Shown piece by piece: positions 1-64,000 of a DNA stretch of 64,000 bases (position 1 is the first letter of the stretch; the number at the start of each line of letters is the position of its first letter). Below the pieces are notes generated by a model. It did not search any database and was not told where the DNA came from. It saw only the letters and a list, made by a program, of their open reading frames with translations. The DNA comes from Paracoccaceae bacterium (GTDB lineage Bacteria > Pseudomonadota > Alphaproteobacteria > Rhodobacterales > Rhodobacteraceae): positions 186,001-250,000 of the forward strand of contig SDAL01000004.1 in NCBI GenBank assembly GCA_004153385.1. The letters are read 5' to 3'. A program made the translations under genes and the position numbers.

Positions 1-679
1 CGCGGCGCGCATCTTGCAAAGCGGAAACCAGATCATAGGCGGGATGGGCGCGCACCGCATCCTGATAATCCAGAATACCCAGCCGCGCCATGCCCTGACG
101 ATCCGGCAACCACAGTGCATTTTGTGCATGGAAATCGCGCAGTGAAACAACCCGCGCGCCATCATCGAGCGCATCGAACAGCGTGGCGATAGTGCGCGCA
201 AGCGGCACAGAAGATGTGGCCCGATGCGGATACCATTTTTCGGTCAATTCAGTCAGATGGGCCAGCTGCCCCCCCTCCAGCGGCAGCAAAACATCGGGCG
301 GGGGGCGCGATTGCAAGGCGATCAGGAAATCCACCACATGCCCATACAGCGGCCCTTCGCGCGCGCGATCGCGGGTCACCAGATCGAAAATCAGATCGTC
401 GCCCAGATCCTCCAGTAGCAAAAGCCCCACCTGTGGCGCGCGCGCCAGAATGTCCGGCGCGGAAAATCCCGCAGAGCGTAGCCAGTCGGTCATATAGATA
501 AAGCGCGACAGCTCATCGCCCGGCACGGTGTCCATCAAGACCCCACGCCGCCCAGCAAGCGACACACGTTCATACCGGCGCGCCGATGCATCACCTGCAA
601 GAGGCGCACGGCGCGCCCCCTGCCATCCGCTTGCTGCCAGAAAATCCGTGATACGGGTATCGGGGGGCGCGGCAGTCAT
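1..679 (-). CDS. amgK: AmgK-like N-acetylmuramate/N-acetylglucosamine kinase (partial, C-terminus off window)
   Basis: This is an aminoglycoside-phosphotransferase-fold sugar kinase. Orthologues phosphorylate N-acetylmuramate or N-acetylglucosamine at the anomeric position in peptidoglycan recycling. The catalytic loop reads SLRDFHAQN and is followed by the metal-binding LDYQDA motif, both typical of the fold. The start ATG at 679 overlaps the tsaE stop as ATGA, so the two are translationally coupled. The reading frame is still open at base 1, so the C-terminal part is missing. The tsaE-amgK order is common in alphaproteobacteria, where a MurU-type nucleotidyltransferase often follows. The function comes from family and context. 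Confidence 0.82.
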   Translation of the reverse strand, partial: MTAAPPDTRITDFLAASGWQGARRAPLAGDASARRYERVSLAGRRGVLMDTVPGDELSRFIYMTDWLRSAGFSAPDILARAPQVGLLLLEDLGDDLIFDLVTRDRAREGPLYGHVVDFLIALQSRPPPDVLLPLEGGQLAHLTELTEKWYPHRATSSVPLARTIATLFDALDDGARVVSLRDFHAQNALWLPDRQGMARLGILDYQDAVRAHPAYDLVSALQDARR

Positions 680-1167
680 ATCCATCCCTCTTGCGTCAGG
701 ATCTTTTGAAGACGCTCTTGCCACTTGGCAGGGCCCGAAAAGGCCACGCTGCGGGCTGCGCCCTGCTCACTCAGGCTGAACTGCATCAAAAGCGCGGCAT
801 CAGGGGCGAGGTCGCCCAGCCGGTCAGGCCATTCTACAAGGCAGATCGCCTCGTCAAACGCATCCTCCAGCCCCAGCTCAAGAACATCATCCGGATGCCC
901 CAAGCGATACAGATCACTGTGCCAGATCTCTGGTGATCCGTCATAGACCTGAACCAGCGTGAACGTCGGGGAGGGCACATCCTCGATCCGGCCCAGCGCC
1001 GCCAGACGTGATTGGATCAATGCGCGCGCGAAATGGGTCTTTCCCGCGCCGATCTGGCCGTCCAGCAGCACTGTATCGCCAGCCCCCAGATGGGGCGCAA
1101 GTGTGGCGCCCAAACGGTCAGTGGCCGTGGCATCGGGCAAAGCGAGGGTTAAAAACGGTGCATTCAT
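676..1167 (-). CDS. tsaE: tRNA threonylcarbamoyladenosine biosynthesis ATPase TsaE
   Basis: TsaE is the small P-loop ATPase that works with TsaB, TsaD and TsaC to make t6A37 on ANN-decoding tRNAs. The Walker A motif GQIGAGKTHFAR lies near residues 37-48. The SPTFTLVQVY and DLYRL segments are family hallmarks. The start at 1167 gives MNAPFLTLALPD and about 163 residues, the usual size; a longer frame from 1218 would add 17 untypical residues. It sits downstream of the PAS gene and upstream of amgK, with a 4-base overlap with the latter. Confidence 0.92.
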   Translation of the reverse strand: MNAPFLTLALPDATATDRLGATLAPHLGAGDTVLLDGQIGAGKTHFARALIQSRLAALGRIEDVPSPTFTLVQVYDGSPEIWHSDLYRLGHPDDVLELGLEDAFDEAICLVEWPDRLGDLAPDAALLMQFSLSEQGAARSVAFSGPAKWQERLQKILTQEGWI

Positions 1168-1207
1168 AGCGGGCAGTTTTATCGTGCCAAGCAGGCACCG
1201 CAAGCCA

Positions 1208-2803
1208 TCACTGTGCAATCACCCGGGAAGGCTTTGGCAAAAGCGGCCCCGACATAGTGCGCAATGACGGGCAGGACGATAAAAACGTAACCATCAGCGC
1301 CCCTGTTTCAAGCGATCGGGCCTGTAATATCAACGCCTCCCCGCTGCGCAGACAAAGCGTATCGCCGAAATCCAGATGCCCATGCCCGTCCCCGAAATCT
1401 TGCGCATGACGCAGCCCGTCCCAGATTGGCGCAGGCTCGCAGGCCTGCGACCAGTACAGGATGGCCTGATTGAGGGTGAGGTATTTCTGCCCGTCAGGGC
1501 GCAAATGTGGCCAAAGCGCCCAGAATGCGGCATTGGCTCGCTGCAATCTTCCCGCTGCATCAAAAACGGCGACGGCTTCGCTCATCGCGTCAAGAATGGC
1601 GTTATTGAGTGCCTGTTCCGCTTGGTGCTGGCGGGTCTGGGCGGTGATCGGGCTGATATCCTCGATCAAAAGCGCAAGCGATCCACCCGGATGCGGCCTG
1701 CCGGTGATACGATAGGTGCGCCCGTCGGGCAACGACCACGTTTCAACATGCCGCCCCATGGACGCCTCGCTTTCCAGCGTGGCCATCCGCTCCCGCCAGC
1801 TTCGGTAATCGTGTGAATCGGGCATTATGCGCGTTTCGCGCAACCTGTCCAAAAACGCATATAGCGTTGGTCGATTTGCCAGAAAGCTGACCTGAAGCGA
1901 GGTCAGATCGGTGAGCGCGGGGTTGAACACATGCAATTCGTGCGCCTGATTGAACACTGCCAGACCGATGGGCAAATCCGCGAATGTTCTGCTCAGGGTC
2001 TGAACGAACTCGCGCAGGGACTGCTCTGCCGATACAAGCGCATCGACGGATTGGGCAAAGTGCAGCCATCCGTCGCGCAACCTGTAGCTGTGGCAATCAA
2101 ACCAGCGCTCTGTCCCGTCGGGCAGCGTCAAACAGGTGCGATGCGGCGTGGTTGTCGCATCGCCCCGTTCAAACCCGAAAAGCTGCGGCAACGGCCAGGC
2201 CCATGTCCCTTCCCCGTTAGATGCCTCCTGCGCATAGGCGCGGTTGGCCCAGACCGGTTCACCGGATGCCGTTTCCTGCCATACAAGTGACGGCGACAGA
2301 TCAAGCGCATGGCGCAATGTCTCCAGCTCGTCTTCCATCGCGCGCTGCGATAGGCCGTCCACCAAAATACCTTGCCCCTCGGCATCAGGGTCGATCACGG
2401 TCAAGCGTGTCAGGCCGTTCACATCTTCTGCGATCAGCCTGAGCGGCGCGGCACCGTTCAGACCGCGACAGCCATAAAGCTCGATCCGGCCGTCTTTTCG
2501 CATTTGCGCCAAAGAGCTTTGCAAACCCTCGAACCTTGGCATCAGAAACGCCAACACGCGCGCCCAGTCGTCGTGCGCCGTAGGCACGGCCTCCAACAAC
2601 AGCCGTGCCGGTGGCGTGGCATCCACCAACGCCGCCCCATCGAACAGGAACACGGTCCGCTCCAACATGGGATGTTGCGGCCCCATATCGGATTGCGCCT
2701 GCGTCGCCTTGGGCATCAGACGAGACACCACCAAAAGCGCGCAGACAACCGTAACCAATGACGTTCCAAGCACAATCAGCCCTGAAAGTAGTACGTCCGC
2801 CAT
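1208..2803 (-). CDS. Membrane-anchored PAS-domain protein without a visible kinase module
   Basis: This 531-residue protein has one N-terminal membrane segment (about residues 5-27) followed by two or three PAS-like modules. The clearest are at about 270-390 (SRTFADLPIGLAVFNQAHEL) and 395-510 (ILDAMSEAVAVFDAAGRL). These resemble PAS_7 repeats found in Rhodobacterales sensor proteins. I see no HisKA H-box or HATPase N/G boxes, so it looks like a sensory or scaffold protein rather than a complete kinase. The ATG at 2803 has AGGTGG seven bases upstream. It lies 85 bases after regB on the same strand and may be co-transcribed with it. The ligand is unknown. Confidence 0.72.
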   Translation of the reverse strand: MADVLLSGLIVLGTSLVTVVCALLVVSRLMPKATQAQSDMGPQHPMLERTVFLFDGAALVDATPPARLLLEAVPTAHDDWARVLAFLMPRFEGLQSSLAQMRKDGRIELYGCRGLNGAAPLRLIAEDVNGLTRLTVIDPDAEGQGILVDGLSQRAMEDELETLRHALDLSPSLVWQETASGEPVWANRAYAQEASNGEGTWAWPLPQLFGFERGDATTTPHRTCLTLPDGTERWFDCHSYRLRDGWLHFAQSVDALVSAEQSLREFVQTLSRTFADLPIGLAVFNQAHELHVFNPALTDLTSLQVSFLANRPTLYAFLDRLRETRIMPDSHDYRSWRERMATLESEASMGRHVETWSLPDGRTYRITGRPHPGGSLALLIEDISPITAQTRQHQAEQALNNAILDAMSEAVAVFDAAGRLQRANAAFWALWPHLRPDGQKYLTLNQAILYWSQACEPAPIWDGLRHAQDFGDGHGHLDFGDTLCLRSGEALILQARSLETGALMVTFLSSCPSLRTMSGPLLPKPSRVIAQ

Positions 2804-2888
2804 CGCCCATCCACCTTAAATAGGTCAGCTCAGCATGGTGTAAAACTGGTTAAGCACCCGTTAAGAAGTGGCGGGCGGGCGGCGCATC

Positions 2889-4271
2889 TCAGCTGACAAT
2901 CAGCTGGTTTTCGCCCAAGGCTTCCCCTTGCGGTGCAGCAAGATATTCCATTCGCCACTCCAGTTCGACCACCGCGCCGGAACGCGCCTGACGCTCGTCA
3001 TGGGACAAAAACGGGCTGGAACCGTTGCGGAACTGCAAATGCGCGCCGGTCCGCTCCAGCAGGGTTTTCGCGATGAACAGCCCAAGGCCCATCCCCTCGT
3101 AATCGCCCCGCACCTGCGCGCCACCGCGCCCGTGCAGGAAAGGGTCCCCGATCCGGGCCAACACATCGGGGGCATAGCCCATGCCGTCATCGCTGATCCG
3201 CACGGTGATCGTGTGAGCGGTCCATTCCGCATCGACCCAGACCCGCGCGTCGCAAAAATCGACCGCATTTTGCACAAGGTTGCGCAAGGCGTGGATCAAC
3301 TCCGGATAGCGGTAGATCACGGGCTGGCGTTCATCACCGCCGCTTTGCGCAGTTTCGGTGAAAATAATGCGTTTGCCGCGGTCCATATGCGGCTCTGCGG
3401 CCTCTCGCAAAACGGTACCCAGCGGGGCTGTGCGGGTGTGCAGGTCTTCCTTCCCCGCCCGCCCCATGGAGCGCAGGATATCGCGGCAACGGTCGGCCTG
3501 ACCGCGGATCAAAAGCGCATCCTCGCGCAGATCGGAGCCATCCGGCAATTCATCTGCCAACTCGGATGACACCAGCTTTATCGTAGCCAGAGGCGTGCCC
3601 AACTCGTGGGCCGCGGCCGCAACCACACCGCCCAAATCGGTCAGCTTCTGTTCGCGGGCCAGTGCCAGCTGCGTGGCCAGAAGCGCGTCGCCCATGGTGC
3701 GGTTTTCTTGTGAAATACGGTGGGCATAGACGCCCAGAAACACCACCCCGATCACAATCGCAGCCCAATAGCCCTTTTCGAACAGGGTGGGCAGCGCGAA
3801 CACCGCCCCCGATGCGGTGGTAAGTGGCACATACATCAGCCCCACCACGGTTGTGAGCACAAGCGTCACCCCGCCCAGAAACAGCGTGGCACGGCGTTCC
3901 AGCGTGGTGGCGGCGATCGTGACCGGCACAAGGATCAAAAGCGCGAAAGGATTGTTCAAACCGCCCGTCAGCGCCAGCAGAACCCCCAGCTGCGCTGTGT
4001 CGAACAGCAGCATCGCCACCACGCCGGTTTGGGTCAGACGACGGTTTTCGGGATACAGGAACACCGCCCCCAGATTGGCCACGACAGAGGCCCCGACGAC
4101 GACCAGACACCACACAAGATCAAGGCCGATCCCCAAGACGAACCACGCCACGAGGATCGCGGCCAGCTGCCCCCCGATTGCTGTCCAGCGCAGAAAAATA
4201 AGTGTTTGCAGCCGCACCCACTGATGGGGCGCCTCGCCATGTGCGGGCATCGCCGCCAACCGTGCAGGCAT
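2889..4271 (-). CDS. regB: Redox-sensing histidine kinase RegB/PrrB
   Basis: RegB is the global redox sensor kinase of photosynthetic and related alphaproteobacteria, and its partner is RegA. About six N-terminal membrane helices span residues 26-182 and contain the quinone-site signature GGLNNPF (103-109). The H-box AAHELGTPLATIKL places the phospho-acceptor at H222. The redox-active cysteine lies in GQADRCRDILRSMG (C262). The N and G boxes of the ATPase domain follow (NLVQNAVDF, GMGLGLFIAKTLL). The length of 460 residues is typical. It is divergent from senC, and regA follows senC, which is the classic reg/prr arrangement. The ATG at 4271 has a GGGAG upstream. Confidence 0.95.
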   Translation of the reverse strand: MPARLAAMPAHGEAPHQWVRLQTLIFLRWTAIGGQLAAILVAWFVLGIGLDLVWCLVVVGASVVANLGAVFLYPENRRLTQTGVVAMLLFDTAQLGVLLALTGGLNNPFALLILVPVTIAATTLERRATLFLGGVTLVLTTVVGLMYVPLTTASGAVFALPTLFEKGYWAAIVIGVVFLGVYAHRISQENRTMGDALLATQLALAREQKLTDLGGVVAAAAHELGTPLATIKLVSSELADELPDGSDLREDALLIRGQADRCRDILRSMGRAGKEDLHTRTAPLGTVLREAAEPHMDRGKRIIFTETAQSGGDERQPVIYRYPELIHALRNLVQNAVDFCDARVWVDAEWTAHTITVRISDDGMGYAPDVLARIGDPFLHGRGGAQVRGDYEGMGLGLFIAKTLLERTGAHLQFRNGSSPFLSHDERQARSGAVVELEWRMEYLAAPQGEALGENQLIVS

Positions 4272-4457
4272 CTTGTCACTCCCTTACAAAGACGAGACGG
4301 GCTTTCAGACCGCCCTCACCGCCTTTTCGCGCCTCACGCCCCGCCCCGCTCGGCCCGATGGCACCGGCTCCGGTACAGGATGTGATACTGGCTCTTGATA
4401 CTCACGCGTCCACGCGCGATCAATGCAGCAATCCACGCGTTGCTTTGAAAGGTCGAT

Positions 4458-5084
4458 ATGGCGCTGCGCCCGAAAACTTATGCGATAGGCGCGGCGGGCC
4501 TTGTGTTGGGCGGGCTGGCATTGACATGGGGCGCCGTTTATTTCGCCCCCCCTGACGCCTATGCACAGTGTCGCGACGGGCACAAAGGGGCAGGCGCGCT
4601 TGGCGGACCGTTCGAACTGGTCTCGTCCACCGGCCAGACAGTCACCGAAAAAGATCTGCGCGCCGAGCCCAGTCTTTTGTATTTCGGCTACACTTATTGC
4701 CCCGATGTCTGTCCGCTGGACGTGATGCGCAATGCACAGGCGGTGGATATATTGCAAACGCGCGGCATGGACGTTCGGCCCGTTTTCATTTCCCTTGATA
4801 CCGTGCGTGACACGCCCGAGACGCTCGCAGCCTTCGGCGAGGTGATGCATCCGCGCCTTCTGGGGCTGACGGGCAGCACCGAACAGATCCGCACCGCTGC
4901 CAAAGCCTATCGCGTGTTATACTCTATTGATGATCCGGACGATCCCTACACTTTGATAAGCCACACCACACAAAGCTATCTGGTCTTGCCGGACGACGGA
5001 TATGTCGGGTTTTTCACCCGAGACACTGACCCGCAGGAAATGGCTGACCGGATCGCGTGCTTTCTAACGCACCAGCCCCGTTAA
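4458..5084 (+). CDS. senC: SCO1/SenC/PrrC-family copper chaperone
   Basis: This membrane-anchored thioredoxin-fold protein delivers copper to the CuA/CuB centres of cytochrome oxidases, and in Rhodobacter it modulates RegB signalling. One N-terminal membrane helix covers about residues 9-30. The copper ligands are CPDVC (C81, C85) and the histidine in LISHTT (H169). All three are present, so it should be functional. It lies between divergent regB and downstream regA, matching prrB-prrC-prrA order. Its 208 residues are normal for the family. Confidence 0.93.
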   Translation: MALRPKTYAIGAAGLVLGGLALTWGAVYFAPPDAYAQCRDGHKGAGALGGPFELVSSTGQTVTEKDLRAEPSLLYFGYTYCPDVCPLDVMRNAQAVDILQTRGMDVRPVFISLDTVRDTPETLAAFGEVMHPRLLGLTGSTEQIRTAAKAYRVLYSIDDPDDPYTLISHTTQSYLVLPDDGYVGFFTRDTDPQEMADRIACFLTHQPR

Positions 5085-5170
5085 CCCCGAAACTTTGCGC
5101 AAGAGCTGATATCCCATGCCTGCATACATCGCCAACGTCGCGGTTTGTCCTAAATTGACATCATGCAAGT

Positions 5171-5199
5171 TTGACGCCACGCCTAGCACAGCTTACTAA
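5171..5199 (+). promoter_or_regulatory. Putative sigma-70 promoter of regA
   Basis: TTGACG at 5171-5176 and TACTAA at 5194-5199 are separated by exactly 17 bases. They lie 40 bases upstream of the regA ATG. The match to TTGACA-N17-TATAAT is good for a GC-rich alphaproteobacterium. It suggests regA can be transcribed independently of senC, as reported for reg clusters. No transcript evidence was available. Confidence 0.45.
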
Positions 5200-5238
5200 A
5201 ACGTCTCTCTCGCTTTTTGGACACAGGGATCAACTGTT

Positions 5239-5793
5239 ATGGCCGAGGATATCATCACCGACATTGGCCCAGACCCCAGCCTGCTTTTGGTGGATGACGA
5301 TCTTTCCTTCCTGACCCGTCTGGCACGCGCAATGGAAAAACGCGGCTTTCGCACGCGCACGTCGCAAAGCGTGGCCCAAGGCCGCCATGAGGTTGCACTG
5401 TCCGCGCCCGCCTATGCCGTAATCGATCTGCGTCTGGAAGATGGCAGTGGTCTGGATGTGGTGGAGGCCCTGCGAGAGGCCCGCCCAGACGCACGTATTG
5501 TCGTGTTGACCGGATACGGGGCAATCGCCACGGCGGTGGCGGCAGTCAAGATGGGGGCCACCGATTACCTGTCCAAACCTGCGGATGCGACAGACGTCAC
5601 AAATGCCCTGCTTGCACGCAATGACGATTTGCCACCGCCGCCTGAAAATCCGATGAGCGCGGATCGCGTCCGTTGGGAGCATATTCAACGGGTCTACGAG
5701 CTGTGTGATCGCAATGTTTCAGAAACAGCACGGCGTCTTCATATGCACCGCCGTACGCTTCAACGTATTTTAGCAAAACGTAGCCCAAAGTAA
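5239..5793 (+). CDS. regA: Redox response regulator RegA/PrrA
   Basis: RegA is the response regulator phosphorylated by RegB. It controls respiration, photosynthesis, and carbon and nitrogen fixation genes according to redox state. The receiver domain has the acidic pocket VDDD (residues 18-21), phospho-acceptor D63 in VIDLRLEDGSG, the conserved T/K positions (LTGYG, SKPAD) and the proline linker PPPPENP. The C-terminal Fis-type helix-turn-helix NVSETARRLHMHRRTLQRIL is nearly invariant in the family. At 184 residues it is full length. Confidence 0.96.
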   Translation: MAEDIITDIGPDPSLLLVDDDLSFLTRLARAMEKRGFRTRTSQSVAQGRHEVALSAPAYAVIDLRLEDGSGLDVVEALREARPDARIVVLTGYGAIATAVAAVKMGATDYLSKPADATDVTNALLARNDDLPPPPENPMSADRVRWEHIQRVYELCDRNVSETARRLHMHRRTLQRILAKRSPK

Positions 5794-5877
5794 TCACGCT
5801 AATTTTATGAAAATTAGTTACAGTTGATTTTAATTCTACATCCTATATTACCTCCTTAATAAAACTGGAGACAAACT

Positions 5878-6210
5878 ATGGATGTAAACACTGTCGACCT
5901 TGACGAACTTTCTCTTTCGGAGCTTAAAACCCTTCAGAAACGCGTTGAAAAGTCTGTCGAGGGCTTTGAAGAGCGTAAGAAAAAGCAAGCGGTCGCCGAG
6001 CTTCAGGAAACTGCAAGCCGCATGGGCTTTACCTTTTCGGAACTGAAAGAGATTCTGGACAGCAAACCCAAGCGCAGCGTTGCCCCGAAATACGCCAATC
6101 CCAAAGATCCTACCCAGACATGGAGTGGGCGTGGCCGCAAACCACATTGGGTTTTGGAAGCGCTCGAAGAAGGCAAAACCATGGACGACCTTGCCATCTC
6201 CGCCTCTTAA
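5878..6210 (+). CDS. hvrA: H-NS-family nucleoid protein HvrA/Spb
   Basis: This is a small xenogeneic-silencer-type DNA-binding protein. In Rhodobacter, HvrA/Spb modulates photosynthesis and nitrogen-fixation promoters. The N-terminal 50 residues are charged and predicted to form a coiled coil (LSELKTLQKRVEKSVEG). The C-terminal DNA-binding core has the AT-hook-like TWSGRGRKPHW (residues 81-91). At 110 residues it is normal. It is preceded by an AT-rich leader with a weak TGGAGAC ribosome site and followed by a strong terminator. Its position next to regA matches the hvrA-reg linkage known in Rhodobacter. Confidence 0.92.
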   Translation: MDVNTVDLDELSLSELKTLQKRVEKSVEGFEERKKKQAVAELQETASRMGFTFSELKEILDSKPKRSVAPKYANPKDPTQTWSGRGRKPHWVLEALEEGKTMDDLAISAS

Positions 6211-6214
6211 TCAC

Positions 6215-6245
6215 AAAAAAACCGCCAATAAGGGCGGTTTTTTTG
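6215..6245 (+). terminator. Rho-independent terminator of hvrA
   Basis: The inverted repeat AAACCGCC / GGGCGGTTT is separated by AATAA and followed by seven T residues. It lies immediately after the hvrA stop, so transcription of the senC-regA-hvrA side should end here. Confidence 0.9.
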
Positions 6246-6406
6246 ATTTCTAACGGGGCCTGACCCTACGAAACGCGGTCTTCAAACATATCGCGTCTCA
6301 AGAATACAGCCTTCTACAAATTCAATAATAATATTATTAATAATCAAACAATTTTTGTATTAAACCGGTCAAATTTTAATGAAATTCATATCGTTAATAC
6401 ACCAAC

Positions 6407-7750
6407 ATGACAGAAGAAAGGGAGAACTGGGTCTCTCAAGTGAAAGTTTTACGACAGATGATTGAGAACACTCCGCCTAGTCTATCGAACTCTCTTTGGA
6501 CAGCATGCACCGAAGATAAACCTGCACAGTCGCGGTTTCTTGCCGATGCAGATACCGACATCGCGATTATCGGCGGCGGGGTCACAGGACTGTCTGCGGC
6601 CCTTCATTTGGCCGAGGCTGGCCAGAACGTGCGGGTGCTGGAGGCACAAAGCCCCGGCTGGGGCGCATCGGGGCGCAATGGCGGGCAGTTAAATCCGGGG
6701 CTGCACAATGATCCCGAACAGGTCGTCAGGGATTTCGGGCCAGAGATGGGGGCAAGGATGCTGGCCCTTTCCTCGGGCGCGCCCGCCTATACGATGGCGC
6801 TGATTGCACGGCTGGGCCTCCAATGCGATGCCGTTATGCCGGGGTGGATCCAGCCGGGCCACACCACCCGCGTCATGCGCACGCTCGCGGACCGCGCAAG
6901 GCAGTGGGCCGCTCATGGTGTAGATCTGCACATGCTCGATGCGCACGAAACCGCAGCCATTCTGGGAACAGACATCTATCAAGGGGCGCTGCTACATCCC
7001 AACGGCGCCAATCTGCACCCGCTGAACTATACACGCGGTCTGGCAAAAGCGGCGCAAAGGGCCGGTGCCGTGATCCACACCGACACGCCCGTGACAGACA
7101 TCACCCGCGAAGGGTCTGCCCATGTGCTGCACACACCGCAGGCCACGCTGCGCGCACGCCGCGTGATCGTGTGTACCAACGGCTACACCGGCGATATCGC
7201 GCCGCCTTTGGGCCGTACGCTTGTGCCTGTCGTCTCTGCCCAAGTGGCAACTGCTCCCCTGCCGGCAGCGCTTCTCGAGAAAATTCTACCGCAGCGCCAC
7301 GCCGCATCAGATACGCGCCGCGTGATGGTTTATTACAAACGGGATGGCGCAGGGCGGCTGTTGATGGGCGGGCGCGGCGATTACAACGAGACAACCACCC
7401 TCAAACTGCAGGAGAATTTGCGCCAGATTACGCGGCAGATGTTCCCGGAACTGCGCGATACCCCGTTTGACTACGCATGGGGTGGCAATGTAGCGATGAC
7501 CATTGATCACTATCCGCACCTGTCCCCGCTCGGGCCGGATATGCTGGGGGCCACCGGATATAACGGGCGCGGAATGGCGCTGGCCACCGCGATGGGGCGT
7601 GTGTTGCGCGACTGGGCAATGGGGGCACCGGCCCACACGCTGGACTTCCCGCTGACGCCCGCGCGCCCGATTCCGTTTCACTGGGCGCGCAAGCCTGCGG
7701 TCAGGGCGGCGGTGAAGCTGTATCAACTGCAAGACGCCCTGCGGCTATAA
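6407..7750 (+). CDS. FAD-dependent amine/amino-acid oxidase (DAO family, PuuB/OrdL-like)
   Basis: This is a D-amino-acid-oxidase-fold flavoprotein of the gamma-glutamylputrescine oxidase/OrdL type, which oxidises secondary or primary amines. The dinucleotide-binding motif IIGGGVTGLSAALHLAEAG is near residue 50, with the acidic end of beta-2 in VRVLEAQ. The SGRNGGQLNPG segment and the C-terminal ATGYNGRGMALATAMG FAD-binding segment are family features. The start is uncertain: an ATG at 6407 and a later ATG at 6458 both lack a convincing ribosome site. No aminotransferase or glutamyl ligase partner is adjacent, so the substrate cannot be named. Confidence 0.8.
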   Translation: MTEERENWVSQVKVLRQMIENTPPSLSNSLWTACTEDKPAQSRFLADADTDIAIIGGGVTGLSAALHLAEAGQNVRVLEAQSPGWGASGRNGGQLNPGLHNDPEQVVRDFGPEMGARMLALSSGAPAYTMALIARLGLQCDAVMPGWIQPGHTTRVMRTLADRARQWAAHGVDLHMLDAHETAAILGTDIYQGALLHPNGANLHPLNYTRGLAKAAQRAGAVIHTDTPVTDITREGSAHVLHTPQATLRARRVIVCTNGYTGDIAPPLGRTLVPVVSAQVATAPLPAALLEKILPQRHAASDTRRVMVYYKRDGAGRLLMGGRGDYNETTTLKLQENLRQITRQMFPELRDTPFDYAWGGNVAMTIDHYPHLSPLGPDMLGATGYNGRGMALATAMGRVLRDWAMGAPAHTLDFPLTPARPIPFHWARKPAVRAAVKLYQLQDALRL

Positions 7751-7979
7751 CGTCACCGGCTGGCGCGATTGTGCACGGGGGAAGGCATCGGGCTTACGGA
7801 CGGCCGCCACCCCCCTTTCCGAGGCAGGCAGACGCATCACCGGCCCGCTTTCGCATTGATAGAGCGCGTAGGCGGGAACGCTTTGGCGTGCCGCTGGTTG
7901 AGCCACCATCAGGGGCGGCGCCGGACCTTACACACTCACCCGCGTATCTGCGTCCTACACACCCGAGGAAAGGCTTAAG

Positions 7980-9389
7980 ATGGCGGATTTGACATGCGAC
8001 GTGGCAGTGATCGGTGCAGGCACAGCCGGAATTGCCGCCGAACGATCGGCACGTAAGAACGGCGCGAAAACCCTGCTGATTGATCCGTATTTTGCCGGAA
8101 CGGTCTGCGCAAGCGTGGGCTGCATGCCATCAAAACTACTGATCGCCGCCGCCCACGCGGCCCATAGCGTTCGTCAGGCGCCGCAATTCGGCGTGCATTC
8201 AAACGCACCCGATATCAATGGCAGACAGGTCATGGACCGTGTGCGCACCTATCGCGACCAGTTTGTTCAGGGCACCAAGGACGGTTTCGAGGCGCTGCCC
8301 GACGGCGTGGCCATCAAGGCACGCGCCAGATTCACCGGCCCGACTACACTGGAACTGGATGACGGCCGCCGTGTAAACGCACGCGCCATAATCATCGCCA
8401 CAGGCTCTGCCCCGATGGTGCCGGAACCGTTTCAGGATCTGGGCCCGCGCGTTCTAACCAACCAGACCGTGTTCGAGCTGGAAACACTGCCGCGTCGTCT
8501 GGCCGTTATCGGTGGTGGCCCCATCGGGCTGGAACTGGCGCAAGCAATGGGACGTCTTGATGTGGACACGCATCTTTTCGATCACGACACCCGCTTGGGC
8601 AAGGTCCGCTGTGACGCGGTGCACGCCGCGCTTCATACAGCCGTGTCGCGCGATGTTACGCTACATCTGGGTACAGACATTGTGCCACAGGCCGCAACCG
8701 ATGCGATCCACCTTAGCTGGACGGGGGCGCAAACCGGCGCGCAGGACTTCGATTATGTGCTTTTGGCCACGGGCCGTCCGCCACAGCTTGCTGGACTTGA
8801 TCTGGGCGCAAGCGGTCTGGATCTGGACGATCACGGCACGCCCGTGTTCGATCCCCACACCCTTCAATGCGGCGACGCGCCCGTCTTTATTGCGGGCGAC
8901 GCCAACGCCCACACCCCGATCCTGCACGAAGCCTCTAACGAGGGGGCAATTGCTGGGCGCAATGCGGTGGCCTACCCCGCCTCTATCCCGTCACAACGCA
9001 GCGTGCCGTTTTCGATGATCTTCACGGACCCGCCCGTTGTGACATTGGGCGCCAGCATGGAAGACAGTGTGGTCACCGGCGTATCGGATTACAGCAATCA
9101 GGGCCGTGCCAAGGTCGAGGCCGTGAACGAAGGCACCGTACGACTGCATGCAGCCGCCCCCGAAGGACGGCTGGTGGGCGCGGATCTGTGCTGCCCCGGT
9201 GGCGAGCATCTGGGCCACCTTCTGGCATGGGCCATCATGCAACGCATGACGGCAAGCGATCTTTTGTCGATGCCCTTTTATCACCCCACTTTGGAGGAAG
9301 GGTTGCGCAATGCCCTGCGCGATATCTGCCACGCCACCCCCATCCCCCTGCCCGGCGATCATGACGAACAAGGGCCGCCCGGAACCTGA
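7980..9389 (+). CDS. Class I pyridine nucleotide-disulfide oxidoreductase (dihydrolipoamide-dehydrogenase-like)
   Basis: This FAD/NAD(P)H flavoenzyme has the redox-active disulfide in GTVCASVGCMPSK (C43, C48). The FAD motif is AVIGAGTAGIAAE (residues 9-21). A second nucleotide motif, AVIGGGPIGLELAQAMG, lies near residue 177, and the FAD segment VFIAGDAN follows. The C-terminal dimerisation domain ends with FYHPTLEEGLRNAL, giving the His-Glu dyad. At 469 residues it fits the family. It is not beside any 2-oxoacid dehydrogenase subunits, so it is probably an orphan reductase rather than the E3 of a specific complex. GGAAAGG precedes the ATG. Confidence 0.82.
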   Translation: MADLTCDVAVIGAGTAGIAAERSARKNGAKTLLIDPYFAGTVCASVGCMPSKLLIAAAHAAHSVRQAPQFGVHSNAPDINGRQVMDRVRTYRDQFVQGTKDGFEALPDGVAIKARARFTGPTTLELDDGRRVNARAIIIATGSAPMVPEPFQDLGPRVLTNQTVFELETLPRRLAVIGGGPIGLELAQAMGRLDVDTHLFDHDTRLGKVRCDAVHAALHTAVSRDVTLHLGTDIVPQAATDAIHLSWTGAQTGAQDFDYVLLATGRPPQLAGLDLGASGLDLDDHGTPVFDPHTLQCGDAPVFIAGDANAHTPILHEASNEGAIAGRNAVAYPASIPSQRSVPFSMIFTDPPVVTLGASMEDSVVTGVSDYSNQGRAKVEAVNEGTVRLHAAAPEGRLVGADLCCPGGEHLGHLLAWAIMQRMTASDLLSMPFYHPTLEEGLRNALRDICHATPIPLPGDHDEQGPPGT

Positions 9390-9542
9390 GCGCGACATCC
9401 GGTGTGACGCAATGGCCCGTCAGGACAGCGCGGCAACTGACCCGTGTAGGGAACTATCCGGGCAGTGGCGCATTGCCTCTTCACATATTCGGCAACGCAC
9501 TATCTGCCGGGATCCCCTGTCACCCCGAGCTGGAGCCAATTT

Positions 9543-10445
9543 ATGCCCACCGCACGCACCAACACCCATTCAAACGACCGGTCGAAGATACTCGACAGTA
9601 TCGACCCGAAGGATTTCGTCTGGGCCGTGCCGATCATGCGCGCAGGCTATTCCGGCAGGGGGCTGGTGTATCTGACCATTGCCGGCGTGTCGCTGTGGTC
9701 GATCATCAACGGTGGCGAGGCCGAGGGCACATCGGATGCAATGGCGCGGTTGTCTGGCGGTTGGGGGGCCATGGTCGTGGGGCTGATTGCCTTGGGAATG
9801 CTGGCCTATGCGATCTGGCGCGCAGTGGATTGCCTGTGGGATCTCGAAGCCTACGGCAACGGGGCCAAGGGGATGATCGCGCGCGCAGGTATGCTGGTAA
9901 CAGGTGCGATCCATCTGGCAATTGGCGTGCTGGCAGTGATGCTTCTGATCGGGATGCGCGCCGCGGCAAGCGGTGGGGGCGGCGGCGGCTTCCTGCAACA
10001 GGCCATGCAAAACCCTGCGGGACGCTGGGCGCTTGGCATTGCGGGTGCCGGCACGATTATTGCTGGCGGCTTTTACCTGTATAAAGCCGTGGCCGAGAAA
10101 TACCTCGACCATCTGAAGGCGAACCATTTCACCATGCACTGGAACCTGCTTTTGAAAATCGGGCTTGGGGCGCAGGGCGTCGTGGTCGCGATTATCGGGC
10201 TTTTGATGATCTATGCTGCGCGCAGCGCCAACAGCTCGCAAGCAGGGGGCATGGGGTCTGCGTTCGACTGGCTGCAAGGTCAGGCCCACGGGCGTGCTTT
10301 GGTGGTGGCGCTATGTCTTGGTCTGTTCGGATTCGCGGTATTTTGTTTTGTAAATGCGGCTTACCGTATTGTTCCCAAAGCGCGCGAGGACGGGATCGAG
10401 ACCCTTGGGGCCAAGCTGAAAGAGAAATCCCAAGGGCTGAGCTGA
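9543..10445 (+). CDS. DUF1206 integral membrane protein
   Basis: About six transmembrane helices are arranged as three two-helix repeats, each opening with an R-x-G-x-x-x-RG-like element (MRAGYSGRGLVY, ARAGMLVTGAIH, LKIGLGAQGVVV). This is the pattern of DUF1206 proteins. A poly-Gly stretch lies at about 142-147. The ATG at 9543 has GGAG seven bases upstream and was preferred over an upstream in-frame start at 9465. The stop is three bases before the MscS gene, so the two are likely co-transcribed. The biochemical role is unknown; the pairing with a mechanosensitive channel suggests an envelope function. Confidence 0.8.
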   Translation: MPTARTNTHSNDRSKILDSIDPKDFVWAVPIMRAGYSGRGLVYLTIAGVSLWSIINGGEAEGTSDAMARLSGGWGAMVVGLIALGMLAYAIWRAVDCLWDLEAYGNGAKGMIARAGMLVTGAIHLAIGVLAVMLLIGMRAAASGGGGGGFLQQAMQNPAGRWALGIAGAGTIIAGGFYLYKAVAEKYLDHLKANHFTMHWNLLLKIGLGAQGVVVAIIGLLMIYAARSANSSQAGGMGSAFDWLQGQAHGRALVVALCLGLFGFAVFCFVNAAYRIVPKAREDGIETLGAKLKEKSQGLS

Positions 10446-10448
10446 CCT

Positions 10449-12161
10449 ATGGACCTCACGACTTATCGCGCGCGCCGTGGCCCTTGGGGCGGGGCGGCCG
10501 CGGCGATCGCGATACTGGCGTTCATGACAGGGATGTGGTTGCTTGCAGCAGCCGCATCCCCGGCATTTGCGCAATCCGAAGATACACCCTCTTGGTACGA
10601 GGTCGACGAGCTTAATCAGGGATTGGGTCCGGCCCCCGAGGATATCGACCGGATGACGCCGCGCTCCACGCTGGAGAGCTTCCTGATTCAAGCCAAAAGC
10701 GGGGATATGGAATCCGCGGCCCATATGCTGGACCTGTCCGCGATCGAGCCCGACCAACAGCGCGAACGCGGCAAGGATCTGGCGCAGGATTTCCTGACTG
10801 TTCTGGAACGCAAGATCGTTGTGGACTGGTATGCGCTGCGTGACAGGCCCGACGGGTTGGACGCGCGGGCAGGCTCGGATACGGCCATGGCAGGAAAGCC
10901 CCGCCGCTCGATCCTGCTGTGGTATGTGGATGTAGGCGACAAACCCGTGCCGATCCGCATCAACCGGATCAAGGCAGGCGATCAGGATCCGGTGTGGGTT
11001 GTATCGCAGCAAACAATCAATGATCTGCCCGCCATGGGCGAGGCCTATGGCCCGTCCAAGCTCGAACAGATGCTGCCCGGCGTGTTGCACCGCAATGCGT
11101 TCTGGGGCCTGCGCTGGTGGGAGGTGCTCAGCCTTCCGCTGGCAATCCTGTTTACCGGCCTGATCGGCGCACTGGCCCACAAGACGATGTCGCGCGGAAT
11201 GGGGCGCAGCCGCCGCACCGCACCGGATTCGATCCTTGTGGCCGCGCGGGGGCCGGTTGTGTTGCTGGTTATGACGCTTGCAATGGCGCTGATCACCAGC
11301 AAGTTGTTCATCTTCTCAGGGCGGATCGATACGGTACTGTCGCCGCTGATCGTCATGGGCATTGTGGTGTCCATCCTGTGGATCGTGGTGAACATCGCCG
11401 ATGCCATCCTTGAGCGGCTGGTTTCGTTCGACGGGGCCGAGCTGGGCGCGATCGGCGAAGGCCAGGAGGTGCGGCGCGCCTTGGCCACCCGCATTTCGGC
11501 GCTGCGTCGCGGCGCGATCGTGATCATCGCGATGATCGGCACCGGCATCGTGCTGAACGAGGCCAGCGTCATGCAATCGCTGGGTATTTCGCTTCTGGCC
11601 TCTGCCGGAACGCTGACCATTCTGGCGGCCTTCGCGGCGCGCAATATTCTGGCCAACATTATGGCATCGTTGCAGATCTCGATGAACCAGTCGGCGCGCA
11701 TCGGCGACAAGGTGATGTATCAGGGCTATGTCTGCTCGGTCGAGCGAATCAATTTCACCTTTGTCCAGCTGCGCGTGTGGACCGGCAAACGCCTTGTGGT
11801 GCCGGTGGTGGATTTCGTGGCCGAGCCGTTCGAGAACTGGACGATGCAGGAGCATGCGACCCTGTTCGAGGTGATGCTGCGCCTTGATCACCGCGCCGAT
11901 GTCACGCCTTTGCGCGACCTTTACAACCGCATGCTGGACGAAATGGATCAGGAGATCGATCCCGAAAGCCGCGGTGTATATGTGACCGAACATGACGTGT
12001 TCGGCCAACAGGTGCTGTTCATGGTGCCTTCCGAAGATCCCAACACAGGCTGGGCACTGGCGTGCGAGTTTCGCGAGACCCTTCTGGCCGAGGCGCGCAA
12101 GATCGATTCAGAGGCAACGCCGATCTTTCCACGCACGGAGGCGGCGGCAACCGTCGGCTAA
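10449..12161 (+). CDS. MscS-family mechanosensitive channel with periplasmic N-terminal domain
   Basis: This is a large (570-residue) MscS-type channel. A signal peptide (about 1-41, ending ASPAFA) precedes a periplasmic region of about 150 residues. Several membrane helices then lead to the pore-lining TM3 (SLGISLLASAGTLTILAAFAARNILANIMASLQI) and the beta domain with GDKVMYQGYVCSVERINFTFVQLRVWTGKRLVVP. The channel should open under membrane tension and release solutes. It is coupled to the DUF1206 gene (3-base gap). Confidence 0.87.
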   Translation: MDLTTYRARRGPWGGAAAAIAILAFMTGMWLLAAAASPAFAQSEDTPSWYEVDELNQGLGPAPEDIDRMTPRSTLESFLIQAKSGDMESAAHMLDLSAIEPDQQRERGKDLAQDFLTVLERKIVVDWYALRDRPDGLDARAGSDTAMAGKPRRSILLWYVDVGDKPVPIRINRIKAGDQDPVWVVSQQTINDLPAMGEAYGPSKLEQMLPGVLHRNAFWGLRWWEVLSLPLAILFTGLIGALAHKTMSRGMGRSRRTAPDSILVAARGPVVLLVMTLAMALITSKLFIFSGRIDTVLSPLIVMGIVVSILWIVVNIADAILERLVSFDGAELGAIGEGQEVRRALATRISALRRGAIVIIAMIGTGIVLNEASVMQSLGISLLASAGTLTILAAFAARNILANIMASLQISMNQSARIGDKVMYQGYVCSVERINFTFVQLRVWTGKRLVVPVVDFVAEPFENWTMQEHATLFEVMLRLDHRADVTPLRDLYNRMLDEMDQEIDPESRGVYVTEHDVFGQQVLFMVPSEDPNTGWALACEFRETLLAEARKIDSEATPIFPRTEAAATVG

Positions 12162-12170
12162 TGGGCCTTC

Positions 12171-12202
12171 GCGCGCGCCGCCCTTCGCGGGCTGGCGCGC
12201 GC
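12171..12202. terminator. GC-rich hairpin between convergent mscS and queE
   Basis: The stem GCGCGCGCC-GCCC pairs with GGGC-(T)-GGCGCGCGC around a TTCGC loop. No T-run follows on either side, so it is either a weak bidirectional terminator or a Rho-assisted one. It sits between the 3' ends of two convergent genes. Confidence 0.4.
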
Positions 12203-12222
12203 GGGTTCGGTTTCACAGCCGG

Positions 12223-12930
12223 TCAGACACCGCGCTGGTTGCCCCAGATCATCACATGCAGTTGCGGCAGAACACGTGGACGGAACCACTGGTCTGCCAT
12301 GATCATATCCACCAGCCAACGCAGGCGGGCGCTGGCCTGATCCAGATCGACAGGCATGTCCGGATCAACCTCGGGATTTCCCGGTTGCAGATAAAGCGGC
12401 AGATCGGGAAAGCGGGCGGCCACATCGCGTGCCCAGAGGTAATCTTCACGATCAAACACCACGATTTTCATGACCACCTGCGGCGCGGCGCCTGCCGCGG
12501 CGATACAGGCCGCAAACTTGTCCCAATCGGGACGCTCGGTGCTGGACGGCGGCTTGGGGCTCAACACCAGTGTAGACAGATCCGCAAACCATGGGCGCGC
12601 GACCGAGCCTTGGGTCTCGCAGGCGAAATCATAGCCCGCCTGCCGCCCCAGCGCGATCACAGGCCCGAAATCCTGAATGGCCGGATTGCCCCCCGAGATA
12701 GAAACGGTCACCGGCTGCCCGCCCGACAGGTGCGCAACCTTGTCCCACACGGCCTGCGGCGACATCGGCACCCATTCGGCCCGATGGGCCGGATCGACCG
12801 CATGCAGGCTGTCACACCAGACGCAGCGGTAATCGCACCCGCCTGCACGGATGAAGACGGTCGGCGCACCGATCAGCGCACCCTCGCCCTGAATGGTCGG
12901 CCCGAAAATTTCGGATATACGCAAACTCAT
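12223..12930 (-). CDS. queE: 7-carboxy-7-deazaguanine synthase QueE
   Basis: QueE is the radical-SAM enzyme that converts 6-carboxy-tetrahydropterin to 7-carboxy-7-deazaguanine in queuosine/preQ0 synthesis. The cluster-binding motif is [11 protein letters not shown] (CX3CX2C). [12 protein letters not shown] at the N-terminus and SISGGNP are family signatures. The start at 12930 ([11 protein letters not shown]) overlaps the queD stop as ATGA. At 235 residues it is typical. It is the last gene of the leftward queC-queD-queE operon. Confidence 0.95.
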
Positions 12931-13280
12931 GGCCGGTATTCCGCCCATGTCTTCGGGGTCTCCGACACCTGCACGCTGGATGTCTCGGGCCAGCGCGCAT
13001 GGCACCACTCGTAGAAGTGGCGCGCCAGATGTTCGGCGGTAGAGGCGCCTTCCAGAACATCGTTCAGATGGCGGTGGTCGAAGTGCCCGTCGATATAGGC
13101 CTTGAGGGGCGCAAGCTCGTGGTAATCGCGCACAAAGCCATCGGCGTTCAGGCAGGGCGAGGCCAGCTCCACCACAACGATATAATTATGACCGTGCAAT
13201 CTGGCGCATTGATGATCGTGCGGCAGGTGGGTGAGCTGATGGGAGGCGGAGAAATGGAACTCTTTGCGGATACGGAACAT
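12927..13280 (-). CDS. queD: 6-carboxy-5,6,7,8-tetrahydropterin synthase QueD
   Basis: QueD converts 7,8-dihydroneopterin triphosphate to 6-carboxy-tetrahydropterin, the step before QueE. The zinc ligands are the histidines in FSASHQL and LHGHNY. The catalytic segment FDHRHLND and the [14 protein letters not shown] motif are present. At 117 residues it is full length. The start codon at 13280 shares its last base with the queC stop (TGATG), and the stop overlaps queE, so the three genes are translationally coupled. Confidence 0.94.
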
Positions 13281-14014
13281 CACGCACCCGTCCCGTCTGC
13301 ACCCGCGCCGCCCGCTGCCGCCGCCCGCGTGGCCACGGCCTTGCGCCAGTACTCGGGGTCCGCATAGCGGGTGGGATCGTCCACGCCTGCCAGATCGAAG
13401 GCCTCGCGCCGCTCGACACAGGTGCCACAGCGCCCGCATTGCAATGCACCGCCTTTGTAACACGACCATGTTTGCGCAAATGGCGTATCCACTTTTGCAC
13501 CCGCCCGCACGATATCGGCCTTGGTGGCATGCACGAAAGGTGTGCGCAAAGTGACATCGGCATATCCGTCCAAGGCCGCGCGCTGCATCGCATCAAACGC
13601 TTGGGTGAAGGCAGGGCGGCAATCGGGATAAATGAAATGGTCGCCGCCATGTACCGCCGTCGCCACAGCCCCGTCGCCTTGGGCCGCAGCTATGCCATAG
13701 GCGATGGTCAGCATGATCGCATTGCGGTTGGGCACCACGGTCAGCCGCATGCTGTCTTCGGCATAGTGGCCATCGGGCACATCGATATCATCGGTCAGCG
13801 CCGATCCGGTCAGCGCCGCACCGATCGGGCGCATATCGATCACATGATGGGGGACGCCAAGCCGCGTGGCACATGCGGCCGCATAGTCCAGTTCTTTCAG
13901 ATGCCGCTGGCCGTAATCGAACGACACCAGACGCGACAACTCTCCCGCATCGGCCAGCACATGCGCAAGCGACACGGAATCCAATCCGCCAGAGCAGATA
14001 ACGATAGTTTTCAT
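13280..14014 (-). CDS. queC: 7-cyano-7-deazaguanine synthase QueC
   Basis: QueC makes preQ0 from 7-carboxy-7-deazaguanine with ATP and ammonia. The PP-loop is VICSGGLDSVSL near residues 5-16, and the zinc-binding cysteines are in CGRCGTCVERREAF near the C-terminus. The ATG at 14014 has AAGGACT about eight bases upstream. An open frame continues 76 codons further upstream, but that part is made from tandem repeats and is not real N-terminus. It is first in the que operon. queF is not in the window. Confidence 0.95.
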   Translation of the reverse strand: MKTIVICSGGLDSVSLAHVLADAGELSRLVSFDYGQRHLKELDYAAACATRLGVPHHVIDMRPIGAALTGSALTDDIDVPDGHYAEDSMRLTVVPNRNAIMLTIAYGIAAAQGDGAVATAVHGGDHFIYPDCRPAFTQAFDAMQRAALDGYADVTLRTPFVHATKADIVRAGAKVDTPFAQTWSCYKGGALQCGRCGTCVERREAFDLAGVDDPTRYADPEYWRKAVATRAAAAGGAGADGTGA

Positions 14015-14451
14015 ATTTTCAGTCCTTGTTTTGATGACCGGGTAGGCTGCGACCGGTGCGGGGCGGCTGATACGCCAAAGGTTCTGCACTGACAACCGCC
14101 CCGCCCGTGACATCCCTGTGAAGGGGTGCGGGCCTGTGAAGCGGCGCGGGCCCGTGAAGGGGCGCGGGCCTGTGAAGAGGGTGCGGACATGTGATGAAGG
14201 CGGCGGACGCATGGAATGAACTGGCACGCGCGCACAAGTCACCGGCCACCGGCGCGCCCCATGCCCCGCACAACCGGCCCGCGCCGGCCCTGCGACCCGG
14301 TATCAGCTTCGGTATCGGGCTTGGTCCTTTCCATAAGCGCGTAAAATTTTTATGCTCGACAAAACACCACGCCATAACCGCGCCAGAACAAGGGCCGTGC
14401 CGGATCAAGCCTGCGGCCCAAATCGGCACAACCCTCGGACGATAGAGACAC
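14015..14451. other. 437-base intergenic region between queC and the DUF6880 gene
   Basis: This is a divergent gap and presumably carries promoters for both sides. It contains an 18-bp tandem repeat (14113-14185, listed separately). I found no preQ1 riboswitch and no convincing small gene. The remainder is GC-rich sequence without other recognisable structure. Confidence 0.6.
14113..14185. repeat. Four-copy 18-bp tandem repeat upstream of queC
   Basis: Four consecutive units start at 14113, 14131, 14149 and 14167. They share the core GTGAAG(G/C)GG(T/C)GCGGGCC, differ at one to three positions, and the last is 19 bases long. A decayed fifth copy may follow to about 14205. The block lies 99 to 171 bases upstream of the queC start codon. 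Confidence 0.8.
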
Positions 14452-15888
14452 ATGTCAAAAAAGGCGCTTAACCAGAAAAACCTGATCACACTGGGCCCCG
14501 AGAGGTTGGCGGCCCTGCTGATCGAGGTCACCAAGGGCAATGCCGCAGCACAGCGCAGGTTGCGCATGGAGCTGAGCGCCGGTCAGGGTCATGACGAAAT
14601 CGCCCATGACCTGCGCAAACGATTTGCCGCACTCCGGCAGGCCAAGGGGCGCATTCCACGCAAAACCCGTGGCAGCCTTGGCAAAGAGCTTCATGCAATG
14701 ATCGCCCTGATCGACACGCAGGTCACGCCCGAGGCCCCGTCCGAGGCCTGCGACCTTTTGTGGGCGCTTTTGCATCTGTCTGACGGGATTCTGGCCCGGA
14801 TCGATGATCGTGGCGAGGTTCTGGCCACTGCGTTCGATGCAGCCATTGCAGCACTCGGTCGTGCCTGCGATCTGGCCAAGCCCGCTTCAGCCGATCTGGC
14901 CGCGCAGGTTCTGGAGGCGCAAATCGATGATCTGAGCGGCGTGTTCAACGGGCTTTTGCCCGCCCTCTCGCCCGCGTTGGGGCCACAGGGGCTGGAGGCG
15001 CTGAAGGATCTGGCCCATATCGCCCGAACCACCTCCCCGCCACCACAGGCGCTGGAGCGCTTTCGCGCGCATGGCGCACGCCGCGCCCGCGCCATGGCAG
15101 AGGAGCTGCGCGATCGCCAAACCGGCAAGCTGTTGGCCGATATCGCCGATCTGCAAGGCGATGTGGATGGCTATATCGCACGGTTCAGTGCTGACGAGCT
15201 GACCTCTTTCAAGAATGCGCCCGATGTGGCCATGCGCCTGATCGGGGCCGATCGCGCCACAGAAGCACTGGCGATTTTGGAGGCCGCCCGCACCCGCCAC
15301 AAGACCCGCCGCCAGATCAGCGGCACGCCAGCGCTGGATGCCGCCTATAGCGCCTGCCTGACAGCCCTCGGCAGACGCGACGAGCTTCGCCACTTCCTGT
15401 GGCAGGATTTCGAGACCAGCCTTAATCCCGAGAGCCTGCGCCGCTATCTGGGGATGCTGCCGGAGTTCGATGATATCGAGGTAGAGGAGGACGCCCGTGC
15501 CCTTGCCGCCCGACATCACCGTATCGAAGCCGCCCTGCATTTTTTCATGACATGGCCTGATCTGACAGCGGCCGCGCGGCTGGTAGAGACACGCGGGCGC
15601 GAATTCGACGGCGATGCCTGTGAATTGCTTGCGCCGGCGGCAGAGGCACTGGAACAGGTCGCACCGCTGGCATCTGTGCTTTTACGCAGGGCGATGATTA
15701 CAGACACGCTCGAACATGGTCATACCAAACGCTATCGCGCCGCCGTGGAGCATTTGCAGGCATGTGCGCAGCTGGATGCGCAGATCATCGATTATCAATC
15801 CCATCTCGATCATTTCGATTTTTCGGATCAGTTGCGGCGACAGTTTTCGCATAAAACGGCGTTCTGGCGCAAAGCCAACGCACAATAG
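14452..15888 (+). CDS. DUF6880 family protein of unknown function
   Basis: This 478-residue soluble protein is alpha-helical by composition, with many short Ala/Leu/Arg-rich helices resembling TPR- or HEAT-like solenoids. The N-terminal pattern SKKALNQKNLITLGPERLAALLIEVTKG and a run of basic residues (RRLRMEL, RKRF, KGRIPRKTRG at 61-70) match proteins annotated as DUF6880 in Rhodobacteraceae. No enzyme motif is visible. The gene is monocistronic and divergent from queC. The family name is recalled from the N-terminal signature and is not certain. Confidence 0.7.
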   Translation: MSKKALNQKNLITLGPERLAALLIEVTKGNAAAQRRLRMELSAGQGHDEIAHDLRKRFAALRQAKGRIPRKTRGSLGKELHAMIALIDTQVTPEAPSEACDLLWALLHLSDGILARIDDRGEVLATAFDAAIAALGRACDLAKPASADLAAQVLEAQIDDLSGVFNGLLPALSPALGPQGLEALKDLAHIARTTSPPPQALERFRAHGARRARAMAEELRDRQTGKLLADIADLQGDVDGYIARFSADELTSFKNAPDVAMRLIGADRATEALAILEAARTRHKTRRQISGTPALDAAYSACLTALGRRDELRHFLWQDFETSLNPESLRRYLGMLPEFDDIEVEEDARALAARHHRIEAALHFFMTWPDLTAAARLVETRGREFDGDACELLAPAAEALEQVAPLASVLLRRAMITDTLEHGHTKRYRAAVEHLQACAQLDAQIIDYQSHLDHFDFSDQLRRQFSHKTAFWRKANAQ

Positions 15889-16160
15889 GTCCGTGAAGAT
15901 TGATATCCCGGTGCCGGATCATCCGGACCAACGGCTCAAACCGGGTTTTTCGCCTAAATATTAAGCAAAAAACGCGCACAAACGCAACTCATCCGATATG
16001 GTTCCGCTTTTGCATGCGCTTGTCGGACAATTTAGGCAAGTTTTTGCCGATCAAATTTTAAGGGACTTTGTTTCAGCCGTGAAATCTTTCACATGAAGCC
16101 CACGGCATCCGGTCCCGAAAAGATGCCAACTCAAAAAAACTCAAGTTGAGGATATCGAGC

Positions 16161-16736
16161 GTGAAAGCCGCCCTGATCGACGCATTGCGACGCCCGCTAT
16201 TTTTATGCGCAGCCCTTCTGGCATTGAGCGCGTGCGGCAATACACCGACCGCACATCAAAGCTCGATGAACTTCGCTTCCGCCACACAAAGTCATGCATC
16301 CATGCGCGACGAGGCACGGGTCATGGGCGCGGTCCAGATTGCCCAGACGATGCGCAGCAAAGGTCAGCGCGTGTGGTGTGTTCCGTTTGCGCGTAATGCC
16401 AGCGGTGTGAACATTCGTGGAAATGCGGGCACGTGGTGGCGCAAAACAGGCTCGCTTTACCGTCAGTCTCATACGCCCATTCCCGGCTCTGTGATGGTGT
16501 TCAAATCGACCAGAAGTATGCCGATGGGCCATGTTGCCGTCGTCTCGAAACAGATCTCGCCGCGCAAAATCCTGATCGATCATGCCAACTGGAAGCGCAA
16601 TCAGGTATCGCTCGGCATGGAAGTGATCGATGTCTCGGAAAAGAACGACTGGTCGGCAGTTCGTGTCAAAAGCACGCCCGCAGCTTATGGCAGCGTCTAT
16701 CCCGTCCACGGGTTTATCGCAGCCGCGCGCGGCTGA
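16161..16736 (+). CDS. CHAP-domain lipoprotein (putative peptidoglycan amidase/endopeptidase)
   Basis: A short signal peptide ends in the lipobox LSACG (cysteine near residue 25), so the protein is lipid-anchored in the envelope. The CHAP/NlpC-like core has a candidate nucleophile in RVWCVPFARN, the histidine in MPMGHVAVV and a polar residue in LIDHANW, giving a plausible Cys-His-Asn/Asp triad. It probably cleaves peptidoglycan cross-links. A GTG start at 16161 with GAGG nine bases upstream was chosen over an upstream in-frame TTG at 16146. It is 191 residues long and monocistronic. Confidence 0.78.
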   Translation: MKAALIDALRRPLFLCAALLALSACGNTPTAHQSSMNFASATQSHASMRDEARVMGAVQIAQTMRSKGQRVWCVPFARNASGVNIRGNAGTWWRKTGSLYRQSHTPIPGSVMVFKSTRSMPMGHVAVVSKQISPRKILIDHANWKRNQVSLGMEVIDVSEKNDWSAVRVKSTPAAYGSVYPVHGFIAAARG

Positions 16737-16803
16737 TCCAAAACCGTTCCATCCATCCCGGATATAGGCCCGCGCGCCGTCACCAACGGCACGCCGGGCG
16801 TGA

Positions 16804-17616
16804 TCAGGCCGCCTCGAATGTGATGCCCCGACGCAGGAACTGGGTCGCATGGGCAGAAACGTTCTTCGGCTCCCCCGTCGTCAAAAAGCGTCCCTCGGTC
16901 CCCGATCCCATGAATTCGGGATGACGTTTGAGATAATCCTCCAGCGCCGCCGCCACCAGATCGGGCTGGGAGTACACCTTGACCTCCGGCCCAAGCGCCG
17001 CACGGAAGGCTTTTTCCATCAGCGGATAATGCGTACAGCCCAGAATCGCTGCATCGGGGCGGGGCATCCGTCGCAACAGCGCCTCGACATGGGAGCGGGT
17101 GAGGGCCTCTGCCAGAATCTCGTCGCCATCCTCGATTGCGTCCACCAGACCACCGCAGGGTTGCGCCTCGACATCCACACCGATGGCACGGAACGCAAGC
17201 TCGCGCTGGAAGGCACGGCTGGCCACAGTGGCAGGGGTGGCAAACAATGCGACATGCTTGACCGAAACTTCGCGGGGGGGCGTATTGTCGCCCCAATGGC
17301 GTTCGGTCAGGGATTCAATCAACGGCACAAATACGCCCAGCACACGCTTGTCTTTGGGCAGCCAGCGCTCCTGCATGCGGCGCAAAGCGGCGGCAGAGGC
17401 GGTATTGCAGGCCAAAATGACCAGATCGCAGCCTTCATCCCATAACCGCTCTACCGCGCGGGTGGTCAGCTGGTAGATATCATCGGCATCGCGAACGCCA
17501 TAGGGCGCATTGGCATTATCCCCCAGATAGACAAAGGGCACCTGTGGCAAGCGGCGCGCCACGGCGTCGAACACGGTCAAGCCACCCAAGCCACTATCAA
17601 ACACACCGACCGCCAT
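16804..17616 (-). CDS. murI: Glutamate racemase MurI
   Basis: MurI interconverts L- and D-glutamate to supply D-Glu for peptidoglycan. The two catalytic cysteines are in [12 protein letters not shown] and GCTHYPLM. The N-terminal [12 protein letters not shown] and [11 protein letters not shown] are signatures of the family. GGAGAAG lies just upstream of the ATG at 17616, so this start is preferred over one at 17634. At 270 residues it is typical. It is convergent with the CHAP lipoprotein gene; both act on cell wall, though no operon link exists. Confidence 0.95.
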
Positions 17617-17875
17617 TGTCTTCTCCTTGTCCATCGTGCTTCGCGCGGCACCCGTGCGCCGTACGGGGGCACGCTGCCATGTTCATATGTCTGGCGCGAC
17701 CATGTTGAAAGTAGCAATTTTATTCACCATCGCCCGCCCAGAGTATGCGTGACCGTGGGGAGATAGTCACGGCTGCGCGACCATCTGGAAAACTCTCCCG
17801 AAACCCTTTGTGGATTGGCGCGCTTCGCGGTAGATACATACCCGATATGCGCCTAGAGAAAGACAGGATTAAAGT

Positions 17876-18781
17876 ATGGATTGGGACAAACTGCGAATTT
17901 TCCACGCGGTTGCGGACGCAGGGTCGCTGACCCATGCAGGTGACTCGCTCCATCTCTCGCAATCCGCCGTCAGCCGCCAGATCCGTGCATTGGAAGAAAT
18001 GCTCGGCACGACCCTGTTCCACCGCCACGCGCGCGGACTGATATTGACAGAGCAGGGTGAACTGCTTTTTGACGCAACGTCAATCATGGCCAAGAAGCTG
18101 GATTCTGCCTCCGCCAAAATTCGCGATTCCGAAGAGGAGGTTTACGGCAATCTGCGCGTCACCTCGACAACAGGTTTCGGCACGATGTGGCTCGCCCCGC
18201 GACTCAACAAGCTTTACGAGAAATATCCGGAGCTGAAGATCGATCTGATGCTGGAAGAACGGGTTCTTGATCTGCCGATGCGCGAAGCCGACGTCGCGAT
18301 CCGCATGAAAGAGCCCGCGCAGGCCGATCTTGTGCGCAAACGCCTTTTGAACATCAGAATGCGGTTTTATGCCACCGCTGAATATCTGGCGCGCCACGGC
18401 ACACCGCAGACGCTGGAAGAACTGGGCGATCACAGGCTGATCTGTCAAAGCCCGTCGGTGCCACAGGTGGCAGCAGGCGCTGCACTGGCCCAACGTGCGC
18501 TGGCCTATGATATGCCCTCGACCCTGACCGTGAATAACTACTTCGGCATTTTGCAGGCCGTTATAAATCATGTGGGGATCGGCATACTTCCCGATTATCT
18601 GGCCGTTGAAAACAGTATCCAGCGCGTTCTGCCGGACGTGGAATCGGGTGAGGTGCCGGTATTCCTCGCCTATCCCGAAGAGCTGCGCCAATCCCGTCGT
18701 GTGACCGCGTTTCGTGATTTCATGCAAGAAGAGCTGCTCGCCTATCGCCGCCATCAGGCGAGCGAGGCCGAAAAATCCTAA
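17876..18781 (+). CDS. LysR-family transcriptional regulator
   Basis: The N-terminal winged helix covers residues 1-60 (LRIFHAVADAGSLTHAGDSLHLSQSAVSRQIRALE) and is followed by the long linker helix. A periplasmic-binding-protein-like effector domain runs from about 90 to 290. Many roseobacters carry a close homologue next to murI. No target gene is adjacent in a divergent LysR configuration except murI (240-base gap), so the regulon is unknown. At 301 residues it is full length. Confidence 0.9.
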   Translation: MDWDKLRIFHAVADAGSLTHAGDSLHLSQSAVSRQIRALEEMLGTTLFHRHARGLILTEQGELLFDATSIMAKKLDSASAKIRDSEEEVYGNLRVTSTTGFGTMWLAPRLNKLYEKYPELKIDLMLEERVLDLPMREADVAIRMKEPAQADLVRKRLLNIRMRFYATAEYLARHGTPQTLEELGDHRLICQSPSVPQVAAGAALAQRALAYDMPSTLTVNNYFGILQAVINHVGIGILPDYLAVENSIQRVLPDVESGEVPVFLAYPEELRQSRRVTAFRDFMQEELLAYRRHQASEAEKS

Positions 18782-18840
18782 GCCATGCGTGGTATTCGCT
18801 GAGGGCATAGCAGCAATGCACTTAAATAATTGCGAATATT

Positions 18841-18869
18841 CTTGAAAAGTTTACACGCTGCCCATAAAT
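18841..18869 (+). promoter_or_regulatory. RpoH (sigma-32)-type promoter for the sRNA
   Basis: CTTGAAA at 18841-18847 and CCCATAAAT at 18861-18869 are separated by 13 bases. This closely matches the heat-shock sigma-factor consensus (CTTGAAA, 11-16 bases, CCCATnT). The predicted start of transcription, about seven bases downstream, falls on the first base pair of the sRNA hairpin. Confidence 0.6.
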
Positions 18870-18875
18870 CAGGCG

Positions 18876-18958
18876 TAGAAGATGACCGTTTGTGGAAACA
18901 CACATCATCTTCTACCTCCCTGTTGGACTTCGGCCGAGCTTTGTCTCGGCCTTTTTTT
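18876..18958 (+). ncRNA. Putative stress-induced trans-acting small RNA with anti-Shine-Dalgarno motif
   Basis: A perfect 10-bp stem (TAGAAGATGA 18876-18885 with TCATCTTCTA 18905-18914) encloses an inner TGTG-GAAA-CACA hairpin with a GNRA tetraloop. Then comes a single-stranded segment with CCTCCC (18915-18920), complementary to ribosome-binding sites. A terminator hairpin GGCCGAG/CTCGGCC followed by eight T residues ends the unit. No coding frame fits. The architecture resembles alphaproteobacterial CCUCC-motif stress sRNAs such as CcsR and the cuckoo family, but with one motif copy. Function is inferred and no expression data were seen. Confidence 0.65.
18931..18958 (+). terminator. Rho-independent terminator of the sRNA
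   Basis: The stem CGGCCGAG (18931-18938) pairs with CTCGGCC (18945-18951) and is followed by an unbroken run of eight T. No protein-coding gene ends nearby (the LysR stop is 150 bases upstream), which supports a separate short transcript. Confidence 0.85.
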
Positions 18959-19087
18959 TGGCCCAACGGGTTTCATTTCATTTTTTCTGGCCATCAGCAA
19001 GCCCCGCATCGCCCTTGATTCAATGGGTTTTTCGAAGTTTGCGCCCTTGGCACACGCATCAGTCGAACACATCGCGGTATTTTTTCG

Positions 19088-19113
19088 GGAACAATCACAA
19101 ACTTTGCGCCGTT
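19088..19113 (+). promoter_or_regulatory. ECF-sigma-type promoter (GGAAC-N17-CGTT) before the PRC-barrel-like gene
   Basis: GGAAC at 19088-19092 and CGTT at 19110-19113 have exactly 17 bases between them, the consensus of alphaproteobacterial general-stress ECF sigma factors (EcfG/SigT). It lies 54 bases upstream of the ATG of the secreted PRC-barrel-like protein. Which ECF factor would use it is unknown, since EcfG is not universal in Rhodobacteraceae. Confidence 0.5.
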
Positions 19114-19166
19114 GTCTGTTCATAACCGCAACGGGAACGACACGACTTCCGAAAAGGAGCCACGAC

Positions 19167-19754
19167 ATGACTATCGCAAAAAATATTCTTACTGGTACAA
19201 TTCTTAGCGCAACCGCACTTCTGCCGCTCGCAGCAGTTGCAGATGCCACCGGCGACGACACCACGGGTCTGGCCGCCTACAAAATGGGGATCGTTGATCC
19301 CGACGAAATGAACACCAGCAGCGCCGAAGCTGCAGCCGCTGCCGATTACTCGCAATCGGGTGACCAAGGTGGCGAAGAAGGCCTTGCCGAGATCAAGACC
19401 CAAGCCAACGACGGTGGCGATGTATCGTCCATGAACAAAACCTCCTCGGGTGAAGCTGCGCTTCCTTCCGAAGAGCAACTGAAAGACGAGACCGGCATTC
19501 TTGACAACAAGACTGCTGCAGGCTCCATGGGCTCCGTCGTTTCGGCTGATGCCTCCAACGTTGGCACGATCGAGCGTGTTGTGAACAACGGCGCCACTGA
19601 CACGATCTATATCCGCGTGTCAGAAGGTCTCGACACACCGGTTTCGATGTTCCGCGTTGATGTGCCCTCGGCTGATCTGGAAGATGGCGTTGTAGAACTG
19701 CCGTGGACCCTGTCGGCTCTGCTTGAGAGCCTCGAAAAACAACAGGATATGTAA
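19167..19754 (+). CDS. Secreted acidic protein with PRC-barrel-like C-terminal domain
   Basis: A signal peptide covers residues 1-25 (ending PLAAVA before DATGDD). Next comes a long, low-complexity, acidic Ala/Ser/Glu/Gly region (about 26-120) and then a compact beta-rich segment at about 122-190. That segment (SVVSADASNVGTIERVV, IYIRVSEG, VDVPSADL, VVELPW) follows the PRC-barrel strand pattern. AAGGAG lies seven bases before the ATG. The gene stands alone, with an ECF-type promoter and its own terminator, so it is likely a stress-induced envelope protein. The PRC assignment is by pattern and the role is unknown. Confidence 0.6.
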   Translation: MTIAKNILTGTILSATALLPLAAVADATGDDTTGLAAYKMGIVDPDEMNTSSAEAAAAADYSQSGDQGGEEGLAEIKTQANDGGDVSSMNKTSSGEAALPSEEQLKDETGILDNKTAAGSMGSVVSADASNVGTIERVVNNGATDTIYIRVSEGLDTPVSMFRVDVPSADLEDGVVELPWTLSALLESLEKQQDM

Positions 19755-19786
19755 TTCCGATATCCGGAATTTCACTAATTCCCCAA

Positions 19787-19813
19787 GGGCTGGCCGCAAG
19801 GCTGGCCCTTTTT
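19787..19813 (+). terminator. Rho-independent terminator of the PRC-barrel-like gene
   Basis: GGGCTGGCC and GGCTGGCCC form a 9-bp stem (two G-T pairs) around a GCAA tetraloop, followed by five T. It lies 33 bases after the stop codon. Confidence 0.85.
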
Positions 19814-19941
19814 CATGGCGACATACGGGCGCGAGGCGGTTTTTCCGCTGCATTCCGGCAGGGTTTTGGCGAACAGGCCTTCCGTCAGGGCCGCACATGT
19901 TTTAAGGCATGCGCAACGAATGCGCCCCCCGGAGGACATTG

Positions 19942-22107
19942 ATGACAGAGCCGCAGATCACCCCCGAACTGATTGCAGCCCACGGGCTGAGCCCCGACGA
20001 ATACACACGTATTCTAGAAATTATCGGGCGCGAACCGAATTTCACCGAGCTGGGCATCTTCTCGGCCATGTGGAACGAACATTGTTCGTATAAATCCTCG
20101 AAGAAATGGCTGCGCACTCTTCACACCGAAGGTCCTCAGGTGATCTGCGGTCCGGGCGAGAATGCGGGCATTGTCGATATCGGCGACAATCAAGCCATCG
20201 TTTTCAAGATGGAAAGCCACAACCACCCCTCCTATATCGAGCCGCACCAAGGTGCAGCAACTGGCGTGGGCGGTATTCTACGTGATGTTTTCACCATGGG
20301 CGCCCGCCCGATTGCTGCGATGGATTCGCTTAGTTTCGGCGTACCGGAGCATCCGAAAACATCCCATATCGTCAAAGGTGTGGTCGAGGGTGTGGGCTCG
20401 TATGGCAACTGTTTCGGCGTCCCCAACGTGGGTGGCGAAGTGCGCTTCCACCCTGCCTATAACGGGAACTGTCTGGTCAACGCATTTGCCGCAGGCCTGA
20501 TCGACAGCGACAAGATTTTCTACTCTGCGGCCTCAGGCGTCGGGATGCCGGTTGTGTATCTTGGTGCGAAAACCGGCCGAGACGGTGTTGGCGGGGCCAC
20601 GATGGCCTCTGCCGAGTTCGATGACACAATCGAGGAAAAACGCCCCACCGTTCAAGTTGGCGACCCCTTCACCGAGAAATGTCTGCTTGAGGCCTGCCTA
20701 GAGTTGATGGCAACCGGCAGCGTGATTTCGATCCAGGACATGGGAGCCGCCGGCCTGACCTGCTCTGCGGTGGAGATGGGCGACAAGGGGGGATTGGGGA
20801 TCAAGCTGCGCCTTGAGGCCGTCCCCCAGCGCGAAGCCAACATGACCGCCTACGAGATGATGCTATCGGAAAGCCAGGAGCGGATGCTCATGGTGCTCAA
20901 ACCGGAAAAAGAGGCCGAAGCCCGTGCCATTTTTGAAAAATGGGATCTGGATTTCGCCATTGTCGGCGAAACGCTGGCCGAAGACCGGTTCCTGATCGAA
21001 CATAACGGCGAGATCAAAGGCGATCTGCCCCTGTCCAAGCTGGCCTCAACCGCGCCGGAATATGATCGTCCTTGGGTCGACACACCCAAAGCCAGCCCCG
21101 CCCCCGATCTGCCAGCCATTGATCCGGTAACCGCGTTGCAAGCGCTGATCGGTTCACCGAACTATGCCGCAAAAGACTGGGTCTTCGAGCAATACGACAC
21201 CCAAGTGATGGGCGACACGGTGCGCCGTCCGGGTCTGGGTGCAGGCGTGGTGCGCATTCATGGCACGAAAAAAGCAGTTGCCTTCACCTCTGACGTGACG
21301 CCGCGCTATGTCAAAGCCGACCCGTTCGAGGGTGGCAAACAGGCCGTGGCCGAAAGCTTCCGCAACCTGACCGCTGTCGGGGCCATCCCGCTTGCCACGA
21401 CCGACAATATGAATTTCGGAAATCCTGAAAAACCGGAAATCATGGGCCAGTTCGTGGGCGCGATCAAAGGGATCGATGCTGCAGTGCGGGCGCTTGATAT
21501 GCCGATCGTGTCGGGCAATGTCTCGCTTTATAACGAAACCGACGGCACCGGCATTTTGCCGACCCCCACCATCGGCGCCGTGGGTCTGTTGGAGGATCTG
21601 GAACGCGACCTGATCGCGGGCCTGCCGCAAGATGGCCATATCGCCTTGGTGATCGGTGTGACAATGGGCCATCTGGACCAATCCGCGCTGGCCTATGAGG
21701 CGTTCGGGTTGGAACAGGGCCGCGCGCCCGCGGTCGATCTGGAGGCCGAACTGGCCAACGGGACCTTCCTGCGCGAAAACCGCGCTCATGTAAAAGCCGC
21801 CAATGACCTGTCGGATGGTGGCCTTGCGCTGGCCGCCTTCGAGATGGCAGAGGCTGCAGGCGTGGGCATCCGTCTGGATAGTGACGATATCAAAACCCTG
21901 TTTGGCGAGGATCAGGCCCGTTATCTGGTGGCCACCGATGCAACGGGCGCTGAAGCGCTGGAAGCGCTGGCCGCTGAAAAAGGTATTACGATCACGCGCG
22001 TTGGCACCTTTGGTGGCGATGTGGTGCGCTTTGGCACTCAAACCGCCCCGCTGGCGGAGCTTTCCGCACAATATCGCCAAAGCTTTGCAAAGGCGATCAA
22101 CGGCTGA
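19942..22107 (+). CDS. purL: Phosphoribosylformylglycinamidine synthase subunit PurL
   Basis: PurL is the large ATP-dependent subunit that converts FGAR to FGAM in purine synthesis, together with PurS and PurQ, which are not in this window. At 721 residues it is the small-type PurL. The signatures are [43 protein letters not shown] and the second-half [15 protein letters not shown] precedes the ATG at 19942 by six bases; an in-frame start at 19909 was rejected. A strong terminator follows the gene. Confidence 0.97.
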
Positions 22108-22137
22108 TCGGTCCGGATGCCGTCAACCATACCCCAA

Positions 22138-22175
22138 GCCGTCCGCCCTGTCTGAACACGGGGCGGGCGGCTTTT
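22138..22175 (+). terminator. Rho-independent terminator of purL
   Basis: GCCGTCCGCCC (22138-22148) pairs with GGGCGGGCGGC (22161-22171), an 11-bp stem with a single G-T pair, followed by TTTT. It begins 31 bases after the purL stop. Confidence 0.88.
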
Positions 22176-22297
22176 GTCGTTCTGCATCCCGCGGTGTCAG
22201 ATCTGTCTGGTTGATCGCACAGAGTGCAGATAGCCCTCGCCCGCTCATATCGTGACGCTGATACGCCAACTGCGTCGAGGTGAAGGAGCACCCCTGC

Positions 22298-22432
22298 ATG
22301 CCCCACATTCGCGCAAACGACCGCCCTGCGCAGGGCGTTATCGTATGGCGTGGCGTGCCAGCCGCATTTGAACCGGCTGCGCGGTTAGGCCGGCCCAGAT
22401 TGCCCGTTTCGTCGCGACGCGGGCCTCCTTAG
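22298..22432 (+). CDS. Possible 44-residue microprotein (first of two)
   Basis: The ATG at 22298 has a perfect AAGGAG nine bases upstream and a frame of 44 codons ending in TAG. The product begins MPHIRANDRPAQGVIVWRG and is Arg/Pro-rich, with no membrane segment. It contains the 16-bp palindrome at 22322-22337 within its codons. I do not recognise a family. It lies in the 559-base gap between purL and bolA. It could also be chance, as GC-rich intergenic DNA often holds short frames. Confidence 0.25.
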   Translation: MPHIRANDRPAQGVIVWRGVPAAFEPAARLGRPRLPVSSRRGPP

Positions 22433-22504
22433 GGCCCAAGATTCTTCTAACGGTTCCTGCCGCAGTGCACCCTCCAAAGCATCGGCGCAAGGAGCCCTCG
22501 TATC

Positions 22505-22639
22505 ATGACACACAGAACGGCAGCCCGATCGACCTACCAAATCGCGGCGCACTCCGGTAATCTGGCCTACAAACCAAAATCATACGCTTTGATCCTGCCT
22601 GCACCACTTGCAGCAGGGCCAGCCAAACCCTACCTTTAG
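22505..22639 (+). CDS. Possible 44-residue microprotein (second of two)
   Basis: The ATG at 22505 follows AAGGAG (22489-22494) by ten bases and the frame runs 44 codons to a TAG, ending 27 bases before the bolA start. The product begins MTHRTAARSTYQIAAHSG and has a C-terminal hydrophobic Ala/Pro-rich stretch. No family is recognised. If translated it would be co-transcribed with bolA and the glutaredoxin. Confidence is low without conservation data. Confidence 0.3.
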   Translation: MTHRTAARSTYQIAAHSGNLAYKPKSYALILPAPLAAGPAKPYL

Positions 22640-22666
22640 GGTCAAAACCACAGGAGATCACCGTCC

Positions 22667-22909
22667 ATGCCCATGGAAGCCCAAGATATCGAAAACCTGA
22701 TCCGTGCCTCGTTTCCCGACGCACAGATCACCATCACCGATCTGGCCGGTGACGGAAACCACTGGGCAGCCGAGGTGATTGACGACTCCTTCAAGGGTCA
22801 GAACCGCGTGCAGCAGCAGCGTTCCGTTTATGCTGCGCTTAAAGGTGCGATGGACGGGCCGAATGGTGCCCTTCATGCGCTTGCGCTGACCACCAAAGCC
22901 CCCGACTAA
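22667..22909 (+). CDS. BolA/IbaG-family Fe-S trafficking protein
   Basis: An 80-residue BolA-fold protein with the IENLIRASFPDAQITITDLAGDGNHW helix-strand pattern and the conserved late histidine (ALHALAL). BolA-type proteins form [2Fe-2S]-bridged heterodimers with CGFS monothiol glutaredoxins and take part in iron sensing and Fe-S delivery. The CGFS glutaredoxin gene lies 123 bases downstream on the same strand, which supports that partnership. AGGAG lies ten bases before the ATG at 22667; an ATG two codons later is also possible. Confidence 0.92.
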   Translation: MPMEAQDIENLIRASFPDAQITITDLAGDGNHWAAEVIDDSFKGQNRVQQQRSVYAALKGAMDGPNGALHALALTTKAPD

Positions 22910-23032
22910 GACCGGTCGGGCCATACCCCTGCGGAGCGGTCCGAAACGAGGCGTGTCCCCGTCATCATCCCATCCGCGCCCCCATCGGGACAGGCTCGCC
23001 AAAGTCTGCCGCCATAATTAAGGACCAAGCTA

Positions 23033-23392
23033 ATGAGCGCCGAAGAAACCATCAAAAAAGACATCACTGAAAACGACGTTGTTCTGTTCATGAAAGGCAG
23101 TAAGGAGATGCCACAATGCGGGTTCTCCAGCCGCGTGGCCGGTGTGCTGAATTTCATGGGTGTTGATTACAAGGACGTGGATGTTCTGGCCGACGGCGAA
23201 ATCCGTCAAGGCATCAAAACCTTCTCCGACTGGCCCACCATCCCGCAGCTTTACGTCAAAGGTGAATTTGTGGGCGGTTGCGACATTATCACCGAAATGA
23301 CCCTGTCGGGCGAGCTGGACCAGCTGTTTTCGGCCAAAGGGGTCGAATTCAATAAAGACGCCGCAGAACAGATTCGCGCGGCCAACGCCTGA
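23033..23392 (+). CDS. grxD: Monothiol (CGFS) glutaredoxin Grx4/GrxD
   Basis: A 119-residue glutaredoxin with the monothiol motif QCGFS (C29), the TFSDWPTIPQLYVKGEFVGGCDI glutathione-binding stretch and the C-terminal EFNKDAAEQIR. Such proteins carry a glutathione-ligated [2Fe-2S] cluster and act in Fe-S transfer with BolA rather than as dithiol reductants. It is paired with the upstream bolA gene. A strong hairpin follows the stop. Confidence 0.95.
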   Translation: MSAEETIKKDITENDVVLFMKGSKEMPQCGFSSRVAGVLNFMGVDYKDVDVLADGEIRQGIKTFSDWPTIPQLYVKGEFVGGCDIITEMTLSGELDQLFSAKGVEFNKDAAEQIRAANA

Positions 23393-23421
23393 TCCCGTGC
23401 GCCTGCGTTGATACGATGTCG

Positions 23422-23460
23422 AACGCCCCCGCCCGGCAGACCGTCCGGGCGGGGGCGTTT
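23422..23460 (+). terminator. Strong GC hairpin terminator after grxD
   Basis: A 15-bp perfect stem AACGCCCCCGCCCGG / CCGGGCGGGGGCGTT with an 8-base loop lies between convergent grxD and arsJ. The T-tract is short, with the TTs mostly in the stem, so it may serve both directions. Confidence 0.75.
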
Positions 23461-23480
23461 GCCTATCATAGAAGGCGCGC

Positions 23481-24710
23481 TCAAGCCTCCTGCACACCGT
23501 CGGGGATGCAGCGCACGGCCAGCCAGCTGCCAAGCGCCAAAAGGGCTGCGGTCAACAGGCAAAGTGGCAGACCGCCAAGCGTGTAACTTATCCCCGACAG
23601 CGCCGTGCCCAGCAAGCGCCCGCCCGCATTGGCCATATAATAAAAGCCGACATCGCGGGTGACCCGCTCGCGCGACGTGAAGGCCAGAATAAGCCAGCTG
23701 TGCAGCGACGAATTCACCGCAAATACAAAACCGAAGATCAACAACCCTACCACCAGCGATACGGTCAGCCACAGCGCTGGACCGGCAGACCAAAGCGCCA
23801 GCGCCGCAAGCCCCAACGGGATCAGGCTTAGGCCGGCCACCCAATGGCCAGCGGCCCGCGTCGGCTGATCGACCGCGCGGCGCAAGAGACGTGGTGCCAC
23901 GGCCTGCACCCCGCCATAGGCGATGATCCACAAAGCCATAAAACTGCCCACCCAGAAAAAAGCACGCCGCGCGCCATCCTCGGAACCATCCGAGAGAACC
24001 TGATGGAAATAGACCGGTATCCCGACCACAAACCACACATCGCGCGCGGCAAACAAGAACATCCGCGCCAGTGACAAGCGGTTGATGCGCGGGTCTTGTG
24101 CAAATACGGAGGCGAATTTCACGCCCTTCACGCCGCGGGGCAACCCCTGCGGCATAAACATAAGTACCGCCACTAGAATCGCGGCCAGCGCAGCCGCCAT
24201 CAACCAAAGCGTTGGAGCAAATCCCAACACGCCCAACCCCGCAGCGCCCAGAAAAAACCCGACGCCCTTGACCGCATTTTTCGATCCGGTGAGCCACGCC
24301 ACCCAACGAAACAGGCTGCCTTCCGTGTCCGGTGCCAAAAGCTTTACCGCTGATTTCGAAGACATCTTGGCCAGATCCTTAGCCACGCCAGACAGCCCCT
24401 GAACCACCATCACGAAGGCAACCGACAGTCCGATGCTCCATCCTGCCCCCACCTGCGACAGCGCCACAAGGGCCACCACCTGAAGGCCCAGACCCATATA
24501 TAGCGTGGAGGTCAGCCCAAAGCGCGCCGCCAGCCATCCGGCACATAGATTGGTCGCCACGCCCGCAAATTCGTACAATAAAAACAGCCATGCAAGGGTC
24601 AGCGCCGAAAAGCCCAACTGGTGGAAATGCAAAAGCACCATCATGCGCAGCGCGCCATCAGTCAACATAAAGGCCCAATAAGCCGCCGTAACCGCTATAT
24701 ATGCGCGCAT
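23481..24710 (-). CDS. arsJ: Organoarsenical efflux permease ArsJ (MFS)
   Basis: A 409-residue, about 12-helix major-facilitator protein. The N-terminus AAYWAFMLTDGALRMMVLLHF, the segment LSGVAKDLAKMSSKSAVKLL and TGSKNAVKGVGFFLG are ArsJ signatures. ArsJ exports 1-arseno-3-phosphoglycerate, the unstable product made when a dedicated GAPDH uses arsenate instead of phosphate. That GAPDH gene sits five bases upstream on the same strand, giving a complete arsenate-resistance pair. The ATG at 24710 is chosen because an upstream start at 24773 would lie inside the gap gene. Confidence 0.93.
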   Translation of the reverse strand: MRAYIAVTAAYWAFMLTDGALRMMVLLHFHQLGFSALTLAWLFLLYEFAGVATNLCAGWLAARFGLTSTLYMGLGLQVVALVALSQVGAGWSIGLSVAFVMVVQGLSGVAKDLAKMSSKSAVKLLAPDTEGSLFRWVAWLTGSKNAVKGVGFFLGAAGLGVLGFAPTLWLMAAALAAILVAVLMFMPQGLPRGVKGVKFASVFAQDPRINRLSLARMFLFAARDVWFVVGIPVYFHQVLSDGSEDGARRAFFWVGSFMALWIIAYGGVQAVAPRLLRRAVDQPTRAAGHWVAGLSLIPLGLAALALWSAGPALWLTVSLVVGLLIFGFVFAVNSSLHSWLILAFTSRERVTRDVGFYYMANAGGRLLGTALSGISYTLGGLPLCLLTAALLALGSWLAVRCIPDGVQEA

Positions 24711-24715
24711 CGCAT

Positions 24716-25720
24716 TCACAGCCTGTCTCCCACCATGCCCACCACATCTGCCAGACGCGACGCGTATCCCCACTCGTTATCGTACCAGACATAAATCTTG
24801 GCCTGCGTGCCGTTCACCACCATTGTGGAGGGCCCATCAATAATCGCCGAGCGCGGGTCGTTGAGATAGTCACTCGATACAAGGGGACGTGTTTCATAGC
24901 CCAGAATACCGGCCAGCGCGCCTTCTGACGCCGTTTTGAAAAAGCTGTTCAGCTCTTGTGCGGTGGTGTCACGCGACAGCTCGAACACACAATCGGTCAG
25001 CGAGGCATTCAAAAGCGGCACCCGCACTGCATGGCCGTTCAGCCGCCCCGACAGCTCTGGGAAGATTGCCGTTATCGCTGTGGCAGAGCCGGTGGTTGTC
25101 GGGATCAGGTTCATCAATGCAGACCGTGCACGGCGGGGGTCCTTGGCGGGCGCATCGACGATGGTCTGGGTGTTGGTCACATCATGGATCGTGGTGATCG
25201 CGCCATGTCTGATGCCGATCGTGTCTTGCAAAACCTTTACCACGGGCGCGATGCAATTGGTGGTGCAGCTTGCAGCTGTGATCAGATCCTGCGTGCCGTC
25301 ATAGCGGTCGTGATTGACCCCATATACCAGATTGAGTGCATCGCCCTTCACAGGTGCGGATACGACGACCTTGGCCACACCTGCCGCATAATAGGGGGCG
25401 AGTGCTTGGCGCGTTTTGAACACACCCGTGCACTCAACAACCAGATCGATGCCCATCTGCGATAGGGGCAGCTCCTCGATCCGGCGATGATGGACCACAC
25501 AGATTTGGTGGCCATCCACCTCCAACCCATCGGGTATGGCGCCGACCTTATGTGGCCACCTGCCATGAACGGAATCAAATTCCAGCAACAGCGCGAGCTG
25601 TTCGGCATCGGCACCGGGTTCGTTTATCAAAACAATTTCGTGCCCGCGCCCTGCCTCCATTAACGCGCGCAGCGTCAACTTCCCCATGCGTCCCAAGCCA
25701 TTAATCGCAATACGCGCCAT
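24716..25720 (-). CDS. ArsJ-associated glyceraldehyde-3-phosphate dehydrogenase
   Basis: A type I GAPDH of 334 residues with the Rossmann start ARIAINGLGRMGKL, the catalytic cysteine C152 in AASCTTNCIAPV, and WYDNEWGYASRL near the C-terminus. Being paired with arsJ (5-base gap), it probably forms 1-arseno-3-phosphoglycerate from G3P and arsenate for export. It is unlike the usual central-glycolysis gap in context, with no pgk or tkt beside it. AGGGG precedes the ATG. No ArsR gene or obvious ArsR operator was seen upstream. Confidence 0.92.
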   Translation of the reverse strand: MARIAINGLGRMGKLTLRALMEAGRGHEIVLINEPGADAEQLALLLEFDSVHGRWPHKVGAIPDGLEVDGHQICVVHHRRIEELPLSQMGIDLVVECTGVFKTRQALAPYYAAGVAKVVVSAPVKGDALNLVYGVNHDRYDGTQDLITAASCTTNCIAPVVKVLQDTIGIRHGAITTIHDVTNTQTIVDAPAKDPRRARSALMNLIPTTTGSATAITAIFPELSGRLNGHAVRVPLLNASLTDCVFELSRDTTAQELNSFFKTASEGALAGILGYETRPLVSSDYLNDPRSAIIDGPSTMVVNGTQAKIYVWYDNEWGYASRLADVVGMVGDRL

Positions 25721-25795
25721 GCCAGCACCCCTTTCCGAAACCCGCCTCTCGGCTATATCAGAAAGGTAACGGATCTGTGACGCTTTGCGGCGCGC

Positions 25796-26152
25796 TTACC
25801 GTTCTGTATCAGGGGCAGGTACAGATGCCGCCTTGACTTGCGCCGCCGCGCAAAGCGAAACCGGATCAACCGTCACAGGCGCCTGATGCAGCTCCAAAAG
25901 GGCAAGAGCGGCCAGCCTGTAGCCCATGCGCGCGCCATCAAGTGCCGGGCTGCCCAAGGCAAAGTTCTGCTCTATTTCGAGAGACGCGGCCATAACGCCA
26001 CGCGCCAGATCCACCGGCGCGACATCAGGCCATTTTCGGCCCATATCCGGAAACAAATCGGTCATGCGCTCTGCCCGACCCAGCAGAACCTCCAGCGCGT
26101 AATGTACAATATCTTCTGAAGCAGAGACGCCCGTCTGATTTAAATCGGTCAT
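25796..26152 (-). CDS. Hypothetical protein of 118 residues
   Basis: A small soluble protein with no recognised domain. The middle part is helical (EDIVHYALEVLLGRAERMTDLF) and continues as LEIEQNFALGSPALDGARMGYRLAALALLELHQA. The start is uncertain: an ATG at 26152 (MTDLNQTGVSASED) is used here, but in-frame starts at 26182 and 26206 exist and none has a good ribosome site. It lies 76 bases upstream of the GAPDH-arsJ pair on the same strand, so it could be co-transcribed, but it does not resemble ArsR. Confidence 0.5.
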   Translation of the reverse strand: MTDLNQTGVSASEDIVHYALEVLLGRAERMTDLFPDMGRKWPDVAPVDLARGVMAASLEIEQNFALGSPALDGARMGYRLAALALLELHQAPVTVDPVSLCAAAQVKAASVPAPDTER

Positions 26153-26483
26153 GGTAAGATAGCCTGAAAAATTATGGCTCATGTGTAGCAGAATATCATA
26201 TATCAAACATCTATCAAATCACGCCTGCTCAGGGCACGCGCAATATATCGCTGATGGGCCGTTGGCAGGCCATACGGGCACCCTCGAGCGAACGTCATAT
26301 ACTGACCGCAGCCGGGCAGAGCCTTGGACACGGTCATCAGCAAAACTTTGGAATAGTTTTCACACATTAATGCTGCAATCACATTACAACAAACCACCCT
26401 GCCGTAAAGACCTGCTCAGGCCGGATCGGCCCATGACGCGGAATGAAGACGACCTATAAGGCAGCGTTTATGGTCACCGCCAC

Positions 26484-26499
26484 TGTTTCACGTGCAACC
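26484..26499. other. parS-like sequence (14 of 16)
   Basis: TGTTTCACGTGCAACC differs from the palindromic parS TGTTTCACGTGAAACA at two positions in the right half. It lies outside coding sequence, 13.4 kb from the perfect site in rsmG. It could be a weak or decayed ParB site or chance. Confidence 0.35.
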
Positions 26500-26513
26500 G
26501 CACACCGTTGCAA

Positions 26514-26553
26514 GAAAATCCCCCCGACAGCCGTTCAGGCCTGCCGGAGGGGA
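26514..26553 (-). terminator. Terminator of the DUF1523 operon
   Basis: Read leftward, CCCTCCGGCAG pairs with CTGTCGGGGGG (11-bp stem with G-T pairs) and is followed by ATTTTC. It lies 20 bases past the stop of the DUF1523 gene. Confidence 0.65.
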
Positions 26554-26572
26554 TAATAAAGATAATCTACGG

Positions 26573-27199
26573 TTATTTACGGTTTTTACCGCCCATCCGC
26601 CCCCAAAAGCGTTTCCCGCGACGGTGTGCACCATCATCACTGGGGCCATCATTGAACATCGGATCAATCGAGCGATGGCGGAACCGTAGCCATAGCCGCC
26701 GGACAAAGAGCACCGCCACCAACAGCAATATCAGAAAGACAATGTTGAACCACGGGATGATCCGCGCATCCGGCCCCGATACAACCTTGACCGAAACCGC
26801 GTTGGGGTAGATCGACAGCCATTCGTTGCGCCATCCGTAATGGGTCATCGAGACCCAAAGCGGATCGGCTTTGTTCGAGACCAGATCCTGCGCCATTGTC
26901 TGCAGGTTGGAGCTATCGAGCTTGAAATACGGTGGCCATCCCCAGCCTGTATCCTCGTTACGATACACCATCGGCTTGCCGTTCGCGCGCTGTGTCTGGA
27001 TGAAAAACACATCACGGTTGCCCATCTGCGCCGCCCCGCCAGCCGGTGATGCCCAGAAAATCGAGTTTTCGCCGAAGTCGATCCGCCGGTTTTCAGTGCC
27101 AACGATACGTACAATATCATGCTGCGGCAGTGTATAATGCAAAAAGCCGATCAGGATCACCGCCAGCAATCCGATAAAAGTCCATTTTGCGTATTTCAT
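26573..27199 (-). CDS. DUF1523 family membrane protein
   Basis: A 208-residue protein with an N-terminal membrane helix (KYAKWTFIGLLAVILIGFLHYTLP) and a second at about 148-166. The signature PQHDIVRIVGTENRRIDF is typical of DUF1523. A periplasmic beta-rich domain lies between the helices and the tail is basic. It is the last of three leftward genes (gaps of 7 and overlap of 4 bases) encoding small membrane proteins. The function is unknown; these families are typical of Rhodobacteraceae. Confidence 0.8.
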   Translation of the reverse strand: MKYAKWTFIGLLAVILIGFLHYTLPQHDIVRIVGTENRRIDFGENSIFWASPAGGAAQMGNRDVFFIQTQRANGKPMVYRNEDTGWGWPPYFKLDSSNLQTMAQDLVSNKADPLWVSMTHYGWRNEWLSIYPNAVSVKVVSGPDARIIPWFNIVFLILLLVAVLFVRRLWLRFRHRSIDPMFNDGPSDDGAHRRGKRFWGRMGGKNRK

Positions 27200-27206
27200 T
27201 GGAAAC

Positions 27207-27485
27207 TCACCTGTAATTCATCACATAAACCAAAATAGCCACCACGCCTACCGGCACGATATAAACCAGCACCAGCAGTTTACGCCGTAAGCTGTGTTTG
27301 TAGGCGCGCATCCCTTGGGCAATGAACTCCTCCCGTGTCAGGCAGGACGCCGCGCCGGTCTTTGGATCTTCCCACGCTTTTTCAAGACGTTCTCGTGCCA
27401 AGGAGCGCGCATAGACCCCGATCAGCACATAGATCAGCGTCAGCCCTGCCAGACCCGGCAGGGCGAACCGGAAGAACGCGATCAT
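27207..27485 (-). CDS. Small two-helix membrane protein, hypothetical
   Basis: A 92-residue protein with two membrane helices (about 4-24 and 71-88) flanking a charged loop that contains a GAASCLTREEFIAQG segment. No family is recognised with certainty. The start at 27485 overlaps the stop of the preceding gene as ATGA, so it is translationally coupled in the DUF1523 cluster. Confidence 0.75.
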   Translation of the reverse strand: MIAFFRFALPGLAGLTLIYVLIGVYARSLARERLEKAWEDPKTGAASCLTREEFIAQGMRAYKHSLRRKLLVLVYIVPVGVVAILVYVMNYR

Positions 27486-27793
27486 CCCAGCGCCTTGCGG
27501 GCCCTCAGCATTCGCCACAGCTTACCCAGAACCGCGCTGATCAACACAGGTGGGAAGGCCAACATATAGGCGGCCGAAAACGTCCGCCCCGCAGATATGC
27601 CATTGGCGCATTGCGCGGCCTCGTCCGTCAGGCGCATGAAAAATCCCGCCCCGCAAATCGTGCCCGCACCGTAATAGGCCGGAACCAGCATGGCGACAGG
27701 TATCAGCGCCAGAAGAACGCTCCACGAATAGCGCGACAGCCACACCCCTACAGCGACAGCAATCACAAGCCCCAAAAGAATGAACGCAGACAT
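27482..27793 (-). CDS. Small three-helix membrane protein, hypothetical
   Basis: A 103-residue hydrophobic protein with an N-terminal helix (MSAFILLGLVIAVAVGVWLS) and two more helices. A cysteine pair lies around TICGAGFF and AAQCANG. It is first in the leftward three-gene membrane-protein operon that ends with DUF1523. The chosen ATG at 27793 is the first with sensible membrane topology; an in-frame start at 27844 would add a basic tail without a ribosome site. The function is unknown. Confidence 0.72.
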   Translation of the reverse strand: MSAFILLGLVIAVAVGVWLSRYSWSVLLALIPVAMLVPAYYGAGTICGAGFFMRLTDEAAQCANGISAGRTFSAAYMLAFPPVLISAVLGKLWRMLRARKALG

Positions 27794-27927
27794 GGCGAAC
27801 GGCACCACCTTGGTTAATGGGTGCGAGGGGACGCCCCCCCGCAATCGAATTTAACCTAACGGATTTTCACGAAAACGACCATGATCTAAATCTGCCGGCC
27901 ACAGGCGCTTGCAGCAGGATCAACCGG

Positions 27928-28773
27928 TCAGGCGTCGACCGCGATATTGTCGATCAGGCGCACCTGCCCCAGCCCCACAGCCACCAGCAAACGTGCAGCC
28001 CCTTGCAGTGTGTCCAGCGGTTGCAAATCATCCGCCGTGCGCAAATCAAGATAATCCAGATCATGAAAACCATGCGACAGGATCTCTGCGCGCGCCTCTG
28101 CCAGAGCCGTGTGCACATCCTCCCCGCGCCGCAGCCTTTGCGCGGTTTGTACTAAGATCCGGTGCAAAACCGGCGCGATATCCCGCTGTGGGCCTGTCAG
28201 ATGCTGGTTGCGCGACGACATCGCCAAGCCGTTCTCCTCGCGGACGGTGGGACAACCGATGATCCTGACCGGCAGGTTCAAATCACGCACCATCCGGCGC
28301 ACAACCTGCAACTGTTGCCAGTCTTTTTCACCAAAAAAGGCGCGGCCGGCCTGGGTCATCCCCAAAAGCTTGGCGACCACAGTGGCCACCCCGTCAAAAT
28401 GGCCGGGACGGAACGCCCCTTCCATCGAAGCGCTGACACCGGACACCGAAACGGTGGTGGCAAACCCGTCGGGATAAACCTCTGTCACATCGGGGGCGAA
28501 AAGCACATCGACCCCTGCCGCCTCGAGCAAAGCCAGATCCGTTGCTTCGTCTCGCGGATATTTCTGCAAGTCCGTGGTGTTATTGAACTGCATCGGATTG
28601 ACGAACACCGTCACAATCACCCGATCGGATTGCGCACGTGCGGCATGCACAAGGCTTAGATGCCCGTCGTGAAGCGCACCCATCGTGGGCACCACCCCCA
28701 CGAGCATACCCGAGCGCTTCCATCCCGCGACCTTTTCACGCAACGCCTCGGAATGGCGAATAACCTGTGTCAT
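27928..28773 (-). CDS. panC: Pantothenate synthetase PanC
   Basis: PanC condenses pantoate and beta-alanine with ATP to give pantothenate. The signatures are [15 protein letters not shown] (HxGH nucleotidyltransferase motif), [18 protein letters not shown] and the KMSKS-like MSSRNQ. At 281 residues it is typical. Its start codon overlaps the panB stop by one base (TGATG), so panB and panC form a coupled operon. Confidence 0.97.
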
Positions 28774-29594
28774 CAGGACACCTCGTCTTTGAAACTGTGT
28801 TCGGCCGCCGGAAAGCTGCCATCACGCACGGCCTGCGCATACATCGCCACCGCCGTCGCCGCGTCCGCGCCCAAAGTTCCGAACCGCTTGACGAACTTCG
28901 GCTTGAACGCGGTAAAAAGGCCCAGCATGTCGTCCACCACAAGGATCTGGCCGTCGCAAGCGTCGCCTGCGCCGATCCCCACGGTAGGAATATCAAGGGC
29001 CTGCGTGACGCGTGCGCCAAGCGAATGCGGGACTTTTTCCAACACGACCGAAAAGGCGCCCGCGTCGGCCACAGCCTGCGCATCGGCCAAAAGGGCCTCG
29101 CCCGCGGCACCGCGGCCCTGCACCTTATAGCCACCGAAACTGTTCACCGATTGCGGCGTCAAACCGATGTGGCCCATCACAGGGATGCCGCGCTGTACAA
29201 GAAAGGCAATTGTTTCTGCCATATGCCGCCCACCTTCGAGTTTAACCGCCGATGCACCTGTTTCGGCCATCAATTGGGCCGCATTGCGAAACGCTTGCGC
29301 GGGGCTTTCCTCGTAGCTGCCAAAGGGCATGTCGATGACCATACAGGCGCGCGTCAGGCCGCGCGCAACCGCCTGTCCATGCAAGATCATCATCTGCATC
29401 GTGACGCCCAATGTGCTGTCGAGCCCGTGCAGAACCATGCCCACACTGTCGCCCACCAGCACCAGATCACACTGCCCGTCCACGATCTGCGCCACCGGCG
29501 TGGTGTAGGCGGTCAGGCACACAATGTTGGAGTGGCCTTTCATCGCGCTGATGTCGCCCGGCATTTTCTGAATGACAGGTTTGTTCATACTCAT
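28773..29594 (-). CDS. panB: 3-methyl-2-oxobutanoate hydroxymethyltransferase PanB
   Basis: PanB makes ketopantoate from 2-oxoisovalerate and methylene-tetrahydrofolate, the first committed step to CoA. The signatures are [33 protein letters not shown] and IGIGAG-type residues. The start is taken as the ATG at 29594, eight bases after AAGGGG; the next ATG at 29588 is also possible. It is 273 residues long and first in the panBC operon. Confidence 0.96.
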
Positions 29595-29720
29595 GATCCG
29601 GCCCCCTTGTCGCAAAGCTCACCGCACAGATAGCGGGCAGGCACATCTATTGCAAAGAAAACTGCAGGCTTTGGGGGTGTGCGCGCTGTCCCTGCAAGGT
29701 GACACTGTCCCCAACAATGC

Positions 29721-29760
29721 AAAACGCGGCATATCCGCCTTGGGATATGCCGCGTTTTTT
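29721..29760 (-). terminator. Bidirectional-looking terminator of the L,D-transpeptidase gene
   Basis: A perfect 16-bp stem AAAACGCGGCATATCC / GGATATGCCGCGTTTT with flanking A- and T-runs. It lies downstream of the L,D-transpeptidase gene on the minus strand and upstream of panB. Confidence 0.85.
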
Positions 29761-29788
29761 CAGGTTTTTTAGGCCTGATCAGCGCCGA

Positions 29789-30667
29789 TTACAAACCGGC
29801 GACAGCGGCTGCCGGATCGCGACCTTGCGATTGTGCCTCTGCGGCAGCAACCGCGCGGCGGTGGGCTTCCTGCTCGGCAACGGCGGGATCTTCTACCTTG
29901 CCTTCGGCCCATGCGGCCTCGTCTGCGGCAATCGCATCGGTGTTGCTGGCCGAAACCACATAGCCCGTGTGCAGCTCGACCATCTTGCCTTCCATGCGCA
30001 GGCTTTCGGCTTTGGAGCGAACTTTCACTTTCGTGCCCAGGCCGGTTTCATCATACATATCGATGATATCTTGATTGAAGAACCGGATACAGCCGGCCGA
30101 TGTCGCCTTGCCGATCGACGCAGGGTCCATCGTGCCGTGCAAACGGTAATAGGTATCGCGACCACCACGATACAGATAGAGCGCGCGCGCGCCCAACGGG
30201 TTTTCCAGACCGCCCGGAAGACCGCCGCTCAACGGGCCATAAACATCGGGATCAGTACGGATCATGTTTTTCGTGGGCGTCCAGGAGGGGTACTCCTCCT
30301 TACGCCGGATCGTTGCGGTGCCGTTGAACCCACGGCCCGCTTTGCCGACCGCAATGCCCATGCGCATCGCGCGACCGGGTGCTTTCACATGGTAGGCCAC
30401 ACGCGCATAGGGATCGACGACAATCGTCCCGACCGGCTCTGGCCCGGAGTAATCCACCCACTGGCGGCGGTTGCGCTCGTTGAGATACTTCGGGTTTACG
30501 GCAGGGATCATATACTCGCCATCCTGACGGGCCTGATATTCGGGCGGCACCGATGCGGTCGATGCACGTGTCACCGGAGTCTCCGGTAGCGACGCACAGC
30601 CGGCAAGAGCCACAAGCCCTACAACGATCAGCGCCGGAATGCGCAGTTTAGCGAGAGAAATCAACAC
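29789..30667 (-). CDS. L,D-transpeptidase lipoprotein (YkuD/ErfK)
   Basis: An enzyme that makes 3-3 peptidoglycan cross-links or anchors outer-membrane proteins. A signal peptide ends in the lipobox LAGC near residue 24. The YkuD domain has the histidine in LHGTMDP and the nucleophile in SAGCIRF. The C-terminal tail (about 240-292) is Ala/Glu-rich and may reach through the envelope. The start is a GTG at 30667 with AAAGGA nine bases upstream; no better ATG fits. It is monocistronic. Confidence 0.88.
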   Translation of the reverse strand: MLISLAKLRIPALIVVGLVALAGCASLPETPVTRASTASVPPEYQARQDGEYMIPAVNPKYLNERNRRQWVDYSGPEPVGTIVVDPYARVAYHVKAPGRAMRMGIAVGKAGRGFNGTATIRRKEEYPSWTPTKNMIRTDPDVYGPLSGGLPGGLENPLGARALYLYRGGRDTYYRLHGTMDPASIGKATSAGCIRFFNQDIIDMYDETGLGTKVKVRSKAESLRMEGKMVELHTGYVVSASNTDAIAADEAAWAEGKVEDPAVAEQEAHRRAVAAAEAQSQGRDPAAAVAGL

Positions 30668-30840
30668 AGCAGCAAATCCTTTCGGAATTTCGTATTTTGG
30701 CCGGAACAGGGCCGGCAGTACAGCATTATTACTTTTGATAACGACAGTCCAAACAGGTCCTGATCTGCTGGGTCAAGCAATGGCTGCCAAACAGGTTCCC
30801 TTCCATGGCGAAAAAACTTCGATAGGGACATGAACGCATC

Positions 30841-30876
30841 AAAGAGGCCGGATATCTGGAATATCCGGCCTCTTTG
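30841..30876 (-). terminator. Terminator of the phytase-like gene
   Basis: A 15-bp stem AAAGAGGCCGGATAT / ATATCCGGCCTCTTT with a CTGGA loop lies just past the stop at 30910, with T-residues on the minus strand after the stem. Confidence 0.85.
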
Positions 30877-30909
30877 ATGGTGTCTGAAACTTATCGGTCG
30901 ATCTGAATT

Positions 30910-33063
30910 TTACTGATCGATCTGGCCGATGTCGAAAAACAGTGTCTCGCCGGAACTGTCGTCGACACCGTCGTTATCGGTGACGATATAGGCACGGCCG
31001 TCTTCGGCGATTGCCAGTCCCTCGACCTTGTCTACGACATATCCGCCGGTCGACTTCAAAACGGGGATCAGATCGCGCACGTCTTGTTTGGCCACCACAG
31101 GAAGCGGTCCATCCAAAGGCGCAGGGTCCATGTCGGCCAAGGCCACACGTGTAATCTTTTTGATCTTGGCTGCGTCAGCGATCTGGTTGTCGCGTTCGAT
31201 CAGATACGCATACTCACCATGGATCGTCAGCTCCGACAGGCCGACCCATCCATCGCCCTTGGCGTCGAGCGGATAGGACACACCGCCCCATTCTTCGCGC
31301 TCCAGATCATAGCAGACCAGCTTGACCATACCGGCCGCATCATCGGCCCATTCGCGCTGGACGGGCATCCACAGGCGGTTGCCGTCTTTGGCAATACCTT
31401 CAAAGCCGAAGCGTTTTTCGGCATGGGCCAGACCCTCTGGCAGGCCGATCTGCTCGATAATCTCGCCCTCGGCATTCACGTGGATCAGACCATGCGGGAT
31501 CATCCGGTCGCTGCGCCCCTCGGAGGCCAGCCAGAAACCGCCCTCGCCGTCGCGCGTAATCCCTTCCAGATCCAGAAGCTGGGCCGCTGCACCATCGCGT
31601 GTGATATTGACCGCACCGGTGATTTTCGCAGGATGGCTGCTGGCGTCGATGGTAAAAATCCGTGGCGCGGCGCTGTAGAAACTGTCGGCTACGGCATAAA
31701 TCATCCCCGGCGCGTCGCCTGCCACCAGTCCGGAAAGCGCGCCCCACCCGGTCAGCGGGTCGGTGCCTTGGGAGGTGATCATGGGATAGCTTGCAGGTTT
31801 TGCGCTACGCTCGAATATCATCACATGCGCGGGCGCGTTGCCATCGGCGCGCGCATCTGTTTCATTCGCGGACACCAATAGATTGCGCGATGTGATCGCC
31901 ACATAGCCTTCTGGCCCGATGCCCGACGGCAGCAGTTGCAGCAGCACCGGCTGGCTTGCATCGGTTACATCATAAACACCAACCACAGATCCACGTTCGG
32001 ACCCGATGAACAAAAGCGGCGTGCCGTCAAAAACCCCGAATTCAACAGATTCAGGCTCCACACCTTTTTTTCCTGCGCGTTTGTCAGGGAAATGGCCGAT
32101 GGCTGCGACCGCACGCTCGAAGCTGTTGCCGCTGTCATAGACCAGCGTGCCATCTTTGTTGAAAATGCTGAACCCACGAGAGCCGCCGTGCCAATCGCCC
32201 TCGTTGGCAATGGCGAATGCGTCGTCACTGATCCATTTTACAGCGTCGGGCTCTCTGGGAACATCGCGCAGCGATCCGGTAAACTCCAGCTTGCCGTCCT
32301 TGTGGGTGTCGATCCCGTCAAGGTCGACCGTGCCCGCCGAGAAATGGTTGAGCACGCGGCCATCCGCACCGATCACAACCAGATGGTTGTTTTCTTGCAT
32401 GGTTACGACGATCTCGCCCAATGCGTTTACATCGACAAATTCCGGCTCGGGATCATCGCCGCCAATATCGGCAAGGCCCGTCATCTCGATTTTTTCAAGC
32501 CCGCTGCAATCGACACCGGCCTCTGTGAGCGGCAGCTTGACCACAAAACCTGCGGGCATCTGGCCCAAGCCGCCATCGCCCAGATCCTCGTCACGTTCGT
32601 TTTCAATGGCGACGGTCACGAAGGAGCCATCCTTGGCCACCGCCACTGAATCCGGCTGCCCGCCCAGATCGCATGTCGCGACCTCTTTGCCCGTGCCCAG
32701 ATCCACGGCATGCAGCACGCCAGATGTCTCGGTGTAGCTTTCGGAGGTGTTGACGCCAATATAGGCGGTCTGGCCGATCACGACGACCGATGTCGGTTCC
32801 CCTGCCATGTCCAGCACGCCTTTTGGCTGCGGGTTCTCAGGATCGGCTATGTCGATCATTCCAACGCGCCCTGCGGGGCTATCGGTATAGACCAGCGTCA
32901 TCCCGTCACTGCTAACCGCGATAATTTCGGCAGAGGTCTCTTGTGCAGTGTCCTGGGCGTTCATCATCACCGGAAAGGACGAGATACGATTGAAATTCAT
33001 CTCTGCCATAGCAGGCAAAGCAGTTGTTGCGGCCAAAACGGCGCCAATTGATAGTCGAAGCAT
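30910..33063 (-). CDS. Exported phytase-like esterase-fold protein
   Basis: A 717-residue secreted protein with a signal peptide (1-20, cleaved after AMA). The first part, about 30-380, is a beta-propeller of choice-of-anchor type with SVAVAKDGSFVTV blades. The second, about 410-717, is an esterase-like domain of the phytase family (LEGITRDGEGGFWLASEGRSDR, FEGIAKDG, VEGLAIAEDG). Such proteins are linked to extracellular phosphate-ester use. The Pho-box array upstream supports control by PhoB. No calcium-phytase partner is adjacent. Substrate unproven. Confidence 0.85.
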   Translation of the reverse strand: MLRLSIGAVLAATTALPAMAEMNFNRISSFPVMMNAQDTAQETSAEIIAVSSDGMTLVYTDSPAGRVGMIDIADPENPQPKGVLDMAGEPTSVVVIGQTAYIGVNTSESYTETSGVLHAVDLGTGKEVATCDLGGQPDSVAVAKDGSFVTVAIENERDEDLGDGGLGQMPAGFVVKLPLTEAGVDCSGLEKIEMTGLADIGGDDPEPEFVDVNALGEIVVTMQENNHLVVIGADGRVLNHFSAGTVDLDGIDTHKDGKLEFTGSLRDVPREPDAVKWISDDAFAIANEGDWHGGSRGFSIFNKDGTLVYDSGNSFERAVAAIGHFPDKRAGKKGVEPESVEFGVFDGTPLLFIGSERGSVVGVYDVTDASQPVLLQLLPSGIGPEGYVAITSRNLLVSANETDARADGNAPAHVMIFERSAKPASYPMITSQGTDPLTGWGALSGLVAGDAPGMIYAVADSFYSAAPRIFTIDASSHPAKITGAVNITRDGAAAQLLDLEGITRDGEGGFWLASEGRSDRMIPHGLIHVNAEGEIIEQIGLPEGLAHAEKRFGFEGIAKDGNRLWMPVQREWADDAAGMVKLVCYDLEREEWGGVSYPLDAKGDGWVGLSELTIHGEYAYLIERDNQIADAAKIKKITRVALADMDPAPLDGPLPVVAKQDVRDLIPVLKSTGGYVVDKVEGLAIAEDGRAYIVTDNDGVDDSSGETLFFDIGQIDQ

Positions 33064-33105
33064 AAAGAACCCTCACCCTGTTTTGGGTTCCTTTGCGCCC
33101 GCCCG

Positions 33106-33145
33106 GTGACAGGGCCGCGACAATGCGATGACAATCTCCTGACAT
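33106..33145 (-). promoter_or_regulatory. Four-repeat Pho-box array
   Basis: Read on the minus strand, four 7-base direct repeats (ATGTCAG, TTGTCAT, TTGTCGC, CTGTCAC) are separated by exactly four bases each. This gives an 11-bp period across 33106-33145, the geometry of PhoB binding to CTGTCA(T)-N4 repeats. The array ends 43 bases before the phytase-like start codon. It predicts phosphate-starvation induction. Confidence 0.7.
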
Positions 33146-33190
33146 GTCGCGTTAATGCGGGTAGGCCTATGGGTCTGCAGGCGCCCATAA

Positions 33191-33218
33191 GAAAACCGGC
33201 AAGCGCACTTGCCGGTTT
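33191..33218 (-). terminator. Terminator of grpE
   Basis: A stem AAACCGGCAAG / CTTGCCGGTTT around CGCA, followed on the minus strand by T-residues. It lies about 65 bases past the grpE stop. Confidence 0.75.
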
Positions 33219-33282
33219 CCAAAACGCCAGATGGCGCGGATCAGCGCCGTCCCTTTCGGGCCGGTCGTGGCTGGTGGGCCGC

Positions 33283-33837
33283 TTATCCCTTGGGCGTCGA
33301 GCTGACGCCGACCTTGGCCGGACGCAGCAGCCGGTCCGAGATCATGAAGCCCACATCCATGACTTGGATGATGTCGCCTGCCACGGTGTTGGGCACCGGT
33401 GCCTCGAACATCGCCTCGTGATGGGTAGGATCGAATTTATCGCCAACCGCAGGGGCGATTTTCGTAATACCGTGTTTTTCGAAGACGCTCAGAAGTTCGC
33501 GCTGTGTCAGCTCCACCCCTTCGATCAGCGCCTCTGCCTGTTGGCGCAACTCGTCAGAGATCGCATTCAGCGCGCGCTGCATGTTGTCATAGACCGGCAA
33601 CATATCGCGGGCCAGACGCGAGCCGCCATAGTTTTCGGCGTCGCGACGCTCTTTGTCGGCGCGCTTGCGCGAATTTTCGGCATCTGCCAGCGCGCGCATC
33701 CAGCGGTCGCGCAGCTCGTCGCGCTCGGCGCGCAGGGCTTCAAGCTCCTGATCGCTATCGCCGTCGGCCATGACATCCTCGAACGTCTCGTCGATATGAA
33801 CCTGATCTTCGCTCATTTCGTCTTTCTTGTCGCTCAT
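33283..33837 (-). CDS. grpE: Nucleotide exchange factor GrpE
   Basis: GrpE releases ADP from DnaK and so resets the Hsp70 chaperone cycle. The acidic N-terminus and long coiled coil (residues 28-90, ELEALRAERDELRDRWMRALADAENSRKR) precede the beta-wing with FDPTHHEAMF and VGFMISDRLLRPAKVGVS. At 184 residues it is typical. It lies five bases after hrcA on the same strand. dnaK and dnaJ are not in the window. No CIRCE element was found nearby. Confidence 0.96.
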   Translation of the reverse strand: MSDKKDEMSEDQVHIDETFEDVMADGDSDQELEALRAERDELRDRWMRALADAENSRKRADKERRDAENYGGSRLARDMLPVYDNMQRALNAISDELRQQAEALIEGVELTQRELLSVFEKHGITKIAPAVGDKFDPTHHEAMFEAPVPNTVAGDIIQVMDVGFMISDRLLRPAKVGVSSTPKG

Positions 33838-33842
33838 GCGTT

Positions 33843-34904
33843 TTATCCTTTGCCCCGGCCGGACAACATTCGCCCGACCAGTTGCGCTGTGTAATCCACG
33901 ATCGGAACGATCCGCCCATAGTTGAGCCGTGTCGGGCCGATCACACCGATCGCACCGATGATCTTCCGGTCAGCGTTCATATAGGGAGACACCACCAGAG
34001 AGGAACCCGAAAGTGAAAAAAGCTTGTTCTCGGAGCCAATAAAAATGCGCACACCGTCACCATCACGGGCCAAATCCAGAAATTCGGCAATATCACGCTT
34101 GCGCTCCAGCTCGTCGAACAGGTCCCTGATGCGGTCCAGATCGCTGACCTCCCCCAAGAGATTCGATTGTCCCCGCACCAATAGCCGCTCGTAGGAGGTG
34201 CCCTTGTCTTCCCATTCGGCCAGCCCCTGCTCCACCAGCTGCGCAGATAACGTGTCCAGCTCGTTTCGACGCAGGTCGATCTCGCGGCTGATGACCCCGC
34301 GCAATTCGCTTAGCGTCCGGCCTTCCGCAAGGGCATTGATGAAATTTGCGGCCTCGCGCAGCGAGGATGGCGTCTGGCCCGGTGGCGGGTTGAACACGCG
34401 GTTTTCCACCTGACCGTCGGCAAAGACCAGCACCACCAGCGCCCGATCCGGCCCCAGCGCGACAAATTCGATATGTTTGATCGGGGCCTCGTGTTTCGGG
34501 GTCAACACAAGGCTTGCACCATGGGTCATCCCCGACAGGGCCGAACCGACGCGGCCCATCAATGTGCCAACGTCGGGATCATTGCCACCCATGGACGCCT
34601 CGAGCGCGGCGCGATCCGTCTGGCCCAGCTCGGACACCTCCATGAAACCGTCCACGAACATCCGCAAACCACTTTGCGTGGGGACGCGTCCGGCAGAAAT
34701 ATGCGGACTGTCGAGGAGCCCGAGATATTCCAGATCATTCATGACATTGCGAATGGTCGCCGCCGAGAGTTTCTCGCTCATCATGCGTGTCAGCGTGCGA
34801 GACCCCACCGGATCACCGGTTTCAAGATATCCCTCGACGACACGACGAAAAACTTCGCGCGAGCGATCATTCAGATCAGAAAAGGTTTTTGTCTGTTCGG
34901 TCAT
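33843..34904 (-). CDS. hrcA: Heat-inducible transcription repressor HrcA
   Basis: HrcA binds CIRCE elements and represses groESL or dnaK genes, depending on the GroE chaperonin. The N-terminal winged helix (DRSREVFRRVVEGYLETGDPVGSRTL) and the segment SAATIRNVMNDLEYLGLL are signatures. At 353 residues it is normal. The ATG at 34904 is preferred over an in-frame start at 34955. It precedes grpE in a two-gene operon, divergent from rph. Confidence 0.96.
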   Translation of the reverse strand: MTEQTKTFSDLNDRSREVFRRVVEGYLETGDPVGSRTLTRMMSEKLSAATIRNVMNDLEYLGLLDSPHISAGRVPTQSGLRMFVDGFMEVSELGQTDRAALEASMGGNDPDVGTLMGRVGSALSGMTHGASLVLTPKHEAPIKHIEFVALGPDRALVVLVFADGQVENRVFNPPPGQTPSSLREAANFINALAEGRTLSELRGVISREIDLRRNELDTLSAQLVEQGLAEWEDKGTSYERLLVRGQSNLLGEVSDLDRIRDLFDELERKRDIAEFLDLARDGDGVRIFIGSENKLFSLSGSSLVVSPYMNADRKIIGAIGVIGPTRLNYGRIVPIVDYTAQLVGRMLSGRGKG

Positions 34905-35027
34905 AGCCTTGCAACTCTCGCATGCCAGTAAACGCGCCATCAGGATCGGCGCCAAATGCCCTGCTTAGGGTTGCATCATCGCGGGCGGACGCGCAAATGA
35001 GACCCGACATCAGTAAAAGGATAAGCC

Positions 35028-35741
35028 ATGCGCCCTTCAGGACGGACTCTAAGCGAAATGCGGCCGATTTCAATCGAAACCGGAATCACGAAACACGCAG
35101 AAGGCTCGTGCCTGATTAAAGTGGGCGATACGCATGTGCTGTGCACCGCAACGATTGATGATCGCGCGCCGTCGTTTCTGCGCAATACCGGCCTTGGGTG
35201 GGTGACGGCCGAATACGGGATGCTGCCGCGCGCGACCACCAGCCGCAACCGCCGTGAGGCGACAGCCGGCAAACAAGGCGGACGCACCGTGGAAATCCAG
35301 CGCCTGATCGGGCGGGCCTTGCGCGCAGGCGTTGACCGCAGCGCTTTGGGCGAACGTCAGATTGTGATCGATTGCGACGTTATTCAGGCAGACGGCGGGA
35401 CCCGCTGCGCGGCGATCACGGGCGGTTGGGTCGCCCTGCGTCTGGCCGTGAACAAGCTTCTGGCCAAAGGCGTGATTGCTTCCGATCCGCTCATCGACAA
35501 TGTCGCGGCTGTGTCATGCGGGCTTTATGCCGGACAAGCTGTTTGCGATCTGGACTATGCCGAGGATTCTGAGGCTGGCACGGATGGCAATTTCATCATG
35601 ACCGGCAAGGGTCAGCTTATCGAGATACAAATGTCCGCGGAAGGCACTACATTTAGCAGAGACCAGATGAACCAGCTCATGGATCTGGCGGAAGCTGGTG
35701 TTGCAGAACTGGTCGCAGCACAGAAGGATGCGATAAAATGA
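35028..35741 (+). CDS. rph: Ribonuclease PH
   Basis: Rph is the phosphorolytic 3'-to-5' exonuclease that trims tRNA 3' ends. The signatures are [28 protein letters not shown] (phosphate-binding and hexamer loop), [19 protein letters not shown] and the C-terminal [21 protein letters not shown]. At 237 residues it is full length. Its stop overlaps the start of rdgB, giving the rph-rdgB pair that often clusters with hemW. Confidence 0.97.
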
Positions 35742-36349
35742 GACTTTTTTCGGGCGATAAGCTTTTGGTCGCGACCCATAATGCAGGCAAGCTAGAGGAA
35801 ATCTCTGCCATGCTTGAACCCTATGGCATCGAATGCGTCGGCGCAGCACAGATGGACCTGCCTGTGCCCGAAGAAACCGAAGACAGCTTTATCGGCAATG
35901 CACGGATCAAGGCGCACGCAGCTGCCCGTGCAGCAAACCTGCCCGCTTTGGCCGATGACAGCGGTATCGTGGTAGACTGTCTGGATGGCGCACCGGGTGT
36001 TTACACCGCCGACTGGGCTGAAACCCCGAACGGTCGCGATTTCAACATGGCGATGGAAAAAACATGGGCGAAATGCGAAGAAACGGGCGCGCCGCGGCCC
36101 CGTACCGCGCGGTTTTGCTCCACTTTGGTTCTGGCGTGGCCGGACGGCCATGACGAGGTTTTCGAAGGTACAGTCGAGGGTCACGTTGTATGGCCGATGC
36201 GGGGCGAGGCGGGGCATGGCTATGATCCGATGTTCCAACCGATCGGCTATCGCCATACTTTCGCAGAAATGGACCCCGAGAAGAAAAACCTGATTTCGCA
36301 CCGTGCAGACGCCTTCAAAAAGCTCAAAGCGGCGTTTGAGAAAGAATAA
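35738..36349 (+). CDS. rdgB: dITP/XTP pyrophosphatase RdgB (HAM1)
   Basis: This enzyme hydrolyses non-canonical purine nucleoside triphosphates and prevents their incorporation. The Ham1 motifs are [14 protein letters not shown] (nucleotide loop), [25 protein letters not shown] and GYDPMFQP with SHRADAF at the C-terminus. The start overlaps the rph stop by four bases. It is 203 residues long. A hairpin follows the stop. Confidence 0.96.
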
Positions 36350-36354
36350 TTTCG

Positions 36355-36381
36355 CCGGGGGTGTCGCCCTGACACCCCCGG
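36355..36381 (+). terminator. Hairpin after rdgB
   Basis: A stem CCGGGGGTGTC / GACACCCCCGG with a GCCCT loop lies between rdgB and hemW. No T-run follows, so it may attenuate or stabilise the mRNA rather than terminate fully. Confidence 0.5.
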
Positions 36382-36403
36382 ATAGCCTTCCCGGAAAGAC
36401 ATC

Positions 36404-37579
36404 ATGAACGAGTTATGGCGGCAGGACGATTGGCGCGCTGGCGGGTTTGGCCTGTATATTCACTGGCCGTTTTGTGCAGCCAAATGCCCCTATTGCGATT
36501 TCAATTCGCATGTCACCGATCATATTGATCAAACGGCCTGGAGGGATGCCTATCTACGTGAAATCGACCGTATCGCCGCCCTGACCGATGATCGCGTCCT
36601 CAACACGGTCTTTTTTGGTGGCGGCACACCATCGCTGATGGATCCCGATGTGGTGGCCACATTGCTAGAGCGGGTCAAGTCTTCGTGGCGGCTCTCAAAT
36701 GATCTGGAAATCACCCTGGAGGCAAACCCCACCAGCATCGAGGCGGGCCGGTTTCGCGCCTATTCCGAGGGTGGCGTTAACCGGATTTCCATGGGAATGC
36801 AGGCATTGAACGATGTCGATTTACGCAAATTGGGCCGTATGCATACTGTGGCAGAGGGACGAAAAGCATTTGATATCGCCCGATCCGTTTTTGATCGCGT
36901 CAGCTTTGATCTGATATATGCCCGACAAAATCAGGATCTTGCCCATTGGACGGCAGAGCTTAACGAAGCCCTGAGCATGGCGATTGATCATCTTTCGCTT
37001 TACCAGCTGACGATCGAAGAAGGCACGGTATTTGGCGCACGCGCAGAGCGCGGGCTTCTTCGCGGGTTGCCGGAAGACGATGCCGCAGCCGATATGTATC
37101 TGGTAACGCAAGATATTTGCGAAGCGGCTGGCCTGCCCGCCTATGAAGTGTCGAATTACGCACGTCCCGGAGCAGAAAGTCGCCACAACCAGATTTACTG
37201 GCGCTACGGCGATTACGCAGGGATTGGCCCCGGCGCCCATGGCCGCCTTACGTTGAACCATACACGCTATGCGACCGATACGCTCAAGCAACCGGGTGCT
37301 TGGTTAAAATCGCTGCGCGAAAAAGGCCATGGCGAGCATACGCGCGAGCCCCTGCCCCGAGATGAACAGGTGATCGAATTCCTCCTGTTTGGTATGCGCC
37401 TGGCAGAAGGCATCGACCCTGAACGGTTCAACGCGCTGGCTGGACAACCTTTGTCGACAGCCGCGGTCAATAATCTTCGTGAAATCGGGATGCTGTCCGA
37501 AGACACGTATCGGATTCGGGCCACACGCGAAGGCCGTGCGGTTCTGAACGCGGTTATCCGCGAACTGATGCCCGATTGA
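36404..37579 (+). CDS. hemW: Radical-SAM heme chaperone HemW
   Basis: HemW is a HemN-like radical-SAM protein now assigned heme-chaperone activity. The cluster motif is CAAKCPYCDFNSH (CX3CX2C, residues 24-32), preceded by LYIHWPF. The FFGGGTPSLM, EANPTS and NRISMGMQ motifs are typical. It lacks the N-terminal extension and the first cysteine pattern of true HemN, and it is 391 residues long. It follows rph-rdgB, a common order in this group. Confidence 0.93.
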   Translation: MNELWRQDDWRAGGFGLYIHWPFCAAKCPYCDFNSHVTDHIDQTAWRDAYLREIDRIAALTDDRVLNTVFFGGGTPSLMDPDVVATLLERVKSSWRLSNDLEITLEANPTSIEAGRFRAYSEGGVNRISMGMQALNDVDLRKLGRMHTVAEGRKAFDIARSVFDRVSFDLIYARQNQDLAHWTAELNEALSMAIDHLSLYQLTIEEGTVFGARAERGLLRGLPEDDAAADMYLVTQDICEAAGLPAYEVSNYARPGAESRHNQIYWRYGDYAGIGPGAHGRLTLNHTRYATDTLKQPGAWLKSLREKGHGEHTREPLPRDEQVIEFLLFGMRLAEGIDPERFNALAGQPLSTAAVNNLREIGMLSEDTYRIRATREGRAVLNAVIRELMPD

Positions 37580-37584
37580 GGCAC

Positions 37585-37613
37585 TGCCTGATCCTCGTAA
37601 TGAAGATCAGGCA
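37585..37613. terminator. Hairpin between convergent hemW and parB
   Basis: A 9-bp inverted repeat TGCCTGATC / GATCAGGCA with an 11-base loop between the two stop codons. It lacks a T-run on either side, so it is a weak or Rho-assisted terminator. Confidence 0.5.
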
Positions 37614-37619
37614 AACGGT

Positions 37620-38504
37620 TTAGCGAAGACCGCTCAGCAACTGGCATAACTTATCAAGCTGGTCGAGGTCCTTATAGTGAACCGTCAAGCTTCCGCCCGC
37701 CGCGCCTTTATGGTTAATATCGACCTTCATACCTAATGTTGCGCCCAGATCACCTTCAAGCAAGCGTGTATCGGCATCCTTTTCGGGACGTGTCCGCGCT
37801 TTGGAATTCTTGTCGGTTTTAGGTGATTTCGCGCGACGCTCGACCTCGCGAACCGAAAGCCCCTTGCTGACAGATTCCCGGGCCAGTGCAATCGGGTCAT
37901 CTGCTGTGATCATCGCGCGTGCATGACCTGCAGTCAGTTTCCCGTCACGCAAATAGTCCTGCACCTCATCAGGCAGATTTAGCAACCTAAGCAAGTTGGC
38001 AATATGACTGCGGCTTTTGGAAAGTGCATCCGCGACCTTTTCCTGCGTATGGCCGAACCGGTCCATCAGTTGGCGGTAGCTCAATGCCTCTTCCAAGGGA
38101 TTGAGATCAGCACGCTGAATATTTTCGATGATCGCGACTTCGAGCACTTCTGTATCCGAGAATTCTCGAATGATTACAGGAAGTTCGTGAAGCTGCGCGA
38201 GTTGAGCAGCACGCCAGCGGCGCTCGCCCGCTACAATCTCGTAAAACTCAGACTTTTGCGGATGGCGCCGGACGATAAGGGGCTGGATAACCCCCTTTTC
38301 TTTAATGGAATCCGCAAGTTCCTGTAGTGCTTCGGGCGCGAAATGACGGCGAGGCTGATCAGGGTTGGGTTCGATTTGCTCGACAGGTATAAAATTTTCA
38401 GGACGCGGCACGGATTTTTCTTGTTGTTCTGGTTCTAGATTAACGTCTGCCATTAGTGCACTTAAACCCCGCCCCAATCCGCGTCTTTCAGGCTTCTTGC
38501 TCAT
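37620..38504 (-). CDS. parB: Chromosome partitioning protein ParB
   Basis: ParB is the CTP-dependent clamp that loads at parS and spreads along DNA to organise origin segregation. The start RRGLGRGLSALMAD and the box IVAGERRWRAAQLA, with ENIQRADLNPLEEA, mark the CTPase domain. The helix-turn-helix is near TQEKVADALSKSRSHIANLLRLL. The ATG at 38504 follows AGGGGG; the frame open to 38642 is overlap with parA. Length 294 residues. It is encoded after parA, overlapping it by 17 bases. Confidence 0.97.
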   Translation of the reverse strand: MSKKPERRGLGRGLSALMADVNLEPEQQEKSVPRPENFIPVEQIEPNPDQPRRHFAPEALQELADSIKEKGVIQPLIVRRHPQKSEFYEIVAGERRWRAAQLAQLHELPVIIREFSDTEVLEVAIIENIQRADLNPLEEALSYRQLMDRFGHTQEKVADALSKSRSHIANLLRLLNLPDEVQDYLRDGKLTAGHARAMITADDPIALARESVSKGLSVREVERRAKSPKTDKNSKARTRPEKDADTRLLEGDLGATLGMKVDINHKGAAGGSLTVHYKDLDQLDKLCQLLSGLR

Positions 38505-39321
38505 ATTTCCCCCTGCGAGTTGCGCCTTCATGGCGCGAAAGTAGTTCCGTAGCCAACGCACGATATGCCTTTGCGCCCCGTGAACTACTGTCATAATGCA
38601 AAACAGATTGTGCGTAGGATGGTGCCTCGGAAATGCGGACATTGCGTGGAATCATCGTGCGGAACACAATCTCCCCAAGTGTGGCACGCACGTCAGCCTC
38701 GACCTGTTGCGAAAGGTTATTCCGGACATCATACATCGTTAACACGACCCCTTCGATCCGCAGCTTTGGATTTGCAGACTGACGAACCTCACGAACTGTC
38801 AACATCAACTGTGACAAGCCTTCAAGTGCGAAAAACTCCGCCTGCAACGGCACCAGCACGGAATCCGCCGCGACCATCGCATTAACTGTCAGTAAACTGA
38901 GCGATGGTGGGCAATCAATCAGGATATAATCGAACCGGTAGTCCTCCAGCTCCGCATGATGCAACGCTCGGTGCAAAAGGAAGCTGCGCCGCTCGTTAGC
39001 ATGTAACTCCATATCTGCAGATGAAAGATCTGTGGTCGCCGGACTAAGCCAAAGATTGTCCCACTGAGTTACAGAAATAACTTCTTTCGCGGAAATTTCG
39101 CCTGTCAGCAGATCATAGGTGCTGTACTCGCGAGCGTCAGGCTCAACTCCCAACCCGGTGGAAGCATTGCCCTGAGGGTCCAGATCAACAAGTAAAACTC
39201 GTCGCCCTTTCTCCACCAGAGCAGACGCCAGATTAATAGCGGTTGTGGTTTTACCGACACCGCCTTTCTGGTTTGTCACAGCAATAATCTTCGTTTTTTC
39301 GACAGGCGGGGTCTCAGACAC
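38488..39321 (-). CDS. parA: Chromosome partitioning ATPase ParA/Soj
   Basis: ParA is the deviant-Walker ATPase that binds DNA and moves ParB-parS complexes apart. The Walker A motif is QKGGVGKTTT (residues 18-27). The Walker B region is YILIDCPPSLSLLT, and NVRISEAPSY is the conserved C-terminal segment. It is 277 residues long. The start overlaps rsmG by eight bases and the end overlaps parB, so the block is a tight operon. Confidence 0.97.
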   Translation of the reverse strand: MSETPPVEKTKIIAVTNQKGGVGKTTTAINLASALVEKGRRVLLVDLDPQGNASTGLGVEPDAREYSTYDLLTGEISAKEVISVTQWDNLWLSPATTDLSSADMELHANERRSFLLHRALHHAELEDYRFDYILIDCPPSLSLLTVNAMVAADSVLVPLQAEFFALEGLSQLMLTVREVRQSANPKLRIEGVVLTMYDVRNNLSQQVEADVRATLGEIVFRTMIPRNVRISEAPSYAQSVLHYDSSSRGAKAYRALATELLSRHEGATRRGKYEQEA

Positions 39322-39940
39322 GTTCGACTCCTGAGATTTTTAAAATGACTGCTGCTGGATCAGTTATACTCGGGATAGGATGGAAATCGAATTTCCATTT
39401 ACCCCTGGTTTCCTCAATCTCGTCTTTCCAACGCGCACCTTTTGGAAAAAGATACGTAGCGCCGTCAGACTTATGCATTTCTGAAAGCGCTAATAGATCA
39501 GACAAAGAGGCCAAAGCACGTGCTGAAATTACGTTGGCTTGAAGTGAGGTGATTTTTTCAATGCGATCAGCGTGGATTTTCGCATTGATATCAAGCTCTC
39601 GGCATACTGTTGAAAGGAACGCCGCCTTGCGCTGGTCGCTTTCCACCAGATGAAGTTCGAGCTTGGGGGTCTTGTCAATCGCAAGACAACCAATAACGAG
39701 TCCGGGAAAGCCCCCACCCGATCCCAAATCGGCCCAGCGTTCAGGACATCCGGCAAGTTTGAAAAGCTGCGCTGAATCAGTAAAATGACGTTCCCAAAGG
39801 TTATTGATACTGTTCTTTGAAACCAGATTGATAACGGGATTCCATTTCTCAACCAGTTTTTCATATCTGCCAAGACGATCGATTGTTTCACGTGAAACAT
39901 CAAAACGTTCTTGAAATTTGCTCGCCTCGACTTCGTTCAT
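39314..39940 (-). CDS. rsmG: 16S rRNA (guanine-527-N7) methyltransferase RsmG
   Basis: RsmG (GidB) methylates G527 of 16S rRNA; loss gives low-level streptomycin resistance. The SAM-binding motif is [17 protein letters not shown] near residue 70, with NLVSKNS upstream and ISARALASL downstream. The N-terminus contains DVSRET, which is encoded by a perfect parS site. It is 208 residues long and starts four bases into mnmG's stop region (ATGA overlap). Confidence 0.95.
39884..39899. other. Perfect parS site inside rsmG
   Basis: TGTTTCACGTGAAACA, the 16-base palindrome bound by ParB, lies at codons 14-19 of rsmG (amino acids VSRET). It is 1.4 kb from the parB gene end and 5.2 kb from the probable oriC, as expected for origin-proximal parS. 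Confidence 0.93.
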
Positions 39941-41808
39941 GCGACTTTCTCGCGGCGGCCTTGGCGAAGCTTAGCTAAGATAAGTGCGAGTGCAGCAGGC
40001 GTTACACCATCCACACGAGCCGCTTGTCCGAGGGTTGACGGGCGGGCGGTTTGAAGCTTCTGCTGAAGTTCGTTCGACAGGCCGGACAGATTAAGATATT
40101 GAAAATCGGCGGGAATTTTCCAAGCCTCATCTCGTTGCATTGCAGCAATATCCCGACTTTGACGCTCAAGATAATTGGCATAGAGCGCGTCTTTGGATAG
40201 CTGGGCCGCGATAGGCGCGTCAATTTCGTTCAGATCAGGAAATGCAACTGCAAGCAGATCGAACGTGATATCCGGATAGGATAAAAGTTCGAACACCGAG
40301 CGGCGTTGACCATCTTGATTCACCTTGAAGCCATGCGATACGGCCTCTTTAGGCGTTATGACCATTGCATCCATTTTGGCCTTGCCGGCAGATAACGCAT
40401 TTTCCTTACGGAGGTAATTCTGCGTACGTTCTTGAGACGCGCAGCCCAACTCGATTGCAATAGGCGTCAGGCGCTGATCGGCATTATCTGCACGCAGCGA
40501 AAGCCTGAATTCTGCTCGAGATGTAAACATCCGGTATGGCTCGGTCACACCGCGCGTGATGAGATCATCGATCATGACCCCAATATAGCTTTGTGTCCGG
40601 CTCAGAATAATAGGAGCGCGCCTTTGGCTACTCAATGCCGCGTTCAAACCGGCAACGAGGCCTTGCGCAGCAGCCTCTTCATAACCGGTGGTTCCATTGA
40701 TCTGACCCGCAAGATATAGGCCCGGTTGATTACGAAGCTCCAAAGCGGCTGAAAGGCTTCGAGGGTCTACATAATCATACTCTATCGCATACCCCGGCTG
40801 CATAATTTCAACATTTTCGAGGCCGCGCATGGAACGCACATATTGTTCTTGGATTTCGAGCGGTAAAGATGTCGAAATCCCGTTTGGATAAACAGTATTA
40901 TCATCCAATCCCTCAGGTTCCAGAAAGACCTGATGCGACGTTTTATCGGCGAAACGAACCACTTTGTCTTCGATAGAGGGACAGTATCGCGGCCCAACCC
41001 CATCAATGTGCCCGCCATACATGGCTGATCTATTTAAATTTTCTCGAATAATATCGTGGGTTTTCTCATTAGTATGCGTGATGCCACAGGAAATTTGCTT
41101 TACCAGTGGCTGCTTGTTGAGAAAAGAAAAAACAACTGGATCATCGTCGCCAGGTTGGCTTTCTAAAATATCCCAATTGATCGTTTTACCATTTAAACGC
41201 GGCGGGGTGCCGGTTTTCAGGCGCCCTAACCGAAGATCTAGGCTTGCAAGCCGTTGCGCAAGCTTGATGGAGGGTTTGTCTCCCATCCGCCCACCGCTTT
41301 GTCTTTGGTCGCCGATATGGATAACACCGTTCAGAAACGTGCCGGTTGTAAGAATAACCGATGCTGCCGATATGCGCGTAGAATCTGCAAGAACAACACC
41401 AGACACTCGTCCGTTCTCGGTTGTTAGATCAGCGACCTCGCCCTCTATAACTTCGAGGTTTTTCTGGTTTCTGGTCAGCTGCTGAGACGCCGCTTTGTAT
41501 AGCTTTCGATCCGCTTGCGCACGAGGGCCTTGAACCGCTGGACCTTTACGACGGTTAAGCAATCGATATTGAATGCCGGCCATATCGGCCGCCACACCCA
41601 TTACACCGTCCATCGCGTCGATTTCCCGCACAAGATGGCCCTTACCCAAGCCGCCGATCGCAGGATTACAAGACATCACGCCAATTGCATCCGCTTTAAG
41701 AGTGATAAGTGCAGTTTGAGCGCCCATACGGGCGGCAGCATGCGCGGCCTCTATGCCAGCATGTCCGCCACCCACTACAATCACATCAAAATGTTTCACG
41801 TGAAACAC
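39937..41808 (-). CDS. mnmG: tRNA uridine-5-carboxymethylaminomethyl modification protein MnmG (GidA)
   Basis: MnmG is the FAD- and NADH-using partner of MnmE that makes cmnm5U34 in tRNAs. The FAD motif is [21 protein letters not shown] near residue 10. The signatures [23 protein letters not shown] and [11 protein letters not shown] follow, and the C-terminus carries the MnmE-binding helices. It is 623 residues long. The start is a GTG at 41808 that reads GTG-TTT-CAC-GTG-AAA and lies within a perfect parS palindrome. The stop overlaps rsmG. Confidence 0.95.
41792..41807. other. Perfect parS site across the mnmG start codon
   Basis: TGTTTCACGTGAAACA at 41792-41807 supplies the first codons of mnmG (FHVKH). 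The start codon GTG uses the base at 41808 plus the first two bases of the palindrome. A ParB nucleation site therefore coincides with the translation start of a conserved tRNA-modification gene. Confidence 0.93.
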
Positions 41809-41811
41809 CCC

Positions 41812-43095
41812 TCATTTACCGATACAAAAGCTGGAAAAGATTTCATCGAGCAAGTTCTCAACGTCTACTCTACCAACGAGCGATTCCAAAGAACGCGCAG
41901 CCATACGAAGATAATCTGCAGCTAGCTCCGGGCGATCATAATCGCTCATTACCTCATTTTTTGCAAAACCCAAAGCCTGACTTGCCGCTTGAATAGCATC
42001 ACGATGCCGTTCCCTGGTCATTACCCCTGCCCCTTGTGTGCGGTGGAGTAATTTTTGCCCGATTTCAGCCACCAGAACATCGAGGCCATCACCAGTTTTT
42101 CCGGAGACCGACAACCCATCGGAGGAATGAATGTCGGATTTTCCATATACGATCAAATCATCGTCTTCTGGGCTAAGAAGCGGAATTTCTTCACGATCCA
42201 GAAGAAAGATCCTCAAATCAGCTGCTTTTGCACGCTCCACCGCTCGATCTACACCGATCGCTTCAACCACATCATCAGTCTGGCGCAGGCCGGCCGTATC
42301 AAGCAGCGTAACCGCCAAGCCGGATATGTCCATACGCACTTCAATAACATCACGTGTGGTGCCTGCAATCTCGGAAATAATTGCGGCCTCTCGTCCAGAT
42401 AAAGCGTTGAGAAGAGTAGACTTTCCGGCATTAGGACGCCCGACGATAGCCACTTCGAATCCGTCACGAATACGCTCTGCTGCTGAAAATCTGGCCAGTT
42501 CGCGGCGAAGGTCCGTTTCTATACGGTTTAATTCGAACATAACCTCGGGCGTAACATCGACGGGCACGTCTTCATCTGCAAAATCAATTGTTGCTTCCAA
42601 CAATGCTGCAGCCCGGATCAGACCTGCGCGCCAATCATCAACAATGCGCCCTACGGCCCCGGAGAGGACTTTCATGGCTTGCTTGCGCTGTGCCTCTGTC
42701 TCCGCCTCTATTAAATCGGACAGACCTTCGACCTGCGCCAGATCCAGACGTTCATTTTCCAAGGCGCGTCGTGTAAATTCACCGGCCTCCGCCATGCGCA
42801 GCTCCGGACTTTCGCCCAAAGCCCTCAACACGGCCGTGACTGTCGCCACGGCCCCATGAATATGCAACTCAACGACCCGTTCACCAGTGAAACTGGCACC
42901 GGCCTCGAAGCAAAGGACCACTGCCTCGTCCAAGGCTTCTTCATGCCATCGTAAAACGCGCAAGCCCGCCTGTCGCGGTGCTGGCAGCGTACCACACAGA
43001 TGTGCGGCTGCATCCCATGAGCTGGGGCCGGAAATACGAATAACGGCCACCCCCGCTTTTCCGCGGGCAGTGGCCAAGGCAAAGATCGTTTCCAT
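41812..43095 (-). CDS. mnmE: tRNA modification GTPase MnmE (TrmE)
   Basis: MnmE is a potassium-dependent GTPase that acts with MnmG on tRNA U34. The folate-binding N-terminal domain ([21 protein letters not shown]) is followed by the G domain: G1 GRPNAGKS, G2 IAGTTRDV, G3 LLDTAGLR. The G4 position reads VYGKSD instead of the usual NKxD, a variant also seen in relatives. The C-terminal CIGK provides the catalytic cysteine. Length 427 residues. It ends 3 bases before mnmG. Confidence 0.95.
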
Positions 43096-43117
43096 TGCTC
43101 CCCCTCTCGGGAACCGG

Positions 43118-44407
43118 TTAACCGTTCATTGAGTCAAAGAATTCCGAGTTGCTCTTCGTTTGTTTCAGCTTCGAAATCAAGAACTCTACTGCATCGGTGG
43201 TGCCCATCGGGTTCAGAATACGGCGCAATAGGTAGGTTTTTTGCAAATCGCGCTGTTCGACCAGCAATTCTTCCTTACGCGTGCCGGACTTAAGAATATC
43301 CATAGCAGGGTACACGCGTTTATCAGCAACTTTGCGATCCAGAACGATCTCGGAGTTGCCGGTACCTTTGAATTCTTCGAAGATAACCTCGTCCATGCGC
43401 GACCCTGTGTCGATCAGCGCTGTGGCGATAATGGTGAGTGAACCACCCTCTTCAATGTTGCGCGCAGCACCGAAGAAGCGCTTAGGCCGCTGCAGCGCGT
43501 TCGCATCCACACCACCGGTCAATACTTTGCCGGACGATGGCACAACCGTGTTGAACGCACGGCCCAGACGGGTAATGGAATCGAGCAAAATGACAACGTC
43601 ACGCTTGTGTTCGACCAAACGCTTCGCCTTTTCGATCACCATCTCTGACACAGCCACGTGGCGGCTTGCAGGCTCGTCAAAGGTCGAGGCGACAACTTCC
43701 CCTTTGACCGAACGTTTCATGTCGGTCACCTCTTCAGGCCGCTCGTCGATGAGCAACACGATAAGGTAGCATTCAGGGTGGTTCTTCTCGATCGATGCGG
43801 CAATATTCTGCAACAGAACGGTTTTACCTGTCCTGGGCGGTGCCACGATCAGGGAACGCTGCCCTTTGCCGATCGGGGCCACCAGATCGATAATCCGCGC
43901 AGACCGGTCTTTGATCGTCGGATCCTCGATCTCCATGTTCAGGCGTTCGTCGGGGTAAAGCGGGGTCAGGTTATCGAATGCAACCTTGTGACGCGCTCTC
44001 TCGGGGGCCTCGAAATTAATGCTCTCGACCTTGGTCAGCACAAAATAACGCTCGTTCTCGCCCGGCGAGCGGATGATGCCCTCCACGCTATCGCCGGTGC
44101 GAAGCGAATGCTGGCGGATCATGTCGGGCGAGACGTAGATATCATCCGGGCCGGGCAAATAGTTGGCCTCGGTTGAGCGTAAAAAGCCGAAACCGTCCTG
44201 CAGCACTTCCAGAACGCCATCCCCCCCGATGACGATCTCGTCCTCGGCATGCTCTTTCAAAAGCGCGAACATCATCTCGCCCTTGCGCATCGTCGAGGCG
44301 TTTTCAATTTCCCACTCTTCGGCCATCGACAAAAGATCCTTGGGGGTCTTTGCCTTCAGGTCGGACAGATTCAAACGCTCTTCGGAATGCAGACGTTCGT
44401 CGTTCAT
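43118..44407 (-). CDS. rho: Transcription termination factor Rho
   Basis: Rho is the hexameric RNA helicase that terminates transcription. The N-terminal RNA-binding domain starts with [21 protein letters not shown], and the cold-shock-like part follows ([15 protein letters not shown]). The P-loop is [12 protein letters not shown], Walker B is [15 protein letters not shown], and [22 protein letters not shown] forms the Q/R loops. The ATG at 44407 follows AAAGG and gives 429 residues; upstream in-frame codons to 44530 were rejected. Confidence 0.97.
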
Positions 44408-44560
44408 GAATTGCCTTTCGACGCTTCGAACGAGTCGAAGTCGCAAATCGTTAACTTGGAGATGGAGCCCGCTTGGCCAGGACGGCCGGGGTATGCCCAA
44501 GCCTATACCTGCACAACGTGGCTGCGTCAATAATTGACCAAGCCGGTTTGGACCGAATGC

Positions 44561-45037
44561 TCAGAATTTTACGATCACTGCCAAAACAATAACGATCATG
44601 AAGGCTGTAGGCACCTCGTTCATCATCCGGAAACGCCTGCCAGACAATGTATTCCGATTGTATACAAAGTCTTTCCGTCTGTATCCACACCACATGTGAA
44701 ACCACGTCATAGCCAATACAGAAAGGGCTTTGAGCCACGGCCAGGTCTGCGTCCAATCCACGACGCCAGGAATTGCCATGAGCATCACACCGAAAAGCCA
44801 AGTCGCGATCATCGCCGGATTCATGATTGCACGAAGTAAAAGCCGCTCTTGATGCTGGAAAAGCTTATCCATCTCTGAATTTTCCGTAACCCCTTGTTTT
44901 TCATAGCCTTCTACATGATAAACAAAGAGTCTCGGCAAATAGAAAAGCCCTGCCATCCACGCCAGAACTGCCATCACGTGAAAGCTTTTGATCCAAAGAT
45001 AGTAGGTCGAAAGAAATTCGATCAGCGTATTGAGCAT
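44561..45037 (-). CDS. hemJ: Protoporphyrinogen oxidase HemJ
   Basis: HemJ is the heme-b-containing membrane enzyme that oxidises protoporphyrinogen IX in many proteobacteria. Four helices are visible. The conserved N-terminal histidine is in YLWIKSFHVMAVLAWMAGLFYLPRLFVYH, and the lysine/RM segment near RRFRMMNEVPTAFMI is typical. It is 158 residues long. In this group it commonly sits between rho and the origin, next to hemE-type genes. Confidence 0.93.
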   Translation of the reverse strand: MLNTLIEFLSTYYLWIKSFHVMAVLAWMAGLFYLPRLFVYHVEGYEKQGVTENSEMDKLFQHQERLLLRAIMNPAMIATWLFGVMLMAIPGVVDWTQTWPWLKALSVLAMTWFHMWCGYRRKDFVYNRNTLSGRRFRMMNEVPTAFMIVIVLAVIVKF

Positions 45038-45443
45038 CTGGTGCCCTCCGAGGCGAAACGGCTCCCCTTACTTAATTATAATTAAATTAAGAAAAGGAAT
45101 GATGATGATAGTAGGGCCTGTGGACAGTGTGGATTCACAGTTATTCCCAAACTTTTCCACAGTGGAAAAAGTCATTTGACAACGAGTCTATAGTTTCGTC
45201 TACAAGCGATTTTTGTAACATAATTTCAACGAGATGCCGATTGTGTAAGTTACGTCACTTACTGTGGATAAGTTAGTGGACGACTCTGTGCAATCGGAAT
45301 CTTCAACAGGCTTGGGATGACTCTCTTCACAGGTGGAGAACTGGTGTTGAAAAATGTCAAACCTAAGGCAAAACTGTGGAGCAATCGGCTAAGGGTGTGT
45401 TACGCACATTCTCGTACCCTGAGTCGTCCACGCGGTTATCCAC
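45038..45443. other. Probable chromosomal origin of replication (oriC)
   Basis: A 405-base gap where gene direction switches from leftward (hemJ, rho, mnmE, mnmG) to rightward (maf, aroE, coaE, dnaQ). It has perfect DnaA boxes at 45263-45271 (TGTGGATAA) and 45436-45444 (TTATCCACA), and near-matches at 45119, 45128, 45141, 45153 and 45375. An AT-rich tract lies at 45067-45105. Inverted repeats occur at 45153-45169 (TTTTCCAC-A-GTGGAAAA) and 45245-45262. The maf-aroE-coaE-dnaQ neighbourhood is the known origin context in Caulobacter and relatives. Confidence 0.82.
45067..45105. other. AT-rich tract, candidate DNA unwinding element
   Basis: A run dominated by TTAATTATAATTAAATTAAG lies at the hemJ edge of the gap, in strong contrast with the GC-rich flanks. 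It is beside the cluster of imperfect DnaA boxes at 45119-45161. Confidence 0.55.
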
Positions 45444-46043
45444 ATGTCTGTACACATCATTCTTGCATCACAGTCCGAAAGTCGGGCCCATCTTCTTCGT
45501 AACGCCGGGTTGGATGTCATTTCCCAACCCGCGCGCATTGACGAGGAGATGGTGCGCGCCTCGATGGCGACAGAATCTGCCACGCCGCGAGATGTGGCAG
45601 ACACTTTAGCTGAAATGAAAGCAGCGAAAGTGTCCCGTAAATCGCCCGGGCAGATGGTGCTCGGGGCCGATCAGGTTTTGAGCTGCAATAATGTTGTATA
45701 TAGTAAACCGGATACTCCGGAAATGGCGTTTGAACATTTGCGACAATTGTCCGGTAAGGTGCACCACCTATTATCTGCCGCTGTTGTGATCCGCGATGGA
45801 GAGCCGCTTTGGCGGTATGTCGGTGTCGTCCGGATGCATATGCACGAGCTTTCCGAAGATTTTATAGCAGATTATGTCGAGCGGAACTGGCATAGTATAA
45901 AATCATCCGTCGGTGGTTATAAACTTGAAGAAGAGGGTGTTAGACTGTTTTCCAAAGTGGAAGGCGATTACTTTTCGGTATTAGGGCTGCCGCTGACTGA
46001 ATTTTTAAACTGGCTGCGCGCCAGAGGGGAGCTTTTGACATGA
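45444..46043 (+). CDS. maf: Maf-family nucleotide pyrophosphatase
   Basis: Maf proteins hydrolyse non-canonical or modified nucleoside triphosphates and have been linked to septation. The signatures are [18 protein letters not shown], the catalytic-region VLGADQVL and [17 protein letters not shown]. It is 199 residues long. The ATG at 45444 starts at the last base of the DnaA box TTATCCACA. The stop overlaps aroE by four bases. Confidence 0.93.
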
Positions 46044-46876
46044 CGGAAAACAAAATCCCGTTGGCAGGTGTTATTGGCCACCCGATCGCCCATTCCAAGT
46101 CGCCGGTTTTACATCAGTATTGGTTGAAAAAACACGGTATCAACGGACATTACATTCCGATGGACGTTGCGCCTGAAAACCTGGAAACTATCTTACGATC
46201 CTTGCCAAAGGCGGGGTTCCTAGGATGCAATATAACTATTCCCCATAAAGAATCCGCTTTGAAAATTGCAGATGTAATCAGTGATCGTGCGGCGCTGATC
46301 GGGTCTGCCAATACACTGATATTTTCCGAAAACGGAAAAATTCATGCCGATAATACAGATGGTTACGGGTTTATATCAAATATTCGTGATAGTATTCCCA
46401 ATTGGTCCGCACAAGCAGGGCCAGCGGCTGTATTAGGTGCAGGCGGGGCATCGCGCGCTATCATTGCAGCCTTGATCGAAAGTGGTGCGCCGGAAATCCG
46501 GATTGCAAACCGTACAAGGGCCCGCGCGGATTCATTGCGCGCTCAGTTCGGGGCGCGGGTGGTCGTTTATGATTGGGCACAGGCCCCGAATATGTTCGAG
46601 GGTGCGAAAACCGCAATTAATACCACCTCTTTGGGTATGCAAGGACAGCCCGATTTTCGCGTATCGCTTGACGCATTGTCCGATACAGCCGTCGCGACCG
46701 ATATTGTATATTCACCGCTTAAAACCCGTTTTCTGGAAGCGGCTGAAGCACGAGGATGCAAAATTATCGACGGTCTGGGAATGCTTTTACATCAAGCTGC
46801 GCCGGGTTTTGAGCGTTGGTTTGGCCAGCGACCGGAAATCACTGCGGAACTTCGTGAAGCCGTTTTAACCGCATGA
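46040..46876 (+). CDS. aroE: Shikimate dehydrogenase AroE
   Basis: AroE reduces 3-dehydroshikimate with NADPH in aromatic amino acid synthesis. The signatures are [31 protein letters not shown] (catalytic Lys), NADPH-loop [17 protein letters not shown] and VVATDIVY. It is 278 residues long. It overlaps maf and coaE by four bases each, so maf-aroE-coaE-dnaQ is a single operon. Confidence 0.96.
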
Positions 46877-47466
46877 CCATGCCTTTTATTCTTGGTTTGA
46901 CCGGATCTATCGGAATGGGAAAATCAACGACATCCAGCATGTTTTTAAAAGAAGGCATTCCTGTTTGGGATGCTGACGCATTTGTTCATGAATTATATTC
47001 TGAAAATGGCCGATTGGTATCTGAAATAGCAGACGTTTTTCCTGCTTGCATCAAAGATAATGCTGTGGACCGTCAGGCATTGAAGAAGATACTGGCCGAT
47101 ACACCCGAAGCGTTACCGAAGCTGGAGGCGATTATTCATCCGCTCGCGGCCGCAGATCGGCAAACGTTTATCGAACGTCATGCCGGTTGCGATCTGGTGG
47201 TTCTGGATATTCCGCTGCTGTTTGAGACCGGCGCAGATCGCGTATGCGATGCCGTGTTGGTTGTGAGCGTGCCTGAGGATGTTCAACGTGAAAGAGTGAT
47301 GTCACGCGGCACTATGTCTGCGCAAACCTTCGATATGATCCTCGGGCGTCAGATGCCGGATGCGCAAAAACGGGGCAGGGCGGATTACGTGATCACCACT
47401 CTGTCGCTTGAGCAAACCCTGTCAGATGTGCGAGAGTTGATTTCACACCTGACGGGATCGGATTGA
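46873..47466 (+). CDS. coaE: Dephospho-CoA kinase CoaE
   Basis: CoaE phosphorylates dephospho-CoA in the last step of CoA synthesis. The P-loop [13 protein letters not shown] begins near residue 6, followed by [12 protein letters not shown] and [12 protein letters not shown]. At 197 residues it is full length. The stop overlaps dnaQ by one base. Confidence 0.96.
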
Positions 47467-48152
47467 TGCGAGAGATAGTTCTGGATACGGAAACCACCGG
47501 TTTCGAGCCGAACGACGGCGACCGCATTGTGGAGATCGGCGCGGTTGAACTGTATAATCACATGCCCACCGGCAACCACTACCATCAGTATATCAACCCT
47601 GAACGCTCCATGCCGAACGAAGCGTTCCAAGTGCACGGTCTGGGTGATGAGTTTTTGTCCGATAAACCGAAATTCGCGCAAATCGGACAGGAATTTCTGG
47701 ATTTCATCGGTCCTGATTCAAAGCTGGTGATCCATAACGCCAAGTTTGATATGAAATTTCTGAATGCCGAGCTTGGTTGGGCGAAGCTGGATCTTCTTCC
47801 CAATGATCGGGCTGTTGATACGTTGGCGATGGCACGACGGATGTTTCCTGGCTCGCCGGCCACGCTTGACGCATTGTGCCGGCGGTTTTCGATCAATAAC
47901 ACCGCACGAACCTTGCACGGGGCATTACTCGACAGTGAAATTCTTGCCGAGGTTTATCTGGAGCTGATCGGCGGGCGGCAGCCGGGGTTCGGGCTGAAGC
48001 TTGTGAACGATACGGATACCTCCGGACCGACAGAGCGCTGGCGCCCGCGGCCACGTCCCACTGCACTGGCACCTAAGCTGAACGACGAAGAAATCGCCGC
48101 ACACAGCGCATTTGTGGCAGCTTTGGGCGATAAAGCGATCTGGAAACGGTGA
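47466..48152 (+). CDS. dnaQ: DNA polymerase III epsilon subunit DnaQ
   Basis: DnaQ is the 3'-5' proofreading exonuclease of the replicative polymerase. The ExoI motif is LDTETTGFE (residues 6-14), ExoII is near [14 protein letters not shown] and ExoIII is near [14 protein letters not shown]. The C-terminal tail contacts the alpha subunit. It is 228 residues long. The start ATG at 47466 is chosen over a TTG one codon upstream. It closes the origin-proximal operon. Confidence 0.95.
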
Positions 48153-48170
48153 AAAGCGGCCGGTTTCGGC

Positions 48171-48656
48171 TTATCTCACCAAATCGCGAAACTCCGACAG
48201 CACAGTCTGGTAGACACTGCGCTTGAACGGCACGATGCTATCGATCAATTCAGCAGCTGTTTTCCAGCCCCATTGTGAAAATTCGGGATGCTCTGTGGCG
48301 ATGTTGATCTGTGCATCCTCGCCCAGATAGCTATAGGCGAACCATTTCTGCTTCTGTCCGCGATATTTACCGCCCCATGCCTTGCCCAAAAGATGGTCGG
48401 GCAGATCATAGGTGACCCAATCGGATGTTTTGCCCAGCTTTTCGACCTGCCGGGCTGTCACACCGGTTTCTTCCCAAAGCTCCCTCAGGGCGGCCTCTGC
48501 AGGCTTCTCGCCCTCGTCAATGCCGCCTTGTGGCATTTGCCATGCGTCCCCGGGTGTATCGATCCGTTTGGCACCGAAAATGAGACCGTCAGCGTTAATC
48601 AGGACAATACCGACGCAGGGGCGATAGGGGAGGGTGGTGGCGTCAATCAGGCTCAT
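48171..48656 (-). CDS. rppH: RNA pyrophosphohydrolase RppH (Nudix)
   Basis: RppH removes pyrophosphate from mRNA 5' ends and so starts decay. The Nudix box is [23 protein letters not shown] near residue 43. [12 protein letters not shown] at the start and [10 protein letters not shown] are typical of the RppH subgroup. The ATG at 48656 is chosen because AGGAAA lies upstream; a GTG at 48662 is less likely. Length 161 residues. Confidence 0.93.
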
Positions 48657-48708
48657 TTGCACTTTCCTGCGGAAAAGGGGCCCGCGGTTGGCGGACCCCT
48701 TATGGTTG

Positions 48709-50103
48709 TTATTCTGGCGCGTCGGGTGAGGGCGCAGCCTCTTCGGCGGCTTGCTGGGCCACCTCCGGTGCGATTGCGCTCAGGCCCTTGAGGATATCTA
48801 TCGCATAGGCGAGCTGGTAATCCTCTTTACGCAGATTGGCGGCCTCTTCTGCGCGCTTCATCTCTTCTTCGGCCTGTTTCTTCTCGTCTTCCGTCATCGA
48901 GTCATTACTCAGGACGCCACGCAGGTCCGCTTCCGAGCGGCTGCGGTTCATGGCGCTGGTTGCCTCGTCCTCGTCTTCGGTCTGGGGCGCCGGTTTAGGC
49001 TGGGCCACAACGATGTTCGGCGCGATTCCGAGCGACTGGATAGACCGGCCTGACGGGGTGTAATACCGTGCGGTCGTCAGGCGCATCGCCCCTTCACCCT
49101 TGATCGGCATGACCGTTTGCACGGAGCCTTTGCCAAAGGATTTCTCGCCCACAACGATTGCGCGGCGATGGTCTTGCAGCGCCCCTGTTACAATCTCAGA
49201 AGCCGAAGCCGAGCCGCCATTGATCAAAACGACAATCGGTTTTCCTTCAGCCAGATCACCCGGGGTCGCGTTGAAACGCTCGCTGTCTTGCGGGTTACGG
49301 CCACGGGTCGAGACGATTTCGCCCTTGTCGAGGAACGCATCCGAGACAGAAATTGCCTGCGTCAGAAGGCCACCCGGATTGTTGCGCAAATCGATCACGA
49401 AACCGGAAACCTTATCGATACCGCCGGCCTCTTCGACCTTGGCGTCCAGTTGCTCTTTCAGGTTAGGGAAGGTCTGATCGTTGAATGTCGAGATACGCAA
49501 GATCACCGTGGTGCCTTGCAGCCGCCCGGTAACAGCCGTCAGTTTGATCGTATCGCGCGTTAGCGTGACATCGAACGGTTCGGTCTCGCCTTCGCGCACC
49601 AGCGTGACCGTTATCTCCGAGCCCACAGGCCCGCGCATCAGATCCACAGCCTCGTCCAGTCCCAGCCCCATCAGGCTTTCGCCGTCGACTTGGGTGATGT
49701 AATCGCCGGGCTTCACGCCAGCCTCTGCCGCGGGTGTACCATCCATCGGCGAGACGACCTTTACGAAACCGTCCTCTTGGGTGACTTCGATCCCAAGCCC
49801 GCCGAAACTGCCGCGCGTTTGCACCTGCATATCGTCGTAATCTTGAGGGGGCAGATAGCTCGAATGCGGATCAAGTGAGCTGAGCATACCGTTCACGGCG
49901 GCTTCAATCAGCTTTTTCGAATCCGTTTCTTCAACATAATCAGAGCGGATCCGCTCGAAAATATCGCCGAAAAGATCAAGCTGCTCGTAGACCGAGGTGT
50001 TTTGATCCGGAGCTTCTTGCGCCATGAGAGGTGCCGCGACCTGCGTCGTCATCACAATCCCTGCGACCGTTCCGCCCAGTGCGGCCATGACGAATTTCTT
50101 CAT
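48709..50103 (-). CDS. ctpA: C-terminal processing periplasmic protease CtpA (S41)
   Basis: An S41 serine protease with an uncleaved or cleaved N-terminal signal ([18 protein letters not shown]). A PDZ domain at about 95-180 contains [15 protein letters not shown] and [13 protein letters not shown]. The catalytic serine is in [15 protein letters not shown] and the lysine in [13 protein letters not shown], giving the Ser-Lys dyad. It is 464 residues long, with an acidic Pro-rich tail. It follows the envC homologue by 21 bases, a common envC-ctpA pair in cell division and wall remodelling. Confidence 0.93.
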
Positions 50104-50124
50104 AATATCCTCGATCCTGTCTCG

Positions 50125-51276
50125 TCAGTTTGAACTGCGGGCGAACCATTCAGCCGGATCGATCGGCTCATTGCCCTTGCGCAGTTCCATATAAAGCGTT
50201 TCCGGTCGTGTGGCGCCACTGTCTTGTGTGGCATCGCTCACAAAATCGACACCGAACTCGCGGGCGCTTGGTTCTGCACCACCCATCAAGCCCAATGCTC
50301 CCCCTTGTGGCACAACATCACCAATTTCTCCATACACGGTTCCCATGCCGGCCAGAACCAACAGATACCCGTCATAGGGCTCGATCACCATCACATTTCC
50401 GTAGTCGAGAAGTGGCCCGCGATATCTGATGGTTGCGGGCCACGGGGCGGTCACAAGCGCTGCAGGGGCCGTAGAGATCACCCACCCCGGTCGTTTGATC
50501 CCCGCAGCGTCCGCTTCGTTGAACTTGCGCAAAAGCCCGCCTTCTACCGGCAGCTCCAGATCGCCCTTCACGCTCTCGAAATCTTCCATGGGTGCGCCGA
50601 TATCACTGTCGAGGTCCAAGATCCCGCTGGCAAATCCGTCGAGCGTGTCGGCACTTTGCACAAGCTGACGCAGATCGTCGGGTGTTTCCAGATAGCGCCC
50701 GGGCAGGGCCTGACGCTCTGCCACCGCTTGCGACAGCGCAGCTCGCGCCCCCTGTACGGAGGTCATGCCGGCCTCCAGCACCGAAATCGCGCCCTGCTGG
50801 ACCTGCCGCATCTGACGGATGTCTTCCAGTTTGACCGACATCGCCTGCGCTTTTTCCTGCAAAGCCGGCGTGACCGCGCCAAGGATCATGCCCGATTGCG
50901 CCGTGCCAACCGGCCCAGACGGGTGCAGCAGCAAAAGCGGCCCGCTGGATTGTTGCATCGTCGCCATGACGCCCAGCAACCGGCCAACCTCGGCGCGCTG
51001 TGCATCGAACCCTTTTTTGATCTCGTTTTCCTGATCGGCGATCTGGCGCAGCCCCGAACGCAGGGCCGCCAGCCCGTCCTCATAGGCCGAAATTGTCACG
51101 GTCAGCGCGGCAATCCGTTCATCTGCACTCGTGGCGCGGTCCATTGCGTCAATGGCACCGCGCAGGTTTTCAGCCGCTTGCAGGGCGGCATCGGTTGCCT
51201 CGTCTGCACGGGCAGGGGTGGATAGCACCCCGCCCATACACAGGCACAGGCAAAAGACCTCAATCGCTTTGCGCAT
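50125..51276 (-). CDS. EnvC-like murein hydrolase activator with degenerate LytM domain
   Basis: A 383-residue exported protein with a signal peptide (1-24, ending PARA), a long coiled coil (about 28-200) and a C-terminal LytM fold (about 255-375). The metal-binding histidines are missing: the usual DHGNGY...YAHL site reads YGNVMVIEPYDGYLLVLAGM and the HFE motif is YMELRKG. It is therefore not an endopeptidase but an activator of amidases, like EnvC. It overlaps the gpmI stop by one base. Confidence 0.85.
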   Translation of the reverse strand: MRKAIEVFCLCLCMGGVLSTPARADEATDAALQAAENLRGAIDAMDRATSADERIAALTVTISAYEDGLAALRSGLRQIADQENEIKKGFDAQRAEVGRLLGVMATMQQSSGPLLLLHPSGPVGTAQSGMILGAVTPALQEKAQAMSVKLEDIRQMRQVQQGAISVLEAGMTSVQGARAALSQAVAERQALPGRYLETPDDLRQLVQSADTLDGFASGILDLDSDIGAPMEDFESVKGDLELPVEGGLLRKFNEADAAGIKRPGWVISTAPAALVTAPWPATIRYRGPLLDYGNVMVIEPYDGYLLVLAGMGTVYGEIGDVVPQGGALGLMGGAEPSAREFGVDFVSDATQDSGATRPETLYMELRKGNEPIDPAEWFARSSN

Positions 51277-52802
51277 CAGTGATCTATCAGGCTTTCGCCG
51301 GTCATCTCTTCGGGTTGCTCTACGCCCATCAGCTCCAGCAATGTGGGCGCAAGATCGGCCAACCGTCCTTTGTGAATGGTGGTGCCTTCAGCCGCACCGA
51401 CCAGTGCAACAGGCACCAGATTGGTGGTATGGGCCGTATGCGGGCCGCCGGTCTCTGGATCGATCATCGTTTCGCAATTGCCGTGATCGGCCGTGATGAC
51501 CATCGCGCCGCCTTGTTTTTCCAAGGCTGCGCGCACCTTGCCGATATCGCGGTCGATTTCCTCACAGGCTTTCATCGCGGCCTCTAGGCTGCCGGTGTGG
51601 CCCACCATATCGCCGTTTGCGTAATTCACCACGATCAGATCATAGCCGTGCTCGATGGCCTCGATGAATTTTTCGGTCACTTCGGGCGCAGACATCTCGG
51701 GTTGCAGATCATATGTCGCCACCTTCGGGGATTTCGGCATGAAGCGGTCTTCGCCCTCCCATGGTTCCTCGCGCCCGCCATTGAGGAAAAACGTCACATG
51801 CGGATATTTCTCGGTCTCGGCGAGGTGGAACTGCGTCTTGCCCTGTTTTGCGACCCATTCACCCAAGGTATTGACCAGCTTGCGCTTGGGATAGGCGGTT
51901 TGCATGTAGGCATTATGGGCTGTGGAATATTCGACCATCCCCAAAGCCGCGGCCCATTTCGGGCGCACGTTTGTGTCGATTTCGGTTTCGGAAAATGTCG
52001 GGTCCGCCATAGCGGCCAGAATTTCGCGGGCACGATCTGCACGGAAATTCATGCAGAAAATCCCGTCGCCATCTTTGGCGCCTGTGTAATCCCCGATAAC
52101 GGTCGGCGCGATAAACTCGTCCATTTCCGTCTTGGCATAGCTTTGGGCCACGGCCTTTGCGGGGGTGTCGGCGGCCTCGCCTTGGGCATTCAGGATCGCG
52201 TTATACGCGCGCCCCACACGTTCCCAGCGGTTGTCACGGTCCATTGCCCAATACCGGCCGATCACGGTGCCCACACGTGCACCATCGGGAAGGCGCGCCA
52301 TCAGATCATCGATGAACCGTCCTGCACTGTCGGGGGCCACGTCGCGCCCGTCGGTGATGGCATGCAACACCACCGGCACGCCTGCGTCGGTAAGTGCGCG
52401 ACAGCCTGCCAGAACATGTTCGATATGGCCGTGCACCCCGCCATCGGAGATAACCCCCAGAACATGTGCGGTCCCGCCAGAGGATTTCATGGTCTGGATA
52501 AAGGTCTTCAGGGCGTCATTGTCGAAAAACGATCCGTCCTCGATTGCCAGATCGATCTGGCCCAGATCCATGGCCACCACACGGCCGGCGCCGATATTGG
52601 TATGACCCACTTCCGAATTGCCCATCTGGCCTTTTGGTAGACCCACGTCCGGGCCAAAGGTGACCAGCGTGGATTTCGGGCTTTCGGCCCAGATCCGGTC
52701 GATATTGGGTGTATGCGCAAGGGCGGGCGCATTGCCTTCGGTCTGGGCAGTTTCGCCCCAACCATCCAAAATGCACAAAACGACGGGTTTCGGGTGAGTC
52801 AT
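51276..52802 (-). CDS. gpmI: 2,3-bisphosphoglycerate-independent phosphoglycerate mutase GpmI
   Basis: GpmI interconverts 3- and 2-phosphoglycerate with two metal ions. The phosphoserine site is in GQMGNSEVGHTNIGAGRVV, and metal ligands lie in LDGWG and ITADHGNCETM. At 508 residues it is typical. The ATG at 52802 follows GAGG; an in-frame start at 52835 was rejected. It is co-directional and overlapped with envC. Confidence 0.96.
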   Translation of the reverse strand: MTHPKPVVLCILDGWGETAQTEGNAPALAHTPNIDRIWAESPKSTLVTFGPDVGLPKGQMGNSEVGHTNIGAGRVVAMDLGQIDLAIEDGSFFDNDALKTFIQTMKSSGGTAHVLGVISDGGVHGHIEHVLAGCRALTDAGVPVVLHAITDGRDVAPDSAGRFIDDLMARLPDGARVGTVIGRYWAMDRDNRWERVGRAYNAILNAQGEAADTPAKAVAQSYAKTEMDEFIAPTVIGDYTGAKDGDGIFCMNFRADRAREILAAMADPTFSETEIDTNVRPKWAAALGMVEYSTAHNAYMQTAYPKRKLVNTLGEWVAKQGKTQFHLAETEKYPHVTFFLNGGREEPWEGEDRFMPKSPKVATYDLQPEMSAPEVTEKFIEAIEHGYDLIVVNYANGDMVGHTGSLEAAMKACEEIDRDIGKVRAALEKQGGAMVITADHGNCETMIDPETGGPHTAHTTNLVPVALVGAAEGTTIHKGRLADLAPTLLELMGVEQPEEMTGESLIDH

Positions 52803-52880
52803 CGGGCAGCCTCGTTGAAAATCCTCGGAAAACATCTTTACGCATCGGGGCAGGGCGCGGCAACCACCGTGCTGCCCCGC

Positions 52881-53609
52881 TCAAGCGGCAGTGAACAAAA
52901 TTCGTGTGGCGCGCGGGTGCGGACAGGGGAGTTCTGTCAGCTCTGTCTGATCCAGAAGCGCCGTCAGCCCCGCATCCGGTGCATCACCATAGGCCGAAAG
53001 CAGGTCCAGCACCACAGCCCCGCCCGATTGCAGGGTTTGCAGAAATATCGGAAGATACATCCCGACCGGATAGCTGAAACCGCATGATCGTGTGGAGATC
53101 ACCAGATCCCCGTAAAGCCCGTCAAGATGCTGCGGGCTTTTCACGGGATTGATCTTGCGCAGTTGCCGCAGGCCGTTGGCACGCAAGAATGCGCCAGCCG
53201 CATCCAGTGATGCATGGCCGGACCCGGTCTTGCTCCAGAACCGCGATTGGCCGGCGCTGTCTTCGATGTCGATCAGAATGCTGGCGCTGTCGAATTCGGC
53301 CAGAAAGAACAGATTGATCAATCCCTGTCCGCAGCCGATATCGATGATCCGGCGCGGCGACAGTTGATGGTCCTCAAGTGCGCGTGAAATCGACAGATAG
53401 CCCTGATAGGCGTCATGCAGCGCGCCTTGGAATATCTGCATGCGGTTGGCTTGGGCTTCTGCCAGAAGCGGGGCAGGGTCGCCGTCGAGGAATGCGTCAC
53501 GTGCAGATTGGGTGATCAGGTGCGGATTTTGATACCCCAGATACATAAGGCTGTGATCTGACAACGTACTGGTGTCGATGTCATTCACATCGGGTTGGTC
53601 AACCTGCAT
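52881..53609 (-). CDS. SAM-dependent methyltransferase-like protein
   Basis: A 242-residue Rossmann-type protein. Motif I is RRIIDIGCGQGLINLFFLAEF near residues 86-107 and motif II-like acidic residues follow (ILIDIED). An aromatic-rich stretch TRSCGFSYPVGMYLP lies near the active site. The ATG at 53609 has AGGAGAG upstream; a TTG start at 53681 would overlap rlmH but is less likely. Substrate unknown. Context (rlmH-rsfS) hints at translation but could be coincidental. Confidence 0.7.
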   Translation of the reverse strand: MQVDQPDVNDIDTSTLSDHSLMYLGYQNPHLITQSARDAFLDGDPAPLLAEAQANRMQIFQGALHDAYQGYLSISRALEDHQLSPRRIIDIGCGQGLINLFFLAEFDSASILIDIEDSAGQSRFWSKTGSGHASLDAAGAFLRANGLRQLRKINPVKSPQHLDGLYGDLVISTRSCGFSYPVGMYLPIFLQTLQSGGAVVLDLLSAYGDAPDAGLTALLDQTELTELPCPHPRATRILFTAA

Positions 53610-53677
53610 GCATCTCTCCTGACTATGCATCGGCAACCTATCAGCGCGCGCTGGCGCCGCAAGAGCGGTGGCAAGAG

Positions 53678-54145
53678 TCAAAGCCGGTGATAGGGTGTGC
53701 CCGCCATAATCTGGCCCGCGCGATAGACCTGTTCGGAGATCATCACGCGCACCAGCATATGCGGCCAGACCATTTTGCCAAAGCTGATAGACAGATCGGC
53801 ACGGGCGCGCAGATCGGGATCGATCCCGTCTGCCCCGCCGATGACAAAGCAGATATCACGTGACATATCGCGCCATTGTTGCAGCCTGTCTGCAAATTCG
53901 GGCGATGACATGACGGTGCCGCGCTCGTCCAGGGTGATCATGGCCGCGCCCGCAGGCAAGGCACGCTCTATCAGGCGCGCCTCTTCGGCCATTCCCAGAT
54001 TGCGCTTGTCTTCCACCTCGACAATGTGCGCCGGACCAAGGCCCATATTGCGCCCAGCCTTATTGAACCGATCAAGGTAATCCTTGATCAGAACCAGCTC
54101 TGGTCCTTTGCGAAGCTTGCCGACGGCGAGAATTGTCACTTTCAT
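53678..54145 (-). CDS. rlmH: 23S rRNA (pseudouridine1915-N3) methyltransferase RlmH
   Basis: RlmH is a SPOUT methyltransferase acting on assembled ribosomes. The knot signature is LDERGTVMSSPEFADRL and FVIGGADG, with the C-terminal AGQIMAGTPYHRL. It is 155 residues long. It usually pairs with rsfS, which lies 30 bases upstream on the same strand. Confidence 0.96.
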   Translation of the reverse strand: MKVTILAVGKLRKGPELVLIKDYLDRFNKAGRNMGLGPAHIVEVEDKRNLGMAEEARLIERALPAGAAMITLDERGTVMSSPEFADRLQQWRDMSRDICFVIGGADGIDPDLRARADLSISFGKMVWPHMLVRVMISEQVYRAGQIMAGTPYHRL

Positions 54146-54175
54146 CGAAGATAACCACCAACCGTCGTAATCGGA

Positions 54176-54541
54176 TTACACGGCGTCGCCGGTAGGAACC
54201 CACATTTTTTCAAGCTGATAGAAATCGCGGACTTCAGGACGGAACAGGTGCACGATCACATCGCCGGAATCAAGCAGGACCCAATCGCCCTGTTCTTTGC
54301 CTTCGATTTTGCAAAGCACACCGAATTCCGTTTTCAGCCGTTCCGACAGTTTCTCCGCCATGGAAGACACCTGACGGCTGGACCGGCCCGAGCAGATCAC
54401 CATGTGATCAGACATCGCCGAACGTCCGGCCAAATCGATAGTGACGACATCTTCCGCCTTGTCATCCTCGAGCGAGGACAACACACGTGCGAGAATTTTC
54501 TCGCTTGTCGTTTCGGCACCGGCCACAATATCTGCAGTCAT
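54176..54541 (-). CDS. rsfS: Ribosomal silencing factor RsfS
   Basis: RsfS binds uL14 and blocks subunit joining in starvation. The family core AEDVVTIDLAGRSAMSDHMVICSGRSSRQV and GDWVLLDSGDVIVHLFRPEVRDFYQLEKMW is complete. The start at 54541 gives 121 residues, the usual length; AGGTGG is seven bases upstream. An open frame to 54643 would add 34 untypical residues. Confidence 0.94.
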   Translation of the reverse strand: MTADIVAGAETTSEKILARVLSSLEDDKAEDVVTIDLAGRSAMSDHMVICSGRSSRQVSSMAEKLSERLKTEFGVLCKIEGKEQGDWVLLDSGDVIVHLFRPEVRDFYQLEKMWVPTGDAV

Positions 54542-54674
54542 TGGCACCACCTGTGCAACGGCATCACCCGCTGCGAGATCAAGATGAGACAGGACATAGT
54601 CCTCCCGAGGTTGCGCGCCGTCCCAGCCCCGACGCTTGGGCATGACGCTAAAATAGCATTACGAGCCACAAATC

Positions 54675-56021
54675 TCAACTTTTGTGCGCGGTGTTTTCGC
54701 GCACAGGTTGCGTGCTGAGCGTCGAACCGCGTAAAACCGTGACTTCGCGTTGTGGGAAAGGAATGGAAATATCATGTTCCTTAAACTTGTCCCACAGCGC
54801 CAGATAGACCGCCCCGCGCACATTTGTAAGCCCCTCAACGGGATCTGTGATCCAAAAACGCAGGATATAGTCAACAGAACTGTCGCCAAAGCCCACGATA
54901 TGACAAACGGTACGGCGATCTTTCAGAACACGATCAACCGATTGCGCGGCCTCAAGGGCGACTTTGCGCACCAGATGGGGGTCATCGTTATAAGAGGTTC
55001 CAAAGAACAGATCGATGCGCACGAATTCGTCGGAATGCGACCAGTTGACCACCTGACCGGTGATCAGATCCTCGTTCGGGATCAAAAACTCCTTGCCGTC
55101 ACGGGTCACCACCGACACATAGCGCGCGCCAAGCGAGTGGATCCAGCCGAAGGTTTCGCCCAGTGAGATCACATCGCCGGGCTTGATCGATTTGTCGAGC
55201 AAGATGATCACCCCCGATATCAGGTTCGATACCACCTTTTGCAAACCAAAGCCCAAACCGACCCCGATCGCGCCCGATAGCACCGCCAGCCCCGTTAGAT
55301 CAAAACCCAGCGATTTCAGGCCGATATAGGCTGCCATCCCGAACAGCATCACCTGCATGCCCTTGATGATCAGCTCCCGCATGGAGGGGCTGATTTCCTC
55401 GTTGCGGCGGATCGCGCCGGAGGCCTGACGAGAAAACAGGCGCGCCCCTGTCAAAAGAACTGTGGTGATGATCAGCGCTTTGACCACCGTCAGCGCGGAA
55501 AGCCTAAAGCTTCCGAAGGTAAGCGCGATCCCGTCCAGTATGTTGGCGGCATCATCACCAAGGCCCAGATAATGAAGCGTAACCCCGATCCACAAGGCCC
55601 ATGTCACCAGCTTGCGGATCAGCGGATTTGGGATCAGCCGTGCAAATATGCCAATCGCCAGCCATGCCGTGCAGATGGTCGCGACCAGCTCCACGATAAA
55701 TCTATAGGACACAAACGGGGTCAGCTGCGCGGCGACAACCACCAGCATCCACGCCAGTGTGACAAATACGATCCCGCGCATGCGATCACGGATCACGATC
55801 ACCCAGCGCAGTTGCTGGGCGTTCAGCGCCCGACTGCGCGCCCAGCCCGACAGCCGCGGGGCCACGATCCATCGACCGATCACATGCGCCAGACCGAATG
55901 CCACGATCAACGCGGCCACCTGCCAGATGCGCGATGGATAGACCAGCGCGGTAATATGCAACCTTAGCTGTGCCCAGATCGCATTGATTTCGTTGAACGT
56001 GGCGGGGTCGATAAATTCCAT
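54675..56021 (-). CDS. MscS-family mechanosensitive channel
   Basis: A second, shorter (448-residue) MscS-type channel. Five to six helices span about 30-260. The pore helix is LAVLSGAIGVGLGFGLQKVVSNLISGVIILLD and the beta domain starts KPGDVISLGETFGWIHSLGARYVSVVTRDGKEFLIPNE. No signal peptide is seen, unlike the channel at 10.4 kb. It is divergent from leuC. Confidence 0.88.
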   Translation of the reverse strand: MEFIDPATFNEINAIWAQLRLHITALVYPSRIWQVAALIVAFGLAHVIGRWIVAPRLSGWARSRALNAQQLRWVIVIRDRMRGIVFVTLAWMLVVVAAQLTPFVSYRFIVELVATICTAWLAIGIFARLIPNPLIRKLVTWALWIGVTLHYLGLGDDAANILDGIALTFGSFRLSALTVVKALIITTVLLTGARLFSRQASGAIRRNEEISPSMRELIIKGMQVMLFGMAAYIGLKSLGFDLTGLAVLSGAIGVGLGFGLQKVVSNLISGVIILLDKSIKPGDVISLGETFGWIHSLGARYVSVVTRDGKEFLIPNEDLITGQVVNWSHSDEFVRIDLFFGTSYNDDPHLVRKVALEAAQSVDRVLKDRRTVCHIVGFGDSSVDYILRFWITDPVEGLTNVRGAVYLALWDKFKEHDISIPFPQREVTVLRGSTLSTQPVRENTAHKS

Positions 56022-56350
56022 GGGCGCTCCTCGTTTGGGTCACGATACCCTGATTTCCGGCGAAATCATCCGCTCATCGACACAAACCCTGTGTATTGCA
56101 ATGTGTTCAGGGCGCGGTTGGCGCCGGATTTTCTTGCGAGCGTGGCAAGATGCGCGTATATCCACGCCCATGACACGGATTTTCAATATCAACGAACGTA
56201 CCCGCCTTCGCGAGCGTTTTTACGGCGAAAGCCGCTCGGTCCTTGCACGACTGTGACGCGGGCATGATCGCATGTCCTGAAAAGGACTGTGCCATCTGCC
56301 CATCCTGTGCCGACAAAAAATTCCACAGCTATCCTTAGAAAGTGAGAGCC
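56022..56350. other. 329-base divergent region between mscS and leuC
   Basis: Presumably carries both promoters. It contains a 28-codon open frame (56170-56256, MTRIFNINERTRLRERFYGE) without a ribosome site and a small hairpin (GTCCTGAAAAGGAC, 56273-56286). No leucine-rich leader peptide or T-box was seen. Confidence 0.5.
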
Positions 56351-57772
56351 ATGTCTGCTCCGAAGACCCTTTATGACAAAATCTGGGACGCACATCTTGT
56401 GTCCGAAGACGATGATGGCACATGCCTTTTGTATATCGACCGTCACCTTGTGCACGAGGTCACCAGCCCGCAGGCCTTTGAAGGGTTGCGTCTGGCAGGT
56501 CGTGCGGTGCGCGCGCCGGAAAAAACCATTGCCGTGCCGGATCACAACGTGCCCACCACGCTGGACCGTGCCAAGGGTATCGAAAACGAGGAAAGCCGGA
56601 TTCAGGTCGACGCGCTTGATAAAAACGCGCGCGATTTCGGTGTGAACTATTACCCTGTGTCCGATGTGCGCCAAGGGATCGTGCATATCGTGGGGCCTGA
56701 AAACGGCTGGACCCTGCCCGGCATGACAGTGGTCTGCGGCGACAGCCACACCGCCACCCATGGTGCATTCGGTGCGCTGGCCCACGGGATCGGCACCTCC
56801 GAGGTGGAGCATGTTCTGGCCACCCAGACGCTGATCCAGTCGAAATCCAAAAACATGAAAGTGGAAATCACCGGCAAACTGCGCCCGGGTGTGACCGCCA
56901 AGGACATCACCCTTGCGGTGATCGGTGAAACCGGCACCGCAGGCGGCAATGGCCACGTCATCGAATATTGTGGCGAGGCGATCCGTGCGCTGTCGATGGA
57001 AGGCCGTATGACGGTGTGCAACATGGCGATCGAGGGCGGTGCCCGTGCCGGCCTGATTGCGCCGGACGAGACCACATTCGAGTATGTCAAAGGTCGCGCA
57101 CATGCGCCCAAAGGCGCGCAATGGGATGCGGCGATGTCGTGGTGGAAAACGCTTTTCACCGACGAAGGCGCGCATTTCGACAAGGTTGTTACACTGCGCG
57201 GCGAGGATATCGCCCCCGTTGTCACATGGGGCACATCGCCCGAAGATGTGCTGCCGATCAGTGAAAACGTGCCGTCCACCGAAGATTTCACCGGTGGCAA
57301 GGTCGAGGCGGTGCGCCGTTCACTGGAGTATATGGACCTCACCCCGGGCATGAAGCTTGAAGATATCAAGATCGACGTGGTCTTTATCGGCTCGTGCACC
57401 AATGGCAGGATCGAGGATCTTCGTGCGGCTGCGGCCGTGTTGAAAGATCGCAAGATCGCCGATGGTGTGCGGGCGATGGTTGTGCCGGGTTCGGGCCTTG
57501 TGCGCGCGCAGGCCGAAGAAGAAGGTCTGGACAAGATCTTTCTGGATGCCGGTCTGGAGTGGCGCATGGCAGGGTGTTCCATGTGTCTGGCCATGAACCC
57601 CGACCAGCTGGCCCCGGGCGAGCGCTGTGCCTCGACCTCCAACCGTAATTTCGAGGGCCGTCAGGGACGTGGTGGGCGCACCCACCTGATGAGCCCCGCG
57701 ATGGCCGCAGCCGCAGCCGTTACCGGACATCTGACCGATGTGCGCAAGTTCATGGAACTTGAGGACGCCTAA
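56351..57772 (+). CDS. leuC: 3-isopropylmalate dehydratase large subunit LeuC
   Basis: LeuC carries the [4Fe-4S] cluster of isopropylmalate isomerase in leucine synthesis. The signatures are [52 protein letters not shown] and [13 protein letters not shown] (cluster cysteines). It is 473 residues long. leuD follows after 91 bases. The ATG at 56351 is used; a GTG at 56342 in the same frame is possible. Confidence 0.97.
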
Positions 57773-57863
57773 GATGCTGCCACGCGGCATCTGAACACGT
57801 CCCGGCGGCACACAGGCCGCTGGGACATAAGCGCCGCAAGGCTTGCCACAAGGAATAAGAACG

Positions 57864-58469
57864 ATGGATAAATTCGAAAAAGTAACCGGCGTCGCGGCGC
57901 CCATGCCGCTGGTCAATATCGACACCGATATGATCATCCCGAAGAACTTCCTCAAAACGATCAAGCGCACCGGTCTGGGCGTGCATGCATTTGCGGAAAT
58001 GCGGTATGACGATGCGGGCAATGAAAACCCCGATTTCGTGCTGAACAAAGACAAATACCGCGCCGCGCAAATTCTTGTTGTGGGGGATAACTTCGGCTGC
58101 GGTTCCTCGCGCGAGCATGCGCCATGGGCGTTGGCCGATTACGGGATCAAGGCAATTGTCTCGACCTCTTATGCAGATATTTTCTATAATAACTGCTTTA
58201 AAAACGGGATGTTGCCGATTGTCCTGCCACGCGAGCAGGTGGACATGCTGATGTCGGACGCGGAAAAGGGCTCCAACGCGCGGATGACGGTGGATCTTGA
58301 AGCGCAAGAGATCACCACCTCTGACGGCGAGGTCATTACATTCCAGATCGACCCGTTCAAAAAACACTGCCTGCTGGAAGGCCTGGACGACATCGGTCTG
58401 ACGCTGAACAAAGAGGCCTCGATCGATGCGTTCGAGACACAGGCATCGCAATCGCGCCCTTGGGTGTGA
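57864..58469 (+). CDS. leuD: 3-isopropylmalate dehydratase small subunit LeuD
   Basis: LeuD is the swivelling small subunit of isopropylmalate isomerase. The signatures are [17 protein letters not shown] and [19 protein letters not shown], with [16 protein letters not shown]. It is 201 residues long. The ATG at 57864 has AAGGAAT upstream. It is operonic with leuC and followed by a terminator. Confidence 0.97.
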
Positions 58470-58491
58470 TCGTGCGATAGAGACCGGTATT

Positions 58492-58521
58492 CAGGCCGTC
58501 CCGCATCGGGGCGGCCTTTTT
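58492..58521 (+). terminator. Rho-independent terminator of leuCD
   Basis: AGGCCGTCCC pairs with GGGGCGGCCT around GCATC and is followed by TTTTTA. It lies 23 bases past the leuD stop. Confidence 0.85.
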
Positions 58522-58619
58522 ACTTGTGGTTTTCTGCTTGCATCGCGCTGGATCAGGCGCGTTAGGATAGCTGGTACATGACGGGGGCTTACAGGGCCGC
58601 CCTCGGGGAGGATTTTGAA

Positions 58620-59147
58620 ATGAATATTGCAAAGAGCTTTACAATTGTGGGCGTCATTTTGGTGGTGATCGGCATTTTCGCGCTGATAAATCCGTTTGCG
58701 GCGTCTTTTGCTGTCACAGTGTTGGTGGGCGCGGCCTTCCTGCTTGCAGGGGTTGTTCAGGCGTGGGTCGTGTTCAACGACAAAACAGCCCAAGACCGCC
58801 TATGGCACGCCCTTGTGGCGCTTATGAACATCGTGGTCGGTGTCTGGCTTCTGGCCGATTGGGGGGCCGGGATGGCGTCGCTGACCCTTCTGTTGGGGGT
58901 GTTGTTTCTGGCAGGCGGCGTGGTGCGTATCTTGGTTGCCATACAGCGCAGCGCAGGGCGGATACGTCTGGCGCTGATCGCATCTGGTGCGATCTCGGCG
59001 CTGCTGGGGGTGCTTATTTTCAGCAATTTCGCGGCAATGGCCGATAGTTTTCTGGGGGTGCTCCTCGGGATCGAGATGCTGATGAATGGCGGCGGACTGA
59101 TTGTGCTGGGGTATGTGTTACGCAATGGGCCGCCCTCGGCGCGATGA
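58620..59147 (+). CDS. HdeD/DUF308-family membrane protein
   Basis: A 175-residue protein with about six membrane helices in three pairs, each ending in a short loop (FALINPFAAS, WLLADWGAG, LIFSNFAAM). This is the pattern of HdeD-type proteins linked to acid resistance in E. coli, but a specific role here is unproven. GGGAGG lies nine bases before the ATG at 58620. It separates leuD from leuB with two other genes. Confidence 0.8.
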   Translation: MNIAKSFTIVGVILVVIGIFALINPFAASFAVTVLVGAAFLLAGVVQAWVVFNDKTAQDRLWHALVALMNIVVGVWLLADWGAGMASLTLLLGVLFLAGGVVRILVAIQRSAGRIRLALIASGAISALLGVLIFSNFAAMADSFLGVLLGIEMLMNGGGLIVLGYVLRNGPPSAR

Positions 59148-59228
59148 TGGCCGTCAGATCGCTGCGGAGTACCATTTACAAAATATAAGTAGGTGCTGTG
59201 CCACTGTACGGTTATGACAAGGGCATTC

Positions 59229-60290
59229 ATGGGCGGGTCTGTGCGCACTGTGATCTGGGTTTGTGTTTTTCTCGCAAGCTTTGGATGCGGCACAGATGCG
59301 ATGGCCGACAAACTGCGCATAGGCGTGTACGATCCGGCGTTGTCCCGCGATGGGCCGGGCTTGCTCTATCGCGATCTGATGCGTGGCGATGATGCGCAAC
59401 TGCTGGCCGGTCTTGAGGTGATTGCCGCCACCGCGCCAGATGTGCTTTTGCTACTTGGACTTGATTGGGACGGACAGGCATTGGCGCTGCGGGCCTATCA
59501 GCAGGCGCTCTCCGGTCTCGGGCTTGATTTGCCCTATACCTATCACGAACAGCCTAACACAGGCCTCCCCACCGGGTTTGATATTGATGGCGACGGGCGG
59601 CTGGGGCAGCCGCGTGATGCGCAAGGGTATGGACGCTTTACCGGCCATGGCGGCATGGCGCTGTTGTCGCGCTATCAAATCACTGCGGGCACGGATCTGT
59701 CGTCCGTTTTATGGCGCGATGTGCCGGGTGCGCTTTGGGCGGGGGCCAATCTGCCGGAAGGCGCATCGCAGGTCCAGCGGCTGTCCTCCGTGGCCCATTG
59801 GGATGTCGTTGTACGCATCAAGGGGCGCGATTTGCATTTTCTGGCATGGTCGGCCACGCCGCCGGTATTTGATGGGCCAGAGGATCGTAACGGTCGCCGC
59901 AACCATGACGAGGCGCTGTTCTGGCAGAGCTATCTGGATACCACCGGCCTGACAGATTTTGTGCTGCTGGGCCGTGCCAACCTTGATCCCGAACGGGGGC
60001 AGGGGCGCCGCAGCGCTATGCGCAGGCTGCTGCAAGACGCGCGCATTCAGGACATGTCACCGCGGTCCTCAGGTGGGGCTTTGGTCGGGCATCCGGCAGC
60101 CACTGCCGATTATCCGGCTGATGGGGCCGGACCCTTACGGCTGGATTACATCCTGCCCGCCGCAGACATTACGGCCTATGCAAGCGGGATTGTCTGGCCG
60201 GAGACCGCCTTAGACGGACAAAAGGACCCGCCCCGCAAGGCGGCCAACAGCATTCACAAGATGGTTTGGGTGGACATAGCCTGGCCATGA
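59229..60290 (+). CDS. Exported endonuclease/exonuclease/phosphatase-fold protein
   Basis: A 353-residue protein of the EEP superfamily. An N-terminal signal ends near FLASFGCG, a probable lipobox. Catalytic-type segments are NTGLPTGFDIDGDG, HWDVVVRIKGRDLHFLAWSATPP and the C-terminal LRLDYILPA, which resembles the DYI motif before the catalytic histidine. Related proteins carry the same DRNGRRNHDEALFW stretch. The ATG at 59229 follows AAGGG; in-frame starts at 59193 and 59214 were rejected. The substrate is unknown. Its 3' end overlaps the next gene by 37 bases, tail to tail. Confidence 0.78.
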   Translation: MGGSVRTVIWVCVFLASFGCGTDAMADKLRIGVYDPALSRDGPGLLYRDLMRGDDAQLLAGLEVIAATAPDVLLLLGLDWDGQALALRAYQQALSGLGLDLPYTYHEQPNTGLPTGFDIDGDGRLGQPRDAQGYGRFTGHGGMALLSRYQITAGTDLSSVLWRDVPGALWAGANLPEGASQVQRLSSVAHWDVVVRIKGRDLHFLAWSATPPVFDGPEDRNGRRNHDEALFWQSYLDTTGLTDFVLLGRANLDPERGQGRRSAMRRLLQDARIQDMSPRSSGGALVGHPAATADYPADGAGPLRLDYILPAADITAYASGIVWPETALDGQKDPPRKAANSIHKMVWVDIAWP

Positions 60291-61210
60291 TTTTGCGCCC
60301 TTGGCGATTGATCGGCGGCCTGTCCTTCGGGTTTGACCTTCAGTCCACGCATATACAGATGTTCGAACACGATCCGGTCCAGTGATTTGGTTTCATAATC
60401 CGGAAAAATGATCCGGAAGGCGCTGTCATCCAGCTGGTGATCCATCTGGTAGAAATAGCGCATCGAGCGCATTTCGCGGGCCGCGCGCGATGTAGGTGCT
60501 TTTAGGGCGAGGCTCCACCATGGGTAGCCGGTCACCTTGAATTTCTGATCCATTTGGGATGACAGGTTTTGGGCCAATTCCTCGGCTGAAAATTGCGTGC
60601 CTGGGAAGGGGACCTCGAAATAGCCTGATGTATCGTCCGCCGAGGCCACAAGCGATACCGCAACGCGGGTCAGATCTTCCAGATCGGCATGGATGTGGCG
60701 TTTCTGGGCCGGACCAAGGGCCACCACCTCGCTTTTGTGCAAACGGCTGAGCGTGATCTTGTTCATCAAGGTTTGCTGTGCGCCCGGCATGATGAAATCG
60801 CCCGCCCGCAGCAGCAGGATCGAGCGGTCCGCATCGGCCGCATCCTGATAGCGTTTTTCCGCCTCGTCGTTCAGACGGGCCCGCAGGTTGGGCGGGCTGT
60901 GCGGGCAGTTCGGCCCCCAAGGCGTACTGGTCTTGCCGTAAACGTGGAAATTGCCCGGAGCCATGATCGATGCGCCCGAATTACGGGCCGCCTTGATGAC
61001 CTCTTTCGTCATCTGGGGCAGTTCACGCTCCAGATCCAAAGTGCCGGGCGGATTCATCGCATTCACGATCCAGCGCGCCCCGCGGGCGGCCACCGACATG
61101 TCCGAGCCGCGGCGGTAGCGATCAACATCCCAGCCTGCGGCGCGAAAGGCGCGAGCGGCGGCGGCGCCAAAAAGCCCCCCCATCCCAAGGATCAGGATTC
61201 TGCGTGACAT
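60254..61210 (-). CDS. NAD(P)-dependent epimerase/reductase-like protein
   Basis: A 318-residue Rossmann protein beginning RRILILGMGGLFGAAAARAF (GxGxxG, residues 8-13). The segments VNAMNPPG and APGNFHVYG are typical of short atypical SDR or epimerase relatives. The ATG at 61210 is used over an in-frame start at 61285. It converges with the EEP gene and their ends overlap by 37 bases. The substrate is unknown. Confidence 0.75.
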   Translation of the reverse strand: MSRRILILGMGGLFGAAAARAFRAAGWDVDRYRRGSDMSVAARGARWIVNAMNPPGTLDLERELPQMTKEVIKAARNSGASIMAPGNFHVYGKTSTPWGPNCPHSPPNLRARLNDEAEKRYQDAADADRSILLLRAGDFIMPGAQQTLMNKITLSRLHKSEVVALGPAQKRHIHADLEDLTRVAVSLVASADDTSGYFEVPFPGTQFSAEELAQNLSSQMDQKFKVTGYPWWSLALKAPTSRAAREMRSMRYFYQMDHQLDDSAFRIIFPDYETKSLDRIVFEHLYMRGLKVKPEGQAADQSPRAQNHGQAMSTQTIL

Positions 61211-61498
61211 GATGCATTCCGTTTTATTCAAGTTGGGCGCCATATTGCCGAATGTGTTGAACGGACGCGACCACCAGAACTTCACGACTGCGCAACAATC
61301 GGCATGACCTTGCGTTACTGTGGCAGAGAACCGTGGAAATGGCCAGCGCCTTGCGGGCGTCGGGGCACCCGCCGCAGCCGCGCATCAAACGCCAGCAAAA
61401 GGGTATGCATATTGAGCCGCGCTTGACCCCGCCCCCCCCATTGGCTACGCCCCATACCAACCCCGGATATCCGGGCAACAATCTGCGGGAGGCACTCC

Positions 61499-62605
61499 AT
61501 GGCAAATCCTTCGATCCTTATCCTGCCGGGCGACGGCATCGGCCCCGAGGTCATGACCGAGGTCAAAAAGGTGATCAACTGGTTCGGCGAAAAACGCGAC
61601 CTTGCCTTTGATGTCAGCGAAGACCTTGTGGGGGGCGCGGCCTATGATGCGCATGGTGCGCCGTTGAGCGACGAAACCATGGCCAAGGCGCAAGAGGTCG
61701 ACGCGGTGTTGTTGGGTGCCGTGGGCGGTCCGAAATATGACACGCTCGATTTCAGCGTAAAGCCCGAGCGCGGCCTGTTGCGGTTGCGCAAGGAAATGGA
61801 CCTGTACGCGAACCTGCGTCCGGCACAGTGCTTTGATGCGCTTTCCGATTTCTCGTCGCTCAAGCAAGAGGTTGTCGCCGGGCTCGATATCATGATCGTG
61901 CGCGAGCTGACCTCAGGGATCTATTTCGGCGAGCCGCGCGGGATCATCACCGAAAATAACGAGCGTGTCGGGATCAACACCCAGCGCTATACCGAAAGCG
62001 AGATCGAGCGGGTTGCCCGTTCCGCATTCGAGCTGGCCAAGCGTCGGGGCAACAAGGTGTGCTCCATGGAAAAAGCCAACGTTATGGAATCGGGGATTTT
62101 GTGGCGTGAAGTCGTGCAGCGGGTGCATGACGAAGAATATGCCGATGTCGAACTCAGCCATATGTATGCGGATGCAGGCGCGATGCAGCTGTGCCGCTGG
62201 CCGAAACAGTTCGATGTGATTGTAACCGATAACCTGTTTGGCGATCTGCTGTCGGATGCGGCGGCGATGCTGACGGGCTCGCTTGGGATGTTGCCGTCGG
62301 CCAGCCTTGGCGCGCCGATGGCCAATGGCCGTCCCAAAGCGATGTACGAGCCCGTCCACGGCTCCGCACCCGATATCGCGGGTCAGGGCAAAGCAAACCC
62401 GATTGCCTGTATCCTCAGCTTCTCTATGGCGCTGCGCTACAGCTTCGATCAGGGCGAGGAGGCCACGCGCCTTGAGGCTGCGATCGAGAAGGTGCTGGCC
62501 GATGGCGTGCGCACGGCCGATCTTCTGGGCCCCGAAGGCGGCAGCCCTGTGTCTACATCAGAGATGGGGGATAAGATTCTGGCGGCGCTCGACGCTTCCC
62601 TCTGA
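61499..62605 (+). CDS. leuB: 3-isopropylmalate dehydrogenase LeuB
   Basis: LeuB oxidatively decarboxylates 3-isopropylmalate with NAD+. The signatures are [42 protein letters not shown] and [30 protein letters not shown]. It is 368 residues long. GGGAGG lies seven bases before the ATG. It is unusually set apart from leuCD by hdeD, EEP and epimerase genes. Confidence 0.97.
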
Positions 62606-62638
62606 TAACTTTTGCATTAAAATCAGGCAACTTACGAC

Positions 62639-62667
62639 AAACGGCGTGGTTTTCCGCGCCGTTTTTC
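62639..62667 (+). terminator. Rho-independent terminator of leuB
   Basis: ACGGCGTGG pairs with CCGCGCCGT (9 bp, one G-T pair) around TTTT and is followed by TTTTC. It lies 35 bases past the leuB stop. Confidence 0.85.
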
Positions 62668-62756
62668 TTATGTCTTGTCGAACCGCGCCCCAAGCCTTGC
62701 TAGCGCGGCCTGCCGAACTAGCCTATCTTTGGATTGCAGCAAAACAAGGCAGTTCG

Positions 62757-63776
62757 ATGGACGCGAAAAGTAACCTGAAAGGGGCCCTGCTGGGGCTCTT
62801 GGGCATGGCGATTGCCGCCACGCATGATGCAATTGTCAAAGGGTTGGGTGACAAGTTCTCGGCCTTCCAGATTGTCTTTATCGCGGCCTTGCTTAGTTTT
62901 CCGATCATCGCCTTCATCATGCTTAGCGATAAAAAGGCAGGCCACCTGCGGCCTATATATCCCTTCTGGGTGGTCTTGCGTTCGGTCTGCATGATCGTAA
63001 CGGGTGTGTCGGTCTTCTATGCCTTCTCCACCTTGCCCTTGGCGCAGGTCTATCCGATCCTTTTCGCATCGCCCTTGCTGGTAACGGTATTGTCCATCCC
63101 GATACTGGGGGAAACCGTGCGCTTGCGGCGCTGGATGGCAGTAATCGTGGGTCTGATCGGTGTGGTGATCGTGGTGCGTCCCGGCCAGACCGATCTGGGT
63201 CTGGGGCATCTGGCTGCAATGCTGGGGGCGTTTACCAATGCGCTGGCGTCTGTCATCGTGCGAAAGGTGGGGCAGGAAGAACGCTCCATCGTGTTGCTGA
63301 TCTATCCGATGATGGGCAATTTCATCGCCATGGGGATCGCGCTGCCCTTCGTTTATGTGCCGATGGAGTTACCGGAGTTCGGCCTGATGGGGGTCATTTC
63401 CGCGATGATGCTGACGGCGAGCTTTATCACCATTCTCGCGTATCGCGCGGGGGAGGCCGTGATCGTCGCCCCGATGCAATACAGCCAGATCATATGGGCG
63501 ATTATATTCGGATATATCTTCTTTGGCGAAGGCGTTGATGCGCCGACCTTGATCGGGGCGGCTGTGGTGATCGGGTCAGGGGTGTATATCGTGCTGCGCG
63601 AGGGCACTGCAGGCACGTCGGAAAACACCCCCGTTTTGCGCACACGCCACAGGGTGGAGGTGGCCTATGCGCCGCGTGCCTCCATCCTCTACCGTTTGCT
63701 GACACGCAAGCGCTTTGCGATGCCACTTACAGAGCGCAGTGCCCGCAGCAGCATGGCAGATAAAACGAAGCGATAG
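62757..63776 (+). CDS. DMT-superfamily (EamA) transporter
   Basis: A 339-residue protein with about ten helices in two EamA repeats. The repeat marks are TLPLAQVYPILFASPLLVTVLSIPILGE and GEAVIVAPMQYSQIIWAIIFGYIFFGE. Such exporters move amino acids or other small metabolites, but the substrate is not predictable here. The C-terminal 40 residues are Arg-rich and cytoplasmic. The ATG at 62757 is chosen as the first codon with membrane topology; the frame is open much further upstream as overlap with leuB. Confidence 0.87.
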   Translation: MDAKSNLKGALLGLLGMAIAATHDAIVKGLGDKFSAFQIVFIAALLSFPIIAFIMLSDKKAGHLRPIYPFWVVLRSVCMIVTGVSVFYAFSTLPLAQVYPILFASPLLVTVLSIPILGETVRLRRWMAVIVGLIGVVIVVRPGQTDLGLGHLAAMLGAFTNALASVIVRKVGQEERSIVLLIYPMMGNFIAMGIALPFVYVPMELPEFGLMGVISAMMLTASFITILAYRAGEAVIVAPMQYSQIIWAIIFGYIFFGEGVDAPTLIGAAVVIGSGVYIVLREGTAGTSENTPVLRTRHRVEVAYAPRASILYRLLTRKRFAMPLTERSARSSMADKTKR

Positions 63777-63831
63777 GACCGTTTTCCCTCTTGAATTCCG
63801 CACGCGAGAGGGATAAATCCACGCCCACGGT

Positions 63832-63908
63832 CGGAGCGTAGCGCAGCCTGGTAGCGCACCTGCTTCGGGAGCAGGGGGTCGGAGGTTCGAATCCTCTCGC
63901 TCCGACCA
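63832..63908 (+). tRNA. tRNA-Pro (anticodon CGG)
   Basis: A complete cloverleaf: acceptor CGGAGCG / CGCTCCG, D arm TAGCGCAGCCTGGTAGCGCA, anticodon stem CTGCT / AGCAG with loop TTCGGGA, TPsiC arm GGAGGTTCGAATCCTC, then discriminator A and an encoded CCA. Pro identity is supported by the C1-G72 pair. It lies after the DMT transporter. Confidence 0.95.
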
Positions 63909-64000
63909 TTTCCCGATATTGGCAATTGCCACTGAAGCCTTCCCAAATGGTCACAATTCTTCCTTTGCGGCAGCAAGGCTGATGTAAGGCTTGAAGAGTT

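Follow-up and report, generated by a model that had tools for sequence, protein, structure and literature searches.

The locus described here is very probably the SorY gene of a bacterium from the genus of Thioclava pacifica, whose RNA would start at an RpoH-type promoter, receive a second input from the neighbouring LysR-type regulator, bind Hfq and block uptake mRNAs. It lies in a 64-kb stretch of DNA (64,000 nucleotides, hereafter the window). As such, the locus is of a known kind, a SorY small RNA (sRNA); the interesting part is the wider link between this sRNA, the LsrB/VtlR regulators and the AbcR sRNAs.

Architecture of the sRNA gene

The predicted transcript comprises 84 nt, from 18876 to approximately 18959, and all of its elements lie on the forward strand. 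Upstream, an RpoH-type promoter, CTTGAA-N16-CATAAAT, was read from the sequence at 18841–18869; the same letters can equally be read as CTTGAAA-N13-CCCATAAAT, and a loose RpoH-type pattern of our own design occurs only once in the 64-kb window, at this site. The RNA opens with a 5′ hairpin (18876–18914), identified from folding, from pair changes among relatives and from the letters themselves: its arms, TAGAAGATGA (18876–18885) and TCATCTTCTA (18905–18914), form 10 perfect base pairs enclosing an inner 4-bp stem with a GAAA loop (TGTG-GAAA-CACA). A single-stranded linker, ACCTCCCTGTTGGACTT (18914–18930), follows; it is conserved among near relatives and contains the anti-Shine-Dalgarno stretch CCTCCC (18915–18920). 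The gene ends in an intrinsic terminator (18932–18959), recognized by sequence and folding, in which GGCCGAG/CTCGGCC (18932–18951) precedes eight T (18952–18959). Folding of the sRNA yielded −30 kcal/mol, compared with −16.05 ± 2.97 kcal/mol for shuffled sequences (z −4.7), and none of 200 shuffles folded equally well. Re-reading of the sequence placed the promoter, the 10-bp hairpin, the linker and the terminator where the initial annotation had put them. The window contains one anti-Shine-Dalgarno motif and one copy of the sRNA, and RpoH- and LysR-type signals precede this one gene.

The same annotation had interpreted the element by analogy with CcsR/cuckoo RNAs, with which it shares an anti-Shine-Dalgarno stretch and an RpoH-type promoter. 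Membership in this group was rejected on motif position and Rfam results, and we consider it highly improbable. Cuckoo RNAs are described as carrying CCUCCUCCC in the loops of at least two stem-loops (PMC3927594), whereas the window RNA has a single CCUCCCUG located between two stems, and in Rfam it matches SorY and SorX best. Moreover, the R. sphaeroides CcsR1–4 RNAs are reported to be made together with ccaF1 (PMC8307010), whereas the gene upstream of the window RNA encodes a LysR-type regulator.

The hairpin and terminator could also form an attenuator or leader of the gene at 19167–19754, which lies on the same strand, with the sRNA 207 nt ahead of it. Such an arrangement is exceedingly unlikely: in one relative (L002), purL starts approximately 320 nt past the sRNA core (CCTCCCTGT, that is, CCTCCC[CT][GA]T), leaving no room for this 588-bp gene, and the stretches behind the sRNA differ, by eye, among other families while the preceding gene stays the same. 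The product of the gene at 19167–19754 is 195 aa long and begins with a signal-like stretch; the gene had been labelled PRC-barrel-like, but no Pfam match was obtained at E 0.001.

Homology to SorY and distribution in Rhodobacteraceae

A search of the window with Rfam at gathering thresholds returned only a tRNA. When the thresholds were lifted, SorY (RF02651) matched 18879–18959 with E 5.7e-10 and 52.9 bits (curated cut-off 111), SorX (RF02784) matched 18871–18957 with E 3.9e-8 and 39.1 bits (cut-off 46.6), and suhB/MmgR matched at the same place and strand with E 0.0036 and 25.1 bits (cut-off 41). In the Rfam alignment, the linker and terminator are nearly identical to those of SorY and SorX. 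Our own model R1, of which the window sequence was a part, scored 107.3 bits at the sRNA as its sole match in the window. The gene was classified as SorY type from the Rfam SorY/SorX matches below the cut-off and from R1; because 52.9 bits falls short of 111, it is not filed under RF02651 as curated.

Using blastn, we found homologues of the sRNA in 32 of the 61 genomes searched, the window's own counted; they include 14 of the 15 other genomes of the window's genus and none of the 24 class genomes outside Rhodobacteraceae. A locus from one of these congeners (G001) is identical to part of a record of Thioclava pacifica DSM 10166, on which basis the window is assigned to that genus. The SorY model reached further, matching 112 of 120 Rhodobacteraceae genomes (one per genus), with a score of at least 111 bits in only one of them, G090; the Rfam cut-off, passed once among these genera, thus hides a family. 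To describe the gene context, 60 Rhodobacteraceae loci were assembled from the 30 best blastn and the 30 best SorY-model matches, corresponding to 54 distinct places, the window included. Among these best-scoring loci, the same LysR gene lies directly upstream in 58 of 60, or 52 of 54 distinct places, and is absent at L034 and L046. One locus (L024; G016:C9:60602-60649, 60788-60841) has two sRNA matches about 140–190 nt apart behind the same LysR, the second with a variant core, a tandem that recalls AbcR1/AbcR2.

In G090, the SorY match starts at C4:1632645 and the SorX match at C4:2598225. The 5′ ends published for R. sphaeroides are 1,632,642 for SorY and 2,598,224 for SorX (PMC6238624), and owing to this agreement we treat G090 as R. 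sphaeroides. The SorY locus there (L031) is preceded by a LysR gene 74% identical to that of the window and followed by purL, as in the window. At the matching place it carries the promoter CTTGAA-N16-CCTAAAT, the end of which lies, by our own reading, 7 nt ahead of the published SorY start. Once the promoters are lined up, this start agrees with the earlier proposal that the window transcript begins exactly at the hairpin. The window promoter is also close to the S. meliloti RpoH1 consensus, given as CTTGAA-N16-CCTATAT (PMC8844928). Judged by its position and promoter and by its linker and terminator, the window element is an orthologue of SorY, and this homology backs the earlier view that the sRNA has a gene of its own, is read from a sigma-32-type promoter and exposes CCUCCC.

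An RNA-first scan of the contig collection with the pattern CCTCCCTGTTNNACTN{0,3}GCCG yielded at least 119 loci. Among the 119 listed, the same strand within 1 kb upstream holds a LysR gene in 79, an OmpR-like gene (the SorX place) in 18 and neither in 22; seven of these 22 have less than 700 nt of upstream sequence, and a few are likely chance matches or misbinned records, e.g. from Streptomyces. Among the LysR-linked matches listed from other families are Azospirillum griseum, Belnapia moabensis, Falsiroseomonas tokyonensis and a Niveispirillum MAG. Four loci (L157, L162, L176 and L226) combine a SorY/SorX-like linker and terminator with neither a LysR nor an OmpR-like gene within 1 kb upstream, and are possibly further paralogues.

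The OmpR-like neighbours bear on another reading, in which the window RNA would be of SorX type, processed out of the LysR mRNA at its 3′ end and lacking a start of its own. SorX is reported to be produced from the 3′ end of the mRNA of an OmpR-like gene (PMC6238624), and such a gene stands just before the core in the 18 loci mentioned. We regard this origin as very unlikely for the window RNA, since R. sphaeroides SorY has its own promoter and a mapped start according to the same source, and a matching promoter is kept at a fixed place in relatives. The window's genome has no clear SorX: the best match to the SorX model is the SorY locus itself (39.1 bits) and the next scores 26.8 bits, where 7 of 14 controls match too.

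At the linker, TTCTACCTCCCTGTTGGACT is invariant in 13 of 13 near relatives, the remainder of the 5′ hairpin being variable, and CCTCCCTGTT is present in all 19 members of alignment A2, a set chosen for CCTCCC[CT][GA]T. As for compensatory changes in the hairpin, two-sided changes were found in 4 of 19 predicted pairs across the 13 near relatives, one pair occurring as C-G in five, U-A in four and A-U in four. We then assembled 94 distinct Rhodobacteraceae sequences, the window included, from loci L001–L060 and 80 of the 119 pattern loci. An uninterrupted helix of at least 5 bp precedes the linker in 86 of the 94, yet also in 60% of shuffles, and one of at least 7 bp in 41% of the sequences versus 13% of shuffles; the shuffles used for helix, core, box and palindrome counts preserve base composition only, and the pair table for the 94 sequences is biased in that the best helix was picked. 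To the extent that these sequences allow, the initial annotation thus survives its own test, compensatory changes among relatives; support for the hairpin over all 94 sequences is modest, the helix there often being short.

The adjacent LysR-type regulator

The initial annotation overlooked the probable role of the neighbouring LysR and the LysR-type box ahead of the promoter. The gene (17876–18781, forward strand) encodes a protein with the Pfam domains HTH_1 and LysR_substrate. Among solved structures, its best PDB match was 9HH1 (E 7.3e-72, 245 bits; next match 111 bits), which is the structure of A. tumefaciens LsrB (PMC11975290); 123 of 291 aligned positions are identical (42%). When LsrB was used as the query, this LysR came first in the window's genome (245 vs 92.6 bits), and the gene just before SorY was the best match in G090 (250 vs 125 bits). 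By these sequence comparisons, the window LysR and Agrobacterium LsrB/VtlR are reciprocal best matches and orthologues. The LsrB query matched at E 1e-60 in 220 of 385 class genomes. In 2025, LsrB was stated to be unique to Rhizobiales (PMC11975290); the matches across the class, together with the orthology, speak against that statement.

Rhizobiales lsrB is described as forming an operon with trxB (PMC11975290), and the LsrB gene as adjoining the AbcR sRNA genes in A. tumefaciens and S. meliloti (PMC7486931, PMC3712013). No trxB lies ahead of the window LysR; a racemase-type gene on the other strand is found there instead. We searched for the LysR in 142 class genomes, 77 of which matched at E 1e-60, and retained the best-scoring 60 of the 76 places outside Rhodobacteraceae. 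The TrxB CxxC motif is present upstream in 51 of these 60 loci, as opposed to 0 of 60 in the opposite-strand control, and one of the nine loci that lack it has just 45 nt of upstream sequence. The core CCTCCCTGT occurs within 700 nt downstream in 37 of the 60 (opposite strand 1 of 60, shuffles 1.4), a looser core with a required terminator in 40, and neither form in 19.

Thirty-five of the core loci have a T run, L093 and L108 being left out of the 37 for want of one, and 27 of these 35 show a small hairpin around GTCTCCCAGAC, with CTCCC in its loop, followed by the linker GAAGCCTCCCTGTT or a near form. This class-wide RNA carries a loop motif, ACGUCUCCCAGACGU, in addition to the linker, GAAGCCUCCCUGUU. 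Only 2 of the 94 Rhodobacteraceae sequences have CTCCC within the 60 nt ahead of the linker, so the loop motif is mostly missing from that family. In two of the class-wide RNAs (L091 and L098), a second CCTCCCTGTT lies 41 nt ahead of the linker copy. Rfam searches of 17 class loci returned SorX, SorY, suhB and a few weak matches to other families, none over the cut-off. None of the open-licence papers listed describes the class-wide RNA, which is weak evidence that it is absent from the literature.

The cysteine that LsrB needs against peroxide is C273 (PMC11975290). At this position, Cys was found in 0 of the 60 class LysR rows, and Ala occupies it in all 58 Rhodobacteraceae rows (52 distinct places); the C144 position holds Cys in 6 of 60 class rows and 0 of 58 Rhodobacteraceae rows. 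With C273 absent, the LysR, if it acts here, would therefore not do so via that thiol switch, and the stress input would come through RpoH. The only cysteine of the window LysR is Cys190, in LICQ. At the corresponding column, 47 of the 58 Rhodobacteraceae rows (42 of 52 distinct places) have Cys, as against none of the 60 class LysRs, and Cys190 is possibly a separate redox or metal site.

The LsrB-type box and its relation to the promoter

An LsrB/VtlR-type box, GCATAGCAGCAATGC, was assigned from pattern counts at 18805–18819 on the forward strand, starting 36 nt before the −35 element. When up to 2 mismatches are allowed over its 11 positions, the pattern GCATNGCNGNNATGC is present in 89 of the 94 Rhodobacteraceae sequences, the window included (shuffles 1.2%). 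This count is partly circular, since the consensus had first been derived by eye from these very sequences. Its start lies 35–36 nt ahead of the start of the −35 element in 85 of the 94. LsrB is reported to activate AbcR1 through GCAT-N3-TG-N3-T at −61 to −49 (PMC8844928). In its strict form this consensus turned up in 10 of the 94 (shuffles 0.8), the window's box not being among the matches; freeing one base raised the number to 84 of 94 (shuffles 2.5), a result more independent than the count of 89. The corresponding figures for the 37 class loci with a core are 6 for the strict form (shuffles 0.6) and 18 with one base freed (shuffles 2.0). With its start at −71, the window box is placed roughly a helix turn beyond the AbcR1 box at −61.

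In the whole genome, the box pattern has three exact matches, which is about chance by our own arithmetic, and its use as a genome-wide marker was dropped; one of the matches (L066) lies inside a ppx-like reading frame. A near match at G000:C1:851934 (L085) is flanked by a gene and a reading frame that, by eye, are aldehyde dehydrogenase-like and regulator-like, respectively. Ahead of the LysR gene itself, an LTTR-like box, ACATACCCGATATGC (17836–17850, no strand assigned), matches GCATANCNGNNATGC with one mismatch. With up to one mismatch, GCATANCNGNNATGC gives 102 strand matches in the genome, palindromic places being counted twice, and 36 in the reversed control. Autoregulation of LysR through ACATACCCGATATGC is possible, the indication from this pattern being weak.

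These data also allow the sRNA to be weighed as a gene controlled by RpoH alone, with the LysR adjacency an inherited gene order and the LysR exerting no control. S. meliloti AbcR2 offers a precedent, being RpoH1-controlled with LsrB not needed (PMC8844928); the window −35 and −10 elements are of RpoH type, and C273 is missing from all LysR rows compared. Several observations nonetheless make this reading unlikely: the LsrB-type box keeps its distance from the −35 element in Rhodobacteraceae, and 25 of the 37 class loci have a palindrome, ATGC-N5-9-GCAT, ahead of the sRNA, compared with 0.6 in shuffles (59 of the 94 Rhodobacteraceae sequences contain it too). In addition, the gene order is kept over much of the class, for which a functional link is hard to do without. 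We therefore retain the reading in which LysR and RpoH both act on the SorY-type gene.

Proposed function and candidate targets

We propose that RNA polymerase with an RpoH-type sigma factor would start at approximately 18876 under heat or oxidative stress, and that the LsrB/VtlR-type LysR probably binds the box at 18805–18819, raising transcription. The 84-nt RNA is expected to bind Hfq, and its linker, CCUCCCUGUU, would pair with purine-rich ribosome sites, mainly of mRNAs for substrate uptake, the translation of which would be blocked. Substrate uptake would in this way be lowered when oxidative damage threatens. In R. sphaeroides, SorY is described as an Hfq-dependent, singlet-oxygen sRNA (PMC7866481) and is listed among the sRNAs controlled by RpoE, RpoHI and RpoHII; it is transcribed from its own gene with no further processing, and its target is the mRNA of a malate transporter (PMC8307010), an action on takP mRNA known from published work.

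The genome contains 10 occurrences of the pattern AGGGAGGT-N3-10-ATG, two of which are the sRNA's own complement; the reversed control gives 1. One gene of interest encodes a ChvE-like sugar-binding protein: AGGGAGG stands before its start in 9 of the 9 genomes that have the gene (E 1e-100; 25 searched), all of them genus members, the window's genome included. A PhaR-like gene has AGGGAGG in 1 of 16 genus members and GGGGAGG in 11 of 16. Since AGGGAGG is in itself a good ribosome site, the ChvE-like gene is only a candidate target; its kind fits, by analogy, with the targets of AbcR.

Comparison with known systems

Among described sRNAs, SorY of R. sphaeroides (RF02651) is the closest: it has the same linker, ACCUCCCUGUUGGACUU, the same terminator, a single 5′ hairpin, its own RpoH-type promoter and the LysR/purL flanks. 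It differs in the sequence of the 5′ hairpin and in that the purL start is nearer to the sRNA (L031). SorX of R. sphaeroides (RF02784) shares the type of linker and terminator, but lies at the 3′ end of an OmpR-like gene, whereas the window sRNA is preceded by a LysR gene. The alpha-r8 RNAs (MmgR/suhB, RF00519; SisA–D in Caulobacter) likewise have a single-stranded UUUCCUCCCU after a weak hairpin, followed by a terminator; they are reported to be found on Hfq, and SisA to silence mRNAs (PMC12559287). Unlike the window RNA, they are linked to an N-formylglutamate amidohydrolase gene, and the window match to their model (25.1 bits) is below the cut-off of 41.

The comparison with AbcR1/AbcR2 (alpha-r15, RF02345; Rhizobiaceae and Brucellaceae) carries the wider argument. 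Membership of the window sRNA in this family by the ar15 model was rejected, as the model gave no match to it up to E 10. In class genomes, the model matched 0 of 58 in one set and gave three weak matches in 385, none over the cut-off, with nine candidates scored per genome listed and 0 of 14 controls matched, so that these counts do not establish that ar15 is absent. We take these sets to be without Rhizobiaceae, because identity does not exceed 55% in the LsrB matches listed for the 385 class genomes. None of the open-licence papers listed joins SorY or SorX with AbcR1, LsrB or VtlR, which is weak evidence that no such report exists; work on SorY concerns phototrophs, and work on AbcR, carried out separately, concerns plant symbionts and animal pathogens.

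On balance, we lean towards an old trxB–lsrB/vtlR–anti-Shine-Dalgarno sRNA module that already existed early in alphaproteobacterial history, with SorY and AbcR as its local versions and the class-wide RNA between them. The LsrB thiol switch would then be a late rhizobial trait, the ancestral regulator would read another signal, and the LysR and RpoH inputs would have merged in Rhodobacteraceae. If there is one such module, what is learned about control, about binding to Hfq and about targets could be transferred between SorY and AbcR, LsrB would not be limited to Rhizobiales, and the original signal of the LysR becomes a question that harmless marine bacteria could serve to test.

The AbcR genes adjoin the LsrB/VtlR gene, and the window sRNA lies directly downstream of an LsrB orthologue. 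AbcR RNAs are described as having anti-Shine-Dalgarno stretches, one of which is placed between two stem-loops, like the window linker, with LsrB (for AbcR1) and RpoH1 (for AbcR2) as inputs and transport proteins as many of the targets (PMC7486931, PMC8844928). AbcR comprises two copies and two motifs, CUCCUCCC in a loop and UUCCCCUC between stems, whereas a single motif and a single copy were seen in the window. The class-wide RNA outside Rhodobacteraceae combines loop and linker motifs, which is the arrangement described for AbcR (PMC8844928). Set against the published descriptions of AbcR, the gene order, the box and the core observed here suggest that SorY and AbcR may descend from a common ancestor.
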